DNA of 64,000 nt, from positions 682,001-746,000 of the forward strand of contig NZ_VRMG01000005.1 in the NCBI RefSeq assembly GCF_008040105.1, written 5' to 3'. Shown in pieces: positions 1 to 64,000 of the stretch (positions within the stretch are counted from its first letter, which is position 1; each line of letters begins with the position of its first letter). The notes under the pieces were generated by a model. That model had not been told where the DNA came from. It did no database searches and saw only the letters and a list, made by a program, of their open reading frames with translations. The translations under genes and the position numbers were made by a program. This stretch comes from Lacisediminihabitans profunda (GTDB taxonomy: Bacteria; Actinomycetota; Actinomycetes; Actinomycetales; Microbacteriaceae).

Positions 1-984
1 AGTTTCGCCGAGCAGCCCAGCCTGCACCTCGAGGCGCCAGCCGACGACCATGTCGTCGAGGCCACCATCGAGCCGGAGTCGTCTGCCGGCAACTGGTTCG
101 ATGCGATCGCCGACGAGCAGGCCGCGGATGACGCCCCGGCAGTCGCGCACGACGCGCCGGTTCCGGCCGACGCGCCGAGGTCGTTCGCCGACTCGCCTGC
201 GAGTTTCAAGTTCGAGGAGCTGCTGTTCAACGCCCCGGTGGCCGACGTGCCAGAGCCGTTCGTCGCCCAGCTCGAGCCCGAGCCGCTGCTCGAGGCGCCC
301 GAACCCGCCGCGCCCGTCGAGCAGACGCCGGCACCGGCCGCCTGGCTCGCCGCCTTCCCGGCGACCAAGGCACCGCAGATAGTCGTGCCCCAGTCTGCGG
401 CTCCCGCACCCGCTTCGCCAGCTCAGGCTCCGGCAGCGCAGCAGCCGGCATCGGAGGCCCGGCCCGCCGAGGTCGACACCGCCGCCTCGTATTCGCCGCC
501 CGTCGGCCACTGGTCCACCCAGGCGTCGATCGACGACGACGAGCAGGTGCAGGAGAACACGTTCAGCCGCAACGTCGGCGCGACGAGCGGTGCGATCACC
601 ACGAGCGCCCTCGTTCTGCCGTCCATTCCCACGGCGGACGACATCCTGAGCCCGCTCGGAAGCACCGGTGAGATTCTCATCACCGGTTCGATCAACCTCC
701 CGAGCAGCATGGGCACCACCGGCGTCCACCCCGCGCGCTACGACCACTCCGACGTGGACGCGCTGCTCGAGGCCGACGACCGCGAGGACTCCGACCACCC
801 GGACTCCGCTCCGGTTCGTGCCATTCGCGCCGTGAGCACCCACACCTCGTCCGGCGCGGTGATCAGCGCGAAGAAGCCCAAGGGCGACAGCCGCCTGCCC
901 ATCGTGCTCGCCGTCTCGGCCGCGGTCATGGCCGTCGGCGTCGTCGTTCTGTTCGTGGTCGGAATGATCTTCAAGATCTTCTAA
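1..984 (+). CDS. Hypothetical membrane-anchored protein, 5' end missing
   Basis: The reading frame is open from the first base of the window, so the N-terminus lies outside; 327 residues are visible. Most of the visible part is low-complexity, acidic, and rich in Ala, Pro and Glu, as expected for a disordered segment. The last 30 or so residues form one hydrophobic helix (around VLAVSAAVMAVGVVVLFVVG) followed by a very short FKIF tail, so the bulk probably lies on one side of the membrane with a C-terminal anchor. It sits just before rsfS, a position where actinobacterial genomes often carry an uncharacterised membrane protein after nadD. Function is not known and I do not assign one. Confidence 0.8.
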   Translation, partial: SFAEQPSLHLEAPADDHVVEATIEPESSAGNWFDAIADEQAADDAPAVAHDAPVPADAPRSFADSPASFKFEELLFNAPVADVPEPFVAQLEPEPLLEAPEPAAPVEQTPAPAAWLAAFPATKAPQIVVPQSAAPAPASPAQAPAAQQPASEARPAEVDTAASYSPPVGHWSTQASIDDDEQVQENTFSRNVGATSGAITTSALVLPSIPTADDILSPLGSTGEILITGSINLPSSMGTTGVHPARYDHSDVDALLEADDREDSDHPDSAPVRAIRAVSTHTSSGAVISAKKPKGDSRLPIVLAVSAAVMAVGVVVLFVVGMIFKIF

Positions 985-1026
985 ACCCGTGACATCCCCT
1001 TCTTGCCTCCCATCCGATAGGACCCT

Positions 1027-1404
1027 GTGACTGCGACCGACCATGCCCGCGAACTGCTTCAGATTGCCGCCGCGGCCGCCGACTCCAAGCAGGCGGAAGA
1101 CCTCGTAGCGCTCGACGTGTCAGGTCCGCTTCCGCTGACCGACATCTTCCTGCTCGCCACCGGTCGCAACGAGCGCAACGTGATCGCCATCGCGAGTGAG
1201 ATCGAAGACAAGCTCATCGAGCACGGGGCGAAGCCGTTGCGCCGCGAGGGTCGCGCGGAGGGCCGCTGGATCCTGCTCGACTTCGGCGACCTCGTGGTGC
1301 ACGTCTTCCACGAGGAAGACCGCATGTACTACTCGCTCGAGCGTCTCTGGAAAGACTGCCCGGCCATCCCGATCACCGTTCCAGTGCGCGAGACCGCCGA
1401 GTAG
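1027..1404 (+). CDS. rsfS: Ribosomal silencing factor RsfS
   Basis: This 125-residue protein belongs to the RsfS/Iojap (DUF143) family. The family binds ribosomal protein uL14 on the 50S subunit and blocks subunit joining when nutrients are short. Seen in the sequence are the family's typical length and its hallmark stretches, including DIFLLATGRNERNVIAIASE near residues 39-58, GRAEGRWILLDFGDLVVHVF near 75-95, and the ending with YYSLERLW. The start is GTG, 42 nt after the upstream gene. The next gene follows after 18 nt in the same direction, so the two are probably co-transcribed. Confidence 0.95.
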   Translation: MTATDHARELLQIAAAAADSKQAEDLVALDVSGPLPLTDIFLLATGRNERNVIAIASEIEDKLIEHGAKPLRREGRAEGRWILLDFGDLVVHVFHEEDRMYYSLERLWKDCPAIPITVPVRETAE

Positions 1405-1422
1405 CACCCGAACGATAGACCC

Positions 1423-2394
1423 GTGACGGACGGCCCGCTCGAGCTTCCGTCGTGGCGGCGCGCTCCGGATGACCGGGCACGCGCCCTCGCGGTGATCGAC
1501 TCGTGGGCGGGGAGCGCCGCGCTCGCCGAACTCGTGGCGGCCTTCGGCGGCTCGACGGCGGCTCTGCCGGACGACCGCCTGCTGGACTACCTCGAGGCCT
1601 TCTCGGCGGAGCACTGGGACTTCCGAGCAGGCCGGGAACGCAACCTCGCCGAGCAAGTCACCCTCACTCCCGAGCAGGATGCCCTGATCCGCGCCCGAGC
1701 CAGTGCTCTCGGCCTCGCCGGGCGGGAGCGGCCCTCCGGGCGGCGTTACGATACCGTGCTGATGACCGGCGGCATGGTGCGGGCGGGCATCGTGAAGCCC
1801 CGGTTCGTTGCCGAGCTGCTCGACCGAGGGCTCGAGGTCGGTCACGTGGTGTTCCTCGGCGGATTCCGCGCCTTCGCGGGCGACGAGATCGAACTCGCGA
1901 CGGCGCTCGGGGTGCGGGGGAGCGACGAGGTCGCCGCCATGGTGGGCGGCATGGAACTCGCCTTCGGGCCGCTCGGTGAACCGGAGGTGCAGGAGCGGAT
2001 GACCGACAACCCCCACCTGTCCTGGCGCGAATACTCGTGGTCGACGCCCGGTGCGCGGCTGAGCGTGATCGCCGCTCCGTCGGCGGACCCGTCACGGCGG
2101 GCCAACTCCGTGGACACCTACCGCTTCTGGGCGCGCGAACGGCGGGCGGCATCCGAACTGTCGGTGCTTCTCGTGACCACGCCGGTCTACGTGCCGTACC
2201 AGGGCGCCGCAGCGGTGGAGATACTGGGGGTCGAGCACGGCCTCGGGGTAGAGGCCGTGGGGGTGAGCGCCTCGGCCAGCGACCTCGGCGAGTACAGCCA
2301 GCCGTTCCTGCCCCGGCACCACCTGCAGGAGCTGCGCGCGGCCGTCTGGGCGATGCGCTCCTTGCGCGGGAGGCTCATCGCCGAACGCGGCTAG
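1423..2394 (+). CDS. Conserved hypothetical protein, possibly YdcF/DUF218-like
   Basis: A 323-residue soluble protein that I do not firmly recognise. After a helical N-terminal region it has a Rossmann-like strand-glycine pattern, YDTVLMTGGMVRAGIVKPRF near residues 104-125, and later a strand ending in a Thr-Thr-Pro motif, LSVLLVTTPVYVPYQGAAA. This order recalls DUF218/YdcF proteins, in which a GG loop precedes a distant VTS/VTT strand, but the resemblance is weak and is inference only. There is no signal peptide and no membrane segment. It starts with GTG 18 nt after rsfS and is probably in the same operon. A role linked to ribosome silencing is not implied. Confidence 0.75.
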   Translation: MTDGPLELPSWRRAPDDRARALAVIDSWAGSAALAELVAAFGGSTAALPDDRLLDYLEAFSAEHWDFRAGRERNLAEQVTLTPEQDALIRARASALGLAGRERPSGRRYDTVLMTGGMVRAGIVKPRFVAELLDRGLEVGHVVFLGGFRAFAGDEIELATALGVRGSDEVAAMVGGMELAFGPLGEPEVQERMTDNPHLSWREYSWSTPGARLSVIAAPSADPSRRANSVDTYRFWARERRAASELSVLLVTTPVYVPYQGAAAVEILGVEHGLGVEAVGVSASASDLGEYSQPFLPRHHLQELRAAVWAMRSLRGRLIAERG

Positions 2395-2402
2395 TCCGAC
2401 GC

Positions 2403-2419
2403 AATCGGTAACACCGATT
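2403..2419 (+). other. Small perfect hairpin in the metN leader
   Basis: A 7-bp perfect inverted repeat (AATCGGT / ACCGATT) with a three-base loop lies just after the stop codon of the preceding gene and about 110 nt before metN. It may be part of a leader fold or of a terminator; no known riboswitch core was recognised around it. Confidence 0.4.
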
Positions 2420-2451
2420 TGTCGGCCGGCCGCGTCCTTGGCAGACTGGGT

Positions 2452-2475
2452 GGGCTGCCGTGTGCAGCCCCTTTT
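2452..2475 (+). terminator. Intrinsic terminator or attenuator upstream of metN
   Basis: A 7-bp G/C-rich stem (GGGCTGC / GCAGCCC, loop CGTGT) is followed directly by CTTTT. The form is that of a rho-independent terminator. It lies 51 nt before the metN start and can end the preceding transcript or act as an attenuator of the methionine importer operon. Confidence 0.6.
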
Positions 2476-2525
2476 CGTGTCGCTCATCGTCGTGTGGCTT
2501 CCCTTTCGCGAGCGATGCGGTTTCG

Positions 2526-3521
2526 ATGATCTCCCTCCAGAACGTCAGCAAGTCCTTCGGCAGTGGTCCGTCGGCGGTGATCGCACTCGATCGGGTCGAC
2601 CTCGAGGTCGCCGATGGCGAGATTTTCGGTGTCGTCGGCCAGAGTGGCGCAGGCAAGAGCACACTGATCCGATCGGTGAACCTCCTCGAACGGCCGGACT
2701 CCGGAACGATCACCGTCAACGAGCGCGAGTTGACCTCGCTCTCCGACGCCGAACTGCGCGTCGAGCGACGCAGGATCGGCATGATCTTCCAGCACTTCAA
2801 CCTGCTTTCCAGCCGCACGGTCCGCGGCAACGTCGAGCTCGCCCTCGAGGTGACCGGCGCCGAGCGTCGCGAGCGTCGCCGGCGTGCAGACGAGATCCTC
2901 GACCTCGTGGGGCTCACGGCGAAGGCGGGCGTGTACCCGACCCAGCTCTCCGGGGGACAGAAGCAACGGGTGGGAATCGCCCGCGCCCTCGCCGCGAATC
3001 CCCGGGTGCTCCTCTCCGACGAGGCGACATCCGCCCTCGACCCGGAGACGACCCGATCCATCCTCGAGCTCGTGCGAACCATCAATCGCGAACTGGGCCT
3101 CACGGTGCTGCTGATCACCCACGAGATGGACGTCGTGAAGACCGTGTGCGACTCGGCCGCGTTGCTCGAGGCGGGCCGCATCGTGGAACAGGGGCCGCTC
3201 GTGTCGTTGATTTCGACCGCGGGTTCCCGGCTCGCCCGCGATCTGTTCCCCCTGGGGCCGGTGCCCAGGCACGCCGGGAGCACCGTGATCGAGATCACCT
3301 TCAGCGGAGGCTCCGCCGACCGCCCGGTGATCGCGCAGCTCTCGCGCAACCACGGACTCGACGTGAGCATCCTCGGCGCCGTGATCGAGACCATCGGCGG
3401 CAATCAGGCCGGGCGCACGCGGCTGCAGATCCCCGGGTCGGCCGCCGGCGCGCGAGCGGCGATCGACGACCTCCGCTCGCAGGGACTTCTCGTCGAGGTT
3501 GTGGGGGAGGGGAACCGATGA
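2526..3521 (+). CDS. metN: Methionine ABC transporter ATP-binding protein MetN
   Basis: This 331-residue protein is the cytoplasmic ATPase of the MetNIQ importer for D/L-methionine. It has Walker A GQSGAGKST at residues 39-47, Q-loop region MIFQHFNLL, signature LSGGQKQRVGIARAL, Walker B VLLSDEATSALD and the switch His in LLITHEMD. The last 90 or so residues form the regulatory NIL/ACT-like domain that senses internal methionine in this family. The chosen ATG gives the usual N-terminus MISLQNVSKSF; an upstream in-frame GTG would add 22 residues that lack any family likeness. The stop overlaps the metI start (ATGA), which indicates translational coupling. Confidence 0.95.
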   Translation: MISLQNVSKSFGSGPSAVIALDRVDLEVADGEIFGVVGQSGAGKSTLIRSVNLLERPDSGTITVNERELTSLSDAELRVERRRIGMIFQHFNLLSSRTVRGNVELALEVTGAERRERRRRADEILDLVGLTAKAGVYPTQLSGGQKQRVGIARALAANPRVLLSDEATSALDPETTRSILELVRTINRELGLTVLLITHEMDVVKTVCDSAALLEAGRIVEQGPLVSLISTAGSRLARDLFPLGPVPRHAGSTVIEITFSGGSADRPVIAQLSRNHGLDVSILGAVIETIGGNQAGRTRLQIPGSAAGARAAIDDLRSQGLLVEVVGEGNR

Positions 3522-4279
3522 TCGATCCGAGCACACCGGGCTTTTGGCAGAACCTGTTGGGGGTTGTCATGGTCGGCACCGGCCAGACCCTCTACATGGT
3601 GGGAGTCGCCCTGGCGGTGACCATCCTCGTCGGACTCCCGCTCGGCATCGCGCTCGTCGGCACGGAACGCGGAGGACTCTTCGACGCGCCCTTCGGATCG
3701 CGAGCCGTGGGGGTGGCGACAAACCGCGTGCTCGACTTCGTCGTCAATCTGGGCCGTTCCATCCCGTTCATCATCGTGATGATCGCGATCATTCCCCTCA
3801 CTCGACTCGTCGTCGGCACCTTCATCGGCACCACGGCGGCGATTGTTCCCCTGTCGATAGTCGCCATCCCGTTCTTCGCGAGGATGGTGGAGATCGCGCT
3901 CAAGGAGATCGACCCGGGGCTCACCGAGGCGGCCCAGTCGCTCGGCGCGACGCGGGCGCAGATCGTGCGCAAGGTGTTCATCCCCGAGGCGCTGCCGAGC
4001 ATCGTGCTCGGGCTCGCGACGACCATCACCTCGATCATCAACTTCTCCGCGATGGTGGGTGTCGTGGCCGGTGGCGGCCTCGGCGACGTCGCCTTCCGCT
4101 ACGGCTACCAGGCCTTCAGTCCCACCTACGTGCTCGTCGTCGTCGTCATCATCTTCGTCATCGTGCAGCTGATCGCCACGGCGGCCGCCGCGATCGCTCG
4201 CCGACTCAGCCACGCCTCGCTTCCGCAACCCGGGCTGCGCGGGATTCTTGCTCCGGGCACCCGGCAGCAAAGCATCTGA
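3518..4279 (+). CDS. metI: Methionine ABC transporter permease MetI
   Basis: A 253-residue integral membrane permease of the MetI type that pairs with MetN and MetQ. It has five or so hydrophobic segments, and the EAA-type coupling motif is seen as EIDPGLTEAAQSLGATRAQI around residues 130-150, where MetN docks. A strong purine-rich ribosome site (GGGGAGGGG) precedes the ATG, which lies inside the end of metN. The C-terminus is slightly extended, with a basic, proline-containing tail. Length and gene order metN-metI-metQ are standard. Confidence 0.94.
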   Translation: MIDPSTPGFWQNLLGVVMVGTGQTLYMVGVALAVTILVGLPLGIALVGTERGGLFDAPFGSRAVGVATNRVLDFVVNLGRSIPFIIVMIAIIPLTRLVVGTFIGTTAAIVPLSIVAIPFFARMVEIALKEIDPGLTEAAQSLGATRAQIVRKVFIPEALPSIVLGLATTITSIINFSAMVGVVAGGGLGDVAFRYGYQAFSPTYVLVVVVIIFVIVQLIATAAAAIARRLSHASLPQPGLRGILAPGTRQQSI

Positions 4280-4308
4280 ACCAACCACCACACCGAAGGA
4301 ATAACCGC

Positions 4309-5130
4309 ATGAATATCCCCACCCGCTTCGCCGCCGCCGGAGCGGTCGTCGCCCTCGCCGTCGCCCTCACCGCGTGCTCCACGACAGCGCCGGCCACGAG
4401 CGCGACGGTGAAGAGCCTCGGCACCATCAACGTCGGCGCGCTGCAGACCCCGGCCGGCGACATCCTCAAGTACGTTTCGGACAATCTCGCGGCGGACGCC
4501 GGTCTCACGATCACGTTCACTCCGTTCACCGACTACAACACGCCGAACACCGCGCTCGGCGACGGATCGATCGACGCAAACCTCTTCCAGAACAGCACCT
4601 TTCTGCAGACCTATAACACGGCGACCAAGTCCACCCTGGTGAGCGCCGGGGAGGTCTACCTGCCGAGCGCCGCCTTCTACAGCGACAAGATCTCGAGCCT
4701 CAAGAAGCTCGGCAAGGGTGCGAAGATCGCGGTTCCGAGCGACCCGACAAACGAGGGCCGCGCCCTCAAGATCCTGGCGGCGAAGAAGCTCATCACGGTC
4801 GGCGCCAACCCGACGAAGCTCGCGGACATCACCGCAAACCCGTCGAAGTTCGATTTCGTGGAGATCGACAACGCGACACTCGCGCGTTCGCTTCCAGATG
4901 TGGATGCGGCCTTCGTCACGATCTCCTTCGCGCTGCCGGCCGGCCTGACGGCCAAGCAGGCGATTCTCATCGAGGGCAGCGACAGCCCGTACTACAACGT
5001 GCTCGCCACCTCGAAGAAGCTTGAGAAGGACCCGCGCGTGCTCGAGTTGTACAAGCTGCTCACCTCCGCCGCGACCCAGAAATACATCGAGAAGACGTGG
5101 GGTGGCCTCGTCGTCCCGGTCGCGAAATAG
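4309..5130 (+). CDS. metQ: Methionine-binding lipoprotein MetQ (NlpA family)
   Basis: A 273-residue extracellular substrate-binding lipoprotein. The N-terminus is a lipoprotein signal peptide with lipobox LTAC, the Cys lying near residue 24, so the mature protein is lipid-anchored to the outer face of the membrane. NlpA-family stretches follow: INVGALQTPAGDILKYV, the binding region LFQNSTFLQTYN, VPSDPTNEGRALKILA, and DAAFVTISFALPAGL. A GAAGGA ribosome site precedes the ATG. It sits 29 nt after metI and completes the importer. The specificity (methionine) is inferred from the operon and the family, not from the sequence alone. Confidence 0.93.
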   Translation: MNIPTRFAAAGAVVALAVALTACSTTAPATSATVKSLGTINVGALQTPAGDILKYVSDNLAADAGLTITFTPFTDYNTPNTALGDGSIDANLFQNSTFLQTYNTATKSTLVSAGEVYLPSAAFYSDKISSLKKLGKGAKIAVPSDPTNEGRALKILAAKKLITVGANPTKLADITANPSKFDFVEIDNATLARSLPDVDAAFVTISFALPAGLTAKQAILIEGSDSPYYNVLATSKKLEKDPRVLELYKLLTSAATQKYIEKTWGGLVVPVAK

Positions 5131-5236
5131 GGCGTCCCGACACGGTCGACTCTCGCGCGTGTTTTATCGCGGGCGATCTGTAGTAATCTAGACAAGTTGT
5201 CCGGCTCACCAACTCAGTTGGAGGGTGGGGCGGCTT

Positions 5237-5313
5237 GGGTCCATGGCGCAGCCCGGTAGCGCACCTGCATGGCATGCAGGGGGTCAGGGGTTCGAATCCC
5301 CTTGGATCCACCA
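5237..5313 (+). tRNA. tRNA-Ala(GGC), CCA encoded
   Basis: A full cloverleaf is visible. The acceptor stem GGGTCCA/TGGATCC contains the G3:U70 wobble pair that marks alanine tRNAs. The D-arm GCGC/GCGC, the anticodon stem CCTGC/GCAGG with loop ATGGCAT (anticodon GGC) and the T-arm AGGGG/CCCCT with TTCGAAT follow in order. The discriminator A is at 5310 and CCA follows at 5311-5313. An identical 74-nt gene without CCA lies at 14245. A T/A-rich stretch containing TAGTAATCT near 5181-5189 is the likely promoter region. Confidence 0.95.
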
Positions 5314-5396
5314 AAGTCCTTGGTCAGACGGCCATTTCTGAATCCTGAACAAGGGATCAGGGATGGCCGTTCTCCATTGATTCGCCCCTTCAGCGC
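5283..5396 (+). repeat. Direct repeat R1: tRNA-Ala 3' end plus downstream flank
   Basis: This 114-bp stretch covers the T-arm and acceptor 3' side of the tRNA and about 85 bp beyond it. A diverged copy (R2) lies at 6058-6168. Similarity continues past the tRNA end, through the hairpin and up to the shared CTTCAGCGC block. Confidence 0.7.
5328..5370 (+). terminator. Hairpin terminator after tRNA-Ala
   Basis: The outer stem is ACGGCCAT (5328-5335) with ATGGCCGT (5363-5370), 8 bp and perfect. An inner CCTGA/TCAGG stem and TTCTCC after the outer arm are also present. It probably ends the tRNA transcript. Confidence 0.6.
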
Positions 5397-5531
5397 ACTC
5401 TTCTGGCACTCTCGGGTGTTCGGGGGAGTGTGCGCGCGCCCGTCGAGCATGACACCGAATCCCGCAGCCCCCGCTTCTCGCCCGCTGCACCCATACTCCT
5501 GCGGTATCGGGTGCAGGGGGTGAACAGCCGG

Positions 5532-5834
5532 CTAGGGCGCTTCTTCCAGGGTGGTTTTGTTGATGACCTCCTTCACCACCGCGCCGGGGAGATCCTCTGC
5601 GGCCCTCAGGTTCGCCTCCTCCTCCTGCTTAACCTCAACTCGGGCTGCCTGCCACGCCGACCAGTGGCCGGAGACGAGCGCCCACAACGACAGGGCGGAG
5701 ACATACACAACGCTGTTCACCCAATGGGTCAGGAGAGAAATGGGGATCATGGCGATCCAAAACAGGGTCAACCACCCGTTGACGCGTCTCATGAAGATGG
5801 GATCGCCCTGAATTGATGACCACAGTGCTTTCAT
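5532..5834 (-). CDS. Small two-helix membrane protein
   Basis: A 100-residue protein with a convincing ribosome site (AGGGAGGCGG just before the ATG). Residues about 16-40 and 41-62 are hydrophobic and form two closely spaced helices (WLTLFWIAMIPISLL; VVYVSALSLWALVSG). They are followed by a charged, coiled-coil-like C-terminal tail rich in Glu and Ala. The family is not one I can name. It lies alone between the tRNA-Ala and the decayed tRNA fragment, in DNA of lower GC than its surroundings, so it may belong to a remnant of acquired DNA. Confidence 0.7.
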   Translation of the reverse strand: MKALWSSIQGDPIFMRRVNGWLTLFWIAMIPISLLTHWVNSVVYVSALSLWALVSGHWSAWQAARVEVKQEEEANLRAAEDLPGAVVKEVINKTTLEEAP

Positions 5835-6488
5835 TTCCGCCTCCCTGGATCCGTCCGTTTTGTCACCAACAATCTAGATCTGTCCTTGGCTCAGGAAAAG
5901 TGAGAGATCTCACATGTTCTATCGCGCCACAGCTGCGGTCCGATATCAGAATGGGTGGCTGCAGCGATTTGTGATTGTCGGTTCGCGGCTCAGTCGACCT
6001 GAAGGGCGAACGCCCGATACACATGATGTAGGCGCGTCAATCTGCTGAGTGCGGCTAGTCAGGGTTCGAATCCCTTGGATCCAGCGAACTCGACGTCAGA
6101 GGGCCATTCCGGAATCTTGAATGAGGGATGAGAGATTGCTGTTCGCCATCTATTTGCCACTTCAGCGCGCCAGATCTTGCCTCCCGACTCGGCTTCACCG
6201 CCCAGAGCATCCACAAATTGCACGACCAGGGCCGCGGCTCGCGGGGCTTCAGGCTCGCCTCGGAGGTGCCCGCGAATGGACCTGTCCGGCTCGGTGCCTC
6301 GTGGCTCGTGGCGATGCTCCGGAGTCGCGGAATGGCGACGTCAATGCTCCTCAAGCGGAACGCCTTGCGGGTTGCTCTCACCCCGAGCGGGATTAAGACG
6401 CGAAAAGCCTCTTGCTTAGGGCCGGAACGACTAGTAACGTCCGCTCTAATGGGTCCGCGGACCGCTGGCCCCTTCGAGAGGACCCGCC
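5835..6488. other. Intergenic region with decayed tRNA fragment
   Basis: About 650 bp without a convincing gene. GC content and codon-like periodicity are lower than in neighbouring DNA. It contains the diverged copy R2 of the tRNA-Ala 3' end and its flank at 6058-6168. Reading frames here are short and have no family likeness. Confidence 0.6.
6058..6168 (+). repeat. Direct repeat R2: decayed tRNA-Ala 3' fragment plus flank
   Basis: It matches R1 (5283-5396). The T-arm is kept as AGGG-TTCGAAT-CCCT, having lost one base on each side of the stem, followed by TTGGATCCA. The next 80 or so bases align with those after the first tRNA at roughly three quarters identity by eye, including the GGCCATT and CTTCAGCGC blocks. 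The anticodon and D arms are absent, so this is not a functional tRNA. Confidence 0.65.
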
Positions 6489-6641
6489 ATGCCAGCCGTC
6501 ATCGCCCGCCACAACGTGAAGGACCCGGATCACTGGCTTGCCTCACCGAAGCGCCAGGAGGTCGTCGTCTCCTTCGGCGTCACCAACACTCGGACGCTCG
6601 GCGTGCTGGGTGAGACCGTGGTGTCTCGCATCGAGGCCTAG
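6489..6641 (+). pseudogene. Probable remnant of a small conserved protein gene
   Basis: A 50-codon frame encodes MPAVIARHNVKDPDHWLASP followed by a short stretch with GVTNTRTL and the ending LGETVVSRIEA. The first part and the last part look like the two ends of a small (about 85-90 residue) actinobacterial protein with an internal stretch deleted. That comparison is from memory of the family pattern, so it is inference. It could also be a genuine 50-residue protein. No clear ribosome site was seen. Confidence 0.4.
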
Positions 6642-6710
6642 TTTCTCTTCCGGCGCCGGGCGGGCGCCGACGCATCTGCGGGGGTCGCGGGGGCAATCGA
6701 AAGCGATTCG

Positions 6711-9700
6711 ATGATTGGTTCATCAAGCTCTGGCGGCGCACGATCGCGGCGGTCGCGGCGGTGGCTGGCCGCAACGCTGGCCTGGGCGACTGGTGCGGTA
6801 CTCCTGCATCTCGTCGTGGTCGCGTCGCCCGTCGACGCGGCGAGCAGCTGCGGATCCGGGAATGCCGTCACCTGTGAGAACGCGCTCCCCGGCGACCCGG
6901 CGAGCGACTGGCAGGTGTCCGGGGCCGGAGACGCGACAATCCAGGGCTATGCGACCTCGATGAGCGTGAACATCGGCGAGACGGTGTCCTTCAAGATCAG
7001 CACTCCGGCGTCGAGTTATCACATCGACATCCTCCGGATGGGGTACTACCAGGGCAACGGCGCGCGCAAGGTTGCCGCCGGGCTGGTGCCCTCGGCGATC
7101 CTGCCGCAGAGTCAGCCCGCCTGCCTGACCGACTCCAGCACGGGTCTCATCGACTGCGGCAACTGGGCGGTGTCCGCGAGTTGGCCGGTCCCCGTAACCG
7201 CCGTATCGGGGGTGTATCTCGCTCACCTGGTGCGCAATGACACTGGTGGCAGCAGCCTCATCCCGTTCGTCGTTCGCAACGATGCGAGCACCAGCGACAT
7301 GGTCGTCCAGACCAGCGACGAGACCTGGCAGGCCTACAACACCTACGGCGGCAACAGCCTGTACAGCTGCACCGTAGCCTGCCCGCCGGGAAACCCTGGA
7401 GGGTACAAGGCGGCGTACAAGGTGTCCTACAACCGGCCGTTCCACACGTCGCTCGACGACTCCGGCCGAAGCTGGCTGATGTACACCGAGTACCCGATGA
7501 TTCGCTGGCTCGAGTCGAACGGATACGACCTCAGCTACATCAGCGGACTGGACGTCGCCACCCGCGGCGCTTTGCTGACCAACCACAAGACGTTCGTCTC
7601 CGTCGGCCACGACGAGTACTGGTCCGGGGACCAGCGTGCCAGCGTGGAGTCTGCGCGAGCCCACGGGGTGAACCTGGCCTTCTTCAGCGGCAACGAGGTG
7701 TTCTGGAAGACGCGCTGGGAGCCGAGCGCGGATAGCTCGAAGACTCCGGGACGCACGCTGGTGTCCTACAAGGAGACACACTTCGACGCGCCCACGGATC
7801 CGCAGGACCCGTCGACGTGGACCGGGACGTGGCGCGATCCCCGGTTCAGTCCACCCGCCGACGGAGGCCGGCCGGAGAATGCCCTCACCGGGCAGTTCTT
7901 CATCGTCAACGCGGGTACGACGGACATCCAGGTGCCGGCGCAGTACGCCTCGCTGCGGCTGTGGCGCAACACCGCAGTGGCTGGGCTGAGCGCCGGACAG
8001 AGCCTGACCCTCGGGTCCGGACTGGGAACGCTGGGCTACGAATGGGACGAGGACGCCGACAACGGCGCCCGCCCGGCCGGCCTGTTCGACCTGTCCGCGA
8101 CTACCTCGACCAACGCGGAGGTATTCGTCGACTACGGCACGAACGTTGCGTCGGGAAGAACAGCGACTCACCATCTCACCGAGTACCGCGCCGCGAGCGG
8201 TGCCCTGGTCTTCGGTGCCGGAACCGTCCAATGGTCATGGGGTCTGGACAACGCGACGACCGGTCGCGCGACTGACAAGAACATGCAGCAGGCAACCGTG
8301 AATCTGTTGGCGGACATGGGCGACCAACCCGCCTCTCTCGCCTCGAACCTGATTGCGGCGGCGGCTTCGACGGACACCACCCCGCCGACATCGAGGGTGA
8401 CGTCTCCCGCGGCCGGGACGATTCTCGCGGACGGCGCGGCGACGACGATCTCCGGCACCGCGACCGACGCCGGGGGCGGGACCGTGGCCGGCGTGGAGGT
8501 TTCCACCGACGGGGGAAAGACCTGGCATCCGGCGAAGGGAACAACGAGCTGGAACTACTCGTGGATTGCCCACGGCAGCCCGATCGCGACAATCCTCGTG
8601 CGGGCCACCGACGACAGCGGCAACCTCGAGACGCCGGGCCCTTCGACCACGGTCAACGTGTCCTGTCCGTGCTCGATCTGGGGGACAGCCGTGACGCCCG
8701 GCGGGGTCGACTCCAAGGATGGCAGTGCGATCGAGGTCGGCGTGAAGTTCACGACCGACACGTTCGGCACGGTCAGCGGCATCCGATTCTTCAAGGCGAC
8801 CACGAACACCGGCACCCACGTCGGGAACCTCTGGACCTCGACCGGGCAACTCCTCGGCCGGGTGACGTTCACCGGTGAGACCGCCTCGGGATGGCAGCAA
8901 GCCCAGTTCGCGCAACCCATCGCGATCAGTCCCGGGGCGACCTATGTGGTGTCCTACTTCGCTCCCGTGGGTCACTACTCGCAGGACGAGGCCTACATGT
9001 ACAACGCTCCTGCCCCGGAGCCAGACGGCAACGACAGCCTCGACAGTCCGCCGCTGCACGCGTTGCGCTCGACCGCGTCGAATCCGAACGGTGTGTACGC
9101 GTACACCAGCTCGACGACCTTCCCCAGCAATTCCTTCAACGGCGAGAACTACTGGGTCGACCTCGCATTCTCACCCTCGCCCGCGCCGGGCCAAGTCACC
9201 AATGTGGTTGCCACCGCCGGCAACGCCTCGGCCGGGGTCAGCTGGAGTGCCCCGAGCACCGGGGCCACCACGACCTACACGATCACCCCGTACGTCGGGA
9301 CAACACCTCAGGCGGCGAGTACTGTCACCGGCAACCCTCCAGCCACCTCTACCGTCATCACCGGGCTGACCAACGGGACGCCATACACCTTCACGGTGAC
9401 TGCGTCGAATCCCAATGGGTCAGGAGTGGCCTCGGCGGCATCGAATACCGTCACGCCGTCGGTCAGCGCCTCGTCCGTTCAGAACGGAGGCTTCGAATCG
9501 GGAATCACGTTGTGGACCACGGGCGGCGTACCACCGTCGAGTGCCAGCACCGCGACGGTGCACTCCGGCACCGGATCGGCCCTGCTCGGTGTCGTCTCCG
9601 GCACCGAACCCGGCGGCGACGGTTGGCTCAGCCAGACCGTCTCCGTGCCGAGCGGCACCAGTTCATTGAGCTTCTGGTACTGGCCGGCCACCACCGACAC

Positions 9701-12700
9701 ACTGTGTTCGGGGTCGGGGTGTGTCTTTGACTGGCAAGAGGCGCAGATCCGCACCACCGCTGGCGCCACGTTGGCGTCGGTGTTCAAGGGCAACAGCAAT
9801 GCCCGAACGTGGACGCAGGTCACTTTCAACACCAGCGCCTACGCCGGGCAGACCGTCGTCCTCTGGTTCAACGTCCACGAGGACGCGTCCAGCCCGCCGG
9901 ACGACACCTGGATGTACCTCGACGACGTTGCCCTGACCGGATCGCAGCCGACGGCACCGGCAGCGCCGACAGGGGTCAACGCGGCCGCAGGCAACGGCCA
10001 GGCCACCGTGTCGTGGACCGCGCCCGCGTCCGGCGGCGCGCCCATAACTTCGTACACCATCACGCCATACGCGGGAACGACAGCGCTCACGCCGACGACC
10101 ATCGCCGGCTCCCCGCCGGCGACGTCGACCACCATCACGGGGCTGACCAACGGCACCGCGTACACCTTCAGGGTGTCGGCCACGAACAGCGTGGGAACCG
10201 GCCCGGCCTCGACTGCGTCCAACAGCGTCACACCGAGCGCGCCGACACCGCCAGGCGCGCCCACGTCCGTGACCGCAATCGGTGGCAACGGTCAGGCCAC
10301 GGTGTCGTGGACCGCTCCCGGCGACGGCGGCTCACCGATCACCGCCTACACGATCACCCCCTATGTCGGCACAACCGCGCAGCCGTCGACCACCATCACC
10401 GGGACGCCGCCCGCGACGACGCTGACGGTCACCGGCCTGACCAATGGGACCACCTACACGTTCACCGTTACCGCGACAAACTCTCTCGGTTCCGGCACTC
10501 CGTCATCACCATCGAACGCGATAACGCCGTCGCCGGCGCCCCCAGTGGCGTTCGTGCAGCAAGCCGTCGGTCACGGCAGCGGGACGACGAGGTCTGTCAC
10601 GCTCGCCTCTGCCGTTGCCTCCGGCGATCGGATCGTCGTCGAGGTCAGCATCTGGGCAGCCAATCATCCGACCGCGTCCTCGGTGACCGACTCGGCGGGA
10701 AACACCTACACGAGCGTGCTGCGGTTCACCGGTCCCGACGGCGATGAGGAGAGCATCTGGACGGCGCCGATCACCGCCGGCGGCGGAACCAAACCGACCA
10801 TCACCGCGACCAGCACGTCGAGCGCAGACATGGGGGTGGCGGTGCTCGAATACTCGGGTCTGTCCACGACAGCCGGCATCGGTGCTGTCGACGTCTCCAA
10901 GGGTGCCACCGGCACGACGACGGCGGCCACGACCGTCTTCTCCGGAGCGGTACCGCCGACGACGGTCAACGGACTGGCCATCGGTTTCTACGCAGACTCC
11001 GGTTTCGGCAGCACCCCGACGCCATCGACGGGGTTCACCAAGCGGGCTTCGATCGCGGGTGCGGCGGACATGGACCTCCTTGTCGAAGACCAGGTCGTCT
11101 CCGCCGGGTCAACCCCCAATGCCGGCGCCGGCACGTCAGCGAACACGATCTGGTTGATGTCGACTGTGGTCTTCGCGAGCGCGGCGGGAACAGCACCGCT
11201 CACGCCCGGGGCTCCCACCGGAGTGACTGCCACGGCCGGCGACAGCCGGGCGACCGTTTCCTGGACCGCGCCAAGCAACGGCGGCTCGCCACTCAGCGCC
11301 TACACCGTGACCCCCTACATCGGCACCACTGCGCAGCCCGCGACAACGGTGACCGGAGCGCCGCCCGCCACGACGGCGACCATCGTCGGACTCACCAACG
11401 GGACGGCGTACACCTTCACCGTCTCCGCGACCAACTCGGTCGGAACGGGACCGGCTTCCGCGCCTTCCAACAGCGTGACCCCGGCCAGCACCTCCCAGGG
11501 CCAATGGGGCGCACTGCAGACCTGGCCGCTCGTCGCGATCACCAACGTCGCGTTGAAGACCGGGAAGTACCTCATCTTCGACGGATGGCAGAGCCCCACT
11601 CCGACGATGGTGTGGGATCCCGTCACCAACACTTTCACCACCGTCAACGCGCCGGCCAGCATCTTCTGTTCCGGCGTATCTCACCTACCCGATGGACGGG
11701 TGCTGGTCGCCGGCGGATTCGGCAGCCTCGGGATCACGACGACCTCGATCTTCGACCCGGCCACAACCGCCTGGACCACGGCGGCGAACATGAATCTTCC
11801 GCGCTGGTACCCATCGTTGCTTCAATTGTCCGATGGCCGGTACGTGGCCATCAGCGGGAATTCGACCGACGCAAGCCACTGGGCGGACACTCCCGAGGTC
11901 TACGACCCGGCCACCAACAAGTGGACGTTGCTCAGCGGGGTCAACACATCGCAGATCCATGAGGAGGAGTATCCCTTCTCGTACCTGATGCTCAACGGAA
12001 AGGTCTTCGCGATGGGACCGTCGGAGGACGTCTCCTACGTCCTCGACGTGAACGCACAGAACTGGACTCCCGTCGGGGCGAGCGGCGTCGTGAACGGGTC
12101 CGCCGTGATGTACCGCCCTGGCAAGATCCTCTACAGCGGCGGAGCACCCAGCGTCCTCACGACGACGGCGGCGTCCGCGACCACGGCCGTCATCGATACC
12201 TCCGCCGCCACGCCTGGTTGGCGCCAGACGGCCTCGATGAACACCGCGCGCGTCTATCACACCCTGACCATGCTCGCCGATGGCAAGGTTCTCGCGGTCG
12301 GCGGTGAACAGAGCAGCGATCAGACCAACGTGACGTCCGGCGTACTGTCGACCGAGATCTGGGATCCCTCGACCGAGACCTGGACCACCGGCGCGTCGAT
12401 GACCGCGGCCCGCAACTACCACTCGACGGCCGTCCTGATGCCCGACGGCCGGGTTCTGGTGGCCGGGGGCGGACACGAGGACTCGCTCACCAATCCCGGC
12501 CAGTACTCGGCGCAGGTCTACACCCCGTCCTACCTCCTCAGCGGTGCGAGACCGACCATCGGATCAGCCACCACGTCGGCGTCCTACGGCGGCACCATCA
12601 CCGTCAACACCCCGGACGCGGCGAGCATCTCCGCCGTCAATCTGGTTTCCCTCGCTGCGGACACCCACCAGGCCGACATGGGGCAGCACTTCGTTCCGCT

Positions 12701-14090
12701 GACCTTCACCGCCGGAAGTTCCAGCCTGTCGGTCACCGCGCCCGGCTCTGCCGCGATCGCCCCGCCCGGGGACTACATGATGTTCATCGTGAACGGCAGC
12801 GGCGTGCCGTCGGTGGCATCGATGGTGCACATCAGCTCCGCGGCCGCCACCGCACCGGGCGCCCCGACCGGAGTGGCCGCGACGGCCGGGGTCGGGCAGG
12901 CGACGGTTTCGTGGGCGGCACCGGTGGACGGTGGCTCCCCGATCACCTCCTACACGGTGACCCCCTACGTCGGCGGGACGGCGCAGACCCCGACGACGAT
13001 CAACGGGGCACCGCCGGCCACGACAGCCACCGTCACGGGGCTCACGGCCGGGGTGACGTACACCTTCACCGTGGCAGCGACGAATGCGATCGGCACCGGG
13101 TCCCCCTCCGCGCCGTCGAACTCCGTCACGCCGACTGCGCTCACGGCGCCCGCCGCTCCGACCGGAGTCGCCGCAACCGCCGGAAATGCGCAGGCCACCG
13201 TGACCTGGACGGCTCCAAGCAATGGCGGGTCGGCCATTACGAGTTACACGGTCACTCCGTATGTCGCGGGCATCGCCCAGCCCGCGACCACGGTGAGCGG
13301 GTCGCCGCCTGCGACATCGGCGACGATCACCGGGCTCACCAACGGCGTGACCTACACGTTCACCGTGTCTGCGACCAACGCGATTGGCACCGGTCCGGCG
13401 AGTGCGCCGTCGAACTCCGCGACCCCCAATTCCGCCACTTCCGCGCCGAAGTTCGTCCAAAGCATCACGGCACATGGGGCAAACTCCGCGACACGGACGG
13501 CTGTCCTCCCCGCTGCGATCACGACGGGCGATCGGATCATCGTCGAGGTGGGGGTCTGGTCCTCGACGAACGCAACGGCGAGCACGGTGACCGATTCGGC
13601 CGGGAACACCTACACCGAAGTCCTGCACTTCACCGCCTCGGATGCGACCGAGGAGAGCGTGTGGACCGCGCCCATCACCGCGGGTGGCGGAACGAAGCCG
13701 ACCATCACCGTCACGACCTCGAAGGCCGCGGATATCGGGATCGCGGCGCTCGAATACTCCGGGCTGTCCGCGGTGTCCGGCGCGGGGGCGGTCGACGTCT
13801 CCAAGACGGCGACCGGAACCGCCGCGGCGGCCGGCACGGTGGTCTCCGGCGCGACTCCGGCGGCGACCACCGCGGGCCTCGCGCTCGGCTTCTATGCCGA
13901 TTCCGGGTTCGGGGTGACGCCGGTCGCCAGTTCTGGCTTCACGCCTCGCGCGACGATCAGCAACGTGACCGACATGGACCTGCTCGTCGAGGACCAGCCG
14001 ACCGCGGTGGGCGCCACGCCGAGCGCGGGTGCGACCACGAAGGCTGGCACGATCTGGCTGATGTCGACAGTGGTGTTCAAGGGGGCCTGA
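6711..14090 (+). CDS. Giant secreted multidomain copper radical oxidase with N,N-dimethylformamidase-like domain
   Basis: 2459 residues. Order by rough residue positions: basic N-terminus and signal peptide (1-43); N,N-dimethylformamidase beta-subunit-like domain (50-545, with VGHDEYWS); Ig-like (557-650); DUF4082 (652-822); FN3 (824-915); jelly-roll-like domain (921-1080); two FN3 (1082-1277); unknown module (1278-1490); FN3 (1497-1594); galactose/glyoxal-oxidase beta-propeller with C-terminal E-set domain (1597-2043); two FN3 (2047-2242); second copy of the unknown module (2244-2459). The oxidase ligands align with galactose oxidase: Cys1653 (FCSG) and Tyr1700 (RWYPS) for the thioether cofactor, Tyr1903-His1904 (NYHS), and His1986 (DTHQAD). 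Predicted to oxidise alcohol, aldehyde or sugar substrates outside the cell; the substrate is unknown. No sortase motif is seen. Confidence 0.9.
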   Translation: MIGSSSSGGARSRRSRRWLAATLAWATGAVLLHLVVVASPVDAASSCGSGNAVTCENALPGDPASDWQVSGAGDATIQGYATSMSVNIGETVSFKISTPASSYHIDILRMGYYQGNGARKVAAGLVPSAILPQSQPACLTDSSTGLIDCGNWAVSASWPVPVTAVSGVYLAHLVRNDTGGSSLIPFVVRNDASTSDMVVQTSDETWQAYNTYGGNSLYSCTVACPPGNPGGYKAAYKVSYNRPFHTSLDDSGRSWLMYTEYPMIRWLESNGYDLSYISGLDVATRGALLTNHKTFVSVGHDEYWSGDQRASVESARAHGVNLAFFSGNEVFWKTRWEPSADSSKTPGRTLVSYKETHFDAPTDPQDPSTWTGTWRDPRFSPPADGGRPENALTGQFFIVNAGTTDIQVPAQYASLRLWRNTAVAGLSAGQSLTLGSGLGTLGYEWDEDADNGARPAGLFDLSATTSTNAEVFVDYGTNVASGRTATHHLTEYRAASGALVFGAGTVQWSWGLDNATTGRATDKNMQQATVNLLADMGDQPASLASNLIAAAASTDTTPPTSRVTSPAAGTILADGAATTISGTATDAGGGTVAGVEVSTDGGKTWHPAKGTTSWNYSWIAHGSPIATILVRATDDSGNLETPGPSTTVNVSCPCSIWGTAVTPGGVDSKDGSAIEVGVKFTTDTFGTVSGIRFFKATTNTGTHVGNLWTSTGQLLGRVTFTGETASGWQQAQFAQPIAISPGATYVVSYFAPVGHYSQDEAYMYNAPAPEPDGNDSLDSPPLHALRSTASNPNGVYAYTSSTTFPSNSFNGENYWVDLAFSPSPAPGQVTNVVATAGNASAGVSWSAPSTGATTTYTITPYVGTTPQAASTVTGNPPATSTVITGLTNGTPYTFTVTASNPNGSGVASAASNTVTPSVSASSVQNGGFESGITLWTTGGVPPSSASTATVHSGTGSALLGVVSGTEPGGDGWLSQTVSVPSGTSSLSFWYWPATTDTLCSGSGCVFDWQEAQIRTTAGATLASVFKGNSNARTWTQVTFNTSAYAGQTVVLWFNVHEDASSPPDDTWMYLDDVALTGSQPTAPAAPTGVNAAAGNGQATVSWTAPASGGAPITSYTITPYAGTTALTPTTIAGSPPATSTTITGLTNGTAYTFRVSATNSVGTGPASTASNSVTPSAPTPPGAPTSVTAIGGNGQATVSWTAPGDGGSPITAYTITPYVGTTAQPSTTITGTPPATTLTVTGLTNGTTYTFTVTATNSLGSGTPSSPSNAITPSPAPPVAFVQQAVGHGSGTTRSVTLASAVASGDRIVVEVSIWAANHPTASSVTDSAGNTYTSVLRFTGPDGDEESIWTAPITAGGGTKPTITATSTSSADMGVAVLEYSGLSTTAGIGAVDVSKGATGTTTAATTVFSGAVPPTTVNGLAIGFYADSGFGSTPTPSTGFTKRASIAGAADMDLLVEDQVVSAGSTPNAGAGTSANTIWLMSTVVFASAAGTAPLTPGAPTGVTATAGDSRATVSWTAPSNGGSPLSAYTVTPYIGTTAQPATTVTGAPPATTATIVGLTNGTAYTFTVSATNSVGTGPASAPSNSVTPASTSQGQWGALQTWPLVAITNVALKTGKYLIFDGWQSPTPTMVWDPVTNTFTTVNAPASIFCSGVSHLPDGRVLVAGGFGSLGITTTSIFDPATTAWTTAANMNLPRWYPSLLQLSDGRYVAISGNSTDASHWADTPEVYDPATNKWTLLSGVNTSQIHEEEYPFSYLMLNGKVFAMGPSEDVSYVLDVNAQNWTPVGASGVVNGSAVMYRPGKILYSGGAPSVLTTTAASATTAVIDTSAATPGWRQTASMNTARVYHTLTMLADGKVLAVGGEQSSDQTNVTSGVLSTEIWDPSTETWTTGASMTAARNYHSTAVLMPDGRVLVAGGGHEDSLTNPGQYSAQVYTPSYLLSGARPTIGSATTSASYGGTITVNTPDAASISAVNLVSLAADTHQADMGQHFVPLTFTAGSSSLSVTAPGSAAIAPPGDYMMFIVNGSGVPSVASMVHISSAAATAPGAPTGVAATAGVGQATVSWAAPVDGGSPITSYTVTPYVGGTAQTPTTINGAPPATTATVTGLTAGVTYTFTVAATNAIGTGSPSAPSNSVTPTALTAPAAPTGVAATAGNAQATVTWTAPSNGGSAITSYTVTPYVAGIAQPATTVSGSPPATSATITGLTNGVTYTFTVSATNAIGTGPASAPSNSATPNSATSAPKFVQSITAHGANSATRTAVLPAAITTGDRIIVEVGVWSSTNATASTVTDSAGNTYTEVLHFTASDATEESVWTAPITAGGGTKPTITVTTSKAADIGIAALEYSGLSAVSGAGAVDVSKTATGTAAAAGTVVSGATPAATTAGLALGFYADSGFGVTPVASSGFTPRATISNVTDMDLLVEDQPTAVGATPSAGATTKAGTIWLMSTVVFKGA
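10540..11180 (+). repeat. First copy of a ~210-residue module in the giant oxidase
   Basis: This module starts with FVQQAVGHGSG and ends with TIWLMSTVVF. It is repeated at 13440-14087 with the same landmarks: GDRIVVEV or GDRIIVEV, VTDSAGNTYT, WTAPITAGGGTKPTIT, LEYSGLS, GFYADSGFG and DMDLLVEDQ. I do not know a named family for it; a beta-sandwich adhesion or binding role is a guess. Confidence 0.8.
13440..14087 (+). repeat. Second copy of the ~210-residue module
   Basis: It forms the extreme C-terminus of the giant oxidase and matches the copy at 10540-11180 at both protein and DNA level, roughly three quarters identical by eye. Intragenic recombination between the two could remove the oxidase domain. 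Confidence 0.8.
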
Positions 14091-14166
14091 GTCCGGCTCT
14101 CGCCGTCGAGCGGGGCGATATTCCCCTTCCGGGAGGCCCCGCCAGACGTCCCGAGAACCTTCCGCT

Positions 14167-14172
14167 ATACTC
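14167..14172 (+). promoter_or_regulatory. -10 box for the second tRNA-Ala
   Basis: TATACT, about 70 nt before the tRNA, is the best -10 match in the gap after the giant gene. No clear -35 was seen. Confidence 0.4.
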
Positions 14173-14244
14173 GAACAACCACGACACCCGGTTCCGAGAT
14201 GTCTCGAGTGATCAGGCGTTTTGCCGAGAAACAGCACGTTTCTT

Positions 14245-14318
14245 GGGTCCATGGCGCAGCCCGGTAGCGCACCTGCATGGCATGCAGGGGGTCAGGGGTT
14301 CGAATCCCCTTGGATCCA
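14245..14318 (+). tRNA. tRNA-Ala(GGC), CCA not encoded
   Basis: Identical over 74 nt to the tRNA at 5237, with anticodon GGC and the G3:U70 pair. Here the discriminator A is followed by CAG rather than CCA, so the tail must be added after transcription. It is followed at once by a strong terminator. The two copies flank the giant oxidase gene in the same orientation. Confidence 0.95.
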
Positions 14319-14323
14319 CAGAG

Positions 14324-14358
14324 AGCCCCCGTGATCAGTGCGATCACGGGGGCTTGTT
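14324..14358 (+). terminator. Strong intrinsic terminator after tRNA-Ala
   Basis: A perfect 13-bp stem (AGCCCCCGTGATC with its complement, loop AGTGC) is followed by TGTT. It ends the tRNA transcript, and it also faces the end of the convergent gene at 14393. Confidence 0.85.
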
Positions 14359-14392
14359 CGTTCCCCGGGTGCGCCTCGAGGCGCACCGTCGT

Positions 14393-15040
14393 TCAGAGCG
14401 TCGTGACGCGCCCGAACAGGACCAGGATGATGGACCTGGCCGGCGCTTCGGTGGTCGGCCCGCGTCCGACGCTCCAGCGGTCGTCGGAGGCCGTGAGGGT
14501 GCGCGCACGCACGATCGCCCTCGTGGCGGCCGGGCCCCCGGCGGCACGGGCGATGGCGACGGCGCCCGTCTCCACGGGAGAAAACGAAGGATCGAGGCCG
14601 AGCGGCACGGCGAGGTCGTAGCCGTGCACCACGACCTCGGTGAGCTCGTGCACCGACTTGCGTCCCTGCCCGGCCGCGTAGGCGGCGGCCGACTCGCGCA
14701 GCCGCCGCACGAGCTCGGCTGTCGGTGCGGTGGCGCTCTCGCGGCTGACCGCATCGATGATGCGGTCGGGGGTGAGCGTGCCCGGGCGCACTGCCCTCAG
14801 CCCGTCGCGCACGAGCCGGCGGGTGGGACCGAGGCGCCAGAGGAGGTGGCCGGCGACATCCCGAACGCTCCAGCCCGCGCAGAGGCTCGGCGTGGCCCAC
14901 TGCTCGGGAGTCAGCCCGTCGAGCAGGTCGGCGATGCGCACCAGCCCGGCGGCGATGTGCGGCCGCCAGTCGCCCGTGACGGCGGTCTCGTCGTCGCCCG
15001 ACCGGTGGCTGAGCGGAAGATACCGCGCGATATCCGGCAT
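14393..15040 (-). CDS. Maleylpyruvate isomerase-family mycothiol-dependent enzyme (DinB-like)
   Basis: A 215-residue protein of the DinB/MDMPI superfamily of four-helix-bundle metal enzymes that often use mycothiol as cofactor in actinobacteria. The hallmark N-terminal helix and loop are seen as LADLLDGLTPEQWATPSLCAG-type text (here LLDGLTPEQWATPSLCAGW), then VRDVAGHLLW with the first metal His. ELTEVVVHGYDLAVPLG supplies further His and Asp positions. The C-terminal part ends with the usual ILVLFGRV. The actual thiol-transfer reaction is not known. It is divergent from the MFS gene at 15089, and a GGGAGGCGGGAGGC ribosome region precedes its ATG. Confidence 0.85.
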   Translation of the reverse strand: MPDIARYLPLSHRSGDDETAVTGDWRPHIAAGLVRIADLLDGLTPEQWATPSLCAGWSVRDVAGHLLWRLGPTRRLVRDGLRAVRPGTLTPDRIIDAVSRESATAPTAELVRRLRESAAAYAAGQGRKSVHELTEVVVHGYDLAVPLGLDPSFSPVETGAVAIARAAGGPAATRAIVRARTLTASDDRWSVGRGPTTEAPARSIILVLFGRVTTL

Positions 15041-15088
15041 GCCTGCCTCCCGCCTCCCACGCTACGCCTCATCTATAGGATGGGGACA

Positions 15089-16312
15089 ATGACCGACACC
15101 CGCCCCGTGCCCCTGTGGGCCGGTCGCAGCATGGCTCTGCTCGGCATCGTACTCGTGGCGCTGAACCTGCGCACCGCCGTCGCCGCGATCTCGCCGATCG
15201 CCGCGCAGATCGGGGCCGACGTGCCTCTCGGCGCCGTGGCGCTCGGCATCATCGGCATGGTGCCGCCCATCGCCTTCGCCCTCTCCGGCATCTTCGGCGC
15301 CTACGGGGCCCGCAAGGTCGGGCTCGAACGACTACTGGCGATCGCGATCGTGTCGATGATCGCCGGGCATCTGCTGCGCGCGGCCGCCACGTCGTACCCG
15401 GTGCTGCTCGTCGGCAGCGTTCTGGCCCTCGCGGGAGCCGGAGTCGGCAACGTGCTGCTGCCGCCGATCGTCAAGCGGTACTTCCCCGACCAGATCGGCC
15501 TCGTCACGTCGCTGTACGTCACGGTGATGTCTCTCGGCGCCTCGGTTCCCGCGCTCGTCTCCGCGCCGATCGCCGACAGCGGAGGATGGCGGCTGTCGCT
15601 CGCGGTCTGGTCGGTGCTGGCGCTCGGCAGCCTCGTGCCGTGGGTCGTGGTGATCGTGCAGCACCGGCGGGAGAAGGCCGCGCTCGAGAGCGATGTTGAG
15701 CCGCCGCACGAGCGGCTGTCGGGCAGTATCTGGCGGTCGCCGACCGCGTGGACACTGGCGGTCGTCTTCGGCCTGCCCTCCTTCCACGCCTACGCGGTGT
15801 TCGCCTGGCTGCCGCAACTTCTCGTCGACTCGGCCGGCGTCAGTCGCATCAACGCCGGAGCCCTGCTTGCGCTCTTCGGCATCATGGGTCTGCCGGCCGC
15901 GCTCATCGTGCCGGTGCTCGTGATCCGGCTGCACAATGTGAGGGGGCTCATGCTCGCGGGTCTCGCGGCCTTCGTGATCGGCTACCTGGGGCTCCTGCTC
16001 GCGCCCTCGACCCTCACCTGGCTCTGGGTGGCGCTCGTCGGGGCCGGTCCGCTGCTCTTCCCCGCGTGCCTCACGCTCATCAACCTGCGCAGCCGCAGCC
16101 ACGAGGGATCGGTGGTCCTGAGCGGATTCGTGCAGGGCATCGGCTATTCGATCGGCGCTCTCGGTCCGCTGCTGGTGGGAATCCTGCACTCGGTGACCGG
16201 CTCGTGGACGGCCCCGCTTCTCCTGCTGCTGGCCACGGTCCTGGCCTGCGCGGTTCCTGCCGTGCTGGTGGGGCGCCGCACCTTCGTCGAAGACGAGTTG
16301 CTGCCGCACTGA
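15089..16312 (+). CDS. MFS transporter, CynX/cyanate-transporter type
   Basis: A 407-residue, twelve-helix major facilitator protein. The N-terminal half has VALNLRTAVAAISPIA, which is typical of the CynX/NimT group, and the halves are joined by a charged cytoplasmic loop near residues 195-220. CynX homologues have been linked to cyanate or nitroimidazole transport, but the substrate cannot be read here. The ATG at 15089 is preferred because GGGG lies 4-7 nt before it; another ATG at 15080 would add three residues. The TATAGG just upstream may be the -10 box. The gene converges on the ROK gene, and a hairpin spans both stop codons. Confidence 0.88.
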   Translation: MTDTRPVPLWAGRSMALLGIVLVALNLRTAVAAISPIAAQIGADVPLGAVALGIIGMVPPIAFALSGIFGAYGARKVGLERLLAIAIVSMIAGHLLRAAATSYPVLLVGSVLALAGAGVGNVLLPPIVKRYFPDQIGLVTSLYVTVMSLGASVPALVSAPIADSGGWRLSLAVWSVLALGSLVPWVVVIVQHRREKAALESDVEPPHERLSGSIWRSPTAWTLAVVFGLPSFHAYAVFAWLPQLLVDSAGVSRINAGALLALFGIMGLPAALIVPVLVIRLHNVRGLMLAGLAAFVIGYLGLLLAPSTLTWLWVALVGAGPLLFPACLTLINLRSRSHEGSVVLSGFVQGIGYSIGALGPLLVGILHSVTGSWTAPLLLLLATVLACAVPAVLVGRRTFVEDELLPH

Positions 16313-16343
16313 GCGCCCGGCTGGTCGTCTCCTGCGGCGCTCA
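16310..16343. terminator. Shared hairpin between convergent genes
   Basis: TGAGCGCC (16310-16317) pairs with GGCGCTCA (16336-16343). The arms include the stop codons of both the MFS gene and the ROK gene, so one structure may end transcription from both sides. There is no T-run. Confidence 0.45.
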
Positions 16344-17273
16344 GCCGACGACGTTGGCGCGGTGGATGAGGGCGGCCGCACCGATGAGCGGCCCGTCGCT
16401 CGACAGGCCGGTGGGCACCACCTTGACCTTGGTGACGAATTCGAACTGCCAGCGCGTGGCGATGGCGGTGCGGATGTGGTCGAAAAGGTCGGGGGTGACG
16501 AGCGAGAAGCCGCCGCCGATGGCCACGAGCTCCAGGTCGACCAGGGCCGTCGCGGAGGCGATCGCCTGACCGATGGCCCGGCCGGAGCGCTCCACGGCCG
16601 CACGGGCGATGGGGTCGCCCGCGCGGTAGCTCGCACCGAGCTCCTCGCCCGTGGAGCCGGTCCAGCCCTGACGGTTCGCCCACGCGACGGTCTTGGGGCC
16701 GGACGCGATCGCCTCGACGCAGCCGATACCGCCGCAGAGGCAGGGGTCGTCGAATCCCGCGACCTCGACGTGGCCGATGTGGCCGGCGTTGCCGGTGGGC
16801 CCGGAGACCGTGTTGCCGTGCAGCACGAGCCCCCCGCCGATCCCGGTCGACACGATCATCCCCATGACGTTGTCGTAGCCGCGCCCGGCCCCGACCCAGT
16901 GTTCGGCGAGGGCGATGCAGATGCCGTCCATGCGCAGGGTGACCGGCATGCTCGGGAGGGCGGCGACCACGAGGTCACGCAACGGATACTGCCGCCAGGC
17001 CTCGAGGTTGAGCGGGGAGACCCGTCCCTCGGCCTCGTTCACCGGGCCGGCCGAGCCGACGCCGGCGCCGAGCAGGGTTGCGCCGGACGGTAGGGCGGTG
17101 AGAACGCCGCGGAGCACCTCGTTCACCGAGTCGGCGAGCTCATCCGCGCTGCGTTCGGGACCGGTGGGCGCGCGAAAGCGGCTCCCCGCCAGCACGACGC
17201 CGGACGGGTCGACGAGCGCGGCCTCGACCTTGGTGCCGCCGAGGTCGACGGCGATGGCGAACTCGAGGCTCAT
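16341..17273 (-). CDS. ROK-family sugar kinase (glucokinase-like)
   Basis: A 310-residue cytoplasmic ROK protein. The N-terminal phosphate-binding motif is AVDLGGTKVEAALVD. The zinc-binding ROK consensus is seen as CLCGGIGCVEAIASG, with the upstream His in NAGHIGHVEV. There is no N-terminal helix-turn-helix, so it is a kinase rather than a ROK repressor. Glucose is the most likely substrate, but N-acetylmannosamine or another hexose cannot be excluded. Its ATG overlaps the stop of a short upstream frame (ATGA), which suggests that it is translated from a leader cistron transcribed from the TAGGCT promoter at 17372-17377. Confidence 0.92.
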   Translation of the reverse strand: MSLEFAIAVDLGGTKVEAALVDPSGVVLAGSRFRAPTGPERSADELADSVNEVLRGVLTALPSGATLLGAGVGSAGPVNEAEGRVSPLNLEAWRQYPLRDLVVAALPSMPVTLRMDGICIALAEHWVGAGRGYDNVMGMIVSTGIGGGLVLHGNTVSGPTGNAGHIGHVEVAGFDDPCLCGGIGCVEAIASGPKTVAWANRQGWTGSTGEELGASYRAGDPIARAAVERSGRAIGQAIASATALVDLELVAIGGGFSLVTPDLFDHIRTAIATRWQFEFVTKVKVVPTGLSSDGPLIGAAALIHRANVVG

Positions 17274-17365
17274 CGGGTGCCGCCGGTCGCCAGCGGCCGA
17301 TCGAAATCGCTTCGTCGGATGGCCGCGGTGTCCGCGGGCTGTGCGCTCTCGAGCTTCGTCGTCAT
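17270..17365 (-). CDS. Possible 31-residue leader peptide ahead of the ROK kinase
   Basis: A short frame (MTTKLESAQPADTAAIR..., 31 residues) runs into the ROK gene with an ATGA stop-start overlap. Its ATG lies exactly 6 nt after a TAGGCT box, the same layout as several leaderless genes in this window, and its codons mostly end in G or C as in real genes. These three facts favour translation. No protein family is recognised; its main role may be to deliver ribosomes to the kinase start, or to regulate it. Confidence 0.5.
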   Translation of the reverse strand: MTTKLESAQPADTAAIRRSDFDRPLATGGTR

Positions 17366-17371
17366 GCGATC

Positions 17372-17377
17372 AGCCTA
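17372..17377 (-). promoter_or_regulatory. TAGGCT -10 box, leaderless start of ROK leader
   Basis: TAGGCT on the minus strand lies 6 nt before the ATG at 17365, so the transcript would start at or next to the start codon. Confidence 0.6.
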
Positions 17378-17436
17378 TTGGCCATGACCGGACCGGCCCT
17401 GACGGGATCGAGCCGCGACGGCGTAATGTCGTCCGC

Positions 17437-17904
17437 GTGGATACGGTCACCCTGCGGTTCGAGCGAGAGCTTGAGTGGTCGCCGGTGATCGTGTGGGATG
17501 CGCTCGTCGACCCCGTGCTCGTCGGTGGTTGGCTCGGGGACGCCCGGATCGACGGTCGCGTGGGCGGTCGGTACGACCTGTCTGGCGAGGGCTTCCCGGC
17601 CGTCACGGGACTGCGCGGCGAGATCACGGGGTTCGAGTCGCCCACCGAACTCGCCCTCTCCACCGATGATCGGGGCGCCCTGCGGTTCGCGCTCCGCGCG
17701 GTGCCGGGTGGGCCGCGAGGCACCAGCACGGCATTGAGCCTGGCCGTCAGCCTCGAGATCGAGTCGGCGTTCGCCGCGCGGATCGGCCAGTTGTGGGAGA
17801 CCCGTCTCGACCAACTGCACGAACTGCTTCGCGGGCATCCGGCGCGTCGTGCTCATTTGAGCAGGGTCCCCACATCTGTTGATCCGGACACGAGGCGCGC
17901 GTAG
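17437..17904 (+). CDS. SRPBCC (AHSA1-like) family protein
   Basis: A 155-residue protein with the START/Bet v1-like fold typical of the AHSA1/SRPBCC family: VTLRFERELEWSPVIVWDAL, then VGGWLGDARIDGRVGGRYDL and GEITGFESPTELAL. These proteins bind hydrophobic ligands or act with ArsR regulators; the ligand here is unknown. The GTG start lies 7 nt after TAATGT, suggesting a leaderless or nearly leaderless mRNA. It is divergent from the ROK transcript and is followed 9 nt later by the deoxyribose regulator, which nevertheless has its own promoter box. Confidence 0.82.
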   Translation: MDTVTLRFERELEWSPVIVWDALVDPVLVGGWLGDARIDGRVGGRYDLSGEGFPAVTGLRGEITGFESPTELALSTDDRGALRFALRAVPGGPRGTSTALSLAVSLEIESAFAARIGQLWETRLDQLHELLRGHPARRAHLSRVPTSVDPDTRRA

Positions 17905-17907
17905 GCT
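17902..17907 (+). promoter_or_regulatory. TAGGCT -10 box before the deoxyribose regulator
   Basis: TAGGCT ends 6 nt before the ATG at 17914. It overlaps the end of the preceding gene and would give a leaderless mRNA for the operon. Confidence 0.6.
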
Positions 17908-17913
17908 CGGGGC

Positions 17914-18876
17914 ATGGCTGCCCGCGATGCGACGATGAGCGATGAACTGCTCTCGGTGCGCGCGGCCGAGCTCTACTACGACGACGTGAAGACCCAGGAC
18001 GAGATCGGCGCCCTCCTCGGCATCACCCGGTGGAAGGTCGGCCGGCTGCTCGCCCAGGCCCGCGAGAGCGGGATCATCCGCATCGAGATCGTGCACCCCC
18101 GGGCAAGACGGCTCTCGCTCGAGCACGAGCTGATGGCGCGCTTCGGCCTGCGGGATGCCGTGGTGGTGCCTGTGCCGTCCGACGGATCGACCCTCCAGGC
18201 CCGCGTCGCCGAGGCGGCGGCCGACTACCTGCAGGCCCTTCGTCCGGTGCCGCGGACGCTCGGCGTGAGCTGGGGGCGCACCCTCGACGAGATCGCCGAA
18301 CGTCTGCCCAACGGCTGGTCGCGCGGGGTGGACGTGGTGCAGATCAACGGCGGCGTGAGCCTCAACACGCGTTCGAGCACGGCGGCGGCCACCGCCGTCA
18401 CGATTGCGCGCAAGGGCGGCGGCCAGGCGACCCTGCTGCCGATCCCCGCCATCCTCGAGCGCCGGGAGACGAGACTCGCGATCGAGGCGGACCGCGCCGT
18501 TGCCGGCGTCCTGGAACGTGCCGCCGAGGCATCCGCCTACCTGTACAGCGCCGGCGTGGCCGACGAGAGCTCGGTGCTCGTCGACAGCGGCTACCTGAGT
18601 CCGGGCGACGTCGCCGAGCTCGTGCGCAAGGGTGCGGTGGGCGACGTCGTCGGCCGCTACATCGACGCGAATGGCGCGATCGTCGACCACGATCTGGACG
18701 AGCGCACGGTGGGACTCGGGCTCGACGCCCTGCGCGCGGCGACCACGAGCATCGCGGTGGTTGCCGGCCGCGCCAAACAGCAGGTCGCGCGAGCGATCGT
18801 CCGCAGCGCGCTCTGCACGGTCTTCGTGACCGATGAGCAGACCGCCGCAGCACTAGTGGAGGAGAATAAATCATGA
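17914..18876 (+). CDS. SorC/DeoR-type sugar-binding transcriptional regulator
   Basis: A 320-residue regulator. Residues about 10-60 form a helix-turn-helix (ELYYDDVKTQDEIGALLGIT then RWKVGRLLAQARESGII), as in the DeoR/SorC sugar-binding group. The remainder is the sugar-phosphate-binding domain, with SWGRTLDEIAERL and DVVQINGGVSLNTRSS. It is translationally coupled to deoC (ATGA overlap). The most likely inducer is deoxyribose 5-phosphate, in analogy with Bacillus DeoR; that is inference from the operon. Proteins of this type usually repress their own operon. Confidence 0.9.
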   Translation: MAARDATMSDELLSVRAAELYYDDVKTQDEIGALLGITRWKVGRLLAQARESGIIRIEIVHPRARRLSLEHELMARFGLRDAVVVPVPSDGSTLQARVAEAAADYLQALRPVPRTLGVSWGRTLDEIAERLPNGWSRGVDVVQINGGVSLNTRSSTAAATAVTIARKGGGQATLLPIPAILERRETRLAIEADRAVAGVLERAAEASAYLYSAGVADESSVLVDSGYLSPGDVAELVRKGAVGDVVGRYIDANGAIVDHDLDERTVGLGLDALRAATTSIAVVAGRAKQQVARAIVRSALCTVFVTDEQTAAALVEENKS

Positions 18877-19877
18877 CTCTCGACAACGCGGTGGCCCTGG
18901 CCCCGGCCGAGCGGGCGACCCAGCTCATCGGGGGCGACCTCACCGAGAAGAGCCTCCGGCTGCACCTCGAGGGGCTGCCCGGAGTGGATGCCGTGGGCCT
19001 GGAGGCGCGCGCGGCCGACCTCGGCACCCGCTCCATCAAGACCACCTCGAAGGCCCGTGCCCTCGACACCATCATCGGACTCATCGACCTCACCACTCTG
19101 GAGGGAGCGGACACGCCCGGCAAGGTGCAGTCCCTGGCCGCGAAGGCGATGATCCCCGACCCCTCCGACCTGTCGACGCCCCGGGTCGCAGCGGTCTGTG
19201 TGTACGGCGACATGGTGCCGTGCGCGGTCGAGGCGCTCGGCTCCGCCGGGGGCGAGGCGGGCATCCACGTCGCCGCGGTCGCCACGGCGTTTCCGAGCGG
19301 TCGTGCCTCGCTGCCGGTGAAGATCGCGGACACCCGGGATGCCGTGCTCGCCGGCGCGGACGAGATCGACATGGTCATCGACCGCGGAGCGTTCCTCTCC
19401 GGTCGGTACGGCCTCGTCTTCGACCAGATTGTGGCGGTGAAGGAGGCCTGCCGGCGCGAGGACGGGAGCTACGCGCACCTCAAGGTGATCCTCGAGACGG
19501 GGGAGCTGACCACCTACGACAACGTTCGCCGGGCGTCCTGGCTCGCGATCCTCGCCGGGGGCGACTTCATCAAGACCTCCACCGGCAAGGTGGCGCCGGC
19601 CGCCACCCTGCCGGTGACCCTGCTCATGCTGCAGGTGGTGAACGACTGGCACCGCCTCACCGGGGAGAAGATCGGCGTGAAGCCGGCCGGCGGCATCCGC
19701 ACCTCCAAGGACGCCATCAAATACCTGGTGACGGTGGCCGAGACAGTGGGGGAGGAGTGGCTGCAGCCGCACCTCTTCCGGTTCGGCGCGTCGAGCCTGC
19801 TCAACGACGTGCTGCTCCAGCGCCAGAAGCTCACGACCGGCCACTACAGCGGCCCCGACTACGTAACGGTGGACTGA
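18873..19877 (+). CDS. deoC: Deoxyribose-phosphate aldolase
   Basis: This enzyme cleaves 2-deoxyribose 5-phosphate to acetaldehyde and glyceraldehyde 3-phosphate in the cytoplasm. The Schiff-base lysine is Lys234 in FIKTSTGK, and the second lysine of the proton relay lies in GVKPAGGIRT. DEIDMVIDRGAFLSGRYG holds the conserved acidic residues. At 334 residues it is longer than the E. coli enzyme (259) and close to animal enzymes (about 318); the extra length is an N-terminal extension of about 70-80 residues. It starts inside the regulator gene, and the aldehyde dehydrogenase follows after 2 nt. Confidence 0.95.
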   Translation: MTLDNAVALAPAERATQLIGGDLTEKSLRLHLEGLPGVDAVGLEARAADLGTRSIKTTSKARALDTIIGLIDLTTLEGADTPGKVQSLAAKAMIPDPSDLSTPRVAAVCVYGDMVPCAVEALGSAGGEAGIHVAAVATAFPSGRASLPVKIADTRDAVLAGADEIDMVIDRGAFLSGRYGLVFDQIVAVKEACRREDGSYAHLKVILETGELTTYDNVRRASWLAILAGGDFIKTSTGKVAPAATLPVTLLMLQVVNDWHRLTGEKIGVKPAGGIRTSKDAIKYLVTVAETVGEEWLQPHLFRFGASSLLNDVLLQRQKLTTGHYSGPDYVTVD

Positions 19878-19879
19878 CC

Positions 19880-21373
19880 ATGACCGACATCAGCACGCGA
19901 TTCCTCGACTACGCGCCGGCACCCGAGTCGACCTCGATCCTGCACCTTCGCGATTCCTATGGGCTCTTCATCAACGGCGAATTCACCTCCGGCCACGGCG
20001 AGACCTTCCAGACCATCTCGCCCGCCACGGAGAAGAAGATCGCCGACATCGCCTCCGCCGACGCGCAGGACGTGGATGCCGCGGTCGCCGCCGCGCGTCG
20101 CGCCTACGAGCGCACCTGGTCGAAGCTCTCCGGAGCGGACCGCGGCAAATACCTCTTCCGCATCGCCAGGCTCGTGCAGGAGCGCGCCCGCGAGCTCGCG
20201 GTCGCCGAGAGCCTCGACAACGGCAAGCCGATCAAGGAGACCAGGGACGTCGACATCCCGCTCGTCGCCGCGTGGTTCTTCTACTACGCCGGCTGGGCCG
20301 ACAAGCTCGACTACGCGGGCCTCGGGCCCAACCCGGCATCGCTCGGTGTCGCCGCCCAGGTGATCCCGTGGAACTTTCCGCTGCTCATGCTCGCCTGGAA
20401 GATCGCCCCGGCGCTCGCCGCGGGCAACACCGTCGTGATCAAGCCGGCCGAGACGACGCCGCTCACCGCTCTGCTCTTTGCGGAGATCCTGCAGCAGGCC
20501 GACCTGCCGGCCGGAGTCGTGAACATCATCACGGGAGCCGGGGACACCGGTGCGCTGCTGGTGAACCACCCCGACGTCAACAAGGTGGCGTTCACCGGCT
20601 CGACCGCCGTCGGCCGCGCAATCGCCCGCTCCACGGCGGGCAGCGGCAAGAAGCTCACCCTCGAGCTCGGTGGCAAGGCGGCCAACATCGTCTTCGACGA
20701 CGCGCCCATCGACCAGGCCATCGAGGGCATCGTCAACGGCATCTTCTTCAACCAGGGGCACGTCTGCTGCGCTGGTTCTCGCCTGCTGGTGCAGGAGAAC
20801 GTGCACGACGAGGTGGTCGACAGGCTCAAGCAGCGGCTGACCACGCTCCGGCTCGGCGACCCGCTCGACAAGAACACCGACATCGGCGCCATCAATTCGC
20901 GCGAACAGCTCGACCGCATCCGAGAACTGTCGAACGTGGGAGACGAGGAGGGGGCCACGCGCTGGACCGCCCCCTGCGAGATTCCGGCGAAGGGCTTCTG
21001 GTTCGCCCCGACGATCTTCACCGGGGTGTCGACGAGCCACCGGATCGCGCGCGAGGAGGTCTTCGGGCCGGTGCTCAGCGTGCTGACCTTCCGCACCCCG
21101 GTCGAGGCGATCGCCAAGGCCAACAACACCCCGTATGGCCTCTCCGCCGGCATCTGGAGCTCCAACGGCAGCCGCGTGCTCGCGGTGGCCGACAAGCTCC
21201 GTGCGGGCGTCGTGTGGGCCAACACGTTCAACCAGTTCGACCCGTCCAGTCCCTTCGGCGGCTACAAGGAGTCCGGCTACGGCCGCGAGGGCGGCCGTCA
21301 CGGGCTCGCCGCCTACCTCGAGTCCGCCGGCTGGGGCAGTCAGACCACGATCGCCAAGGGAGCCACCGCATGA
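19880..21373 (+). CDS. Aldehyde dehydrogenase of the deoxyribose operon
   Basis: A 497-residue NAD(P)-dependent aldehyde dehydrogenase that probably oxidises the acetaldehyde released by DeoC. Seen are the cofactor-fold segment VIPWNFPLLMLAWKIAPALA, the FTGSTAVGR loop, the catalytic Glu in LTLELGGKAANIVF and the catalytic Cys296 in GHVCCAGSR. The end has FGGYKESGYGREGG, the usual C-terminal motif. Length is normal for the family. The stop overlaps the start of the next gene (ATGA), so the two are coupled. Confidence 0.93.
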   Translation: MTDISTRFLDYAPAPESTSILHLRDSYGLFINGEFTSGHGETFQTISPATEKKIADIASADAQDVDAAVAAARRAYERTWSKLSGADRGKYLFRIARLVQERARELAVAESLDNGKPIKETRDVDIPLVAAWFFYYAGWADKLDYAGLGPNPASLGVAAQVIPWNFPLLMLAWKIAPALAAGNTVVIKPAETTPLTALLFAEILQQADLPAGVVNIITGAGDTGALLVNHPDVNKVAFTGSTAVGRAIARSTAGSGKKLTLELGGKAANIVFDDAPIDQAIEGIVNGIFFNQGHVCCAGSRLLVQENVHDEVVDRLKQRLTTLRLGDPLDKNTDIGAINSREQLDRIRELSNVGDEEGATRWTAPCEIPAKGFWFAPTIFTGVSTSHRIAREEVFGPVLSVLTFRTPVEAIAKANNTPYGLSAGIWSSNGSRVLAVADKLRAGVVWANTFNQFDPSSPFGGYKESGYGREGGRHGLAAYLESAGWGSQTTIAKGATA

Positions 21374-22236
21374 GCCGGATCGCCGTCGCCAAGACGTACA
21401 AGCTCTACATCGGGGGCAAGTTCCCCCGCAGCGAGTCCGGGCGAGTCTACGAGGTCTCGACCGCCAAGGGCGCGTTCCTCGCCAACGCCGCCAAGGCATC
21501 CCGCAAGGATGCCCGGGATGCTGTGGTCGCCGCCCGCGCAGCGGTCTCCGGCTGGTCCGGCGCGTCCGGGTACAACCGTGGCCAGGTGCTCTATCGCATC
21601 GCCGAACTGCTCGAGGGCCGTCGGGCCCAGTTCGTGCAGGAGATCAGCCAGGGCGAGGGCGTCTCCTCTGCGGTCGCCGAGAGGCAGGTGGATGCCGCGA
21701 TCGACGTGTGGGTCTGGTACGCCGGCTGGGCCGACAAGTACGTGCAGGTGGCCGGCAACGGAAACCCGGTGAGCGGTCCCTACTTCAACATCTCCACGCC
21801 CGAGCCGACCGGGGTGGTGGCGATCATCGCCCCGCAGGAGTCCAGCCTGCTCGGCCTGGTGAGCGTCGTCGCCCCGGCGCTCGTGAGCGGAAACACCGTG
21901 GTGGTGGTCGCGAGCGAGGCGGCGCCACTCAGCGCCATCAGCCTCGCCGAGGTGCTCGCGACGAGCGACGTGCCCGGCGGTGTCGTCAACGTGCTGACGG
22001 GATCGGCGGCCGAGATCGCGCCGTGGCTCGCCAGCCACGCCGACGTCAACGCGATCGACCTCGCCGGGGCCGGCGACCTCGCCGGCGACGCCACCTGGGT
22101 CGACCTGCAGATCGCCGCCGCCGAGACGCTCAAGCGCGTGCTTCCGCCCGAGGTGGGCGTCCCCGCCCCCTCGGTGGAACGAGTGACCTTCTTCACCGAG
22201 ACCAAGACGGTCTGGCACACCAAGGGGCTCCTCTAG
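21370..22236 (+). CDS. Half-length aldehyde dehydrogenase-like protein without catalytic Cys
   Basis: A 288-residue paralogue of the preceding enzyme that holds only the N-terminal cofactor-binding half. It has YKLYIGGKFPRSESGRVYEV, the WYAGWADKYVQV segment, and a TGVVAIIAPQESSLLGLVS region where the intact enzyme has the WNFP motif. The LELGGK and catalytic Cys regions are missing. The frame ends cleanly with a structured tail (VTFFTETKTVWHTKGLL), so it looks like a stable shortened family member rather than a fresh truncation. It may form a complex with, or scaffold, the full-length enzyme. Repeat element A follows. Confidence 0.82.
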   Translation: MSRIAVAKTYKLYIGGKFPRSESGRVYEVSTAKGAFLANAAKASRKDARDAVVAARAAVSGWSGASGYNRGQVLYRIAELLEGRRAQFVQEISQGEGVSSAVAERQVDAAIDVWVWYAGWADKYVQVAGNGNPVSGPYFNISTPEPTGVVAIIAPQESSLLGLVSVVAPALVSGNTVVVVASEAAPLSAISLAEVLATSDVPGGVVNVLTGSAAEIAPWLASHADVNAIDLAGAGDLAGDATWVDLQIAAAETLKRVLPPEVGVPAPSVERVTFFTETKTVWHTKGLL

Positions 22237-22312
22237 CGGGACTACCGATCGCCGTGTGGGGCCTGTGGCGATGGTATTCACAGAGCCATGCCGGGAGGGT
22301 GTTTCGGCTTCA

Positions 22313-22748
22313 CCGCCACTGTGCGGCGCTCCCTTGCCCTGGCACGCGTTGTGCGGGACGTCCTGGCGACTTACGGGTGTCCATCCCGCAGACTCCAGTT
22401 GTGCAGGACGGGTTCTGCAGGACGGGTTAAGCAGGACGGCTCGGGCGTCCACGTGTGCCCACCCCGCAGACTCCAGTTGTGCAGGACGGGTTGTGCAGGA
22501 CGGCTCGGGCCGACGGCGAGGACAAACGGCGAGGACAATAGGTGCAGAACCGACGGGAGCTCCTGCAGACCGGGATCCTTCGGGTTGCCACACCCCTGCC
22601 GTGTCCTGCACAAGCTGTCCTGAACAACTGGAGTCTGTGGGGTGGGCACCACGCCTCCCGGGGCCGTCCTGCAGAACACGGCCCGACCGACGCGGGCGGC
22701 ACAACTACGCGGCACAGCTGGAGGGCCGAAAAGGTCCAGCCTCCGGCG
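22313..22748 (+). repeat. Repeat element A, 436 bp, with long inverted arms
   Basis: Non-coding element whose reverse complement recurs at 36953-37389 with the same order of parts and about 85 percent identity by eye. It holds two tandem left arms (near 22379 and 22455) and one right arm. The left arm 22455-22487 pairs with the right arm 22617-22649 at 31 of 33 positions, and a second block TTGTGCAGGAC pairs just inside. The unit TGCAGGACG is scattered throughout. It lies between two genes and points the same way as both. Confidence 0.85.
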
Positions 22749-22813
22749 TCGCGGCGACCGGCATGCGGCGGAGGGCGTTCGGGGTGGCCGCGAGGGACCC
22801 GGCGGCGACGTCC

Positions 22814-22819
22814 TAGGCT
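22814..22819 (+). promoter_or_regulatory. TAGGCT -10 box before the CAP-domain gene
   Basis: TAGGCT ends 6 nt before the ATG at 22826, giving a leaderless mRNA. Confidence 0.6.
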
Positions 22820-22825
22820 TGTCGG

Positions 22826-23635
22826 ATGCGGAAGCCGAGAATCAGCACCGGAGCACGCGGCCTCGCGGTCGTGCTGCTCACGGCGACGCTCGCGCTCGTG
22901 GGGGTCGGCGCGGTCGGTGTGCAGTCCGCATCAGCGAGCGAGGCCGACACCATCGGGTCTCTCGTGAACGAGGCCCGCGCGGCCAACGGGCAGGCCGGGC
23001 TGCTGCGCAATGCCGCGATGGATGCTGTGGCCCTGACGTGGGCCGAGCAGATGGCGGCGACCAACAGCATGGTCCACAATCCGGACTACAGCGCGCAGAT
23101 CCCGGTCGGATGGACGCGGGCCGGCGAGAACATCGCGATGGGCCAGCCGACACCGGGCGCGATGCACACGGCGTGGATGAACTCTCCGGGCCACCGGGCG
23201 AACATCCTCGGCGATTTCACGGACATCGGCATCGCCTTCATCACCGTGAACGGCGTGACCTGGGGCGTCGAGGACTTCGGCAAGTATCCGGGGCACGTCG
23301 GCCCGCTCCCGCCGGCCGCCGCGGCTCCGGCCCCCGCGCCGGCCGCTCCGGCCCCGAGGGCCGCCGCCCCCGTCCCCGCAGCGGTGCCCGCCGCGTCTGC
23401 GCCGGTCCAACCGAGTGCTGAGTCGAGTGCCGCACCGAGTGCCGCACCGAGTGCCGCACCGAGTGCCACACCGGTCGCCCGGTCGCACGGGCCGCTCGCG
23501 GCGAAGTCGACCGTCTCATCCACCCCATTCCCCTTCGGCTATCTCCTGGGCGGCGTGCTCGTGGTGCTCGGCGTCGCCGGCGGCATCTACGGCCAGGTGC
23601 TGCGCCGCCGCGGACGGCGACCTCCGGGAAACTGA
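22826..23635 (+). CDS. Secreted CAP-domain (SCP/PR1-like) protein with C-terminal membrane anchor
   Basis: A 269-residue exported protein. Residues 1-38 are a signal peptide (LLTATLALVGVGAVGVQSASAS). A bacterial CAP domain follows at about 40-155, with the motifs GENIAMGQ, AWMNSPGHRANILG (the HRxN-type signature) and a final W-V-DFG strand. A long linker of Ala and Pro follows, including about four copies of a PSAA unit encoded by 12-bp repeats (23424-23472). The last 30 residues are a membrane helix and a basic tail, which looks like a stop-transfer anchor without an LPxTG motif. The CAP domain then sits at the outer surface; its activity is unknown. Confidence 0.88.
   Translation: MRKPRISTGARGLAVVLLTATLALVGVGAVGVQSASASEADTIGSLVNEARAANGQAGLLRNAAMDAVALTWAEQMAATNSMVHNPDYSAQIPVGWTRAGENIAMGQPTPGAMHTAWMNSPGHRANILGDFTDIGIAFITVNGVTWGVEDFGKYPGHVGPLPPAAAAPAPAPAAPAPRAAAPVPAAVPAASAPVQPSAESSAAPSAAPSAAPSATPVARSHGPLAAKSTVSSTPFPFGYLLGGVLVVLGVAGGIYGQVLRRRGRRPPGN
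23424..23472 (+). repeat. 12-bp tandem repeats in the CAP protein linker
   Basis: GAGTGCCGCACC-type units are repeated about four times and encode the Ser-Ala-Ala-Pro linker. They are likely to vary in number between strains. Confidence 0.75.
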
Positions 23636-23686
23636 GGCCGCACGCTCCCTCGGGCCTCCTCCTACCCGGCATTCAGGGGCTGTCCC

Positions 23687-23692
23687 TAGGCT
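23687..23692 (+). promoter_or_regulatory. TAGGCT -10 box before the SDR/DUF2867 gene
   Basis: TAGGCT ends 6 nt before the ATG at 23699, giving a leaderless mRNA. Confidence 0.6.
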
Positions 23693-23698
23693 TGGACG

Positions 23699-25201
23699 AT
23701 GGCCATTGCAGGAACAGCGCTCGTCACCGGTGCCACCGGATACATCGGCGGGCGCCTCGTGCCCCGTCTCCTCGCCGCCGGCTACACCGTGCGGGTGCTG
23801 GTGCGTGATCCGGGCAAGCTCACCGACGTGCCCTGGGCCAGGGACGTGCAGATCGTCACGGGCGACCTCGGCGACGCGTCGACCCTCGTCCCCGCCGTGG
23901 AAGGCGTCTCCGTGCTCTACTACCTCGTGCACTCGATGGGAGGCAAGGGCGACTTCGAGAGGACCGAGCGCACCGCGGCGACGAATGCAGCGCGCGCCGC
24001 GAAGGCGGCCGGTGTCGAGCGGATCGTGTACCTCGGCGGACTGCACCCGGACGGCAAACTGTCCCCGCACCTCCGGTCGCGGGCCGAGGTGGGCAGGATC
24101 CTGCTGGAGTCGGGCGTGCCGACCGCGGCTCTGCAGGCCGGGGTGGTGATCGGGTCCGGGTCGACGTCGTTCGAGATGATCCGTCACCTCACCGACGTGC
24201 TCCCGTACATGCCGGCGCCGAAATGGGTGCGCAACTTCATCCAGCCGATCGCGATCCGCGACGTGCTCTACTATCTCGTCGAGGCGGCCGGGCTCCCGGC
24301 CGACGTCAACCGCACCTTCGACATCGGCGGCCCAGACGTGCTTCGCTACGGGCAGATGATGAACGGCTATGCCCTCGAGGCCGGCCTCAAGCAGCGTCCG
24401 ATCGCCTCCCTGCCCGTGCTCACGCCGTGGCTCGCCTCGCAATGGGTCAACCTCGTGACGCCGATCCCGCGCGCCCTGGCGGTGCCGATCATCGCCTCAC
24501 TGCAGTACGACTGCGTCGTTCACGAACACGATATCGAGAAGTTCATCCCCGATCCGGAGGGTGGCCTCACGCGCTACCGCACGGCGGTCAAGCTGGCCCT
24601 CGAACGGATGCGAGACGGCGAGGTCGTCACCAGTTGGCAGAACTCGGCCGTGCGCGGGGCTCCGAGCGACCTGCTGCCCAGCGATCCGGACTGGACGGGC
24701 CACACCGTCTACACCGATCTCAGGGAGCGGGATACCGATGCCCCGGCCGGCGAGGTCTGGCGTGTGATCGAGGGAATCGGGGGCGATAACGGCTGGTACT
24801 CGTTCCCGCTGGCGTGGGCCGTGCGCGGCTGGGCGGACAAGATCGTGGGGGGAGTGGGCCTGCGCCGGGGTCGCCGCAATCCTGACCATCTCCACGCGGG
24901 CGACGCCCTCGACTTCTGGCGCGTCGAGGAGTTGCGGCGCGGAAGCTTCCTGAGGCTTCGGGCCGAGATGAAGGTGCCGGGCCAGGCCTGGCTCGAGCTC
25001 AGCGTCACCCCGAACAGCCGGGGTGGATCCCACTATCGGCAGCGGGCAGTGTTCTTTCCGCGGGGGCTGGCCGGGCGCCTGTACTGGTTCAGCATCCTGC
25101 CGTTCCACGGCGTCATCTTCAGCGGGATGGCGGACAAAATCACCCGGACCGCCGAGGCGCAGGCGCGGTCCCGGAAGGTGGATGAAGGCATCGCGGCCTG
25201 A
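23699..25201 (+). CDS. SDR-type NAD(P)-binding protein with DUF2867 domain
   Basis: A 500-residue two-domain protein. The N-terminal 300 residues are an atypical (NmrA-like) short-chain dehydrogenase fold with nucleotide motif TGATGYIGGRLVPRLL and later LYYLVHSMGGKGDFERTERT. The C-terminal domain, from about residue 340, matches DUF2867 (SRPBCC-like), with EVWRVIEGIGGDNGWYSFPL, DFWRVEELRRGSFLRLRAEM and GRLYWFSILPFHGVIFSGM. The fusion is known across actinobacteria, but neither substrate nor pathway is established. Its own promoter box lies just upstream. The 58 nt before the TAGGCT box show nothing else. Confidence 0.88.
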   Translation: MAIAGTALVTGATGYIGGRLVPRLLAAGYTVRVLVRDPGKLTDVPWARDVQIVTGDLGDASTLVPAVEGVSVLYYLVHSMGGKGDFERTERTAATNAARAAKAAGVERIVYLGGLHPDGKLSPHLRSRAEVGRILLESGVPTAALQAGVVIGSGSTSFEMIRHLTDVLPYMPAPKWVRNFIQPIAIRDVLYYLVEAAGLPADVNRTFDIGGPDVLRYGQMMNGYALEAGLKQRPIASLPVLTPWLASQWVNLVTPIPRALAVPIIASLQYDCVVHEHDIEKFIPDPEGGLTRYRTAVKLALERMRDGEVVTSWQNSAVRGAPSDLLPSDPDWTGHTVYTDLRERDTDAPAGEVWRVIEGIGGDNGWYSFPLAWAVRGWADKIVGGVGLRRGRRNPDHLHAGDALDFWRVEELRRGSFLRLRAEMKVPGQAWLELSVTPNSRGGSHYRQRAVFFPRGLAGRLYWFSILPFHGVIFSGMADKITRTAEAQARSRKVDEGIAA

Positions 25202-25275
25202 CCTCCGAGCCGAAGGTCCCTAGCGATTCCCAGCCTGGCTTGCAATCATGGAGTAAGTGGTCCTCACTATGACGC

Positions 25276-25289
25276 GACCTCGGGAGGTC
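25276..25289 (+). promoter_or_regulatory. Hairpin overlapping the ribosome site of the SGNH gene
   Basis: GACCT-CGGG-AGGTC can fold into a short hairpin that contains the GGGAGG ribosome site of the gene starting at 25295. It might lower or regulate initiation. Confidence 0.35.
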
Positions 25290-25294
25290 ACACA

Positions 25295-25882
25295 ATGACT
25301 GAAGAAACCGTACTCTTTCTCGGCGACAGCATCACGCAGGGCGGGGACTGGGCCACGTGGTTTCCCGGCGTCACGACCCTCAATTTCGGCGTCGCCGGCA
25401 ACAGCTCCGAGGACGTGCTGGCCCGCCTGGACACCGTGGTCGCCGCCAAGCCGGACGAGATCGTGCTCCTGATCGGCACCAACGACCTGGGCATGCGACG
25501 CAACGTCGAACAGCTCGTGCGCAACATCCAGTCGATTCTGGTCGATCTGCGCCGCGACCTTCCGGGATCCCGGATGCTCGTGCAGTCCGTTCTTCCCCGC
25601 GGACGGGAGTTCGCCGACCGCATCCGCGAGGCGAACATCCACCTTCGCCAGTTCGCGCCGACGGTGCACGCCCAGTATCTCGACCTCTGGCCGACGATGG
25701 CGCTGGAGGACGGCGAGCTCAACCCCGCCTACTCCGACGATCGCCTGCACCTCAACGCGGCCGGCTACGAGGCGTGGCTGACCGAGTTGCGTCCGGCGCT
25801 CGAGCGACTGCGCGACGAGCCGCCGATGAGTCGCCCGATCCAGGCCATCATCTTCGACGAGTACGCGAGGCCGGGCTCCTAG
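25295..25882 (+). CDS. SGNH/GDSL hydrolase
   Basis: A 195-residue cytoplasmic esterase-type protein. The family blocks are all visible: GDSITQGG near residues 9-16 with the nucleophile Ser, the Gly of NFGVAGNSSEDVL in block II, GTNDLG with the Asn of block III, and DRLHLNAAGY with the catalytic Asp and His of block V. No signal peptide is present, so it probably acts on a soluble acyl ester inside the cell. The natural substrate is unknown. It converges on the M20 peptidase gene with a 10-nt gap. Confidence 0.9.
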   Translation: MTEETVLFLGDSITQGGDWATWFPGVTTLNFGVAGNSSEDVLARLDTVVAAKPDEIVLLIGTNDLGMRRNVEQLVRNIQSILVDLRRDLPGSRMLVQSVLPRGREFADRIREANIHLRQFAPTVHAQYLDLWPTMALEDGELNPAYSDDRLHLNAAGYEAWLTELRPALERLRDEPPMSRPIQAIIFDEYARPGS

Positions 25883-25892
25883 TCGAACCGGC

Positions 25893-27218
25893 TCACAGCC
25901 CGGCGATCAGCCTCGTGTAGAAGTCGACCCCGCGCAGCAGGGTGGACACCCTCAGGCGCTCGTTTCTGGCATGAAGGGTGCCGCGCTCCGCCGTCGACAT
26001 CTCGAACGGGCTGAACCGGTAGACACAGTCGCTGATGCGGGTGAAGTGACGGCTGTCGCTCGCCGCCATCATCACGTACGGTGTGACGATCGTGCCGGGG
26101 AAGGACTCGCCGATGGTGCGCCGCACCAGTTCCCAGCCCGGCCCGCTCGTCGGCGACACGGGTGATGGCTCGTGCGGGTGCTGCACGGCGATCACCACCC
26201 GCGGGTCGCGAATGGCTCGGCGAACGTGAGCCACGGCATCCGCGACGCTGGAATCGATCGCGACGCGGATGTTGACGGTCGCGACCGCGCGCTCCGCGAG
26301 GGCGTTGGCCGCCTGGCTGCCCCGCAGCATGGTCACCGCCTGGGTGGTGCGGATGAGGGCGTTGGTCTCGTCGCTCAACCGCGCGAACACCGCGAGCAGC
26401 ACCGGCCTGGTGAGCCACAGATTGGTGAAGGCGAAGCGAAGCGGCCCCCTCGCGTGCGCCCCGAGTGTGCCGATCATCTCGAGCGTCGGCGCGCTGAAAC
26501 CCGCGCGGAACGGGCGCCGGTTGAGCCGCACTATCGCCCGTGCGAGCCGGGCGGTCGCGGAGAACCTCGGGGGAGTCGACGCGTGGCCACCGCCCTGTTC
26601 CACGGTGAGGGTGACGCTCAGGATGCCCTTCTCGCTCACGCCGACGACCGCGATCGGCCCGCTCACCCCGGGGAAGACGTCTTCGACGATGGCGCCGCCC
26701 TCGTCGATCACGAGACCGGCGCGGATGCCGCGGGACTGGAGCAGGTCGACGATGGCGCGCGCGCCAGAGCCCACCGTCTCCTCGTCGTGGCCGAAGCTCA
26801 GGTACACGTCGCACCGGGGAGTGTGGCCGGCCAGCACGCTCGCCTCCACCCCCTCGAGCACGGCGACGAGCGCCCCCTTGTCGTCGAGGGTGCCCCGCCC
26901 CCAGACGACCCGGTCGTCGCCCTCGCCGGTGACGTCTGCGGAGAACGGCGGATGCTCCCAGCCCTCGTCGGTGGCCGGCACCACGTCGTAGTGGGCCATC
27001 AGCACCGTCGGCGGGCCATCGGTGCTGCCCTTCCAGCGGTAGAGCAGGGAGTGCTCCGCCACGATCTCGAGGCTGAGTCGCCGGTGGGTGGCGGGGTACA
27101 GCGACGGCAGGAGCGCGACGAGGGCGCGAAACGGCGCCCAGTCGGTGTCGGCCGGATCCTGGCCGGAGACGGTGGGAATCCGCACGAGGGAGCGCAGGTT
27201 GGCGAGGGCATCCGGCAT
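25893..27218 (-). CDS. M20-family metallopeptidase/deacylase
   Basis: A 441-residue zinc hydrolase of the M20 group, in which the carboxypeptidase-S-like branch cleaves dipeptides or N-acyl amino acids. Zinc ligands and catalytic residues are visible in LMAHYDVVP (first His and Asp), GRGTLDDKGAL (bridging Asp), FGHDEETVGSGA (catalytic Glu pair) and DSRHF near the end (last His). The lid or dimerisation domain starts with VSEKGILSVTLTVEQGGGHA. The chosen ATG is preceded by GAGGATGGGGGG. An in-frame GTG six codons upstream is an alternative. The substrate is unknown. Confidence 0.9.
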   Translation of the reverse strand: MPDALANLRSLVRIPTVSGQDPADTDWAPFRALVALLPSLYPATHRRLSLEIVAEHSLLYRWKGSTDGPPTVLMAHYDVVPATDEGWEHPPFSADVTGEGDDRVVWGRGTLDDKGALVAVLEGVEASVLAGHTPRCDVYLSFGHDEETVGSGARAIVDLLQSRGIRAGLVIDEGGAIVEDVFPGVSGPIAVVGVSEKGILSVTLTVEQGGGHASTPPRFSATARLARAIVRLNRRPFRAGFSAPTLEMIGTLGAHARGPLRFAFTNLWLTRPVLLAVFARLSDETNALIRTTQAVTMLRGSQAANALAERAVATVNIRVAIDSSVADAVAHVRRAIRDPRVVIAVQHPHEPSPVSPTSGPGWELVRRTIGESFPGTIVTPYVMMAASDSRHFTRISDCVYRFSPFEMSTAERGTLHARNERLRVSTLLRGVDFYTRLIAGL

Positions 27219-27278
27219 CCCCCCATCCTCGTGCACGCGGTGCGCCGTCGGCCGCAGGCGAGGGCACAGAATAGAGCC

Positions 27279-27632
27279 ATGACTTCCTACCCGACCCCCG
27301 AGTTCCGCCGACCGGCGCTCGCCCCCGGCATCCTCGGCGCGATCGTGCTGCTCGCCGGGCTCGCGCTGCTCGACAACGCCGGGGGCTACCTGTTCATCCG
27401 GTTCGGGGTGAGCATCCTGGCCCTGATCCTCTGCGTGTTCGCCTACCAGGCGGCGCAGTGGTGGTGGATCGTGGGCCTCGCGGCCATCGCCGTCGTCTGG
27501 AATCCGGTCGTGCCATTCGAGTTCCACGGCCAGCTCTGGGTTGCCGCGCAGTTCGTGGGGACACTCCTGTTCGTGGCGGTCGGGCTGCTCGTGAAGGTGA
27601 AGAATCCGGAGGACCGCAATCGGCGCCGCTGA
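27279..27632 (+). CDS. Small four-helix membrane protein (DUF6804-like)
   Basis: A 117-residue integral membrane protein. Four hydrophobic stretches are visible (LAPGILGAIVLLAGLALL; GVSILALILCVFAYQ; WWWIVGLAAIAVVWNPVVPF; LWVAAQFVGTLLFVAVGLLV), with a conserved WNPVVPFEF between the third and fourth. That layout matches small actinobacterial proteins grouped as DUF6804; the assignment is from memory. The ATG lies 6 nt after CAGAAT, so it may be leaderless. It is divergent from the peptidase gene, with starts 60 nt apart. Function is unknown. Confidence 0.78.
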   Translation: MTSYPTPEFRRPALAPGILGAIVLLAGLALLDNAGGYLFIRFGVSILALILCVFAYQAAQWWWIVGLAAIAVVWNPVVPFEFHGQLWVAAQFVGTLLFVAVGLLVKVKNPEDRNRRR

Positions 27633-27779
27633 CGACGCCTGCCGCCGACACGGCAAGTTCATAGCCTCTTCCCGGCTGGTGGACGGGCTGCGCTTGTCGT
27701 GCCCATAGCGCGGGGGAGCATCGTTGTACCTGCGAGGCCGTCCAGGTCTCCCGAACACAGGCTTCCCGAAGGAGCACCA

Positions 27780-28112
27780 ATGCCCAGCGAACCGACCCAG
27801 GACACCACCCCCGACGACCAGAGCGCTCCCTCCGGGCAGGCCGGCTATGCCGGCAACCCGCCGGTCCAGGGCTCGCGACCGCGTCGCGGACTCGTGCTCG
27901 CCGGCGCGATCGTGGGCGCCGTCGTCGTGCTCGGCGCCACCTTCGGCGGCGGGGTGCTCGTCGGATCGGCCACGCACGTCGACGGCCCGTCGATGCGGCA
28001 GGCCGACCGCGCGCCCGGCAACGGACAGCGTGGCGACCGTCCCGACCACGGCTTTATGGGACCGCGGGGCGACCAGCGGGGTTCCAACGACGGGGGCTAT
28101 CCCGGCAACTGA
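27780..28112 (+). CDS. Small single-span membrane protein with Gly/Asp/Arg-rich tail
   Basis: A 110-residue protein with a good ribosome site (AAGGAG, 6 nt before the ATG). The first 35 residues are polar and rich in Pro, Gln and Asp. One membrane helix follows (LVLAGAIVGAVVVLGATFGG). The last 45 residues are rich in Gly, Arg, Asp and Asn (PDHGFMGPRGDQRG) and are probably disordered outside the cell. No family is recognised. Confidence 0.7.
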   Translation: MPSEPTQDTTPDDQSAPSGQAGYAGNPPVQGSRPRRGLVLAGAIVGAVVVLGATFGGGVLVGSATHVDGPSMRQADRAPGNGQRGDRPDHGFMGPRGDQRGSNDGGYPGN

Positions 28113-28169
28113 TCGCCGACGGCTCCGGGGTACGGATCCTGCCCGTCGGGTGTCCCCTGCGGGAGGCGC

Positions 28170-28175
28170 TAAAAT
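28170..28175 (+). promoter_or_regulatory. TAAAAT -10 box before the Stealth gene
   Basis: TAAAAT lies 11 nt before the ATG at 28187, which leaves a leader of only about five bases. Confidence 0.5.
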
Positions 28176-28186
28176 GGCCCTAGCTA

Positions 28187-29848
28187 ATGTCTCGCGCCGA
28201 TTCGATCGTCGAGCGATTCGGGCTCGAACGATTGGGCCATACCGTGAACGACATCCAGCCATCCGGCGCGCTTCTCCCCACCGCAAGCCTGTCCCCGGTT
28301 CCGAACCGCGCGGACCTCGTGCTCTCGAAGGGTCGCCTCGCGATCCGCAACTCTCACCTCACTCCCCGTGAGGCGATGATCGAGGACCTGCTCTTCATCC
28401 GCTCGGTGCTCGGGGCGGCCTCGATCGACTTCCTGCTCGTACGCGGCAACGACGATCGCCCGCTGATCGCCGTGGAATGGCGCGACCGCAAGCGGCTGAG
28501 GGCGGCCCTTGCCGAGGCCTGCGCCGACGAACCGTTCTATTCGAAGCCCGCCGACGGGGCCACGGGAGTCCCGGTGCTGCTGGCCGACGGACGGCTGTCC
28601 ACCGACTCGACGCAGCGCGCCTTCACCCTCTTCCGCCCGCGGGTCACCGAGAGCGGCGGCCTTCGCTATGGCGCCCGCACCGGTGTTCGACTCGAACTCT
28701 GGCGCACCGGAAGCGACACGATCTCCGCGCCGGCGGAGAACTCGCTCATGCGCACCGCCCTCCCGCGCACCGAGGCGATCCCCGCCACCGTCGAACTCTA
28801 CGGACGGAGTTGGCCGACACTGGCCGGCATGTTCGAGCCGCAGGCGAGCGACATCACCTTCGACATCGACATGGTCTTCTCCTGGGTGGATGGGGCGGCG
28901 ATCGAGTGGCAGCGCGCCCGCGCCAGGCGCATGAAGAGCTACGTGGTGGGCGAGGGCGATGACTCGCACGCCCGCTTCCGCCAGCTCGACGAGCTGAAGT
29001 ACGCCCTGCGGTCGGTGAACCTTTTCGCGCCGTGGATCCGCAACGTCTACATCGTCACCGACTCGCCCCGCCCGGAGTGGCTCGCCGAGCATCCGAGGGT
29101 CACCATCGTGCCGAGCGAGGAGTTCTTCGCGGACACCTCGGTGCTGCCGACCCACAATTCGCACGCCGTCGAGAGCCAGCTCCACAACATCCCGGGCCTC
29201 AGCGAGCACTTCCTCTACTCCAACGACGACATGTTCTTCGGTCGCGCCGTCACGCCGGACATGTTCTTCTCGCCGGGCGGGGTCACCAAGTTCATCGAGG
29301 CGACGACGCGGATCGGGCTCGGGCCGAGCAACCTCGAGCGGAGCGGATTCGAGAACGCGGCTCGCGTGAATCGCGCGGCACTCGAAGACCGCTTCGGCAA
29401 GACCATCACCCGCCACCTCGAGCACACCGCGGCGCCGCTGCGCAAGTCGGTGATGCGAGAGTTGGAGCTGGAGTTCCCGGCGGAGTTCGCGCGCACCGCC
29501 GCGAGCACCTTCCGTTCGGCCACCGACGTGTCGGTCACCAACTCCCTCTACCACTACTACGCCCTCATGTCGGGTCGCGCAGTGCTCCAGACGCAGGCGA
29601 GGGTGCGCTACGTCGACACGACCATGCGTTCGGGCCTCTCGGATATGAAGCGACTGCTCAAGCGGCGTGACATCGACCTGTTCTGTCTCAACGACGGCAG
29701 CTTTCCCGAGCTCACGGTGGAGGAGCGGGCGGATGCGATCCGCGAGTTCCTGGACGCGTACTACCCGATCGTCGCCCCGTGGGAGCGCCCGGTCGCCTCG
29801 GAGGAGACCTCCAACCCCGACCTTCCCGCTGACGCCGCAAACCTCTAG
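28187..29848 (+). CDS. Stealth-family sugar phosphotransferase
   Basis: A 553-residue protein with all four Stealth conserved regions. CR1 lies near 222-250 (DIDMVFSWVDG), CR2 near 262-306 (RFRQLDELKYALRSV and WIRNVYIVTDSPRPEWL), CR3 near 324-360 (NSHAVESQLHNIPGLSEHF and SNDDMFFGR) and CR4 near 497 (DLFCLNDG). Stealth proteins transfer sugar 1-phosphates, as in meningococcal capsule synthesis and human GlcNAc-1-phosphotransferase. In actinobacteria they are thought to build phosphate-linked wall or surface polysaccharides. The N-terminal 220 residues are a separate, unassigned region. No other polysaccharide gene is adjacent, so the acceptor is unknown. Confidence 0.9.
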   Translation: MSRADSIVERFGLERLGHTVNDIQPSGALLPTASLSPVPNRADLVLSKGRLAIRNSHLTPREAMIEDLLFIRSVLGAASIDFLLVRGNDDRPLIAVEWRDRKRLRAALAEACADEPFYSKPADGATGVPVLLADGRLSTDSTQRAFTLFRPRVTESGGLRYGARTGVRLELWRTGSDTISAPAENSLMRTALPRTEAIPATVELYGRSWPTLAGMFEPQASDITFDIDMVFSWVDGAAIEWQRARARRMKSYVVGEGDDSHARFRQLDELKYALRSVNLFAPWIRNVYIVTDSPRPEWLAEHPRVTIVPSEEFFADTSVLPTHNSHAVESQLHNIPGLSEHFLYSNDDMFFGRAVTPDMFFSPGGVTKFIEATTRIGLGPSNLERSGFENAARVNRAALEDRFGKTITRHLEHTAAPLRKSVMRELELEFPAEFARTAASTFRSATDVSVTNSLYHYYALMSGRAVLQTQARVRYVDTTMRSGLSDMKRLLKRRDIDLFCLNDGSFPELTVEERADAIREFLDAYYPIVAPWERPVASEETSNPDLPADAANL

Positions 29849-29916
29849 GGGTTCGGGGGCCGGGTTAGCCAGTCTTCTCGGTCTCGGCTTACCGTGTCGG
29901 GCGCGTTCATTCCCCT

Positions 29917-30096
29917 CGCGGCGGGAGTAATCGCCGGCCGTGGCGGGGAAAAGTGCCCGCGGAGGGAGTCGTGCCTCCCGCCGCGACGTAGTTTCCCCGC
30001 CGCGAGGTGGGGAGGGCGTGGACTTCTCCCGCCGCGACGCGATAGCTCCCGTCGCGAGGTGGGGCGGGCGTGGATAGCTCCCGCCGCGAGGCGGGG
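29917..30096. repeat. GC-rich CTCCCGCCGCGA repeat cluster
   Basis: The intergenic space between the Stealth gene and the convergent phosphoesterase gene holds six versions of a CTCCCGCCGCGA motif, the first one inverted. In the second half a 52-bp unit is repeated almost twice (30001-30096). No gene is visible here. Confidence 0.65.
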
Positions 30097-30151
30097 AACG
30101 GCCGCCGCAGCGCGAGACGGCAGGCGGCCCCAGGCGCAGAGACCGGAAGGG

Positions 30152-31096
30152 CTAGACCGTCGCGAGCTCGCGCGTCGGCGGGTGCAGTTCCTCGTCCGGG
30201 AGCACCGGCCCATTGACTCGTGGCGGGATGGTGACGTTCTCCCTGGCGAGGATCTCCGCCGTCTCGGCCGCGCTCACGAACGACACCGGAGCGTACCGGC
30301 CGATCGGGACGACGGAGTGCAGAACCGTGTTCTCGTACACGTGCACGAGGTTGAAGGACTGGGCACCGTCCTGGCCGCGCGTTCCGCCCACCGGTACATT
30401 GAGGTCCTGGGTGTAGCAGGTCGCCGAGGCTACCGACACTGGGACGCCGGCGAACGTCGACGTCGTCGAATAGTGCAGGTGACCGGCGATGATGGCCCGC
30501 ACATCCGAACCGCGCACCACCTCGGCGAGACCGTTCTGCTCGCGGAGCTCGACGAGCACGGCGAGGTCGAGCACGCTCGGCACCGGAGGGTGGTGCATCG
30601 CCAGGATGGTCCCGTGCGGGGCGGGGGAGGCGAGTTCCTCGGCGAGCCAGTCGAGCTGCGAGTCGGAGACGAGGCCGTGGTGATGGCCGGGAACCGTGGT
30701 GTCCAGGGCGATGATGCGAAGTCCGTTGATGTCGTGCACCCGGTCGACCGGGGTTGTGGTGGGAAACTGCCCGAGCAGCCCGCTGCGGAAGTGACCGCGG
30801 TCGTCGTGGTTTCCCATCACCCAGACGACCCGCGAGCCGAGTCTGGCCGCCGCCGGCTCCACGATCGCCCGGAGCTTGGCGTAGGCCTCCGGGTCGCCCT
30901 TGTCGGCGAGGTCGCCGGTGAAGACGATCGCCTCCGGGTGAGAACCGGATGCCTCGAGGTCTGCGAAGAGGGAGCGAAGGTGGGATTCGCTGTCGACCGC
31001 GCCATACAGTGGACCGTCCCCGGCGACGAAATGCGTGTCGCTCATGTGGACTATGAAGTGATCGGGCCTGGGAAACTGGGCCGTATAACCGGTCAT
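30152..31096 (-). CDS. CpdA-like metallophosphoesterase
   Basis: A 314-residue calcineurin-like phosphoesterase that resembles 3',5'-cyclic-AMP phosphodiesterase CpdA and the related mycobacterial enzymes. The two-metal site is fully visible: [39 protein letters not shown] and [10 protein letters not shown]. It has no signal peptide and should act in the cytoplasm. Cyclic AMP is the expected substrate of the nearest relatives, but many of these enzymes also hydrolyse other phosphodiesters. It ends facing the Stealth gene across the GC-rich repeat cluster. Confidence 0.9.
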
Positions 31097-31390
31097 GTAT
31101 CAATCACACCACTCCAAACTGGCCAGCGGGTGAACGGTAGGCGGCGATCCGCACCCCAGTATGCGGGGCGCCGTGCGTGCGCGAATCGCGATTTCGGGCC
31201 TAAACTGGCCTGAGCACTCGACGAAACCCATCATCGTCTCGACCTCGGCACCCGAGTCTCTCTCGGTACCGATCTGCTCGAGCCCGGTGTAGTCGAGTCA
31301 GGATTCGGCGCCTGGCAACTCGGCAGCAGGTCCCTCATCGGGAGGGACCAGGCCTTCGTCAGCCATGGTGCCCATAGATGCGGGAGAAGC
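31097..31390. promoter_or_regulatory. Promoter region between phosphoesterase and SNF2 genes
   Basis: About 290 bp between two divergent genes. TAAACT at 31201-31206 is the best -10 candidate for the SNF2-type gene and would give a leader of roughly 178 nt. No gene is seen, and no known riboswitch was recognised. Confidence 0.4.
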
Positions 31391-33583
31391 ATGGCTCGGT
31401 CCGGCCAGGGTCAGTCGGGGCAAGGCAAGTCGACGGGGAGAAAGCAAGCCTCCACGCGAAAGCCGGCCCAACGCCAGACGACGCAGCGCGCGTCGTCGCG
31501 CCGTTCGAGGGGGGCGGATGACGCCGGGGTGATCCCCGTGCTCGCCCGAGCCGTGCGTGAGGTCGAGGGCGCCGCCGAACGTGGCAAGGTCGGACCCACG
31601 AACCGCACGAAGTTCCAGGTAATCGCACTGCTCATGCGCGAGGAGCGTGCGAAGGCGAAGACCGACAAGGAACTCACCGACGCCGAGCGCACCGAGACCC
31701 TCAAGCGCCTCGACGGGGTGGCCACGATCCTGGCCAAGACCGCCGCCCGCGACACCTCCCTCATCCAGCTTCTCGCCGAAGAGACGGCCGTGACGGATGC
31801 CGCGCGCACTCTCCGGCGGGACATGCTGATCGCCGCGGGAGTCGAACTCTCCCCGGACGAACTGCTCATCGTGCGCGAACCGGAGCCGGTGGCTGCCGCC
31901 GCCGAACGCGCCGTCTTACCCCAGTCGGTGATCGCGAGGCAGCTCTCCAACCCGTTCCTCGCCCCGGACTTCAGCCAGCCGGTCAAGGCGGCCCCGGTCG
32001 CCCGCCGGCTCGCCAACTGGGAGCTTCTCGAACCGCTCTTCCGGGCATTCGAGTACGGTTCGGGCGGCAACGTCGCGAGCATGGCGCTCCCGGAGCCTAC
32101 GGCCGCGGACCGCAGGGTGCCCGACGGCCTCGAGCTCTTCCACCACCAGGCCGAATTCGTCGCCAGCGCGAGGGCGGGTCACCGTGCATACCTCCTCGCC
32201 GACGAGCCCGGCCTCGGCAAGACCGCGCAGGCGCTGCTCGCCGCGCAGGTCACCAACTCGTATCCGCTCCTCGTCGTGGTGCCGAACGTCGTCAAGATGA
32301 ACTGGGCACGGGAGGTCGAGCTCTGGACGCCGAAGCGGACAGCCACGGTCATCCACGGCTCGGGGGAGAACCTCGACGCGTTCGCAGACGTCGTGATCGT
32401 CAACTACGACGTGCTCGACCGGCACATCGGCTGGCTCGGGACCCTCGGGTTCAAGGGCATGGTCGTCGACGAGGCGCACTTCATCAAGAACCGCGACTCG
32501 CAGCGCTCCAAGCACGTGCTGGCGCTCGCCAAGAGCATCCGAAGCCGTTCGCCGCGCGCCCTGATGATCGCCCTCACCGGAACGCCGCTCATCAACACGA
32601 TCGAGGACTTCCGCGCGATCTGGCAGTTCCTCGGCTGGATCGACGGCGAAAAGCCGACGGCCGAGCTCATGGAACACCTGGAAGACAACGGGCTCACCCC
32701 GGCCGACTTCGGCTTCTTCGCCGAGGCACGTCAGACGGTGATCGACATGGGAATCGTGCGCCGCAAGAAGATCGACGTGGCGGCCGACCTGCCCGCCAAG
32801 CGCATCGCCGACCTCCCGGTGGAACTCGACGACGATCTCGGCCGGTCGATCCGGCAGGCGGAGCACGAGCTCGGACTCCGGCTTCTCGCGCGCTACACCG
32901 CGCTGCTCAAGGCCCGCTCCGAGACCTCTGATACCGCGCACCCGGAGCTCGTGCGCATGGTCGCGAAGGCAGAGCTGGAGGAGTCGAAGGCCGCGAAGAC
33001 GGGCGAGAACGTCTTCACCATGGTCCGCAAGATCGGCCAGGCCAAGGCGGTGCTCGCCGCGGACTACACGGCGCAGCTCGCCCGCTCGGTGGGCAAGGTC
33101 GTGTTCTTCGCCAAACACATCGACGTGATGGATGCCGCGGAGGAGACGCTCGCCAAGCGCGGTCTCAAGACTGTGTCGATCCGGGGCGACCAGACGGCCG
33201 CCTTCCGGCAGGCGCAGGTCGACGCGTTCAACAACGACCCGGGGGTCTCGGTCGTGGTGGCCTCCCTCACCGCGGCCGGTGTGGGGCTCAACCTGCAGGC
33301 GGCGTCGAACGTCGTGCTCGCCGAACTGAGCTGGACGAGTGCCGAGCAGACCCAGGCGATCGACCGGGTGCACCGCATCGGCCAGGAGGAGCCCGTGACC
33401 GCGTGGCGCATCATCGCGTCGCAGACGATCGACGCGAAGATCGCCGAACTCATCGACAGCAAGGCGGGCCTCGCGGCTCGGGCCCTCGACGGTGACGACT
33501 CGGAGATCGCCGCGGAGTCCAGCGTGCAACTCGACGCCCTGGTGCACCTGCTCGAGCAGGCCATCAGCGAGGCGGCCGCCTGA
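31391..33583 (+). CDS. SNF2-family helicase/translocase
   Basis: A 730-residue ATP-dependent DNA translocase. The first 45 residues are basic and low-complexity, and a helical region of unknown role follows to about 200. Helicase domain 1 has Walker A DEPGLGKTAQ near residue 270 and the DEAH box VVDEAHFIKN near 358, followed by ALTGTPLINT. Domain 2 has VVFFAKHIDVMD, VVVASLTAAGVGLNLQAAS and QAIDRVHRIGQEEPV, the motif V-VI block typical of SNF2 proteins. The gene order gives no partner nuclease or methylase, so it is probably a housekeeping repair or remodelling helicase rather than part of a defence cassette. Confidence 0.92.
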   Translation: MARSGQGQSGQGKSTGRKQASTRKPAQRQTTQRASSRRSRGADDAGVIPVLARAVREVEGAAERGKVGPTNRTKFQVIALLMREERAKAKTDKELTDAERTETLKRLDGVATILAKTAARDTSLIQLLAEETAVTDAARTLRRDMLIAAGVELSPDELLIVREPEPVAAAAERAVLPQSVIARQLSNPFLAPDFSQPVKAAPVARRLANWELLEPLFRAFEYGSGGNVASMALPEPTAADRRVPDGLELFHHQAEFVASARAGHRAYLLADEPGLGKTAQALLAAQVTNSYPLLVVVPNVVKMNWAREVELWTPKRTATVIHGSGENLDAFADVVIVNYDVLDRHIGWLGTLGFKGMVVDEAHFIKNRDSQRSKHVLALAKSIRSRSPRALMIALTGTPLINTIEDFRAIWQFLGWIDGEKPTAELMEHLEDNGLTPADFGFFAEARQTVIDMGIVRRKKIDVAADLPAKRIADLPVELDDDLGRSIRQAEHELGLRLLARYTALLKARSETSDTAHPELVRMVAKAELEESKAAKTGENVFTMVRKIGQAKAVLAADYTAQLARSVGKVVFFAKHIDVMDAAEETLAKRGLKTVSIRGDQTAAFRQAQVDAFNNDPGVSVVVASLTAAGVGLNLQAASNVVLAELSWTSAEQTQAIDRVHRIGQEEPVTAWRIIASQTIDAKIAELIDSKAGLAARALDGDDSEIAAESSVQLDALVHLLEQAISEAAA

Positions 33584-33604
33584 CCCAGTGCGCCGGGCGG
33601 GCGA

Positions 33605-35053
33605 TCAGGACTGCGTGGCGCGTTCGATGAGCCTCGTGATCGCGTCGCGAGGGATCGACAGCCAGGCCGGCCGATTGCGCGCCTCGTAGACCGCCTCGTA
33701 GAGCGCCTTGTCGATCTCGAACGCGTCGAGCACGGCTCGGTGGGCGCGCACGTCGCGGCCGGAGCGTTCGATGTAGCCGTCGAGGAAGGCACGACGGCAG
33801 GCGAGCGCCCACTCCGTCACTGACCGCCCGGGCTGGCTGAGGGCTATCGACCCGGCCACGTAATCGAAGGAACGCAGCATGCCGGCGACGTCGCGCAACG
33901 GGATGTCGGGGAGTGATCGTTCGGTCATCGGGCGCAGCGGTTCGCCCTCGAAGTCGAGCACGACCCAGCCGCGGCCGGGGACCGCGAGCACCTGGCCGAG
34001 GTGGAAGTCGCCGTGGATGCGCTGCAGCGGCGGCCACGGGCTCGACGCCGCGCGCACGTAGACCTCACGGAGCGCCTCACGGTAGACGGCGAGGCTCGGC
34101 ACCTGGGCCGCCGCCATCTCGAACCGCTCGCGCATGTTCGAGACGATCTGCACGATGTCGGCCGGCGTGGTGGCCCGCGACGGCAGGGCCGTGGCGAGGG
34201 TGCGGTGCATTTCCGCGGTCGTCTCGCCGAGCGCCCGAGAGGGTGCGGTGAAGTCCTCGCCGACGTCCGCCGCCCTCAGGGCCACCCGCCAGGCATCCTG
34301 CACCCCCGGCAGGAACTCCTCGGCGAACGCGAGGTGGCCGGTCGCGAGACCGTGGGGTTTTCCGCTGTCCCGCCACTGGCCGGTGAGGTGGCCGATCACG
34401 CGCGGCGCGACTGTCGATCCCGCCGTGCCGAGGGCCTCGGTGAGAACGACATCCGGGTTGTCGCCGTCGTGCAGGGCGCGGAAGAGCTTGCAGATGACCG
34501 GGGAGCCCGGGCCGTCGCCGCGCAGGACCGTCTCATAGACGATCGACGTGTTCGACTGTTCGCCGCCGAGCACTCGCGATGACACGACCCCGAGGCCGTC
34601 CCCGTACGGGTAGCGATGGCCCCGGGCGGCGAGACGGCCCGAGGTGCGAGGGTCCTGCACCTCGCGTTCGTCGAGTATCAGCCTGAGCAGCGCGGTCGCG
34701 TAGGCCGGGTCGAATGGTCCGTCGTAGATATGGGTGGACCCCGACTCATCGACCAGGGTGGCGACGAGGCCGCTTTCCCCGCCCGGAAGAGGAGTTCGGC
34801 GTTCAGTGAGGGGAACCTGGTAGAGCACCGGATTGGCGGCGTGGTCGAGGATCAGGTGGACGCGAATGGAAACCTGCCCGTGCGAGCCGTCTGACACGTC
34901 TTCGAGCTCGAATCCGCCGATGTCCTCGAATCGCGGTGCTCGCCCCTTGCCGGCGTACCAGCGTTGGGTGACGATCCACGCTTCGAGGTAGTCGGGGATC
35001 CCGTTCACGTGCACCTCCATGGGCAAGCGGTCGATCCGCCCCTTTGTCACCAT
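33605..35053 (-). CDS. mak: Maltokinase
   Basis: A 482-residue kinase that phosphorylates maltose to maltose 1-phosphate, the donor for alpha-glucan synthesis by GlgE. The N-terminal cap domain has WIVTQRWYAGKGR, the hallmark of Mak1/Pep2. The catalytic half has IHGDFHLGQVL, with the catalytic Asp, and VVLDFEGEPLRPM, with the metal-binding Asp. No treS or glgE lies in this window. The start is uncertain: ATG at 35053, ATG at 35020 or GTG at 35011 are all possible. Upstream DNA forms a hairpin (35073-35096) that argues against a still longer protein. Confidence 0.9.
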   Translation of the reverse strand: MVTKGRIDRLPMEVHVNGIPDYLEAWIVTQRWYAGKGRAPRFEDIGGFELEDVSDGSHGQVSIRVHLILDHAANPVLYQVPLTERRTPLPGGESGLVATLVDESGSTHIYDGPFDPAYATALLRLILDEREVQDPRTSGRLAARGHRYPYGDGLGVVSSRVLGGEQSNTSIVYETVLRGDGPGSPVICKLFRALHDGDNPDVVLTEALGTAGSTVAPRVIGHLTGQWRDSGKPHGLATGHLAFAEEFLPGVQDAWRVALRAADVGEDFTAPSRALGETTAEMHRTLATALPSRATTPADIVQIVSNMRERFEMAAAQVPSLAVYREALREVYVRAASSPWPPLQRIHGDFHLGQVLAVPGRGWVVLDFEGEPLRPMTERSLPDIPLRDVAGMLRSFDYVAGSIALSQPGRSVTEWALACRRAFLDGYIERSGRDVRAHRAVLDAFEIDKALYEAVYEARNRPAWLSIPRDAITRLIERATQS

Positions 35054-35232
35054 ACGCAGCAAGCCCCGTGGGGGACACCCTTGCAGCCGGGTGTCCGGGA
35101 AATCATCACCGCACACTCAGGTTCGGCCTCCCGGGACCCGGGCCTCAACTCTCTAGTGAAACTTGACGGGTTGCGCCGAGGAAGGGGCGGGGCTATTTTG
35201 GTGGCACGGAGCAGATCTAACAGTCTCTCTAA

Positions 35233-35289
35233 CGAAAGGCTTCGGTCAGCCACACTGCGGCAGTGCTGCATTGGCCCCGGAGCCTTTCG
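35233..35289 (+). ncRNA. Candidate structured RNA or nested hairpin
   Basis: The outer arms CGAAAGGCT (35233-35241) and AGCCTTTCG (35281-35289) pair perfectly. A middle stem GGTCAG/TTGGCC and an inner CACTG-CGG-CAGTG hairpin nest inside. Three stacked stems in 57 nt are more than expected by chance, but expression is not shown and no named RNA family fits. Confidence 0.3.
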
Positions 35290-35584
35290 CTCTGCCGGCC
35301 CGGAATCTCGAGCCCGGCGGCAGCGGTACACGGCGTGTCCCCCTTTCGGCCAACCCCCTTTCGAGGGCGCCCCTCACTGGGGGCATACACGGGCGGCACG
35401 GGTGCCATATTCTCGAACTACGCAACACCGGGGGACACCTGGGTGGCGGTGATTTCGCGAATGTCGCATGCTGGATACGGGGGTATTCCAGCGGGAGGCA
35501 GTCGCAGCAAAGAAGTCACCGCCCCCAAGTTTTTGGCTCCGACCCGGGTGCGTTCCGTTCCAGCAGACAACCAGTCGCAGACAC

Positions 35585-35590
35585 GATAAT
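35585..35590 (+). promoter_or_regulatory. GATAAT -10 box before the gene at 35597
   Basis: GATAAT ends 6 nt before the ATG at 35597, giving a leaderless mRNA. Confidence 0.55.
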
Positions 35591-35596
35591 GGTGTG

Positions 35597-36001
35597 ATGG
35601 TTTCTCGGACCCTCGCCAATGATCTTCGACTGGCCGGCGTGCGCTGGCGCCCGGCATCCGGAGACACCTTCGTCATCGCCCGGGAGGGCTTCGAGGGCGA
35701 CGTCTTCGTGGTGAGCGACATGACCATCGAGTCGCACGAGTTCGAGACCGGCACGATCCTCGGGTTCAACGGCACCACCGAGTGGGCACTCGACTCGGTC
35801 GCCCTCGAGGATGCGCTCTGGTTGCCGCAGGAACACCAGTTGCGCGCGCTGCTCGGTGGCACCTTCCGGTCGCTCGTGCGCACCGCCTCCGGCTACCGCG
35901 TCGAGCTGAGTGTGGGGGGCGAGGCGACGATCGTCGAGGCGGAAGAGGCGGATGACGCCTACGCCGAGGCGCTCCTGACCCTGGTCTACGCCGCGCTCTG
36001 A
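35597..36001 (+). CDS. Conserved hypothetical protein
   Basis: A 134-residue acidic, soluble protein without signal peptide or membrane segment. It reads as a compact alpha/beta domain (VRWRPASGDTFVIAREGFEG; FVVSDMTIESHEFETGTILG; ALWLPQEHQLRALLGGTF; YRVELSVGGEATIVEAEEAD). Homologues in this bacterial group are sometimes labelled pilus assembly protein CpaE, but no ATPase domain is present and I do not support that name. The ATG lies 6 nt after GATAAT. The gene ends one base from the convergent class IV enzyme gene. Confidence 0.75.
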   Translation: MVSRTLANDLRLAGVRWRPASGDTFVIAREGFEGDVFVVSDMTIESHEFETGTILGFNGTTEWALDSVALEDALWLPQEHQLRALLGGTFRSLVRTASGYRVELSVGGEATIVEAEEADDAYAEALLTLVYAAL

Positions 36002-36002
36002 C

Positions 36003-36893
36003 TCATTCCCGCAGCCCGAGAAGGTGGGCGTTCATTCCCGCGCTGAGCGCGTGGTCGACGGGGAATGGCATGCCGTCGAGTTCGCGCACCGGCGCGGCGA
36101 GCCGCACGCTCGAGACGAGCCACGCGGCATCCGCCTGCCGGAGGGTCTCGGGAGTGGCGCGCTCGAAGCCGGTGCCGAGGCCGAGCGATTCCGCCCACTG
36201 GAAGATGCTCGACTGGGTCGTGCCCTCGAGGATTCCGAGCCCGGTGCCCGGGGTGAGCAGGCGATCGCCCGACCGGTAGACGACGGTCGAGGTGGGACCC
36301 TCGAGCACGAAACCGTCGCTGGAGACGAAGATCACGTCATCCGCCGAGCGCCTCGCCGCCTCGCGCAGCACCGACCGGTTGATCGCGTAGCTGAGCGTCT
36401 TGGCCCCGGCGAGCAGCCAGGGGGAGGTCTGCTCCACATCGTGACGGTAGCCGCGATCGAGCATGACCACGCGGAGGCCGTCGACGCGCGCGGAGTCGTA
36501 GTCCGCGCCGAGGCTCGCGTGCACCCAGCCGGTCGGCCTGCCGTCCCCCTCGACCCCGCGGGTCAGCACGGTCTTCACCGAGCTCTCGGGCACGGCGCCC
36601 AGCTCGGCGATGGCGGCGAGGATCGCCGTGCGCCAGACGTCGGAGTCCGGCGTCGGGAGGTCGAGCGCCGCCGCCGACCTGGCGAAACGCCGCAGGTGGT
36701 GCTCGAGCGCCTGCGGGTGGCCGTCTCCCACGCCGATCGTCTCGAACACCCCGTCGCCGCGCGTCACGCCCAGGTCGAGGGCGCTCACCTGGGGCAGCGC
36801 CGGGTCGACGAGCGCGAACGTCGGAGCGCCGACGAGATGCGGCGGAGCGTCTGCGGACGGCTGGTTGAGCATCAGGAGAACGGAGTTCGGCAT
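36003..36893 (-). CDS. Class IV PLP-dependent enzyme, probable aminodeoxychorismate lyase
   Basis: A 296-residue enzyme of the branched-chain aminotransferase / 4-amino-4-deoxychorismate lyase fold. N-terminal LGVTRGDGVFETIGV and the PLP lysine in WLLAGAKTLSYAINR are visible, as is DDVIFVSSDGFVLEGPTST, the usual phosphate-binding and substrate loop. The pattern and length favour PabC, which makes p-aminobenzoate for folate, over IlvE or D-amino-acid transaminase; that choice is inference. CAGAAT lies 6 nt before the ATG, with GGTGAG between them. Repeat element B lies just upstream. Confidence 0.85.
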   Translation of the reverse strand: MPNSVLLMLNQPSADAPPHLVGAPTFALVDPALPQVSALDLGVTRGDGVFETIGVGDGHPQALEHHLRRFARSAAALDLPTPDSDVWRTAILAAIAELGAVPESSVKTVLTRGVEGDGRPTGWVHASLGADYDSARVDGLRVVMLDRGYRHDVEQTSPWLLAGAKTLSYAINRSVLREAARRSADDVIFVSSDGFVLEGPTSTVVYRSGDRLLTPGTGLGILEGTTQSSIFQWAESLGLGTGFERATPETLRQADAAWLVSSVRLAAPVRELDGMPFPVDHALSAGMNAHLLGLRE

Positions 36894-36952
36894 CTCACCA
36901 TTCTGTCGGTTCGCCCGCCGGCCGATGACCGGGGATCGTGGTCATCCCCGTG

Positions 36953-37389
36953 CGCCGGAGGCTGGACCGTCTCGGCCCTCTGGTTGTGCCGCCTAGTGGT
37001 GCCGCCCGCGTCGGTCGGGCCGTGTTCTGCGGGACGGGCCCCGGAGGTGTGGGTGCCCACCCCACAGACTCTGGTTGTGCAGGACAGCTTGTGCAGGACA
37101 GCTCGGGCAGGGTGTGGCGACCCGAAGGGTTCCGGTCTGCAGGACGCTCCCGTGGGTTCTGCACCTTGCGTCATCGCTGTCCGCCCGAGGCGTCCTGCGC
37201 AACCCGTCCTGCCGTCCTGCAGAACCCGTCCTGCACAACTGGAGTCTGTGGGGTGGGCACCCGTCGACGCCCGAGTCGTCCTGCACAACGCGTCCTGCAC
37301 AACTGGAGTCTCGGGGTGGGCACCGGTGGGACGCCCGAGCCGTCCTGCACAACGCGTGCCAGGGGCAAGGGAGTGCCGCACAGTGGCGG
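36953..37389 (-). repeat. Repeat element B, 437 bp, inverted copy of element A
   Basis: The reverse complement of this stretch matches element A (22313-22748) along its whole length. On the plus strand, 37053-37085 pairs with 37228-37260 at 31 of 33 positions, and a further right-arm copy lies near 37290-37322. It sits between two minus-strand genes and has the same orientation as them, just as element A is co-oriented with its plus-strand neighbours. Confidence 0.85.
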
Positions 37390-37461
37390 AGACACAAGCC
37401 CCACCGCCAACGGAGCCCGCCCACCCATCAGCCGGCTAACCAGCGTCCCTAGGCAGTGCGG

Positions 37462-38949
37462 CTAGGCGCGTTGGATGGGGATGCTCGCGGTGCCGGGAAA
37501 GCCGGTGCCGCGGGTGGGAATGAAGGCTCCGATGATAACGCCGGTGAGGGCGACGCCGGCGCCCATCGCGAACACGAGCTGGAACGCCTGGGTGGTGGGG
37601 ATGCCGATGCCCCCATCGAGCACGAGGTGGGACGACAGAATCACTCCGACGAGGGTGGCGGCGACCGTGGAGCCGAGCGTGCGCATCACCGAGTTGAGGC
37701 CGTTCGCCGCGGCCGTCTCGTTCGGCGGCACCGCCCGCATGATGAGGGTCGGCATGGCCGCGTAGGCGAATCCGACCCCGACGCCGACGATCGCCGAGAT
37801 GAGGATCACGTGCCAGATCGCCCCGTGCAGCCAGACGGCCAGGGCGAAGGCCGCCGTGATGATGGCGCCGCCCAGGATCAGGCTCGTGCGGGGGCCCCGG
37901 GCGTTCGACAGTCGAGCGGCCACCGGCGACAGGAAGAACATGATGAGGCCGAGCGGCATGAGGCAGAGGCTCGACACGAGCAGCGACTGGCCGAGTCCGA
38001 CACCGGTGGTGGTGGGCGCCTCGAGCAACACCGGGAGCGCCGCCGTGGTGATGAAGAAGGCGAAACCGACGGAGATGGAGGCGAGGTTGGTGAGCAGCAC
38101 CGGCCGCCGGGCCGCGACGCGAAGGTCGATGAGCGGGTCGGTCATCCGCAACTCCACCGCACCCCAGATCAGGAGCACCGCGATGCCACCGATCAGCAGT
38201 GACAGCGTGACGGGGCTCGTCCAGCCCCACTCGTTGCCCTTCGACACGGCCAGCAGGATGCCCACGAGCCCCACAGCGAAGCCGACGGCCCCCACGAAGT
38301 CGAACCGGCCGCCCGCGCGGAGCGTGCTGACCGGCACGATCGTGCCGACGAGCACGATCGCGACGACGGCGAGCAGGAGCGCCAGCCAGAACAGGTAGTG
38401 GTAGTCGAAATTCTGGGCGATCACCGCCGCGACGGGAAGGCCCACCGCGCCGCCGACGCCCAGGGTGGCGCTGACAAGCGCGACGGCGCCGCCGAGGTTC
38501 TTGGGGTGGATCACATCGCGCAGGATGCTGATCCCGAGCGAGATCACGCCGAGCCCGACGCCCTGGAGCACTCGGCCGACGATCATCGGGATGAGGGTGT
38601 TGGACAACGCGCTGACGATCGAGCCGCCGGCCATGATGATCAGCAACACCAGCACGATGCGGCGCTTGCCGTACATGTCGCCGAGCCGACCGCTGATCGG
38701 CGTGGAGATCGCTGCCGCGAGCAGCGTGGAGGTGAGCACCCAGGTCGAGTCGGCCGCAGTGGTGTCGAGGAGGGCGGGCAGGTGCGGGATGATCGGCGTC
38801 ACGAGCGTCTGCATGAAGGCCGCGATCAGGCCGGTGAGCGCGAGGGTCGTGGTGATGGCCCGGTCGCTCGGTCGCCGGCTCAGCCGCTTGCGCTCGGCTG
38901 CGCTGAGGACGCCGCCGCTCTGGTCGTTGGTGTCTCCGGCGTCTGTCAC
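37462..38949 (-). CDS. MFS drug exporter, DHA2 (EmrB/QacA) family
   Basis: A 495-residue protein with about fourteen membrane helices. Family signatures are seen: LPALLDTTAADSTWVLTSTL (motif D1), GRLGDMYGKRRIVLVLL (motif A) and VGRVLQGVGLGVISLGISIL (motif B/C region). The family exports drugs or metabolites by proton antiport; the substrate is not predictable. The GTG start lies 6 nt after TAGGGT, so the mRNA should be leaderless. Repeat element B begins 73 nt after the stop. Confidence 0.92.
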   Translation of the reverse strand: MTDAGDTNDQSGGVLSAAERKRLSRRPSDRAITTTLALTGLIAAFMQTLVTPIIPHLPALLDTTAADSTWVLTSTLLAAAISTPISGRLGDMYGKRRIVLVLLIIMAGGSIVSALSNTLIPMIVGRVLQGVGLGVISLGISILRDVIHPKNLGGAVALVSATLGVGGAVGLPVAAVIAQNFDYHYLFWLALLLAVVAIVLVGTIVPVSTLRAGGRFDFVGAVGFAVGLVGILLAVSKGNEWGWTSPVTLSLLIGGIAVLLIWGAVELRMTDPLIDLRVAARRPVLLTNLASISVGFAFFITTAALPVLLEAPTTTGVGLGQSLLVSSLCLMPLGLIMFFLSPVAARLSNARGPRTSLILGGAIITAAFALAVWLHGAIWHVILISAIVGVGVGFAYAAMPTLIMRAVPPNETAAANGLNSVMRTLGSTVAATLVGVILSSHLVLDGGIGIPTTQAFQLVFAMGAGVALTGVIIGAFIPTRGTGFPGTASIPIQRA

Positions 38950-38955
38950 TGGTCA

Positions 38956-38961
38956 ACCCTA
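38956..38961 (-). promoter_or_regulatory. TAGGGT -10 box before the DHA2 exporter
   Basis: On the minus strand TAGGGT ends 6 nt before the GTG start at 38949. Confidence 0.55.
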
Positions 38962-39005
38962 CGCCGCGTATCCGACCCGGCCGTCGCCCCGCGCGGTCCG
39001 AACGG

Positions 39006-40214
39006 CTAGCGCGAGAGGGTGTAGATGCCCCAGTCGTCGACCTTCCAGTCGATCCAGCCGTTGACCCGCTGGAGGCTCACGGTGACGTCATACGAGTCGC
39101 CCTTCGTGCTCGTCGCCGAGCAGCTGAACGTCTGTCCGACCAGCACCGGGGGAGTCGTGGGGCACGTCACCGCGAGGTTCGCGCCGATGATCGACGCCTC
39201 GGCCGCGACCTGCTGCTCGGCCTCCATGCTGAACGCGCCGGGGAGGGCGGAGATCAGCAGTCCGGGAACGACCAACACCGAGCCGAGCTGGAGCAGACCG
39301 AGGCCGGCCCAGACGAGCAGCGGGGCCAGGCCGAAGCCGGCGACCCGGCTCACGCTCATCGAACGCACGATGAGGTAGACCGGGGCGGTGAGGAGCGCCC
39401 ACGCCCAGCTGGCGGGACGTTCGTGGCCCGCTCGCTTGAGCAGCAGGTAGTCGATGATCGCGAGAATCAGGATGAGCAGGTACGGACCGCCCCAGATCGT
39501 GGCGGTGATCCCGATCCCGACCGAGGACCCGAAGCCGAGCAGCAGGAGCAGGCTGACCACGAGCTGCAGCATCGGAACCAGCGCGATGATCCAGATGGGA
39601 GCGGTGTAGATCGGCAGCTTCTCGACCGTCGTGACGCGAGCCGCCGGCTCCGCAGCGCGGGTGCGCTGGCGCTCCTCGTCGATCGGGTCGCGGTCGAAGA
39701 CCTGGCGCGCCGATTGGGTGCTGCTCTGCGTGGACTGGGTGCTGGGGGACGATACGGCGCTCGCTGCGGCGCGAGGGGTGAATCGGGTGTCCATGTCGTC
39801 GAGGCGCTCATCGACGATGTCGGCCTCGAGCGTGGGAGGGGACGCCGGGTTGGGCTCCGCCGCGGCCTGGCGCACCTCGGTCTGCTCCGCTTCGACGGCC
39901 AGCGGTGCCGGCGGCTCGAGCTCCTTGAGCGTCACGGTGAGCGGGGCCTGGGCGGCGACGGCATCGCGCGCGTCGTCCGCGTCGGTGGCGAGGTGGGCGT
40001 ACTGCTCATCGCGTTCGCGCTGTTCGCGCTGCTGGCGGCGGGTCGGAAGCTCGTCGTCCGCGTAGGCGAGCCGAGTCGGCTGCTGCATCACGAGCGGCGG
40101 GCGGGCCTCGGTCGTGAGCTCGGTCCAGGCGTGATTGTTCCACCAGCGCAGCTGGGGCAGACCCATGGGGTCTGGATACCAGCCTGCCGGTACCGTCACG
40201 TCATCCTCGAACAT
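39006..40214 (-). CDS. Membrane protein with DUF2510 and DUF4333 domains
   Basis: A 402-residue protein. The N-terminus carries DUF2510 (VPAGWYPDPMGLPQLRWW then NNHAWTE), a short aromatic domain found at the ends of actinobacterial membrane proteins. A disordered, Glu/Gln/Ala-rich stretch follows to about residue 190, then several hydrophobic helices (about 200-330). The C-terminal 75 residues match DUF4333 (NLAVTCPTTPPVLVGQTFSC, later VDDWGIYTL), which is usually extracytoplasmic and disulfide-bonded. A GGAGGG ribosome site precedes the ATG. Function is unknown; a cell-envelope role is likely from the domain types. Confidence 0.88.
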   Translation of the reverse strand: MFEDDVTVPAGWYPDPMGLPQLRWWNNHAWTELTTEARPPLVMQQPTRLAYADDELPTRRQQREQRERDEQYAHLATDADDARDAVAAQAPLTVTLKELEPPAPLAVEAEQTEVRQAAAEPNPASPPTLEADIVDERLDDMDTRFTPRAAASAVSSPSTQSTQSSTQSARQVFDRDPIDEERQRTRAAEPAARVTTVEKLPIYTAPIWIIALVPMLQLVVSLLLLLGFGSSVGIGITATIWGGPYLLILILAIIDYLLLKRAGHERPASWAWALLTAPVYLIVRSMSVSRVAGFGLAPLLVWAGLGLLQLGSVLVVPGLLISALPGAFSMEAEQQVAAEASIIGANLAVTCPTTPPVLVGQTFSCSATSTKGDSYDVTVSLQRVNGWIDWKVDDWGIYTLSR

Positions 40215-40467
40215 ACTGCCCTCCGCAGTCGGCCATCGACGGCCAGATTACTGGGAATCGCCTAAAGCAGACATTCCCCTGGGGTGTTACATATTCGGGT
40301 ACGGCTAATCTATCGGGCCGCGACCCCGCGCGGGAGGGCCTGCGGCCGGGGAGGTGCCCCCAATTCGGGGCCGCGATTCCGGGGAAACCGGGCCGAAATG
40401 GCCCGGCCGGGCCAGTGCCCAGCTTGCTCCCAGCGCTATCTCGGGAGCGACCGGTAGCGTCGTCAGC

Positions 40468-41457
40468 ATGGGAGATCCGAAAGAGTCGAGTGTCGCGTCC
40501 GGCGGAGCCGCTCGATCGATTCTGAGACGGGTTCCCGTCTGGGTCTGGCGAAGCCTGATGGCGCGACTCGGCCCGAGCGAGCGGGTACGGCTCAACGTCG
40601 ATCCGATCACGACCGTGGACTACGTGTCAGACGTCGACTTCGTCGGCGACGGCATCCGCGAACACCGCCTCGACGTGATCTCGCCGAAGGAGTCGCATGG
40701 CCCGTTGCCGGTCTACGTGTACTTCCACGGCGGGGGCTGGACCTCCGGCGACAAGTCGGCACTCACCAAGTACTGCGCGAGCCAGGCCATGGCGGGAATG
40801 GTCGTGGTCAACGTGAACTACCGCATGGCCACGTCGTTCCGCATGTCGCACATGCTCGAAGACGCGGATGCGGCGCTGGCCTGGGTCTCGGCCAACATCC
40901 GCGAATTCGGAGGCGACCCGAGCCGGGTCGTGCTCGGCGGGGACTCGGCCGGTGGCCAGATCGCCGCCCTGTACTCCTCGCTCGTGGTGGACCACCGCCT
41001 CTCGGGCCACTACTCCCTCGAGCCCTCCCTCGACCGTTCCAGCCTGCGCGGACTGGTGCAGCACTGCAGCGCCGTCGACTTCTCGGTGATCTTCGAGCGC
41101 GGCTTCATCCTGAGCCTCGGCTTCATTCGCATGCTCCTCCCGCACGGCGGCCGCGGCTCGGCCCTCAGGTCCGCCGCGCGCTACCTGTCGCCGATCGAAT
41201 GGGTCGGTGCCGGGCACCCTCCGGTCTTCGTCACGACCTCCGAGCGCGACTACTTCTACCGGGCGAACCTCAACTACGTCGCCCGCCTCCGCAAGCACGG
41301 CGTGCCGGTCGACACGGTGATCTTCGAGCGGGCCAGCCGCAACACCGAGCACACCTGGCAGCAGGACGCGCGCTTTCCGGAGTCCCAGGAGGTCTATCGC
41401 AGGCTCCAGGAGTTCGTGGGCCGCGTCGCGAGCCCGGCGAAGGTCGTTGCGCACTAG
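40468..41457 (+). CDS. Alpha/beta hydrolase, hormone-sensitive-lipase type
   Basis: A 329-residue esterase. The oxyanion-hole motif HGGGW and the nucleophile motif GGDSAGGQIAAL place it in the HSL (family IV) group. The Asp of the triad is probably in TTSERDYFYRANL and the His in NTEHTW. It has no signal peptide, but the N-terminal 35 residues are basic and may associate with the membrane. TAGCGT lies 7 nt before the ATG, so the mRNA is probably leaderless. A second hydrolase follows after 62 nt. The substrate is unknown. Confidence 0.88.
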   Translation: MGDPKESSVASGGAARSILRRVPVWVWRSLMARLGPSERVRLNVDPITTVDYVSDVDFVGDGIREHRLDVISPKESHGPLPVYVYFHGGGWTSGDKSALTKYCASQAMAGMVVVNVNYRMATSFRMSHMLEDADAALAWVSANIREFGGDPSRVVLGGDSAGGQIAALYSSLVVDHRLSGHYSLEPSLDRSSLRGLVQHCSAVDFSVIFERGFILSLGFIRMLLPHGGRGSALRSAARYLSPIEWVGAGHPPVFVTTSERDYFYRANLNYVARLRKHGVPVDTVIFERASRNTEHTWQQDARFPESQEVYRRLQEFVGRVASPAKVVAH

Positions 41458-41507
41458 CCAGTCGCGCAGTGACCGCGGAGCTCGGCCTGGATGCGCCGCC
41501 GTGGGGA

Positions 41508-41513
41508 TACATT
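41508..41513 (+). promoter_or_regulatory. TACATT -10 box before the second hydrolase
   Basis: TACATT ends 6 nt before the GTG at 41520. Confidence 0.5.
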
Positions 41514-41519
41514 GGGCGA

Positions 41520-42458
41520 GTGACTAGCGGAGAAGGCTCGACCGCCGGAGCGGACCCCGAGGGCTTCGGTTCGTCGGCGATCGACGAGGCCGCGCGGCTG
41601 GACGCCGCCCTGCCGGACATCGACTGGACGGTTCCGCCGCCCGGCGCGACCGCCTTGGCGTTTAGCGCACCGAGCGGCGACCTGAGCATGCTGACGATCG
41701 GCGACCCGGGAAACACGCGGGTGGTGCTGGTCCCCGGCGTCACCGGGTCGAAGGAGGACTTCACGCTCATGCTGCCCGGGCTCGCCGCGGCGGGGTACCA
41801 CGTGCAGACCTACGACCTGGCCGGCCAGTACGAGTCGGCGTCGGCCGGTCCGCAGAACCTGCGTCCGCCGCGACCGCGCTACGACTACGACCTGTTCGTG
41901 GGCGACCTCATCGCCGTGCTCGAGTCCGGTCAGGCGCCGGCACACGTGCTCGGCTACTCCTTCGCGGCGAGCGTCGCGCAACTGGCCTACACCCAGCGCC
42001 CGGAGCTCTTCGCGAGCCTCACCTTCCTGAGCGCTCCGCCCCAGCCGGGTCAGGCCTTCCGCGGGGTGAGCAGGATCGGCCGGCTCAGCTGGCTGGCCCC
42101 GGGGCGGGTGGGGGCGTCGCTGATGATCTGGGGGATCAAGCGCAACTTCGTGAAGGTGAGCCCCGGCCGCCTGCGGTTCGTCAACATCCGGTTCGCCGCC
42201 ACCAGATTCGACTCGGTGAGCGACATCATCACTCTCATGAAGCGCACGCCGGATCTCCGCGGCGAGCTCGCGGCCTCCGCCATCCCCAAGCTCGTGGCGG
42301 TGGGCGAGCACGACCTCTGGCCGCTGAGGCTGCACACCGGGTTCGCCCGCGAGATCGGCGCCCAGCTCGCCGTCTACCGCGCCGGGCACAGTCCGTGCGA
42401 GACGTCGCCCAACCAGCTCAATCGCGACCTGCTCGCGCTCTTCTCCCGGGCCGGGTAG
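41520..42458 (+). CDS. Alpha/beta-fold hydrolase
   Basis: A 312-residue alpha/beta hydrolase. Seen are the strand and oxyanion region VVLVPGVTGSKEDFTLMLPG, the nucleophile elbow HVLGYSFAASVAQLA (GYSFA, with Ala in place of the last Gly of GxSxG), and the C-terminal LVAVGEHDLWPL and YRAGHSPCETSP, where the acid and the His of the triad fall. It resembles small-molecule hydrolases such as haloalkane dehalogenases or lipases, but the substrate is unknown. The GTG start is chosen because of the TACATT box 6 nt upstream. It ends 7 nt from the convergent glycosyltransferase gene. Confidence 0.85.
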   Translation: MTSGEGSTAGADPEGFGSSAIDEAARLDAALPDIDWTVPPPGATALAFSAPSGDLSMLTIGDPGNTRVVLVPGVTGSKEDFTLMLPGLAAAGYHVQTYDLAGQYESASAGPQNLRPPRPRYDYDLFVGDLIAVLESGQAPAHVLGYSFAASVAQLAYTQRPELFASLTFLSAPPQPGQAFRGVSRIGRLSWLAPGRVGASLMIWGIKRNFVKVSPGRLRFVNIRFAATRFDSVSDIITLMKRTPDLRGELAASAIPKLVAVGEHDLWPLRLHTGFAREIGAQLAVYRAGHSPCETSPNQLNRDLLALFSRAG

Positions 42459-42465
42459 CCAGCGC

Positions 42466-43230
42466 TCAACCGGTACGAGGGCGCTCGTCGGCCTCGTGCT
42501 GCCTCGCCCAGGCGCGCCTCGCCCGGAGCCTCGGGAGGGGGCGTTGTTGGCTGAAGTCCTTCGACAGGGTCGGGGTCACCCAGGAGAGTCGGCGAGCGAG
42601 GGCGCTCCACGAGTCGAACGGCCGCGCGGACACGGCGACCCTGAGGGTGGGGTCGTAGATGACGCTCATGTCCGGCTCGAGGTGGTAGCTGAGATCGAGA
42701 TCGTCGTGGATGTGGGGGAGCGAACGGTTCACCCTCCCGCGAACCCGCTGCCACACCCGGGAGGGCATCGCGAAGTTCGACCCGAAGAGCGGCGGGTGAC
42801 CGAGCATGGCTCCCACGAACACGAACATGCCGCCGATGTAGATCGTGCGGGCCACCCAGCGCACGAACCGGTTGGATCCGTAGAAGTCGCCCGGACCGGT
42901 GATGCAGGCGAGACCGTCGGTGTCGACGAGGGCGGCCTCGATCCGCTCCAGCCAGTCCCTGGGGGGAACGGAATCCGCGTCGAGCCTGGCGATGATGTCG
43001 CCGCGCGCGGCGTCGTAGCCGGCCGCCGCCGCCGGGAAGATGCCGCTGACCTGTTCCGTGATGACCCGCGCGCCCCCGGCGAGACCGACCTCCGTCGTGT
43101 CGTCTGTGCTGTCGTTGTCCACGACGATGATCTCGTCCGCCGGCCTCGACTGCGCGGCGAGGGCCGCGAGGCAGACCCTGAGCATGGGCGCATCGTTGAA
43201 GACCGGGATGACCACGGAGATGGTTGCCAT
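42466..43230 (-). CDS. Family 2 glycosyltransferase
   Basis: A 254-residue GT2 enzyme that should use a nucleotide sugar on the cytoplasmic side. It starts with ISVVIPVFNDAPMLRVCLAA and has the nucleotide-binding VDNDSTDDT and the metal-binding DxD motif in ARLDADSVPP. A later hydrophobic stretch (about residues 122-142) may touch the membrane. The acceptor-side motif is less clear than in polymerising GT2 enzymes, so single-sugar transfer to a lipid or protein is more likely. TAGAGT lies 9 nt before the ATG. Neighbouring genes give no pathway. Confidence 0.87.
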   Translation of the reverse strand: MATISVVIPVFNDAPMLRVCLAALAAQSRPADEIIVVDNDSTDDTTEVGLAGGARVITEQVSGIFPAAAAGYDAARGDIIARLDADSVPPRDWLERIEAALVDTDGLACITGPGDFYGSNRFVRWVARTIYIGGMFVFVGAMLGHPPLFGSNFAMPSRVWQRVRGRVNRSLPHIHDDLDLSYHLEPDMSVIYDPTLRVAVSARPFDSWSALARRLSWVTPTLSKDFSQQRPLPRLRARRAWARQHEADERPRTG

Positions 43231-43340
43231 GATGGCTCGACTCTACGCCGAACCGGTTTCCGGCCGTGCCCGGCCCTCCGGTGAGGCCGGCGTTTATCTC
43301 CGGGTTGCCTCCCGTTCCGCTTCCTGTAAGACTCTGGCCA

Positions 43341-44498
43341 GTGGACATCTCAGTCATGGTCGCGCTGGTCATCGCACTGGCTCTCTTCTTCGACTTCACG
43401 AACGGGTTCCACGACACCGCCAACGCGATGGCGACCCCGATCGCGACGGGCGCACTCAAGCCGAGGATGGCCGTGGCCCTCGCCGCGGTGCTCAACCTCG
43501 TCGGCGCCTTCCTCTCCACCGCCGTCGCGCAGACGATCTCGGGCGGGCTCATCCGAGAGGGGTCGAACGGTGTCCAGATCACGCCCGTGATGATCTTCGC
43601 GGGCCTCATCGGCGCGATCCTCTGGAATCTCGTCACCTGGCTGCTCGGGCTCCCGTCGAGCTCGAGCCACGCCCTGTTCGGCGGGCTGATCGGCGCCGCC
43701 GTCGTCGGAGCCGGGTTCGGCTCGATCGACGTCTCCGTGCTGCTGTCTAAGGTCGTGTTCCCGGCGATTCTCGCCCCGGTCACCGCCGGTCTCGTGGCGT
43801 ACCTGGCGACGAAGATCGCCTACGCCGTGACGAAGAAGAAGCAGCGGGGCCGGTTCCGCTACGGGCAGGTGTTCACGTCGTCGCTCGTCTCGCTCGCCCA
43901 CGGCACGAACGACGCGCAGAAGACCATGGGAGTGATCACCCTCACCCTGATCGCCGCCGGCACGCAGAAGGCGGGCACGGGCCCTGCGCTCTGGGTGATC
44001 GTGGTCTGCGCGCTCGCGATCGCCATCGGCACGTACACGGGCGGCTGGCGCATCATCCGCACCCTCGGCAAGGGGCTCACCGAGATCGAGCCGGGTCAGG
44101 GATTCGCGGCAGAGGCGGCGACGACGGCGACGATCCTGGCGTCGACCCACCTCGGGTTCGCCCTCTCGACCACCCAGGTTGCCTCCGGCTCGGTGATCGG
44201 AACCGGCATCGGTCGCAAGGGCGCGTCGGTGCGCTGGCGCACAGCCGGGCGCATCGCGGTCGGCTGGGTGATCACCATCCCCGCCGCCGGCCTCGTCGGC
44301 GCGCTCGCCTCCTGGATCGCGCTCGCCGGGATCGTCGGCATCCTCGCGGATGCCGCGGTGGCCGTGGGGGTCATCGTCTGGATCTTCGTCTACTCGCGAC
44401 GCAACCGGGTGCACGCCCAGAACGTGCACCTGGAGCCGACCGCCTTCGTGCGGCCGAAGAGACGTAAGAGGGACCGCACGGGAAGGACGGCGAAGTGA
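43341..44498 (+). CDS. pit: Inorganic phosphate transporter, PiT family
   Basis: A 385-residue low-affinity phosphate/proton symporter. Both PiT signature repeats are visible: FFDFTNGFHDTANAMATPIA near the start and SLAHGTNDAQKTMGVITL in the second half, each with the phosphate-binding GxNDx-type core. About ten membrane helices are spread between them, with a basic loop (TKKKQRGRFRY) in the middle. The GTG start is chosen because AAGACT lies 7 nt before it and the N-terminus then begins directly with the first helix. The stop overlaps the start of the next small gene. Confidence 0.94.
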   Translation: MDISVMVALVIALALFFDFTNGFHDTANAMATPIATGALKPRMAVALAAVLNLVGAFLSTAVAQTISGGLIREGSNGVQITPVMIFAGLIGAILWNLVTWLLGLPSSSSHALFGGLIGAAVVGAGFGSIDVSVLLSKVVFPAILAPVTAGLVAYLATKIAYAVTKKKQRGRFRYGQVFTSSLVSLAHGTNDAQKTMGVITLTLIAAGTQKAGTGPALWVIVVCALAIAIGTYTGGWRIIRTLGKGLTEIEPGQGFAAEAATTATILASTHLGFALSTTQVASGSVIGTGIGRKGASVRWRTAGRIAVGWVITIPAAGLVGALASWIALAGIVGILADAAVAVGVIVWIFVYSRRNRVHAQNVHLEPTAFVRPKRRKRDRTGRTAK

Positions 44499-44701
44499 CC
44501 ATCGAATGGGGCAACTTTCTCATCGTGCTCGTCGCGTCCGTGGTCGCCGCGTGCGGGGTGGTCGCGCTCTTCTCGGTCGGCATCCGGCTCGTCTCGGCGT
44601 CCGGACCGTGGCTGCGCGCCACCGGGATCGCGTCGTTCGTGGCCTGCGGCGCGCTCGTGCTCTACGGCGTATACCTGATCGTGCCCACGCTGCATCGTTA
44701 G
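44495..44701 (+). CDS. Small two-helix membrane protein coupled to the phosphate transporter
   Basis: A 68-residue protein with two hydrophobic helices (FLIVLVASVVAACGVVALFS and ATGIASFVACGALVLYGVYL). Its GTG start overlaps the pit stop codon (GTGA), so it is co-translated with the transporter. A small protein in this place is often kept beside pit genes in related bacteria and could be an accessory or stabilising subunit; that role is inference. No known family is recognised. Confidence 0.75.
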   Translation: MTIEWGNFLIVLVASVVAACGVVALFSVGIRLVSASGPWLRATGIASFVACGALVLYGVYLIVPTLHR

Positions 44702-44729
44702 CCGGGAAACGCTCTGACGGGGGCGCCGG

Positions 44730-44735
44730 TAGACT
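44730..44735 (+). promoter_or_regulatory. TAGACT -10 box for aspA
   Basis: TAGACT lies 53 nt before the GTG start of aspA and would give a leader of about 45-50 nt that includes the GGAG near the start. Confidence 0.45.
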
Positions 44736-44788
44736 CGATCTCGTCACCCAGCCACAAGCGATCTGACCGGCAATGGAGCCTAAAAAAA

Positions 44789-46369
44789 GTGAGCAACAAC
44801 TCAGTGAACGACGACACCGTCAACGACGACCTGATGGAGAACGAGAGCCGGGTGCGACACCCCGCCCGGGTCGATGCCCCCCACGTCAACTACGCCTCGA
44901 CCCACACCGCGCCACTGCCGGTGCGCTCCGCCACCCGCACCGAGACCGACTCGCTGGGATCGATGGAGATCCCGGCGGATGCCTACTGGGGCATCCACAC
45001 GGCGCGCGCCCTCGAGAACTTTCCGATCACCCGTCGGCCGATCGCCGTCTACAAGGACCTGGTCGAGGCCCTCGCGCGGGTGAAGCAGGCCGCCGCCCGG
45101 GCAAACAAGGAGCTCGGGGTGCTGGATGCGGCGAAGGCCGACCTCATCGAGCGGGTGTGCGAGGAGATCGTGGCCGGCAACCTGCAGGACGAATTCGCGG
45201 TCGGTGTGATCCAGGGCGGTGCCGGCACCTCCACCAACATGAACACCAACGAGGTGATCGCCAACCGCGGCCTCGAGATCATGGGCTTCGAGTTCGGCGA
45301 CTACCAGCACCTGCACCCGATCGACGACGTCAACCGCAGCCAGAGCACCAACGACGTGTACCCCACCGCGATCAAGCTCGCGATGGTGTTCGGGGTCAAG
45401 CGGCTCCTGCACGAGCACCGCAAGCTCACCGAGGCCTTCGCGCGCAAGGGCGTCGAGTTCGCCGACGTGCTCAAGGTGGGGCGCACCCAGATGCAGGATG
45501 CCGTGCCGATGACCCTGGGCCAGGAGTTCAGCGGATTCGCCCACACCCTCGCCGAGGACTTGGACCGGCTGGGCGAGACCATCCCGTGGCTCAACGAGAT
45601 CAACATGGGCGCGACGGCGATCGGCACCGGCATCACCGCCGACCCCCGCTACGCCGAGGCGGTCTGTCGCCACCTGAGCGAGATCACCGGCGTGCAGATG
45701 GAGACGGCGGCCGACCTCATCGAGGCGACCTCGGACGCGGGCATCTTCATGACGCTGAGCGGCACCCTCAAGCGGGCCGCCGTCAAGCTGTCCAAGATCT
45801 GCAACGACCTGCGCCTGCTGTCGAGTGGACCGCAGGCCGGTTTCGGCGAGATCAACCTGCCGCCGCGCCAGGCCGGGTCGTCGATCATGCCCGGCAAGGT
45901 CAACCCGGTGATCCCCGAGGTCGTCAACCAGGTCGCGTTCAGCGTGATCGGCGCGGATGCCACGGTGACGGCGGCGGCGGAGGCCGGCCAGCTCCAGCTC
46001 AACGCCTTCGAGCCGGTGATCGCCCACAGCATCCTGCAGTCGATCGCCTGGATGACCAACGCGGACTACACGCTCCGGGTGAACTGCATCGACGGCATCA
46101 CGGCGAACACCTCGAGGCTCGCCGCGCAGGTGGAGTCGTCGGTCGGGGTGGTGACCGCGCTCACGCCGTACATCGGCTACGCGGCCTCCGCGGCCCTGGC
46201 GCACACGGCGCTCACGACCAACGCATCGATCGCGGAACTCGTGGTCTCCGCCGGCCTGATGACCAAGGAGGAGGTGGCGCACGTGCTGTCTCCCGGCCGG
46301 TTGAGCGGTCTCGTGCCCGTCACCGGGGTGATCAACGTGGTGCAGCCGGTGGAGACCGACCGCGACTGA
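44789..46369 (+). CDS. aspA: Aspartate ammonia-lyase
   Basis: A 526-residue lyase of the fumarase/aspartase superfamily that converts aspartate to fumarate and ammonia. Seen are the substrate motif GAGTSTNMNTNEVIANR, VNRSQSTNDVYPTAIKL, the helix VGRTQMQDAVPMTLGQE and the mobile signature loop GSSIMPGKVNPVIPE with the catalytic Ser. Sequence pattern favours aspartase over fumarase C. Compared with the usual length of about 470-480 residues it has a polar N-terminal extension of about 50 residues, so an internal start (for instance the Met near residue 59) cannot be excluded. The given GTG is preceded by an A-rich stretch and GGAG. Confidence 0.9.
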   Translation: MSNNSVNDDTVNDDLMENESRVRHPARVDAPHVNYASTHTAPLPVRSATRTETDSLGSMEIPADAYWGIHTARALENFPITRRPIAVYKDLVEALARVKQAAARANKELGVLDAAKADLIERVCEEIVAGNLQDEFAVGVIQGGAGTSTNMNTNEVIANRGLEIMGFEFGDYQHLHPIDDVNRSQSTNDVYPTAIKLAMVFGVKRLLHEHRKLTEAFARKGVEFADVLKVGRTQMQDAVPMTLGQEFSGFAHTLAEDLDRLGETIPWLNEINMGATAIGTGITADPRYAEAVCRHLSEITGVQMETAADLIEATSDAGIFMTLSGTLKRAAVKLSKICNDLRLLSSGPQAGFGEINLPPRQAGSSIMPGKVNPVIPEVVNQVAFSVIGADATVTAAAEAGQLQLNAFEPVIAHSILQSIAWMTNADYTLRVNCIDGITANTSRLAAQVESSVGVVTALTPYIGYAASAALAHTALTTNASIAELVVSAGLMTKEEVAHVLSPGRLSGLVPVTGVINVVQPVETDRD

Positions 46370-46385
46370 TGCCGGTCGCGGGGCG

Positions 46386-47861
46386 CTAGCGCGCCGCCCA
46401 CAGGTGCAGTCCGGCGTAGCTGCGCCACGGGGCCCAGCGCGTGCCGCGCGCGGCCAGCGCTCGGGAGGTCGGCGGTAGTCCGAGCCGACCGGCGCTGGCG
46501 AGCATGACGAGGTCGGTCGCGAGGAGCACGTCCGGGCTGCCCAGCACCCGCATGGCGAGGTAGCCGGCGGTCCACGGTCCGACTCCGGGCAGCGCGGTGA
46601 GGCGGGCGGTGAACTCCTCGGTGGTCATCCCCACGTCGATCGCGAGTGACCCCTCAGCCATCGCGCGGGCGACGCCGAGAACGCTCGCCACCCGGGAGGA
46701 CGGCCCGCGGAGCACCTCACTGCCGTGCTCGGCGATCGTGGCGGCGGTGGGAAAGAGCCCGGGGGCCTCCGACAGCTCCCGTGCGAGCCTGGCGAGCACC
46801 GTGCTCGCCGCGGCGACCGAGATCTGCTGCCCGATCATCGTGCGGAAAAGGGCCTCCTCGGCATCGAGACTCCCGGGCAGCCGCAACCCCGGGCGAGCGA
46901 GGACGAGGGGCGCCAGCACCGGATCGCGCGAGAGCGAGGAATCGATCGCCTCGGAGTCGGCGTCGAGGTCGAGCAGCCGACGCACCCGGGAGACGAGGGT
47001 GGACAGGTCGGCGATGTTCTCGAGCCTGGCGGTGCAGAGCACGGCCGTCGGCCCGTCGAGACTCAGCTCGACCTCGCCGACGCCATGAGGCAGGCGTACC
47101 GAACGGCAGAATCGACTGGCATCTGCGGTCTCGATGCCGGCTATCGCGTGATCCGCGAGAAAGCGCATCAGGCCGGCGCCATCGAACGGGGCCCTGGCCG
47201 GCAGCCTCAGCGTGATGCTGGTGGGCTTCGTCGCGGTGGCAGCCTGACGGTGGCGCTCCGCCGCGCCGCCGCCGCGCGCCCGCAGCGCGGTCGGCGTCGA
47301 CTCGTACACCGCGAGCATCGTGTCGTTGAATTGGCGGATGCTCGAGAAGCCGGCCGCGAACGCGACGTCCGCGACAGCGAGATCGGTGCTCACGAGGAGC
47401 GTGCGGGCGGTCTGGGCCCGGTGCGCGCGGGCGAGGGCGAGCGGGCCGGCCCCCAACTCGCTGACGAGCACGCGCCCGAGGTGCCGCGGGGTGTAGCCGA
47501 GTCGGGCGGCCAGACCGGGCACGCCGTACCGCTCGACGGTGCCGTCGGCGATGAGCCGCATCGCGCGGGAGGCCACGTCGTCCCGGATGTTCCACTCCGG
47601 CGAGCCCGGCACGGCATCCGGAAGGCAGCGCTTGCAGGCGCGAAGCCCGGCCTCGTGAGCGCCGGCGGCGGTGCGGTAGAAGGTGACGTTCGACGGCTTC
47701 GGCGTCATCGCCGGGCAGCTCGGGCGGCAATAGATGCCCGTGGAGTGCACCCCGGTGATGAACTGCCCATCGAAGCGCGAGTCGCGGGACGACATCGCCC
47801 GGTAGCGCTCCGCGAACAGCGGGTCCCTGGCCCGGACGGCGGCCGCTGGTGTGGAGGTCAT
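46386..47861 (-). CDS. Bifunctional Ada-AlkA DNA alkylation repair protein
   Basis: A 491-residue fusion. The N-terminal Ada zinc domain has Cys45, Cys49, Cys76 and Cys79 with the exact spacing of E. coli Ada, and Cys45 is the expected methyl acceptor for phosphotriesters. An AraC-type DNA-binding domain follows at about 90-190 (LAARLGYTPRHLGRVLVSEL). The C-terminal half is an AlkA-type 3-methyladenine glycosylase with the HhH motif LPGVGPWTAGYLAMR and the catalytic Asp in ATDLVM. It should both sense alkylation, as an activator, and remove alkylated bases. It ends 16 nt from the convergent aspA gene. The O6-methylguanine transferase domain is absent. Confidence 0.93.
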   Translation of the reverse strand: MTSTPAAAVRARDPLFAERYRAMSSRDSRFDGQFITGVHSTGIYCRPSCPAMTPKPSNVTFYRTAAGAHEAGLRACKRCLPDAVPGSPEWNIRDDVASRAMRLIADGTVERYGVPGLAARLGYTPRHLGRVLVSELGAGPLALARAHRAQTARTLLVSTDLAVADVAFAAGFSSIRQFNDTMLAVYESTPTALRARGGGAAERHRQAATATKPTSITLRLPARAPFDGAGLMRFLADHAIAGIETADASRFCRSVRLPHGVGEVELSLDGPTAVLCTARLENIADLSTLVSRVRRLLDLDADSEAIDSSLSRDPVLAPLVLARPGLRLPGSLDAEEALFRTMIGQQISVAAASTVLARLARELSEAPGLFPTAATIAEHGSEVLRGPSSRVASVLGVARAMAEGSLAIDVGMTTEEFTARLTALPGVGPWTAGYLAMRVLGSPDVLLATDLVMLASAGRLGLPPTSRALAARGTRWAPWRSYAGLHLWAAR

Positions 47862-47922
47862 TGCTCCACTCTCACACGGGCGCCCGACATTGACTAGCGG
47901 AAATCGGACACCGCGACGAGGC

Positions 47923-47928
47923 TACTGT
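47923..47928 (+). promoter_or_regulatory. TACTGT -10 box before ribokinase
   Basis: TACTGT ends 6 nt before the ATG at 47935, giving a leaderless mRNA. Confidence 0.55.
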
Positions 47929-47934
47929 GGGACC

Positions 47935-48852
47935 ATGTCACGCGACTCAACAACGAATTCCCGCTCCGGAGTGACCGTGGTGGGCAGCGCGAACCGGGAC
48001 ATCGTATTCACCGTCGAACGCATCCCGCAGCCCGGCGAGACGATTCTCGCGAAATCGACCGCCAAGTATGCGGGAGGCAAGGGACTCAACCAGGCGGTGG
48101 CCGCCGCCCGAGCCGGAGCGGCCACGACGTTCATCGGCGCGCTCGGCCGCGACGAGGACGGCGAAGCGCTCGCCGGCACCCTTCGCGACGAGTCGATCGC
48201 CGATCACCTCGTGCGGCGCACCGATGAGCCGACTGGTCAGGCCTTCATCGTCGTCGACGGCTTCGGCGAGAACACGATAATCGTCGCCTCCGGGGCCAAC
48301 GGTTCCTTCTCGACGGTCGGGTCGGCCGACCGGGAGGCGATCGGGGCGGCGAGCGTCGTGCTCCTGCAACTGGAACTTCCGCTCGAGCGGGTCGCGGAGG
48401 TCGCGGAGGCGGCCGGCGCGCTCGGCGCGACCGTGATGCTCAATGCGGCCCCCGCCCGGGCGCTGCCGCGAGGGCTGATGGCGAGCCTCGACTACTTGAT
48501 CGTGAACGAGCACGAGGCGTGCGCGATCGGCGGATCCGACCGGCTGGATGTCGCCTCCGCGACCCTCGCCTCGCTCGTCGGCCGAGTGGTGGTCACCCTC
48601 GGCTCGGCCGGGGCTGTGCTCTACGACCGCGGGGCGGAACTCGTGCGAGTGGCCGCCCCTCGCGTCACCGCCGTGGACACGACCGGTGCCGGCGACACCT
48701 TCTGCGGGGCGTTCGCCGCCGCGATCGCGGACGGCCGGGAGTACGAGGACGCCGCACGATTCGCGACCGCGGCCGCCGCCCTCTCCGTGCAGTCGATCGG
48801 CGCGGTGCCCTCCATCCCGTTCCGGGCCGCGATCGAGGAGGCCGGCCGATGA
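47935..48852 (+). CDS. rbsK: Ribokinase
   Basis: A 305-residue PfkB-family sugar kinase. The first signature is YAGGKGLNQAVAAARAGA, and the second is DTTGAGDTFCGAFAAAIADG with the catalytic Asp in GAGDTF. NGxxNTI-type residues (GFGENTIIVASGAN) and the VVTLGSAGAVLY strand fit RbsK, which phosphorylates ribose at O5. Other pentoses or nucleosides remain possible. It is translationally coupled (ATGA) to the next gene, an FAD oxidase, an unusual partner for ribokinase. Confidence 0.9.
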   Translation: MSRDSTTNSRSGVTVVGSANRDIVFTVERIPQPGETILAKSTAKYAGGKGLNQAVAAARAGAATTFIGALGRDEDGEALAGTLRDESIADHLVRRTDEPTGQAFIVVDGFGENTIIVASGANGSFSTVGSADREAIGAASVVLLQLELPLERVAEVAEAAGALGATVMLNAAPARALPRGLMASLDYLIVNEHEACAIGGSDRLDVASATLASLVGRVVVTLGSAGAVLYDRGAELVRVAAPRVTAVDTTGAGDTFCGAFAAAIADGREYEDAARFATAAAALSVQSIGAVPSIPFRAAIEEAGR

Positions 48853-50231
48853 GCACAGAGGAGGCCCTCGCCGCGCTGCGCTCCGCCGTGGGCGCGGCCC
48901 TCACGACCGACCAGCGGCGACTGGCGGCGCTCACCACCGACAAGTCCGGCCACGACTCGCGGTCCCTCCCGCTGGCGCTCGTGACGGCTCGCGGCGTGGA
49001 GGACGTGCAGGCGACCCTGCGCATCGCGAACGACCACGGCATCCCGGTGGTCCCGCGGGGCGCCGGTACCGGCCTCGCCGGCGGGGCGATCGCGAGTGCC
49101 GGCGATATCGTGCTCTCCACCCTCGCGATGGACCGAATCCTCGAGATCTCCGCGGCCGACGAACTCGCGGTGATCGAGCCCGGGATCATCAACTCGAAGC
49201 TCAACGAGGTGCTCGCGACCCACGGACTGTGGTTCGCCCCGGATCCGGCGAGCAAGGCGATCTCCACCGTCGGCGGCAACATCGCCACCAACGCGGGTGG
49301 CCTGCTCTGCGCGAAGTACGGGGTGACCCGCGAAGCGGTTCTCGGCCTCAAGGTGGTGCTCGCCGACGGCACGCTTCTCAGCCTCGGCCATCGCAGCGTG
49401 AAGGGTGTCACCGGCCTCGACCTCACCGCGCTGATGATCGGATCGGAGGGCACCCTCGGCGTCATCGTCGAGGCGACCGTGAAGCTGCGTGTGCTGCCGA
49501 GTGGACCGGTCGCCACGATCGGCGCCTTCTTCCCCAGCATCACCGCCGCCGCGGGGGCCTCCGCCGCGATCACCGCGGCCGGCCTGCGCCCGGCGGCGCT
49601 CGAGTTGCTCGATGCGGCGGCGCTCCGGGCGATCGACGCGCATCTCTCGCTCGACCTCTCCGCGCGGGGCGATTCGTGGCTGCTCGTGCAGACGGATGGA
49701 GCGGCGAGCGCGGCCGAGGCGCGGGCGGCGATCGAGATCATCCGTTCACACGGCGGAGACGCCGAGATCACGACCGATCGCGAGGAGGGCGAACGGCTCT
49801 TCGCCATCCGGCGCGCCTTCCATCCGGCGCTCGAGGCCCGGGGGACCGTGCTGATCGAGGACATCGCGGTGCCGCGCTCGGCCCTGCCGCAGATCTTCGC
49901 CGCGATCGTGGACATCGGTGACCGCTACGGCATCGAGATCCCCACCGTCGCGCATGCCGGAGACGGCAACCTGCATCCGAACTTCGTCTACCCGGCGCAG
50001 GAGAGCGGCGGCGTGCCGGATCAGATCTGGGCCGCGGCCGACGAGCTCTTCGTCACCGCGCTGCGCCTCGGCGGCACCCTCACCGGCGAGCACGGGGTGG
50101 GCATCCTCAAGCGGCGCTGGCTGGCAGACGAACTCGGCGAGGCGCAGCTCGAGATCCAGCGACAGATCAAGCGGGTGTTCGACCCGCGCGGCATCCTCAA
50201 CCCCGGCAAGGTCTTCGCGCCGGAATCGTAA
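48849..50231 (+). CDS. FAD-binding oxidoreductase, GlcD/D-lactate dehydrogenase type
   Basis: A 460-residue flavoprotein of the VAO/PCMH fold. The FAD domain has VPRGAGTGLAGGAIAS and GGNIATNAGGLLCAKYG, and IGSEGTLGVIVEATVKL closes it. The C-terminal FAD-linked oxidase domain carries the catalytic metal and His region VAHAGDGNLHPNF and the ending GEHGVGILKRRWL. These match glycolate oxidase subunit GlcD and bacterial D-lactate dehydrogenases, with 2-hydroxy acids as substrates. No GlcE/GlcF partners are nearby, so it probably works alone. The start lies inside the end of rbsK. Confidence 0.9.
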   Translation: MSTEEALAALRSAVGAALTTDQRRLAALTTDKSGHDSRSLPLALVTARGVEDVQATLRIANDHGIPVVPRGAGTGLAGGAIASAGDIVLSTLAMDRILEISAADELAVIEPGIINSKLNEVLATHGLWFAPDPASKAISTVGGNIATNAGGLLCAKYGVTREAVLGLKVVLADGTLLSLGHRSVKGVTGLDLTALMIGSEGTLGVIVEATVKLRVLPSGPVATIGAFFPSITAAAGASAAITAAGLRPAALELLDAAALRAIDAHLSLDLSARGDSWLLVQTDGAASAAEARAAIEIIRSHGGDAEITTDREEGERLFAIRRAFHPALEARGTVLIEDIAVPRSALPQIFAAIVDIGDRYGIEIPTVAHAGDGNLHPNFVYPAQESGGVPDQIWAAADELFVTALRLGGTLTGEHGVGILKRRWLADELGEAQLEIQRQIKRVFDPRGILNPGKVFAPES

Positions 50232-50258
50232 CGTTGCGCGCCCGGAGCGGCGACTCCC

Positions 50259-50264
50259 TAGGCT
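50259..50264 (+). promoter_or_regulatory. TAGGCT -10 box before the AhpD-like gene
   Basis: TAGGCT ends 6 nt before the ATG at 50271. Confidence 0.6.
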
Positions 50265-50270
50265 GTTCGC

Positions 50271-50810
50271 ATGACCTTCCTGCCGATGACCACGCGTGAC
50301 GAACTGCCGCCAGAGGCGCGCTCCGCCGTCGAACGACGACTCGAGTTCGACGCTTCGCCCATCACGGCGCTCGAGTCGACGATTCTCGCGAACCCGGCGA
50401 GTTTCGCGGCGTACCTCGAGTGGTACGCCCTCCGGGAGGAGATCGCCCCCTGGATCGGCGAACGAGCCGTGTCTCTCTTCTCCTACGCGATCTCGGATGA
50501 GAACGACTGCGAGGTGTGTTCGCTCGCGTTCCGCAGGCTGCTGGTGGACTCGGGAGACGACCCGGACCGACCGGAGGTCACGGAGACCGAGCAGCTTCTC
50601 ATCGACTGGGGCCGACTGATCGTGCGCAGTCCCCACGGCATCCCGGACGCGTTCTACGCGCGGCTCGAGTCCGCCTTCAGCCCGGAACGCCGCCTCACCC
50701 TGCTCGCGTTCGCCGGCCAGATGATCGCCGTCAACCTCATCGCCACCGTGGGCCGGGTGCCGCTCGACCCCGCTCTCGCCGCCTACCGCCGCCCGGGTCG
50801 GGATGTCTGA
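50271..50810 (+). CDS. AhpD-like (carboxymuconolactone decarboxylase superfamily) protein
   Basis: A 179-residue, mostly helical protein. The only Cys pair is in ENDCEVCSLAFRRLL near residues 83-97, which matches the E-x-x-C-x-x-C...H-type site of AhpD-like proteins, although the usual His is replaced here. LLIDWGRLIVRSPHGIPDAF follows, as in CMD-superfamily members. A thiol peroxidase-like or thiol-redox function is possible but unproven, since the missing His may weaken it. The last bases overlap the PrsW gene (50803), so the two are in one operon. Confidence 0.75.
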   Translation: MTFLPMTTRDELPPEARSAVERRLEFDASPITALESTILANPASFAAYLEWYALREEIAPWIGERAVSLFSYAISDENDCEVCSLAFRRLLVDSGDDPDRPEVTETEQLLIDWGRLIVRSPHGIPDAFYARLESAFSPERRLTLLAFAGQMIAVNLIATVGRVPLDPALAAYRRPGRDV

Positions 50811-51996
50811 GCCCAGGCACGGTCGCCAGGGGGTCACGCCGAGCGACGACCCCGTCGCCGTCGTGCCCGGATCGGCACCGGTCCCGGTGCGCCGGGGGGC
50901 CGGAACCATCGTGCTGGCCATCCTGGGATTCCTGGTGCTCTCGGTGCTGCTCGTGGCGGTCGCGGGCTACCTCGTGCGCGTGCTCGGCCCCGGCACGCTC
51001 GCCATCTCCCTGGTGCTGGCGAGCATCCCGCTCGTGATCGTGCTGCTCGGCATCCGCTGGATCGACCGCTGGGAACCTGAGCCGCGCGGCGCACTGCTCT
51101 TCGCCTTCCTCTGGGGTGCCGCGGCCTCCATCTCGATCGCGCTCGTGTTCTCGGGGATCACCCAGTACTACGAGGCGGCGGCCGGGATTCCCCGGTCGGC
51201 CGGCTCCGAATTCTTCGCCGCGGTGTTCCAGGCGCCCGTGGTGGAGGAGTTCGCGAAGGGGCTCGGCATCCTGCTCGTCTTCTGGGCGATGCGGCGCACC
51301 TTCGACGGGCCGGTCGACGGCGTGGTCTACGGGGCGACGATCGCCATCGGGTTCGCGTTCACCGAGAACCTGCAGTACTTCGGGCTCGCGATCATCGAGG
51401 ACCGCGGCTTCGGCAGCGACATCGTGCAGACCTTCCTGCTGCGCGCCATCCTCTCGCCGTTCGCGCACGTGATGTTCACGGCCTGCACCGGCCTGGCCCT
51501 CGGTCTCGCCGCCCGCCGCGCGAGCGGTCTCGGAGCCGTCGGCTACTTCATCGCGGGCCTCATCCCGGCCATCCTGCTGCATGCGTTCTGGAACAGCGCC
51601 GGCTACTGGGCGACGGACTGGTTCCGCTACTACTTCCTCGTGCAGGTTCCCCTCTTCGCGCTCGCGATCGTGGGGGTCGCCCGGCTGAGGAGGCACGAGC
51701 AGAACCTCACCCGGGAGCGGCTGGCCGAGTACGCGGCCGTCGGCTGGTTCACGCCCACCGAGGTCGGCCTGCTCTCGACCGCCGCCGGCCGACGGCAGGC
51801 TATCGCGTGGGCGTCGCGCTTCGGGTTGAGGCCCCAGTACGTCCGATTCGTGCGCACCGCCACCCGGCTCGCCTTCACCAGGCAGAGGGTGATCTCCGGC
51901 CGGGGATCGATCGGCGCCGGGCTCGACGAGTCCGACCTGCTTGCCGAGCTCAGCGCCAACCGCCGGGCGCTCGCCGCCCTCCCGTCGCCCGCCTGA
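50803..51996 (+). CDS. PrsW-family intramembrane metalloprotease
   Basis: A 397-residue membrane protease. After a polar N-terminal stretch there are about eight hydrophobic helices. The active-site motifs are all visible: VVEEFAKGLG with the glutamates, GFAFTENLQYF, AHVMFTACTG and LLHAFWNSAGY. In Bacillus, PrsW clips an anti-sigma factor; here no anti-sigma gene is adjacent and the target is unknown. The C-terminal 90 residues are cytoplasmic and charged. The start overlaps the AhpD-like gene by 8 bp. A palindromic repeat lies 16 nt after the stop. Confidence 0.92.
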   Translation: MSEPRHGRQGVTPSDDPVAVVPGSAPVPVRRGAGTIVLAILGFLVLSVLLVAVAGYLVRVLGPGTLAISLVLASIPLVIVLLGIRWIDRWEPEPRGALLFAFLWGAAASISIALVFSGITQYYEAAAGIPRSAGSEFFAAVFQAPVVEEFAKGLGILLVFWAMRRTFDGPVDGVVYGATIAIGFAFTENLQYFGLAIIEDRGFGSDIVQTFLLRAILSPFAHVMFTACTGLALGLAARRASGLGAVGYFIAGLIPAILLHAFWNSAGYWATDWFRYYFLVQVPLFALAIVGVARLRRHEQNLTRERLAEYAAVGWFTPTEVGLLSTAAGRRQAIAWASRFGLRPQYVRFVRTATRLAFTRQRVISGRGSIGAGLDESDLLAELSANRRALAALPSPA

Positions 51997-52011
51997 GCAC
52001 ACCTCCCTGCC

Positions 52012-52105
52012 CCCCTTCCGAAATCCATGCAATCCTCGACCGCGGCGGCGTGTCATGCACCGACACACCGCACCTGGCGAAGGAAAGCATGGATTTCGGA
52101 AGGGG
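52012..52105. repeat. Palindromic element P1, 94 bp
   Basis: The ends 52012-52030 and 52087-52105 are perfect 19-bp inverted repeats containing CTTCCGAAATCCATGC. An inner GGTGTG-type stem pairs GGCGTGTC with GACACACC. It lies between the PrsW gene and the helicase gene. It is one of three copies in 4 kb; its inner part is the most diverged. Confidence 0.85.
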
Positions 52106-52165
52106 CCGAGAGCGAACACCGCCCGCGTCGAGACAGAACGGTCCGGTTGCCTCCCGGGAAGCGAC

Positions 52166-52171
52166 TAAACT
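52166..52171 (+). promoter_or_regulatory. TAAACT -10 box for the HelD-like gene
   Basis: TAAACT lies 27 nt before the GTG start, just outside palindromic element P1. A GAGGGG ribosome-like site lies in between. Confidence 0.45.
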
Positions 52172-52198
52172 TGAACGCTGGATTTGAGGGGTGTTTGA

Positions 52199-54436
52199 GT
52201 GGTCGATCACGAGCTGCAACGCGAACAGGAATACGTCGGAACTCTCTACGCGAGGCTTGACGCGCTCAAGCGCGAGGCCGAGCTGCAACTCGACGCGGTG
52301 AGGCTGCTGGATGTGGGCGGCAACCACCAGGGACGTTCAGAACGGGACACCTTCGCGCGCATCTACGAGGACCGGATAGTTCAGCTGCGCGAGGTGGACG
52401 AGCGGCTCGCCTTCGGCAGGCTCGAGCTCGAACCGAACGACGAAGACGGCGACGACGTGCTGCGCTACATCGGCCGGATCGGCTTGCGCGACAAGGATCT
52501 GCAGCCGATCCTGCTCGACTGGCGCGTTCCCCAGGCCAGCGCCTTCTACCAGGCGACCGCGGCGACGCCGCTCGGGGCCAGGGCCAGGCGGCACCTGCTC
52601 TCCAAGGGTCGCAGCGTCATCCGCATCGAGGACGAGATCTTCGACGCGACCCTGCTCGAAAGCGACACGACCGAGCTTCAGGGCGAGGGCGCCCTGCTGG
52701 CGGCGCTCACCGCGCAACGCACCGGGCGGATGTCCGACATCGTCGCGACGATTCAGGCCGAGCAGGACCGCATCATCCGGTCCGACCTCGGCGGTGTGCT
52801 CGTGGTGCAGGGCGGCCCCGGCACCGGGAAGACCGCGGTCGCGCTGCACCGGGCCGCCTACCTGCTCTACTCGCACCGCGACCGGCTCAAGAACTCCGGG
52901 GTGCTCATCGTGGGGCCGTCCCGATCGTTCCTTCAGTACATCGAGGCCGTGCTGCCGTCCCTCGGCGAGACCGGCGTCGTGCTCGCGAGCGTTGGGCAGT
53001 TGTACCCGGGAGTCGAGGCGACGAGGGAGGATTCCCCGGCCGTGGCCGCGCTCAAGGGCAAGGCGTTCATGGCCGGGCTCATCGCCCGCGCGGTGAAGTC
53101 GAGGCAGCGTGTGCCGGCCGAGCCGCAGGTTCTCGACGTGAACGGCGACCGGCTCACCCTCGACCCGCAGCTCATCCAGAACGCGATGAACCGGGCGCGC
53201 GAGGGCGGCAAGCCGTACAACGAGGCCCGCGTCACCTTCGTGAAGAACGCCCTGGGCGCGCTCTCCCGGGAGTGGCTTGCGCAACTCAAGTCCAACGGCA
53301 ACTCGATGGACGAGTCGGATCTTCCCATGCTTCGGGAGGACCTGCGCTCGGCCGAAGACGTGCGGGTGGCGCTCAACACGGCGTGGCTGCCGCTCACGCC
53401 GCAGAAGCTCCTGCAGGACCTCTACGCCCGCCCGCAGTGGCTCGCCGAGCTGACCCCGCGCTGGACCGCCGAGCAGCGGGCCCTGCTGAGGCGAAGCCGG
53501 GATGCGGAGTTCACGATCGCCGACATCCCGCTTCTCGACGAGGCCGCCGAGCACCTCGGCGAATACAACCTGGTCGATGCCGCGCAGAAGCGCGAACAGA
53601 AGCAGCAGCGCAAGCGAGACATCGAGAACGCGGAGGCGGCCATCCAGAACATGGATGTGAAGGGCCAGGTGAACGCGAAGGACCTCGCAGACAACTTCGC
53701 CGAGCTCGGCGACCGCGCGACGACGGCGGAGCGTGCGGCGCTGGACCGCACCTGGACCTACGGCCACGTCGTGGTCGACGAGGCCCAGGAGCTCTCGCCG
53801 ATGCAGTGGAAGCTGCTGCTGCGGCGGGGCCCGCTCCGCTCGTTCACCATCGTCGGCGACATCGCCCAGGTCGCATCGGCCGCCGCCTCCTCGAGCTGGC
53901 TGACGGCGCTCGACCCGCTGCTCGCCGGTTCGGCGGAGGCCGAGCGGTGGAGGCTCGAGGAACTCACCGTCAACTACCGCACGCCGAGCCAGATCGCGGC
54001 CTCGGCAGAGTCGATGGCGGTCGCCCACGGACTGCCGGTGACGCCGTCGAGGGCGGTGCGGGCGAGCGAGTGGCCCATCGAGGTTCTCACCGACGCCGTG
54101 GAGGCGGTGCGTCGGGAACGCGACCTCGACGCGGGAGGCACCCTCGCCGTGATCGTGCCGGAGACCGGGATCGACGAGCTCGGCGCGAGGCTCGCGGAGG
54201 AATTCGGCTCAGCGGTGGGCCTCGGCGCCCAGGGGCTCACCCGCGACATCGCGCTGCTCTCCCCACAGGAGGCGAAGGGCCTCGAGTTCGATTCGGTGAT
54301 CGTCGTCGACCCGGCGGGTATAGTCGCGGCCTCGGAGCGTGGTGCCGGCGCCCTCTACGTGGCGATGACCCGCGCGACCCAGCGGCTCTACCTCGTGGCG
54401 GATGGGGACCTGCCGGCGGGCATTACCCTCGGCTGA
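52199..54436 (+). CDS. helD: HelD-like superfamily 1 ATPase/helicase
   Basis: A 745-residue UvrD/Rep-like ATPase. The first 100 residues form a charged antiparallel coiled coil (ELQREQEYVGTLYARLDALK), the trademark of HelD, which inserts into RNA polymerase channels and recycles stalled enzyme. Walker A is GGPGTGKTAVAL near residues 204-212. A long non-helicase insert follows at about 330-480. Walker B-like VVVDEAQELSPMQWKLLL and EAKGLEFDSVIVVDP then LYVAMTRATQRLYLVADGD close the motor. Actinobacterial HelD proteins are known to protect against rifamycins. A role in recombination cannot be fully excluded. Confidence 0.9.
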   Translation: MVDHELQREQEYVGTLYARLDALKREAELQLDAVRLLDVGGNHQGRSERDTFARIYEDRIVQLREVDERLAFGRLELEPNDEDGDDVLRYIGRIGLRDKDLQPILLDWRVPQASAFYQATAATPLGARARRHLLSKGRSVIRIEDEIFDATLLESDTTELQGEGALLAALTAQRTGRMSDIVATIQAEQDRIIRSDLGGVLVVQGGPGTGKTAVALHRAAYLLYSHRDRLKNSGVLIVGPSRSFLQYIEAVLPSLGETGVVLASVGQLYPGVEATREDSPAVAALKGKAFMAGLIARAVKSRQRVPAEPQVLDVNGDRLTLDPQLIQNAMNRAREGGKPYNEARVTFVKNALGALSREWLAQLKSNGNSMDESDLPMLREDLRSAEDVRVALNTAWLPLTPQKLLQDLYARPQWLAELTPRWTAEQRALLRRSRDAEFTIADIPLLDEAAEHLGEYNLVDAAQKREQKQQRKRDIENAEAAIQNMDVKGQVNAKDLADNFAELGDRATTAERAALDRTWTYGHVVVDEAQELSPMQWKLLLRRGPLRSFTIVGDIAQVASAAASSSWLTALDPLLAGSAEAERWRLEELTVNYRTPSQIAASAESMAVAHGLPVTPSRAVRASEWPIEVLTDAVEAVRRERDLDAGGTLAVIVPETGIDELGARLAEEFGSAVGLGAQGLTRDIALLSPQEAKGLEFDSVIVVDPAGIVAASERGAGALYVAMTRATQRLYLVADGDLPAGITLG

Positions 54437-54451
54437 CCCGACTCTTCGCCG

Positions 54452-54540
54452 CCTTCCGAAATCCATGCGATTCTCGGCGACACGCTGCCCGATGCGCAGT
54501 TGAGCGGCGTGTTGCCCAGGAATGCATGGATTTCGGAAGG
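54452..54540. repeat. Palindromic element P2, 89 bp
   Basis: Perfect 17-bp inverted ends (54452-54468 and 54524-54540). The inner part is nearly identical to that of P3 and folds through GACACGC and GGCGTGT. It lies between convergent genes, where it could act as a terminator. Confidence 0.85.
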
Positions 54541-54549
54541 GGAAGAGGC

Positions 54550-55884
54550 TCAGGGGGTGGGGGTGAGCGCGTCGTAACGCAGGAAGCCCCGCTGGAGTCG
54601 GGTGACGGCCAGGAGCAGGCTCAGGATGAGCAGGCCGCCGAGAAGAGGCGGCAGCCAGAGCGCCCCGATCGCCGCCACCACCCCGACGAAGATGTCGCCG
54701 ACCCGAGGGCCACCGGTGACGACCACGGTGAAGACCCCCTGCAGCCTGCCGCGCATGTTGTCGGGCACCGCGGTCTGCAGCATCGTCTGGCGGAAGATGC
54801 TGCTCACGTTGTCCGCCGCCCCCGCGCCGGCCAGCATGACCGACGCCACAACGATCGCGGCGATGTTCGGGCTTCCGACCGAACCGGCGACCTGGCCGAA
54901 GAGTCCGAGGCCGAGAATCGCCAGCACCACACCGAAGCCGACGATGAATGCGCCGTAGGTGAGGATCGCGTTCGTGATTTCGCGGCCGTGCCAGCGCCGA
55001 TGGCCGACGCGGCCGGACAGCAGGCTGCTGAGCAGTGCGCCGAGCGCCCCGGCCGCGGTGAGCACGCCGACGGTGACCGGTCCGCCGCCGAGCACGAGCG
55101 CGCCGGCCGCGGGGAACAGCACGCGCGGCTGACCGAAGGTCATCGCGATGGTGTCGACGACGAAGGACATGCGGATGTTGGGAGCGGTGCGCAGGAAGGC
55201 GAGCCCATACCGGAGCGACTCCAGTCCCGGGCGATGGATGTCGCCCTCCGGCGCGAGTCGGGGGAGTGCGGCGATGCCGAGGAAGGCGCTGAGGAACAGC
55301 AGGACATCCACGGTGTATGTCCAGCCGAAGCCGACGGTGGCCACGAGCACCCCGGCGATGGCCGGCCCGACGGTGACCATGACCCCGAAGCTCGCCCCGG
55401 AGAGCGCGGCGGCCGCCGGCAGCAGCCGAGGCGGGAGTAGGCGCGGGAGCACGGCCGAGCGCACGGTGCCGATCACCGTCGCGGCGACCGCGTTCACCGT
55501 GGTGAGCAGGTAGAAGGGCCAGACGACCTCCACCCCCGTCCAGGCGAGCGCGGCGAGGGTGATCGTCGACGCCCACGCGACGATCGCGGCGACGAGAAGC
55601 ACGAGCCGTCGGTCGAACGCGTCGGCGAGCATTCCGCCGTAGAGGCCGAACACGATCATCGGAAGCAGCGCGAAGGCCCCGACGAGGGAGACCGCGAAGG
55701 TCGACCCGGTGATCTGGTAAATGTGCAGCCCGACGGCGACGATCGTCATCTGAGCGCCGACGCCCGAGATCGAGTTGCCGACCCAGAGCTTGGCGAAGGC
55801 AGGGCTCTCCCGCAGCGGGGCGAGGTCGATCAGGTGCGACCGCGTGGGCGGCGCGGTGTCGAGGGGTGGGCTCACTCGATCCAT
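54550..55884 (-). CDS. MFS exporter (EntS/MFS_3 type)
   Basis: A 444-residue, twelve-helix transporter. Seen are an N-terminal FAKLWVGNSISGVGAQMTIV, LYGGMLADAFDRRLVLLVAA (motif A region) and TVRSAVLPRLLPPRLLPAAAA, all typical of the MFS_3/enterobactin exporter-like group. Substrates in this group include siderophores, macrolides and drugs; none can be chosen here. The ATG at 55884 is preferred; a longer frame that starts at 55923 would take its first codons from palindromic element P3 and has no family likeness. P2 lies 10 nt after the stop. Confidence 0.88.
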   Translation of the reverse strand: MDRVSPPLDTAPPTRSHLIDLAPLRESPAFAKLWVGNSISGVGAQMTIVAVGLHIYQITGSTFAVSLVGAFALLPMIVFGLYGGMLADAFDRRLVLLVAAIVAWASTITLAALAWTGVEVVWPFYLLTTVNAVAATVIGTVRSAVLPRLLPPRLLPAAAALSGASFGVMVTVGPAIAGVLVATVGFGWTYTVDVLLFLSAFLGIAALPRLAPEGDIHRPGLESLRYGLAFLRTAPNIRMSFVVDTIAMTFGQPRVLFPAAGALVLGGGPVTVGVLTAAGALGALLSSLLSGRVGHRRWHGREITNAILTYGAFIVGFGVVLAILGLGLFGQVAGSVGSPNIAAIVVASVMLAGAGAADNVSSIFRQTMLQTAVPDNMRGRLQGVFTVVVTGGPRVGDIFVGVVAAIGALWLPPLLGGLLILSLLLAVTRLQRGFLRYDALTPTP

Positions 55885-55903
55885 TCTTGCGTGCTCGGGG
55901 CAA

Positions 55904-55995
55904 CCCTTCCGAAATCCATGCAATTCTCGCCCGACACGCTGCCCGATGCGCAGTTGAGCGGCGTGTCGGCCAGGAATGCATGGATTTCGGAAGGG
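55904..55995. repeat. Palindromic element P3, 92 bp
   Basis: Perfect 18-bp inverted ends (55904-55921 and 55978-55995), inner part nearly identical to P2. It lies between the divergent starts of the MFS exporter and the acyl-CoA dehydrogenase, within the promoter region of at least one of them. Confidence 0.85.
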
Positions 55996-56018
55996 GGGAC
56001 GTCGGGAGTGAGCGGTGC

Positions 56019-56024
56019 CATGCT
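56019..56024 (+). promoter_or_regulatory. CATGCT -10-like box before the acyl-CoA dehydrogenase
   Basis: CATGCT ends 6 nt before the GTG at 56031. Its first base departs from the TANNNT consensus, but spacing matches the other leaderless genes. Confidence 0.4.
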
Positions 56025-56030
56025 TGAGCG

Positions 56031-57176
56031 GTGACGATTCTCGACGATGCCCTGCTCGCCCGCATCCACGACCGGGCGGCCGGCTACGACCGCGACAACC
56101 GGTTCTTCTCCGAAGACCTGGCCGAGCTGCGGGCCGCCGGCTATCTCGCCGCTCATGTTCCGGTGGAGCTCGGCGGAGCGGGACTCACGCTCGTCGAGCT
56201 CGCTCACGAGCAGGCGAGGCTCGCGAAGGCCGCGCCCGCGACGGCCCTCGCCGTGAACATGCACCTGGTCTGGACCGGCATCGCGAAGACGCTGCGCGAT
56301 CGGGGGGATGACTCGCTCGAGTTCGTGCTCACCGAGGCGGCGGCGGGCGAGCTGTTCGCGTTCGCGATCAGCGAGGCGGGGAACGACCTCGTGCTCTTCG
56401 GGAGCACGACGGATGCCCGGCCGCTTCCGGGCGGCGGCTACGCCTTCACCGGCACCAAGATCTTCACGAGCCTCTCGCCGGCCTGGACGAGGCTGGGGCT
56501 CTTCGGCCTGGACACGATCTCGGACGACGCGCCGAAGCTCGTTCACGCCTTCGTGACCCGCGACGCCGCGGGCATCACGATCCTCGACGACTGGGACACG
56601 ATCGGCATGCGGGCGAGCCAGAGCAACAGCACCAGGCTCGACGGGGTGGTCGCCGCCGCCGACCGCATCGTGCGACGGCTTCCCCCGGGCCCGAACGCGG
56701 ACCCCCTCATCTTCGCCATCTTCGCCAACTTCGAGATCCTCGTCTCCGCCGTGTACCTCGGCATCGGCGAGCGTGCCCTCGAACTGGCCGTCTCCGCCGC
56801 TCAGTCCCGCGTCTCCGCCCGCACCGGAACGACGAAGGATCGCGACCCGGCGACTCGGTGGAAGATTGCGGATGCGGCGCTCGCGCAGGACGCGCTCTGG
56901 CCGCAACTGGAGTCCCTGGCGGGGGACATCGACGCGCTCGCCGACCGGGGCGACCAGTGGTTCCGTGCGCTCGTCGGGCTCAAGTGGCGGACCACTCGCA
57001 ACGCCCGCTACGTCGTGGACCAGGCCGTTTCCGTGGCCGGCGGCGCGGCCTTCTCGACGTCGAGCGAGCTGGGTCGGCTCTACCGCGACGTGCTCGCCGG
57101 CGGCTTCCACCCCAGCAACGACGACTCGGTGCACGCGACCGTCGCGAACGCGATTCTCGGGCCGGACACCGACTAG
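56031..57176 (+). CDS. Acyl-CoA dehydrogenase family protein
   Basis: A 381-residue flavoenzyme. The N-terminal helical domain has FFSEDLAELRAAGYLAAHVP and LGGAGLTLVELAHEQARLA. The FAD-binding middle domain has FAFAISEAGNDL and YAFTGTKIFTSLSPAW, and the C-terminal helical domain has RTTRNARYVVDQAVSVAGGA and FHPSNDDSV. The sequence is nearest to the DszC/flavin-dependent monooxygenase-like and short-chain dehydrogenase branches, in which an obvious catalytic Glu is absent; oxidation or oxygenation of a small substrate is possible. It stands alone, so no pathway can be inferred. Confidence 0.87.
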   Translation: MTILDDALLARIHDRAAGYDRDNRFFSEDLAELRAAGYLAAHVPVELGGAGLTLVELAHEQARLAKAAPATALAVNMHLVWTGIAKTLRDRGDDSLEFVLTEAAAGELFAFAISEAGNDLVLFGSTTDARPLPGGGYAFTGTKIFTSLSPAWTRLGLFGLDTISDDAPKLVHAFVTRDAAGITILDDWDTIGMRASQSNSTRLDGVVAAADRIVRRLPPGPNADPLIFAIFANFEILVSAVYLGIGERALELAVSAAQSRVSARTGTTKDRDPATRWKIADAALAQDALWPQLESLAGDIDALADRGDQWFRALVGLKWRTTRNARYVVDQAVSVAGGAAFSTSSELGRLYRDVLAGGFHPSNDDSVHATVANAILGPDTD

Positions 57177-57259
57177 GCTCATGCGCCGCCGCTGAGGGTT
57201 CGGCATCCCGGCCGAATCGGTTTGCCCGAGGGGATGCGGATCGCCCGAGAGGCTCCGCC

Positions 57260-57265
57260 TAGGCT
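57260..57265 (+). promoter_or_regulatory. TAGGCT -10 box before the esterase
   Basis: TAGGCT ends 6 nt before the ATG at 57272. Confidence 0.6.
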
Positions 57266-57271
57266 GTAGTC

Positions 57272-57919
57272 ATGTCGTCCAGTTTCGCCATCGACCCGTC
57301 CGCCGTCGTCTGGTCGGTCCCCGAGGCTGAGCGGGTTCAGGCGCTCGCGTCCCGGCCGTTGCTCGTACTCCTCCACGGCCGAGGGTCGCACGAAAACGAC
57401 CTGTTCGCCCTCGCGCCGCTCCTTCCGTCCCAGGCGGTGATCGCCTCGGTTCGGGCACCCCTCGCCCTCGGCGACGGGTTCTCCTGGTTCCCGGTCGGTG
57501 AGCCCGGGCTGCCGAGCCTCGTCGCGGCCGACGCCGCGGTCTCCGCGGTGCTCGAGTGGCTCGACACCGTGCCCGCGATGGGCCCGGTCGGCCTGCTCGG
57601 CTTCTCGCAGGGCGGGGCCATGACCCTGCACCTGGCGCGCCACGCCCCCGAGCGGTTCGCCGCCTTCGTGAACCTCGCCGGTTTCGTCATCCAGGGCGAG
57701 GCTCCGGCCGACGAGCGGCTCGAGGTGCTGCGACCGCCCGTCTTCTGGGGGCGGGATGCCGCGGACCCGGTCATCCCCCAGTCGGCGATCGAGCGCACCG
57801 TCGCCTGGCTGCCGTCCCACTCGACCCTCACCACCCGGCTCTACTCGGGCATCGGGCACTCCATCTCGCGCGACGAGCTCGACGATGTCAACGAGTTTCT
57901 CGCGGCGAACCTCCGGTAG
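57272..57919 (+). CDS. Phospholipase/carboxylesterase-type alpha/beta hydrolase
   Basis: A 215-residue hydrolase of the acyl-protein-thioesterase/carboxylesterase group. The family order is complete: LLVLLHGRGSHENDLFALAP, the nucleophile LGFSQGGAMTLHLA, WGRDAADPVIPQ with the acid and the His in YSGIGHSISRDEL. No signal peptide is present. Substrates could be small carboxyl esters or glycerol esters. Its 3' end overlaps the convergent GyrI-like gene by 32 bp, so their mRNAs would be complementary there. Confidence 0.9.
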   Translation: MSSSFAIDPSAVVWSVPEAERVQALASRPLLVLLHGRGSHENDLFALAPLLPSQAVIASVRAPLALGDGFSWFPVGEPGLPSLVAADAAVSAVLEWLDTVPAMGPVGLLGFSQGGAMTLHLARHAPERFAAFVNLAGFVIQGEAPADERLEVLRPPVFWGRDAADPVIPQSAIERTVAWLPSHSTLTTRLYSGIGHSISRDELDDVNEFLAANLR

Positions 57920-58397
57920 GGGCACCGGGCGGCGTCTTCGCGCGCCACGGGAGCACGACCTCGGTGCGCCAGGTGCGCGGATCCGGCTCGACGGCGGAAT
58001 CGGAGTGGTAGATCTCCCAGTGCCCTCCGGCAGGTTCGCCCCCCTGCGCGATGATCCACTCACGGAGCGCCCCCACCGCGGCCTCGAGGTCTTCGTACGG
58101 GCCCACATGGGTCGTCACCGCGGCGGCGCCGCCAGGCAGGCTCCCGGGCACCACCCGCCCATCCGGCGTCACCGGGCGCTGCACCGGTAGGCCCGCCTCC
58201 AGTCCGATCGCGTCCGGATGAAAGACGTAGCGCGCGAACGGCATTCCGCCGGGTCGCACTCCCTGCCGTGCCAGCGCCTCGACGACCTCCTGGAAGGCCT
58301 CGGGGAGCCACTGCGGCACGTCGGCAAAGGGAAGACGGGCGCTGATCACGGCCGTCGGCTGTTCCTCGAGCGTTCGGGACTCCACCTGGTAGTTCAC
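57888..58397 (-). CDS. GyrI-like/AraC effector-binding-domain protein
   Basis: A 169-residue stand-alone GyrI-like domain. Seen are the start strand YQVESRTLEEQPTAVISARL, the dyad-related PGGMPFARYVF and PDGRVVPGSLPGG, and AAVTTHVGPYEDLEAAVGAL with HWEIYHSD at the end. Such domains bind cationic drugs or small molecules, and some hydrolyse them. The final tail after VLPW (residues about 150-169) is charged, Pro-rich, and overlaps the end of the convergent esterase gene. A GGGAGGGGAGGAC region precedes the GTG start. Confidence 0.85.
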   Translation of the reverse strand: MNYQVESRTLEEQPTAVISARLPFADVPQWLPEAFQEVVEALARQGVRPGGMPFARYVFHPDAIGLEAGLPVQRPVTPDGRVVPGSLPGGAAAVTTHVGPYEDLEAAVGALREWIIAQGGEPAGGHWEIYHSDSAVEPDPRTWRTEVVLPWRAKTPPGAPTGGSPRETR

Positions 58398-58541
58398 GAC
58401 GTCCTCCCCTCCCGATTGCGCTGCTCGGCGCTCCGGCGGAAACTGCGGAGGCTGTCCACAGGGCGCTCATAGAAACCGCATAGGCGCGATCCCCACACTG
58501 TCACTATCGCGCGAGACGCGCAGCAACGGAAGGCGAAGACC

Positions 58542-58778
58542 ATGAACCCACGGGAGTCGGGCAAGCGTAGGGCGAGAGCCCTCACCGCTGTGCTGGCGGT
58601 GGCCGGCGTGATCGGCTCGGCGGCAATGGGCGGCATCGCCCTTGCGGCCGGCCCAACGACGTCGGCCTCGACCGCCGCCACATCCACGAGCACCGGCGGA
58701 TCGACGGCCTCGAGTTCCGGCTCATCGGTCGGGTCGAGTTCGGCCAGCAGCAGCCAGGCCCAGACGACCGGCTCCTGA
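58542..58778 (+). CDS. Small exported Ser/Thr-rich protein at the head of the electron-transfer operon
   Basis: A 78-residue protein. The N-terminus is basic (RESGKRRAR), then a hydrophobic helix (ALTAVLAVAGVIGSAAMGGIALAAG) forms a signal peptide or anchor. The rest is low-complexity Ser, Thr, Gly and Ala. It ends 1 nt before the ApbE start. In similar operons this place is often held by an FMN-binding protein that ApbE flavinylates, but no FMN-binding domain is present here. The Ser/Thr tail has no clear DxxTGA-type flavinylation motif. Confidence 0.72.
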   Translation: MNPRESGKRRARALTAVLAVAGVIGSAAMGGIALAAGPTTSASTAATSTSTGGSTASSSGSSVGSSSASSSQAQTTGS

Positions 58779-58779
58779 C

Positions 58780-59709
58780 GTGCCGGGGAACGCGGCCGAC
58801 TGGCCGGTCTGGAGCACGACCGCCCGCGTGGTGGTCACGGAGCCGCACCAGCTCGATCGGGCGGTGGAGATCACCCGGCTGGTGCTGGATGAGGTCGACG
58901 CGGCGTGCAGCCGCTTTCGGGCAGACTCCGAGCTCGCCCGGCTTTCGGCGGACTTGCCGAACGGCGTCGAGGTGAGCGGGATGCTCGCGGAGCTCGTGCG
59001 CGAGGCCCTCCACGCCGCCGAACTCACCGACGGCGACGTCGACCCGACGCTCGGCAACGAGCTCGCCGCGCTCGGCTACGACCGCGACATCGCCCTCCTG
59101 GCTGATCGCACATCCGGCCTGACCGTCACCCGGGTGGCGATCGTGCCCGGCTGGCGGAGGGTTCTGCTCGACGGACGCCGTCTCACGGTGCCGTCGGACC
59201 TCGCCCTCGACCTCGGCGCGACGGCGAAGGCCTTCGCCGCCGACCTCGCTGCGGCCCGCGTCGCCGCCGAACTGCCCACCGGGGTGCTCGTGAGCCTCGG
59301 CGGCGACATCGCGACCGCCGGAGAATCGCCGGAGGGCGGGTGGGTCGTGCTCGTGCAGGACCTGCCAGCGGATCCCCGCTCCACGGTCACCCTCGCGGCG
59401 GGGTTCGCCCTGGCGACGTCGAGCACGCAGAAGCGCCAGTGGACCCGCGCGGGCGAACGGATGCACCACATCCTCGATCCGCGTCTCGGACGCCCGGCCG
59501 AGCCGGTCTGGCGGAGCGCCACCGTCTCGGCGCGCAGTTGCGTCGAGGCCAACACCGTGAGCACGGCGTGCATCGTGCGCGGGCACCGCGCGCTCGATCT
59601 GGTGCGCGACCTCGGCCTGCCCGCCCGCCTCGTGGACAGCGAGGCCCGCGTCGTCACTCTCGGCGGCTGGCCGGCCGAGGCGCCGGTCACCGAGGAGGTC
59701 GCGCCGTGA
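58780..59709 (+). CDS. apbE: FAD:protein FMN transferase, ApbE family
   Basis: A 309-residue ApbE-like enzyme that attaches FMN from FAD to Ser/Thr of target flavoproteins with magnesium. Motifs are seen: ACSRFRADSELARLS, TLGNELAALGYDRDI, the FAD/metal region LDLGATAKAFAADLAA, VSLGGDIATAG and a C-terminal CVEANTVSTACIV where the metal-binding Asp/Thr pair is partly altered. No signal peptide or lipobox is visible in this frame, so it may act in the cytoplasm. The GTG start is set by the adjacent stop. The stop overlaps the next start (GTGA). Confidence 0.88.
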   Translation: MPGNAADWPVWSTTARVVVTEPHQLDRAVEITRLVLDEVDAACSRFRADSELARLSADLPNGVEVSGMLAELVREALHAAELTDGDVDPTLGNELAALGYDRDIALLADRTSGLTVTRVAIVPGWRRVLLDGRRLTVPSDLALDLGATAKAFAADLAAARVAAELPTGVLVSLGGDIATAGESPEGGWVVLVQDLPADPRSTVTLAAGFALATSSTQKRQWTRAGERMHHILDPRLGRPAEPVWRSATVSARSCVEANTVSTACIVRGHRALDLVRDLGLPARLVDSEARVVTLGGWPAEAPVTEEVAP

Positions 59710-60263
59710 ACGAGGCACTGTGGGCACTGGGTCGCGGGACCGGCGTCGTGGCGCTGCTGCTGCTGACGGTGTCGGTCGTGCTCGGGATCGTGACCCGCTC
59801 CGGGCGGCCGCTCCTCGGGCTGCCGCGATTCTCGGTCACCCTCGTCCACCGCAACTCCTCGCTGCTGGCGAGCGTCTTTCTCGTGATCCACATCGTCTCG
59901 CTCTTCTTCGACTCGTACGCCCAGCTCAGAGTGGTGGATTTCTTCGTGCCGTTCCTGGGCGCCGCCAAACCGTTCTGGCTCGGTCTCGGCACCCTCGCGC
60001 TGGACCTGATGCTGGCCATCATCGTCACGAGCCTGCTGCGGCGCTGGATCGGCCGGCGCGTCTTCCGCGTCGTGCACTGGTTCACCTACGCCCTCTGGCC
60101 GGTCGCCCTCGCGCACTCGATCGGAAACGGCTCGGACGGAACATCCGTCTGGTTTCTCGCCCTCGCGCTCGCCAGCGTCGTGCTCGTCGCGGTCGCGGTC
60201 GCCTGGCGGGTCTCGGCGAACTTCATCGAATTCGGGAACGCGCGGAAGGGAGAGACGCGATGA
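59706..60263 (+). CDS. Ferric-reductase-like transmembrane protein
   Basis: A 185-residue membrane protein with about five helices. The expected haem-binding histidines are present: VTLVHRNSS and VFLVIHIVSLF in the first pair region, then FRVVHWFTYAL and VALAHSIGN in the second. That is the layout of ferric-reductase-like (FRD/NOX) cytochrome b domains, which pass electrons across the membrane. No flavin domain is attached, so the NuoF-like protein that follows probably supplies electrons. The start and stop overlap both neighbours (GTGA and ATGA), so the operon is tightly coupled. Confidence 0.88.
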   Translation: MNEALWALGRGTGVVALLLLTVSVVLGIVTRSGRPLLGLPRFSVTLVHRNSSLLASVFLVIHIVSLFFDSYAQLRVVDFFVPFLGAAKPFWLGLGTLALDLMLAIIVTSLLRRWIGRRVFRVVHWFTYALWPVALAHSIGNGSDGTSVWFLALALASVVLVAVAVAWRVSANFIEFGNARKGETR

Positions 60264-61513
60264 GCGGAATGGGTGGAGAAGTGCGACCGCCACGGGGCGC
60301 CGGGAGGCTGTTCGCCGCGCCGGCTTCCGACCTGACGAGCCACCTCGCCACCTTCGGCCCCGTGCCGGACGGGCCTGCGGCGTCCCACCTCCTGGACGAA
60401 CTGCAGGCGTCCGGGCTGCAGGGCCGGGGCGGCGCGGCGTTCCCGGCCTGGCGCAAGTTCGCGGCGGCCGGAAGTGGCCGGGACCCGCGCTCTCGTGGCG
60501 GCGCGGCCGTGGTCGTGGCGAACGGGGCGGAGGGCGAGCCGCGGAGCGCGAAGGATGCCACCCTCCTGCGAGCCGCTCCGCACCTGGTGATCGACGGCCT
60601 TCTCCTCGCCGGGCGCACCATCGGGGCGCGGGAGCTCTACCTCGTGACGACGGCGGCCAGCCTGCCGTACGTGGCGCGGGCCATCGCGGAGCGCACCGAC
60701 GCCACGGCCATCCGGCTGCGCGAGGTGCCCGAGGCGTTCCTCTCCGGCGAGGCATCGGCAGTGATCAGCTCCCTCGAGGGGGGACCGGCACTGCCCAGGG
60801 ACAAGAGTCGCCGTCTGAGCAGCTCCGGGCTCGCCGGCCGGCCCACGCTGCTCAACAACGTGGAGACTCTCGCTCAGGTGGCGCTCATCGCGCGTTTCGG
60901 GGCGGAGTGGTTCCGGAGGCTCGGCACGGAGGAGGAGCCGGGCACGAGGCTCGTCACGGTGAGCGGCAGCGACCTCGCGCCGACCGTACGCGAGGTCGTG
61001 GGCGGAATGACGGTCGCGGCCATCGTGCGGGCGGCCGGCGGGAGCACGGACACGCTCGGCGCGGTGCTCGTCGGCGGCTACCACGGTGCCTGGCTGCCAG
61101 CCGAGCGGCTGGACACGCCACTCACCGGACACGACCTGGCCCCGTTCGGCGCGGCACCCGGGGCCGGCATCCTGGTGCTTCTCGAGTCGGCATCCTGTGG
61201 CCTGAAGGCGTCGGCGGCCATCGCCGGCTATCTCGCCGCGCAGTCGGCTCGGCAGTGCGGCCCCTGCGCCAACGGTCTGCCGAGGATGGCCGAGGTGCTC
61301 GAGAAGCTCGCCGGCGGCAGTCGCGACACCGCACTGCCGGCCGAGATCCGTCGGCTGGCCGCGCTCGTCACCGGGCGGGGGAGCTGCCACCACCCCGACG
61401 GCACCACCAGGCTCGTGCTGAGCGCCCTCACGGTGTTCTCCGCGGAGGTCAAGGCGCACCTGGCCGGAGGATGCCTCGCCGACCGGCGGGCGCGCGCCGG
61501 GGTGGCGGCATGA
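60260..61513 (+). CDS. NuoF-like NADH dehydrogenase subunit with FMN and Fe-S sites
   Basis: A 417-residue cytoplasmic protein that resembles the NADH-oxidising subunit of complex I (NuoF). Seen are the dinucleotide loop LQGRGGAAFPAWRKF, the FMN motif NGAEGEPRSAKD, RPTLLNNVETLAQV and an SLBB region with VLVGGYHGAW. The iron-sulfur motif is SARQCGPCANG with the distal Cys in GRGSCHHPDG. The first Cys of the usual C-x2-C-x2-C run is Ala, so only three of four cysteines are seen. It should oxidise NAD(P)H and pass electrons to the small ferredoxin that follows and/or the membrane protein. Confidence 0.87.
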   Translation: MSGMGGEVRPPRGAGRLFAAPASDLTSHLATFGPVPDGPAASHLLDELQASGLQGRGGAAFPAWRKFAAAGSGRDPRSRGGAAVVVANGAEGEPRSAKDATLLRAAPHLVIDGLLLAGRTIGARELYLVTTAASLPYVARAIAERTDATAIRLREVPEAFLSGEASAVISSLEGGPALPRDKSRRLSSSGLAGRPTLLNNVETLAQVALIARFGAEWFRRLGTEEEPGTRLVTVSGSDLAPTVREVVGGMTVAAIVRAAGGSTDTLGAVLVGGYHGAWLPAERLDTPLTGHDLAPFGAAPGAGILVLLESASCGLKASAAIAGYLAAQSARQCGPCANGLPRMAEVLEKLAGGSRDTALPAEIRRLAALVTGRGSCHHPDGTTRLVLSALTVFSAEVKAHLAGGCLADRRARAGVAA

Positions 61514-61743
61514 GCCGGGAGCGTCGCCCGGCGGCCACCCTGCACATCGACTGGACGCTGTGCGACGGTCGGGGCCTGTGCACAGAACTGCTGCCCGAAC
61601 GCCTTGCGCGGGACGAGTGGGGCTACCCCCTCGCCCGCGACGGCTCGGGCGGCGACGTGCCGCTCGCCGCGTCCCAGCTCGAGGCGGCCAGGGATGCCGT
61701 CGCGCTCTGCCCGAGGCTCGCCCTCACACTCCGGAAGGACTGA
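61510..61743 (+). CDS. Single-cluster ferredoxin
   Basis: A 77-residue acidic protein with three cysteines in the order CDGRGLC near residues 17-23 and ALCP near 66-69. That C-x5-C...CP pattern is typical of [3Fe-4S] or atypical [4Fe-4S] ferredoxins of actinobacteria. It starts within the end of the NuoF-like gene (ATGA) and is the last gene of the operon. It should carry electrons between the NuoF-like subunit and the membrane cytochrome or another partner. Confidence 0.88.
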   Translation: MSRERRPAATLHIDWTLCDGRGLCTELLPERLARDEWGYPLARDGSGGDVPLAASQLEAARDAVALCPRLALTLRKD

Positions 61744-61762
61744 GGACGGGGAGCTCTCGATC

Positions 61763-61795
61763 GCTGCCGCGGTGCTGCCGCGGTGCTGCCGCGGG
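61763..61795 (+). repeat. 11-bp tandem repeat
   Basis: GCTGCCGCGGT is repeated three times just after the ferredoxin stop codon. The number of copies may vary between strains. Confidence 0.7.
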
Positions 61796-61812
61796 GATGC
61801 TCACCCGCACAG

Positions 61813-61860
61813 ACTCGTCGCCCGGTGCGGCACACTGTGCGGCTCTTCCGGGCGACGAGT
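61813..61860 (+). terminator. Long hairpin after the electron-transfer operon
   Basis: ACTCGTCGCCCGG (61813-61825) pairs perfectly with 61848-61860 over 13 bp, with a 22-nt loop. It lacks a T-run but is the only strong structure after the ferredoxin gene. Confidence 0.5.
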
Positions 61861-61982
61861 TGATCTGGTTCCACCCTGCCCCTCGGGTGCCGGGATTGCA
61901 AGGTTTTTCTGCTCGCCGGCGCCATCCCGCGCGTGTCGCCACCCCGTTCTGGGGAGTTCGCGAGCGCCGGGATGTCGCTACC

Positions 61983-62882
61983 GTGGAGGAACGCGCACAA
62001 CCGTTGGGGGACGGAATCATCATCGTCGAGGACTCAGCGGTTGGCTCGCCTGACGGGGCGGTCACGGGGTCTGTCGACTCGACAGTCCCGGTCCTGGCCG
62101 CGGTGCGCGAGATGATGCGGCGGCAGTCCGAGGCGACTCCGCTTTCCCCGTTCGCCCGGTTCTTCGGCATCGACCCGGTACCCCGGGCGTCGTCCCGGTG
62201 GTTTCGCGCAGCCATCGCCGAGCTGCGCATCGCGGAGGCGCTCGCCGAGCTCGGCGACGACTGGTTGGTGGTGAGTTCGGTGCCTATCTCGACGGAGCGG
62301 CCACGCCTCGAGTACCTTCTCGTCGGGCCGCCCGGCCTCATCGCCGTCAGCATGGCGTATTCGGTCGGTCAACACGTGTGGGTGGGGGAGCGGACCTTTC
62401 TCGTCGAGGACGAGCTGCGTCCGATCATCCAGGACTCCGAGGCGGATGCCCGGCTCGTCGGCGAGCTGGTGGCCGCGTCGGCGGGCACGGCGGCGCCGGT
62501 GACGCCGGCCATCGTCGTGGTCGAGCCGGCCGCCCTGGAGATTCGAGCCCACCCTCGCGCGGCGGAGGCCATCCACTCCAGCGACTTCTCGCGCTGGCTG
62601 CGCGATCTTCCGCGCCTGCTCGCCCCGTCGTCGGTGCGACGCCTCGCGGCCGCGGCGGCCGACCCGGCGACCTGGCCGCTCGGCGTCGACGCGCCGGCGG
62701 CGCTGCCGTCGCTTCTCGGCGAGTTCGAGACGTTGCGTCGGGAGGTCGCCCGGGCGCGGCGTCGCCGGCTCTCCTGGGTCGTGGTGGGGATCGCGCTCAG
62801 CTACGGACTGCTGTTCGTGCGTTTCGGCGGCCTCGCGGCGTTCGGCGTGCAGCTCGCATTCCCGGCCGATTTCCCGCTCTGA
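61983..62882 (+). CDS. NERD-related protein with altered nuclease residues and a C-terminal membrane helix
   Basis: A 299-residue protein. Residues about 70-215 follow the NERD (nuclease-related domain) pattern: ELRIAEALAELGDDWLVVSS, then VPISTERPRLEYLLVGPPGL, then VWVGERTFLVED, and SDFSRWLRDLPRLLAPSSVR. In active members a DIDH stretch and a DTK/ExK motif supply catalytic residues; here these places read RLEYL and SMAYS, so catalysis is doubtful. The last 40 residues hold a basic patch and one membrane helix (SWVVVGIALSYGLLFVRFGG). The start is uncertain: the GTG at 61983 fits the domain limits, and no good ribosome site is seen. Confidence 0.75.
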   Translation: MEERAQPLGDGIIIVEDSAVGSPDGAVTGSVDSTVPVLAAVREMMRRQSEATPLSPFARFFGIDPVPRASSRWFRAAIAELRIAEALAELGDDWLVVSSVPISTERPRLEYLLVGPPGLIAVSMAYSVGQHVWVGERTFLVEDELRPIIQDSEADARLVGELVAASAGTAAPVTPAIVVVEPAALEIRAHPRAAEAIHSSDFSRWLRDLPRLLAPSSVRRLAAAAADPATWPLGVDAPAALPSLLGEFETLRREVARARRRRLSWVVVGIALSYGLLFVRFGGLAAFGVQLAFPADFPL

Positions 62883-62896
62883 GAGCCGGCTCGGCC

Positions 62897-63694
62897 CTAC
62901 TGTTCCCGCAGGTCGCCCTTCGCGGCGAGTCGGCTCGGCAGGAGGCGTGCGAGAGCCACGATCAGCTTGTAGCGCACGGTGGGGATCGACACGGCCCTCC
63001 CGCGCCGAACATCCGCGAGGGCCAGCCGCACGACCTGGTCGGCGTCAAGCCAGAGGAACCGTGGAACGGAGGCGCCGCTCACCCTCATGCGCTCGTGGAA
63101 TTCGGTGTGCACGAGGCCGGGAGCGACGGCGGTCACGGAGACTCCGCGCGACCGGTAGGCGACGTTCGCCCAGCGACTGAAGCTCAGCAGCCAGGCCTTG
63201 GCCGCGCCATAGCTGCCCCGCGGGGTGTAGCCGGCCACGCTCGCGATGTTGACGATGGTGCCGGCACCGTGCGGCAGCATCTGGGCGAGCGCGGCGTGGC
63301 AGAGCCGCATCGGCGCCGTGACGAGCACGTCGAGCAGACGCTGCTCATCATCGATGTCGCTCTCGTCGAACGGCCGGCGCAGGCCGAACCCGGCATTGTT
63401 GACCAGCAGGGTGATGGGAACGGCAAAGTCGTCGGCGGGTTCGGAGACCGCCGCCCGCGCCTCCACCCTGGCCAGGGCATCCGCCTGCCCCAGGTCCGCG
63501 ACCAGCACCTCCACGCGCACGCCGAACTCGAGCCTCAACTCGGCGGCCTTCCGCTCGAGCCGCTCCTCATCCCGGGCCACGATCACGAGATCGTGGCCGT
63601 CCGCGGCGAGCTGCCGCGCGAATTCGGCACCGATGCCGGCCGTGGCTCCCGTGATGAGCGCCGTCGGCCGGCGCGCGGTGGGCTTCGCGTCCAT
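62897..63694 (-). CDS. Short-chain dehydrogenase/reductase
   Basis: A 265-residue classical SDR. The cofactor motif is LITGATAGIGAEFARQLA, NNAGFG stabilises the core, the catalytic Ser is in VNIASVAGYTPRG and the Tyr-Lys pair in GSYGAAKAWLLSFSRW. VAPGLVHTEFHERM follows as in many actinobacterial SDRs. NADP use is suggested by the Arg in VARDEERLERKA. The substrate is unknown. TACGGT lies 6 nt before the ATG, and the divergent dienelactone hydrolase gene starts only 44 nt away. Confidence 0.92.
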   Translation of the reverse strand: MDAKPTARRPTALITGATAGIGAEFARQLAADGHDLVIVARDEERLERKAAELRLEFGVRVEVLVADLGQADALARVEARAAVSEPADDFAVPITLLVNNAGFGLRRPFDESDIDDEQRLLDVLVTAPMRLCHAALAQMLPHGAGTIVNIASVAGYTPRGSYGAAKAWLLSFSRWANVAYRSRGVSVTAVAPGLVHTEFHERMRVSGASVPRFLWLDADQVVRLALADVRRGRAVSIPTVRYKLIVALARLLPSRLAAKGDLREQ

Positions 63695-63700
63695 CGGCCC

Positions 63701-63706
63701 ACCGTA
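63701..63706 (-). promoter_or_regulatory. TACGGT -10 box before the SDR gene
   Basis: On the minus strand TACGGT ends 6 nt before the ATG at 63694. Confidence 0.55.
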
Positions 63707-63726
63707 TCGCAGGGACGGGGTCGTGA

Positions 63727-63732
63727 CAGACT
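63727..63732 (+). promoter_or_regulatory. CAGACT -10-like box before the dienelactone hydrolase gene
   Basis: CAGACT ends 6 nt before the ATG at 63739. It shares a 44-bp gap with the divergent SDR promoter. Confidence 0.45.
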
Positions 63733-63738
63733 CGGACG

Positions 63739-64000
63739 ATGACCGAAACGATCTCGCTCGGCGGCGGAGCCTTCGAGGCCTATCTCGCCCGTCCCACCCT
63801 CGCGACGGGCGCGCGCCCCCAGGGCGCCATCGTGCTCATCCACGAGATCTGGGGCCTGGTGCCGCACATCACCGGCATCGCCGACCGCCTCGCGACGGAG
63901 GGCTACCTCGTGATCGCCCCGGACATCCTCAGCCGGATCGGCGTCCGCCCGCAGATCGGGCTCGAACTCAATGCCATCATGACGAGTCCGGATGAGCGGG
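63739..64000 (+). CDS. Dienelactone hydrolase family protein, 3' end missing
   Basis: The first 87 residues of an alpha/beta hydrolase run off the window. The dienelactone-hydrolase opening is clear: GGGAFEAYLARPTLATG, then GAIVLIHEIWGLVPHITGIA with the conserved HEIWGL, and EGYLVIAPDILSR. The nucleophile Cys or Ser region lies outside. The family hydrolyses dienelactones in aromatic catabolism, but most members have unknown substrates. The start codon is set by the CAGACT box 6 nt upstream. Confidence 0.88.
   Translation, partial: MTETISLGGGAFEAYLARPTLATGARPQGAIVLIHEIWGLVPHITGIADRLATEGYLVIAPDILSRIGVRPQIGLELNAIMTSPDER

Follow-up and report, generated by a model that had tools for sequence, protein, structure and literature searches.

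What is the 436-bp structured repeat at positions 22313-22748 of the 64,000-nucleotide stretch of Lacisediminihabitans profunda DNA analysed here (the window)? An earlier note on this DNA called it copy A of an element of unknown nature and proposed either a transcribed structured RNA or 3' UTR element or a non-autonomous mobile element. IS481-type inverted repeats, transposase remnants, a CTAG target, dispersed copies and empty sites all point to the second proposal, whereas the pairing of the repeat's arms gives little to the first. Because a gene tail and an array of GTTGTGCAGGAC palindromes lie between IS481 ends, we regard copy A as very probably a decayed copy of a non-autonomous, cargo-carrying element derived from an insertion sequence (IS) of the IS481 family.

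How would such an element be built and moved? In the orientation of the IS, it would open with the IS 5' end (~160 bp with an inverted repeat and the beginning of the transposase gene), continue with the captured 3' tail of an amidohydrolase gene and then the GTTGTGCAGGAC palindrome array, and close with the IS 3' end (the last ~115 bp, encoding the transposase C-terminus and containing an inverted repeat). Both ends would be recognised by an IS481 transposase supplied in trans, and insertion at CTAG would duplicate NCTAGN.

Copies of the repeat and the anatomy of copy A

A genome-wide search with the 436-bp query revealed further copies across the organism's own genome, where at least 150 pieces match (4,016,580 bases in 171 contigs; 40 scored of 77 candidate places). 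Among 59 other genomes, with at most 11 candidates scored in each, matches occurred in only two, both from the same genus and 28-44 bases long. Around copies and orphan ends, 43 regions of about 6 kb were fetched, and 41 of them contain the array. The two others are L090, a decayed IS with no array, and L092, which was rejected as an element end since it looks like a chance match of the end pattern. By our count, 37 of the 41 array loci are element copies or fragments, including three (L081, L096 and L100) that show neither IS match nor end; L085, L087, L088 and L089 have no IS ends and were taken as arrays without an element. Given these four and the three loci without an IS match, the array is not confined to the element. 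In the copy L119 (own genome C76:1-5800), the cargo has GGATAGC several times in tandem.

The tandem left arms and the right arm described for copy A are present beyond chance, and the block 22455-22487 does match 22617-22649 at 31 of 33 positions. The motif TGCAGGACG is likewise repeated above chance; TTGTGCAGGACG, at up to two mismatches, occurs 26 times in the window (nine in copy A, ten in copy B), compared with a mean of 5.8 and a maximum of 12 in 100 shuffles. The two tandem units are 78 nt each with 78% identity, and the main inverted arms (Table 1) are 47 nt long and 91% complementary. A second pairing, between 22376-22423 and 22603-22650, extends over 48 nt at 85% complementarity.

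Table 1. Positions in the window of copy A, its flanking genes and copy B
Feature	Position	Strand	Remark
Upstream host gene, aldehyde dehydrogenase family (PF00171)	21370..22236	+	left CTAG ends in this gene's TAG stop
CTAG, left border and IS481-type target overlapping the stop codon	22233..22236	.	border placed from other copies
IS481 3'-end remnant	22245..22308	-	positions 986-1049 of G012's 1101-bp IS, 3' end of the transposase gene
Stretch of the earlier note: hairpin array and part of the captured gene tail	22313..22748	+	
First tandem left unit	22344..22421	+	
Second tandem left unit	22422..22499	+	
Main inverted repeat, left arm	22455..22501	+	
Centre, conserved among copies	22502..22602	+	
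Main inverted repeat, right arm	22603..22649	+	
Captured 3' tail of host amidohydrolase gene	22719..22796	-	homologous to roughly the final 86 bp of L085:1551-3017
CTAG close to or at the right border, without an end inverted repeat	22813..22816	.	probable border; may instead be part of the next gene's promoter
Downstream host gene, CAP / cysteine-rich secretory protein domain (PF00188)	22826..23635	+	
Copy B, array part	36953..37392	-	82% identity to copy A
Copy B, terminal inverted repeat	37438..37460	-	4 mismatches in 23; coordinates converted from locus L094

The 436 bp lie where they had been placed but form only the inside of a larger element, which extends from 22233 to about 22797-22825. 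On the left it reaches the CTAG stop of the upstream gene and takes in the IS 3' remnant; on the right it runs to at least 22796, through the captured gene tail. The coordinates of this tail were converted from locus L093, with its inner edge set by eye at the CTGG that replaces the gene's CTAG stop. The alignment of copy A to the amidohydrolase tail continues via 22561-22718 into the array downstream of that gene. That there is no transposase frame, as had been stated, is correct for copy A, where no gene was called between the flanking genes and the IS match is restricted to IS ends; the ends of the family, however, are remnants of a transposase gene. Copy A has no recognisable terminal inverted repeat, and no NCTAGN duplication was seen there. 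The CAP-domain gene starts about 10 bases after a CCTAGG (window 22797-22825), and so copy A may supply or touch its promoter. In copy B the terminal inverted repeat lies one base from the CTAG stop of a minus-strand gene (37462-38949).

Ends, target site and parent of the element

Full copies are bounded by the inverted repeats CTAGnTGTACTGCCCAGGGACGTTGGTT and CTAGnTGTACTGCCCAGGCAGGTTGGTT, first read by eye, which are the two ends of an IS481-family IS. The end pattern, at up to three mismatches, has 55 matches compared to 11 for a reversed control. When up to six mismatches of 23 are allowed, both ends are found at 11 of the 41 array loci, one end at 17 and none at 13, copy A among the last. 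At least one IS481 terminal inverted repeat is therefore present at 28 of 41 loci, and whole IS481 copies are bounded by the same ends. The 11 two-ended copies measure 320-674 bp between their outer ends.

CTAG adjoins the left end in 17 of 18 cases and the right end in 15 of 21. In the two-ended copies the CTAG core agrees in eight of 11 and the outer bases in seven and three, with a full 6-bp duplication (ACTAGC) in a single copy, L115. Such imperfect duplications are expected of old copies, yet they are weaker evidence than fresh ones. Among detected ends that point towards a gene's 3' end, 13 of 16 on the left and 9 of 17 on the right have the stop codon placed exactly in CTAG. The window holds 28 CTAG sites (12 in stop codons, 14 between genes and two within genes), and the sequence flanking the array loci, with the array gap left out, holds 29 in stops, 34 in intergenic positions and 15 within genes. 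Since CTAG is rare inside genes and common in TAG stops, copies land at gene ends, often between convergent genes; since the duplicated CTAG provides both sides with a TAG, the proteins of the neighbouring genes can remain whole. Genes were called with our own simple script trained on 13 long window frames, on which the flanking-gene counts depend. IS5-type (YTAR) targeting, our first idea for CTAG, was dropped once the IS481 transposase had been found.

Where is the parent? A genus relative, G012, carries a 1101-bp element that runs from CTAG to CTAG with such ends. The 5' end of the repeat matches this IS at ~1-59 and ~125-158 (inverted repeat and transposase gene start) and its 3' end at ~986-1101 (gene end and inverted repeat). 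Homology to the G012 IS was found at 34 of the 43 loci and at the decayed IS L090; the match in L117 falls outside its array. The G012 transposase shifts frame after about residue 205, as judged by eye, and this 205-residue piece scores 149.5 bits against IS481 (NF033577), below the whole-protein cut-off of 224, with PF13011 above its cut-off; the whole transposase of a relative reaches 331 bits (cut-off 224).

Of 398 family genomes, 27 (own included) contain the end pattern; they represent 20 of 85 genera, and the reversed control gave none among the matches listed for these 398 genomes. Seven whole 1.1-kb relatives were read: five have a perfect 6-bp NCTAGN duplication, and each of the six from other genera has a frame of 339-351 residues, measured between stops, that is open. 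G214 is the only one of the seven with the end types of the element described here (CAGG 5', GGGAC 3'); G314 is the best match to the elements by summed score, but its end types are reversed. In the own assembly, the search for an intact transposase with matching ends yielded nothing but fragments and a second IS481 type with six differing positions in its end. With the genome in 171 contigs, an intact partner copy may be missing from the assembly. The second type, with the end TGTAGTTCCCGGGGACGTTGTGA, is represented by L150 and L155 (own genome C2 and C34). The right border of L097 resembles this end as well, which suggests a hybrid element. One further match to the end pattern, L124 (G009:C1:31479), has an inverted pair GGTGCCCAAGAAGGTTG / CAACCTTCTTGGGCACC before a coding-looking stretch and is probably something else.

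Are sites without the element found in relatives? Six joined junctions (those of L097, L100, L104, L114, L115 and L116) were used as queries against 13 genus genomes, and two of them gave empty sites. L116 lies at the junction of parB and the D-Ala-D-Ala ligase gene (genes by Pfam), and the element is absent there in 10 of 10 relatives examined (alignment by eye; G008 and G011 lie outside this set). Seven of these match across the junction in one piece and three have other spacers; in G001 and G002 hardly any sequence separates the two stops. The junction of L097 appears empty in G004, with a 39-bp spacer between convergent genes, but this case is less complete, as the left match covers 253 of 400 bases at 72%. 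For L104, L114 and L115, nine further regions were read and no joined junction was seen.

Several parts of this system have precedents. ISLxc2 of Leifsonia xyli has the inverted repeats TGTGTTTCTCAGGGACGTTGGT / TGTGCTGCTCAGGGACGTTGGT, and for ISLxc2 and ISLxx4, both of the IS481 family, a duplicated NCTAGN and transposase stop codons within the target are described (PMC2516522). On that description, the inverted repeats of ISLxc2 are close to the ends found here and NCTAGN is common to both, whereas ISLxc2 is 1,105 bp long with a transposase gene and the present element has the gene reduced to its ends and non-coding cargo between them. TnRErm46 / ISRe46 of Rhodococcus equi combines an IS481 element with passenger DNA, a CTAG target and a duplicated NCTAGN, and the target TAG supplies the stop codons of some target genes, leaving them uninterrupted (PMC6794481). 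The element here is similarly passenger DNA on IS481 with a CTAG target at stop codons. TnRErm46 differs in being 6.9 kb long, with its own transposase and passenger genes; here 11 two-ended copies of 0.32-0.67 kb lack a transposase, and the cargo is a gene tail with palindromes in dozens of diverged copies. TIMEs are bacterial MITEs of Tn3 origin with larger mosaic forms that include other modules (PMC4133298). Like TIMEs as portrayed there, the present elements are short, have the inverted repeats of a known transposon family, lack a transposase and show target duplication; unlike them, they have an IS481 origin and a cargo made of a captured native gene end and adjacent hairpins.

The captured gene tail and its palindromes

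Where does the cargo come from? One donor-like locus, L085, contains an amidohydrolase gene of 488 residues (PF07969), which is intact at this one place in the genome, with the array downstream of it. The end of this gene is matched at 25 of the 40 other array loci, some of the matches being short, down to 31 bases. At 17 of 40 loci, a single alignment starts in the L085 gene and extends beyond its stop, by 30 bases or more, into the array. In L110 this alignment of gene tail and array has 71% identity over 304 bases, and the gene tail of L106 alone has 87.5% over 112 bases; when the tails of the elements are translated, the amidohydrolase C-terminus is still visible. The gene is full-length in nine of 12 relatives (60-69% identity), and the array motif is absent downstream of it in all nine, so the gene is native. 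The GTTGTGCAGGAC array of the element would correspond to the one beside this gene, which it resembles, and the elements so appear to carry a copy of a native gene's end together with the adjacent array. We infer that capture proceeded from L085 into the element.

Could old IS481 copies instead each have been invaded by a palindrome array, with no single composite spreading? Arrays do exist independently of the IS. Yet IS 5' end, gene tail, array and IS 3' end follow one another in a constant order and orientation wherever visible, the array core has a mean identity of 88% (80-95%) between 31 aligned copies, and separate invasions would not bring the same amidohydrolase tail. We consider this history extremely improbable.

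REP and BIME palindromes are associated with RAYTs (REP-associated tyrosine transposases), and the repeat shares with them intergenic palindromes that form clusters and inverted pairs. If palindromes of this kind had been moved by a RAYT, the IS481 ends would be incidental. GTTGTGCAGGAC hairpins do occur without IS ends, both here and in relatives (G002, G009 and others), mostly intergenic and in inverted pairs. Set against this, a Y1 transposase (PF01797) was not found in the own genome assembly, while five of 14 control genomes have one, and the palindromes ride in an IS481-derived element. An IS481-type end is present at no fewer than 28 of the 41 array loci, and 25 of 40 share the gene tail, which argues that the elements moved as one composite unit. 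Movement by a RAYT thus seems to us very improbable.

How far do the palindromes extend beyond the cargo-carrying IS481 derivative? Relatives have the GTTGTGCAGGAC core too, in single hairpins and in small arrays. Exact TTGTGCAGGAC is present 203 times in the own genome, 14 times in G002 (RYN_86), ten times in G009 (RYN_67) and 0-4 times in the other ten genus genomes, where several single matches sit inside genes. A longer form, ACTCCAGTTGTGCAGGAC, at up to one mismatch, is present in three of 398 family genomes, own included. When genomes of 84,980 species were scanned for paired cores, with records of the own genome perhaps excluded, 15 stretches were found: seven in three Microbacteriaceae (RYN_67, RYN_86 and PS02066), one in another actinomycetotal genome and seven in unrelated taxa, the last perhaps by chance. 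Solitary GTTGTGCAGGAC hairpins outside called genes were seen in G002 (L032, L143-L145, L195-L197), in G009 (L198) and at L162 and L169, and an array with a period of about 28 bp was also present among the Microbacteriaceae/Actinomycetota hairpin loci, without recognised IS481 ends. A role of the 11-mer as a DNA uptake sequence was considered and dropped because it is concentrated in arrays here. Literature searches, judged by titles, gave nothing on TTGTGCAGGAC as a bacterial repeat and nothing relevant on REP in Microbacteriaceae.

In plants, Pack-TYPE transposons and Pack-MULEs spread a fragment of a host gene to many sites between transposon ends. The element described here also carries a host-gene fragment between transposon ends; it differs from these plant DNA transposons in being bacterial and IS481-derived, with a 3' gene tail only. 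Its parts, IS481 ends and a CTAG target at stop codons, are each known, and their combination was not found described in the literature searched, which mostly did not extend to subscription papers. The family would offer a clear case of an IS that picks up the end of a native gene and multiplies it.

Gene neighbourhood, folding and possible effects

Is the hairpin kept for what it does to transcripts? On this alternative, copy A is a selected structured RNA or bidirectional terminator that ends or protects flanking transcripts, and mobility is secondary. Each of the 41 array loci is 3' of one or more called genes: 23 are flanked by convergent and 18 by tandem genes, with none between divergent genes (the four arrays lacking IS ends are part of these counts). 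The remaining gene pairs of these stretches (n=187) comprise 20 convergent, 133 tandem and 34 divergent, so that convergent pairs are in excess at the arrays (p 1.5e-9) and divergent pairs in deficit (p 0.001). Measured against the other CTAG stops of these flanks, of which 11 are convergent and 19 tandem, the excess of convergent pairs at the arrays is not significant (p 0.15), and target choice may explain it. Convergent enrichment, significant against all gene pairs and not against CTAG stops, was accordingly rejected as proof of function. IS481 is itself among the families reported to be over-represented between convergent genes (PMC9208149). A literature search that combined MITE, convergent genes and terminator found nothing.

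RNA folding of 22300-22760 gives -260.7 kcal/mol compared with a mean of -212.4 in 100 shuffles (z -6.7), a strong predicted fold for copy A. In ten hand-picked hairpins from relatives, nine pair further outward by 2-9 pairs, with bases that differ between hairpins and match within them; one hairpin from relatives lies between divergent genes (L160), which speaks against the alternative. Is the fold maintained among copies? Of 39 array cores above the score limit, eight were left out as poor or shifted, and two more fell below the limit, leaving 31 aligned cores. Their arms pair at 90.0% (a value reached in 17 of 500 shuffles), against 89.4% with shuffled partners, and both bases have changed in six pairs compared to 3.3 in shuffles. 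Five pairing measures were each reached by 16-22 of 500 shuffles. One arm pair is C.A in 24 of 31 copies, 26 of 31 lack pairing at one position and 14 of 31 at a further two. Sliding the partners lowers pairing to 32-47%, which favours structure, but the structure was itself taken from one of the sequences. With covariation near shuffle level, it was discarded as proof of an RNA, and the excess of pairing is too weak for selection for RNA structure to be claimed. A selected RNA or terminator as the primary identity of the repeat is thus rather doubtful.

For the mobile, cargo-carrying IS481 derivative, the likeliest effect on flanking genes would be incidental: a new hairpin-rich 3' end, possibly with termination. 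The element may have a role at 3' ends or as a terminator. It seems unlikely to us that the element goes further, as a bacterial Pack-TYPE-like transposon whose CTAG targeting puts a gene-tail and hairpin "3'-end module" at dozens of stop codons to serve as a mobile bidirectional terminator or transcript stabiliser; if it did, convergent neighbours would gain separate new hairpin-ended 3' UTRs. As many insertions coincide exactly with stop codons and do not disrupt the proteins, the family provides natural before/after experiments on adding a hairpin-rich 3' end to a gene.

In an Rfam search of the window, no family was detected at copy A and the gathering score was reached by two tRNAs only. 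These two matches (5237-5310 and 14245-14318) have equal scores, lie on the same strand and flank a very long gene (6816-14090).
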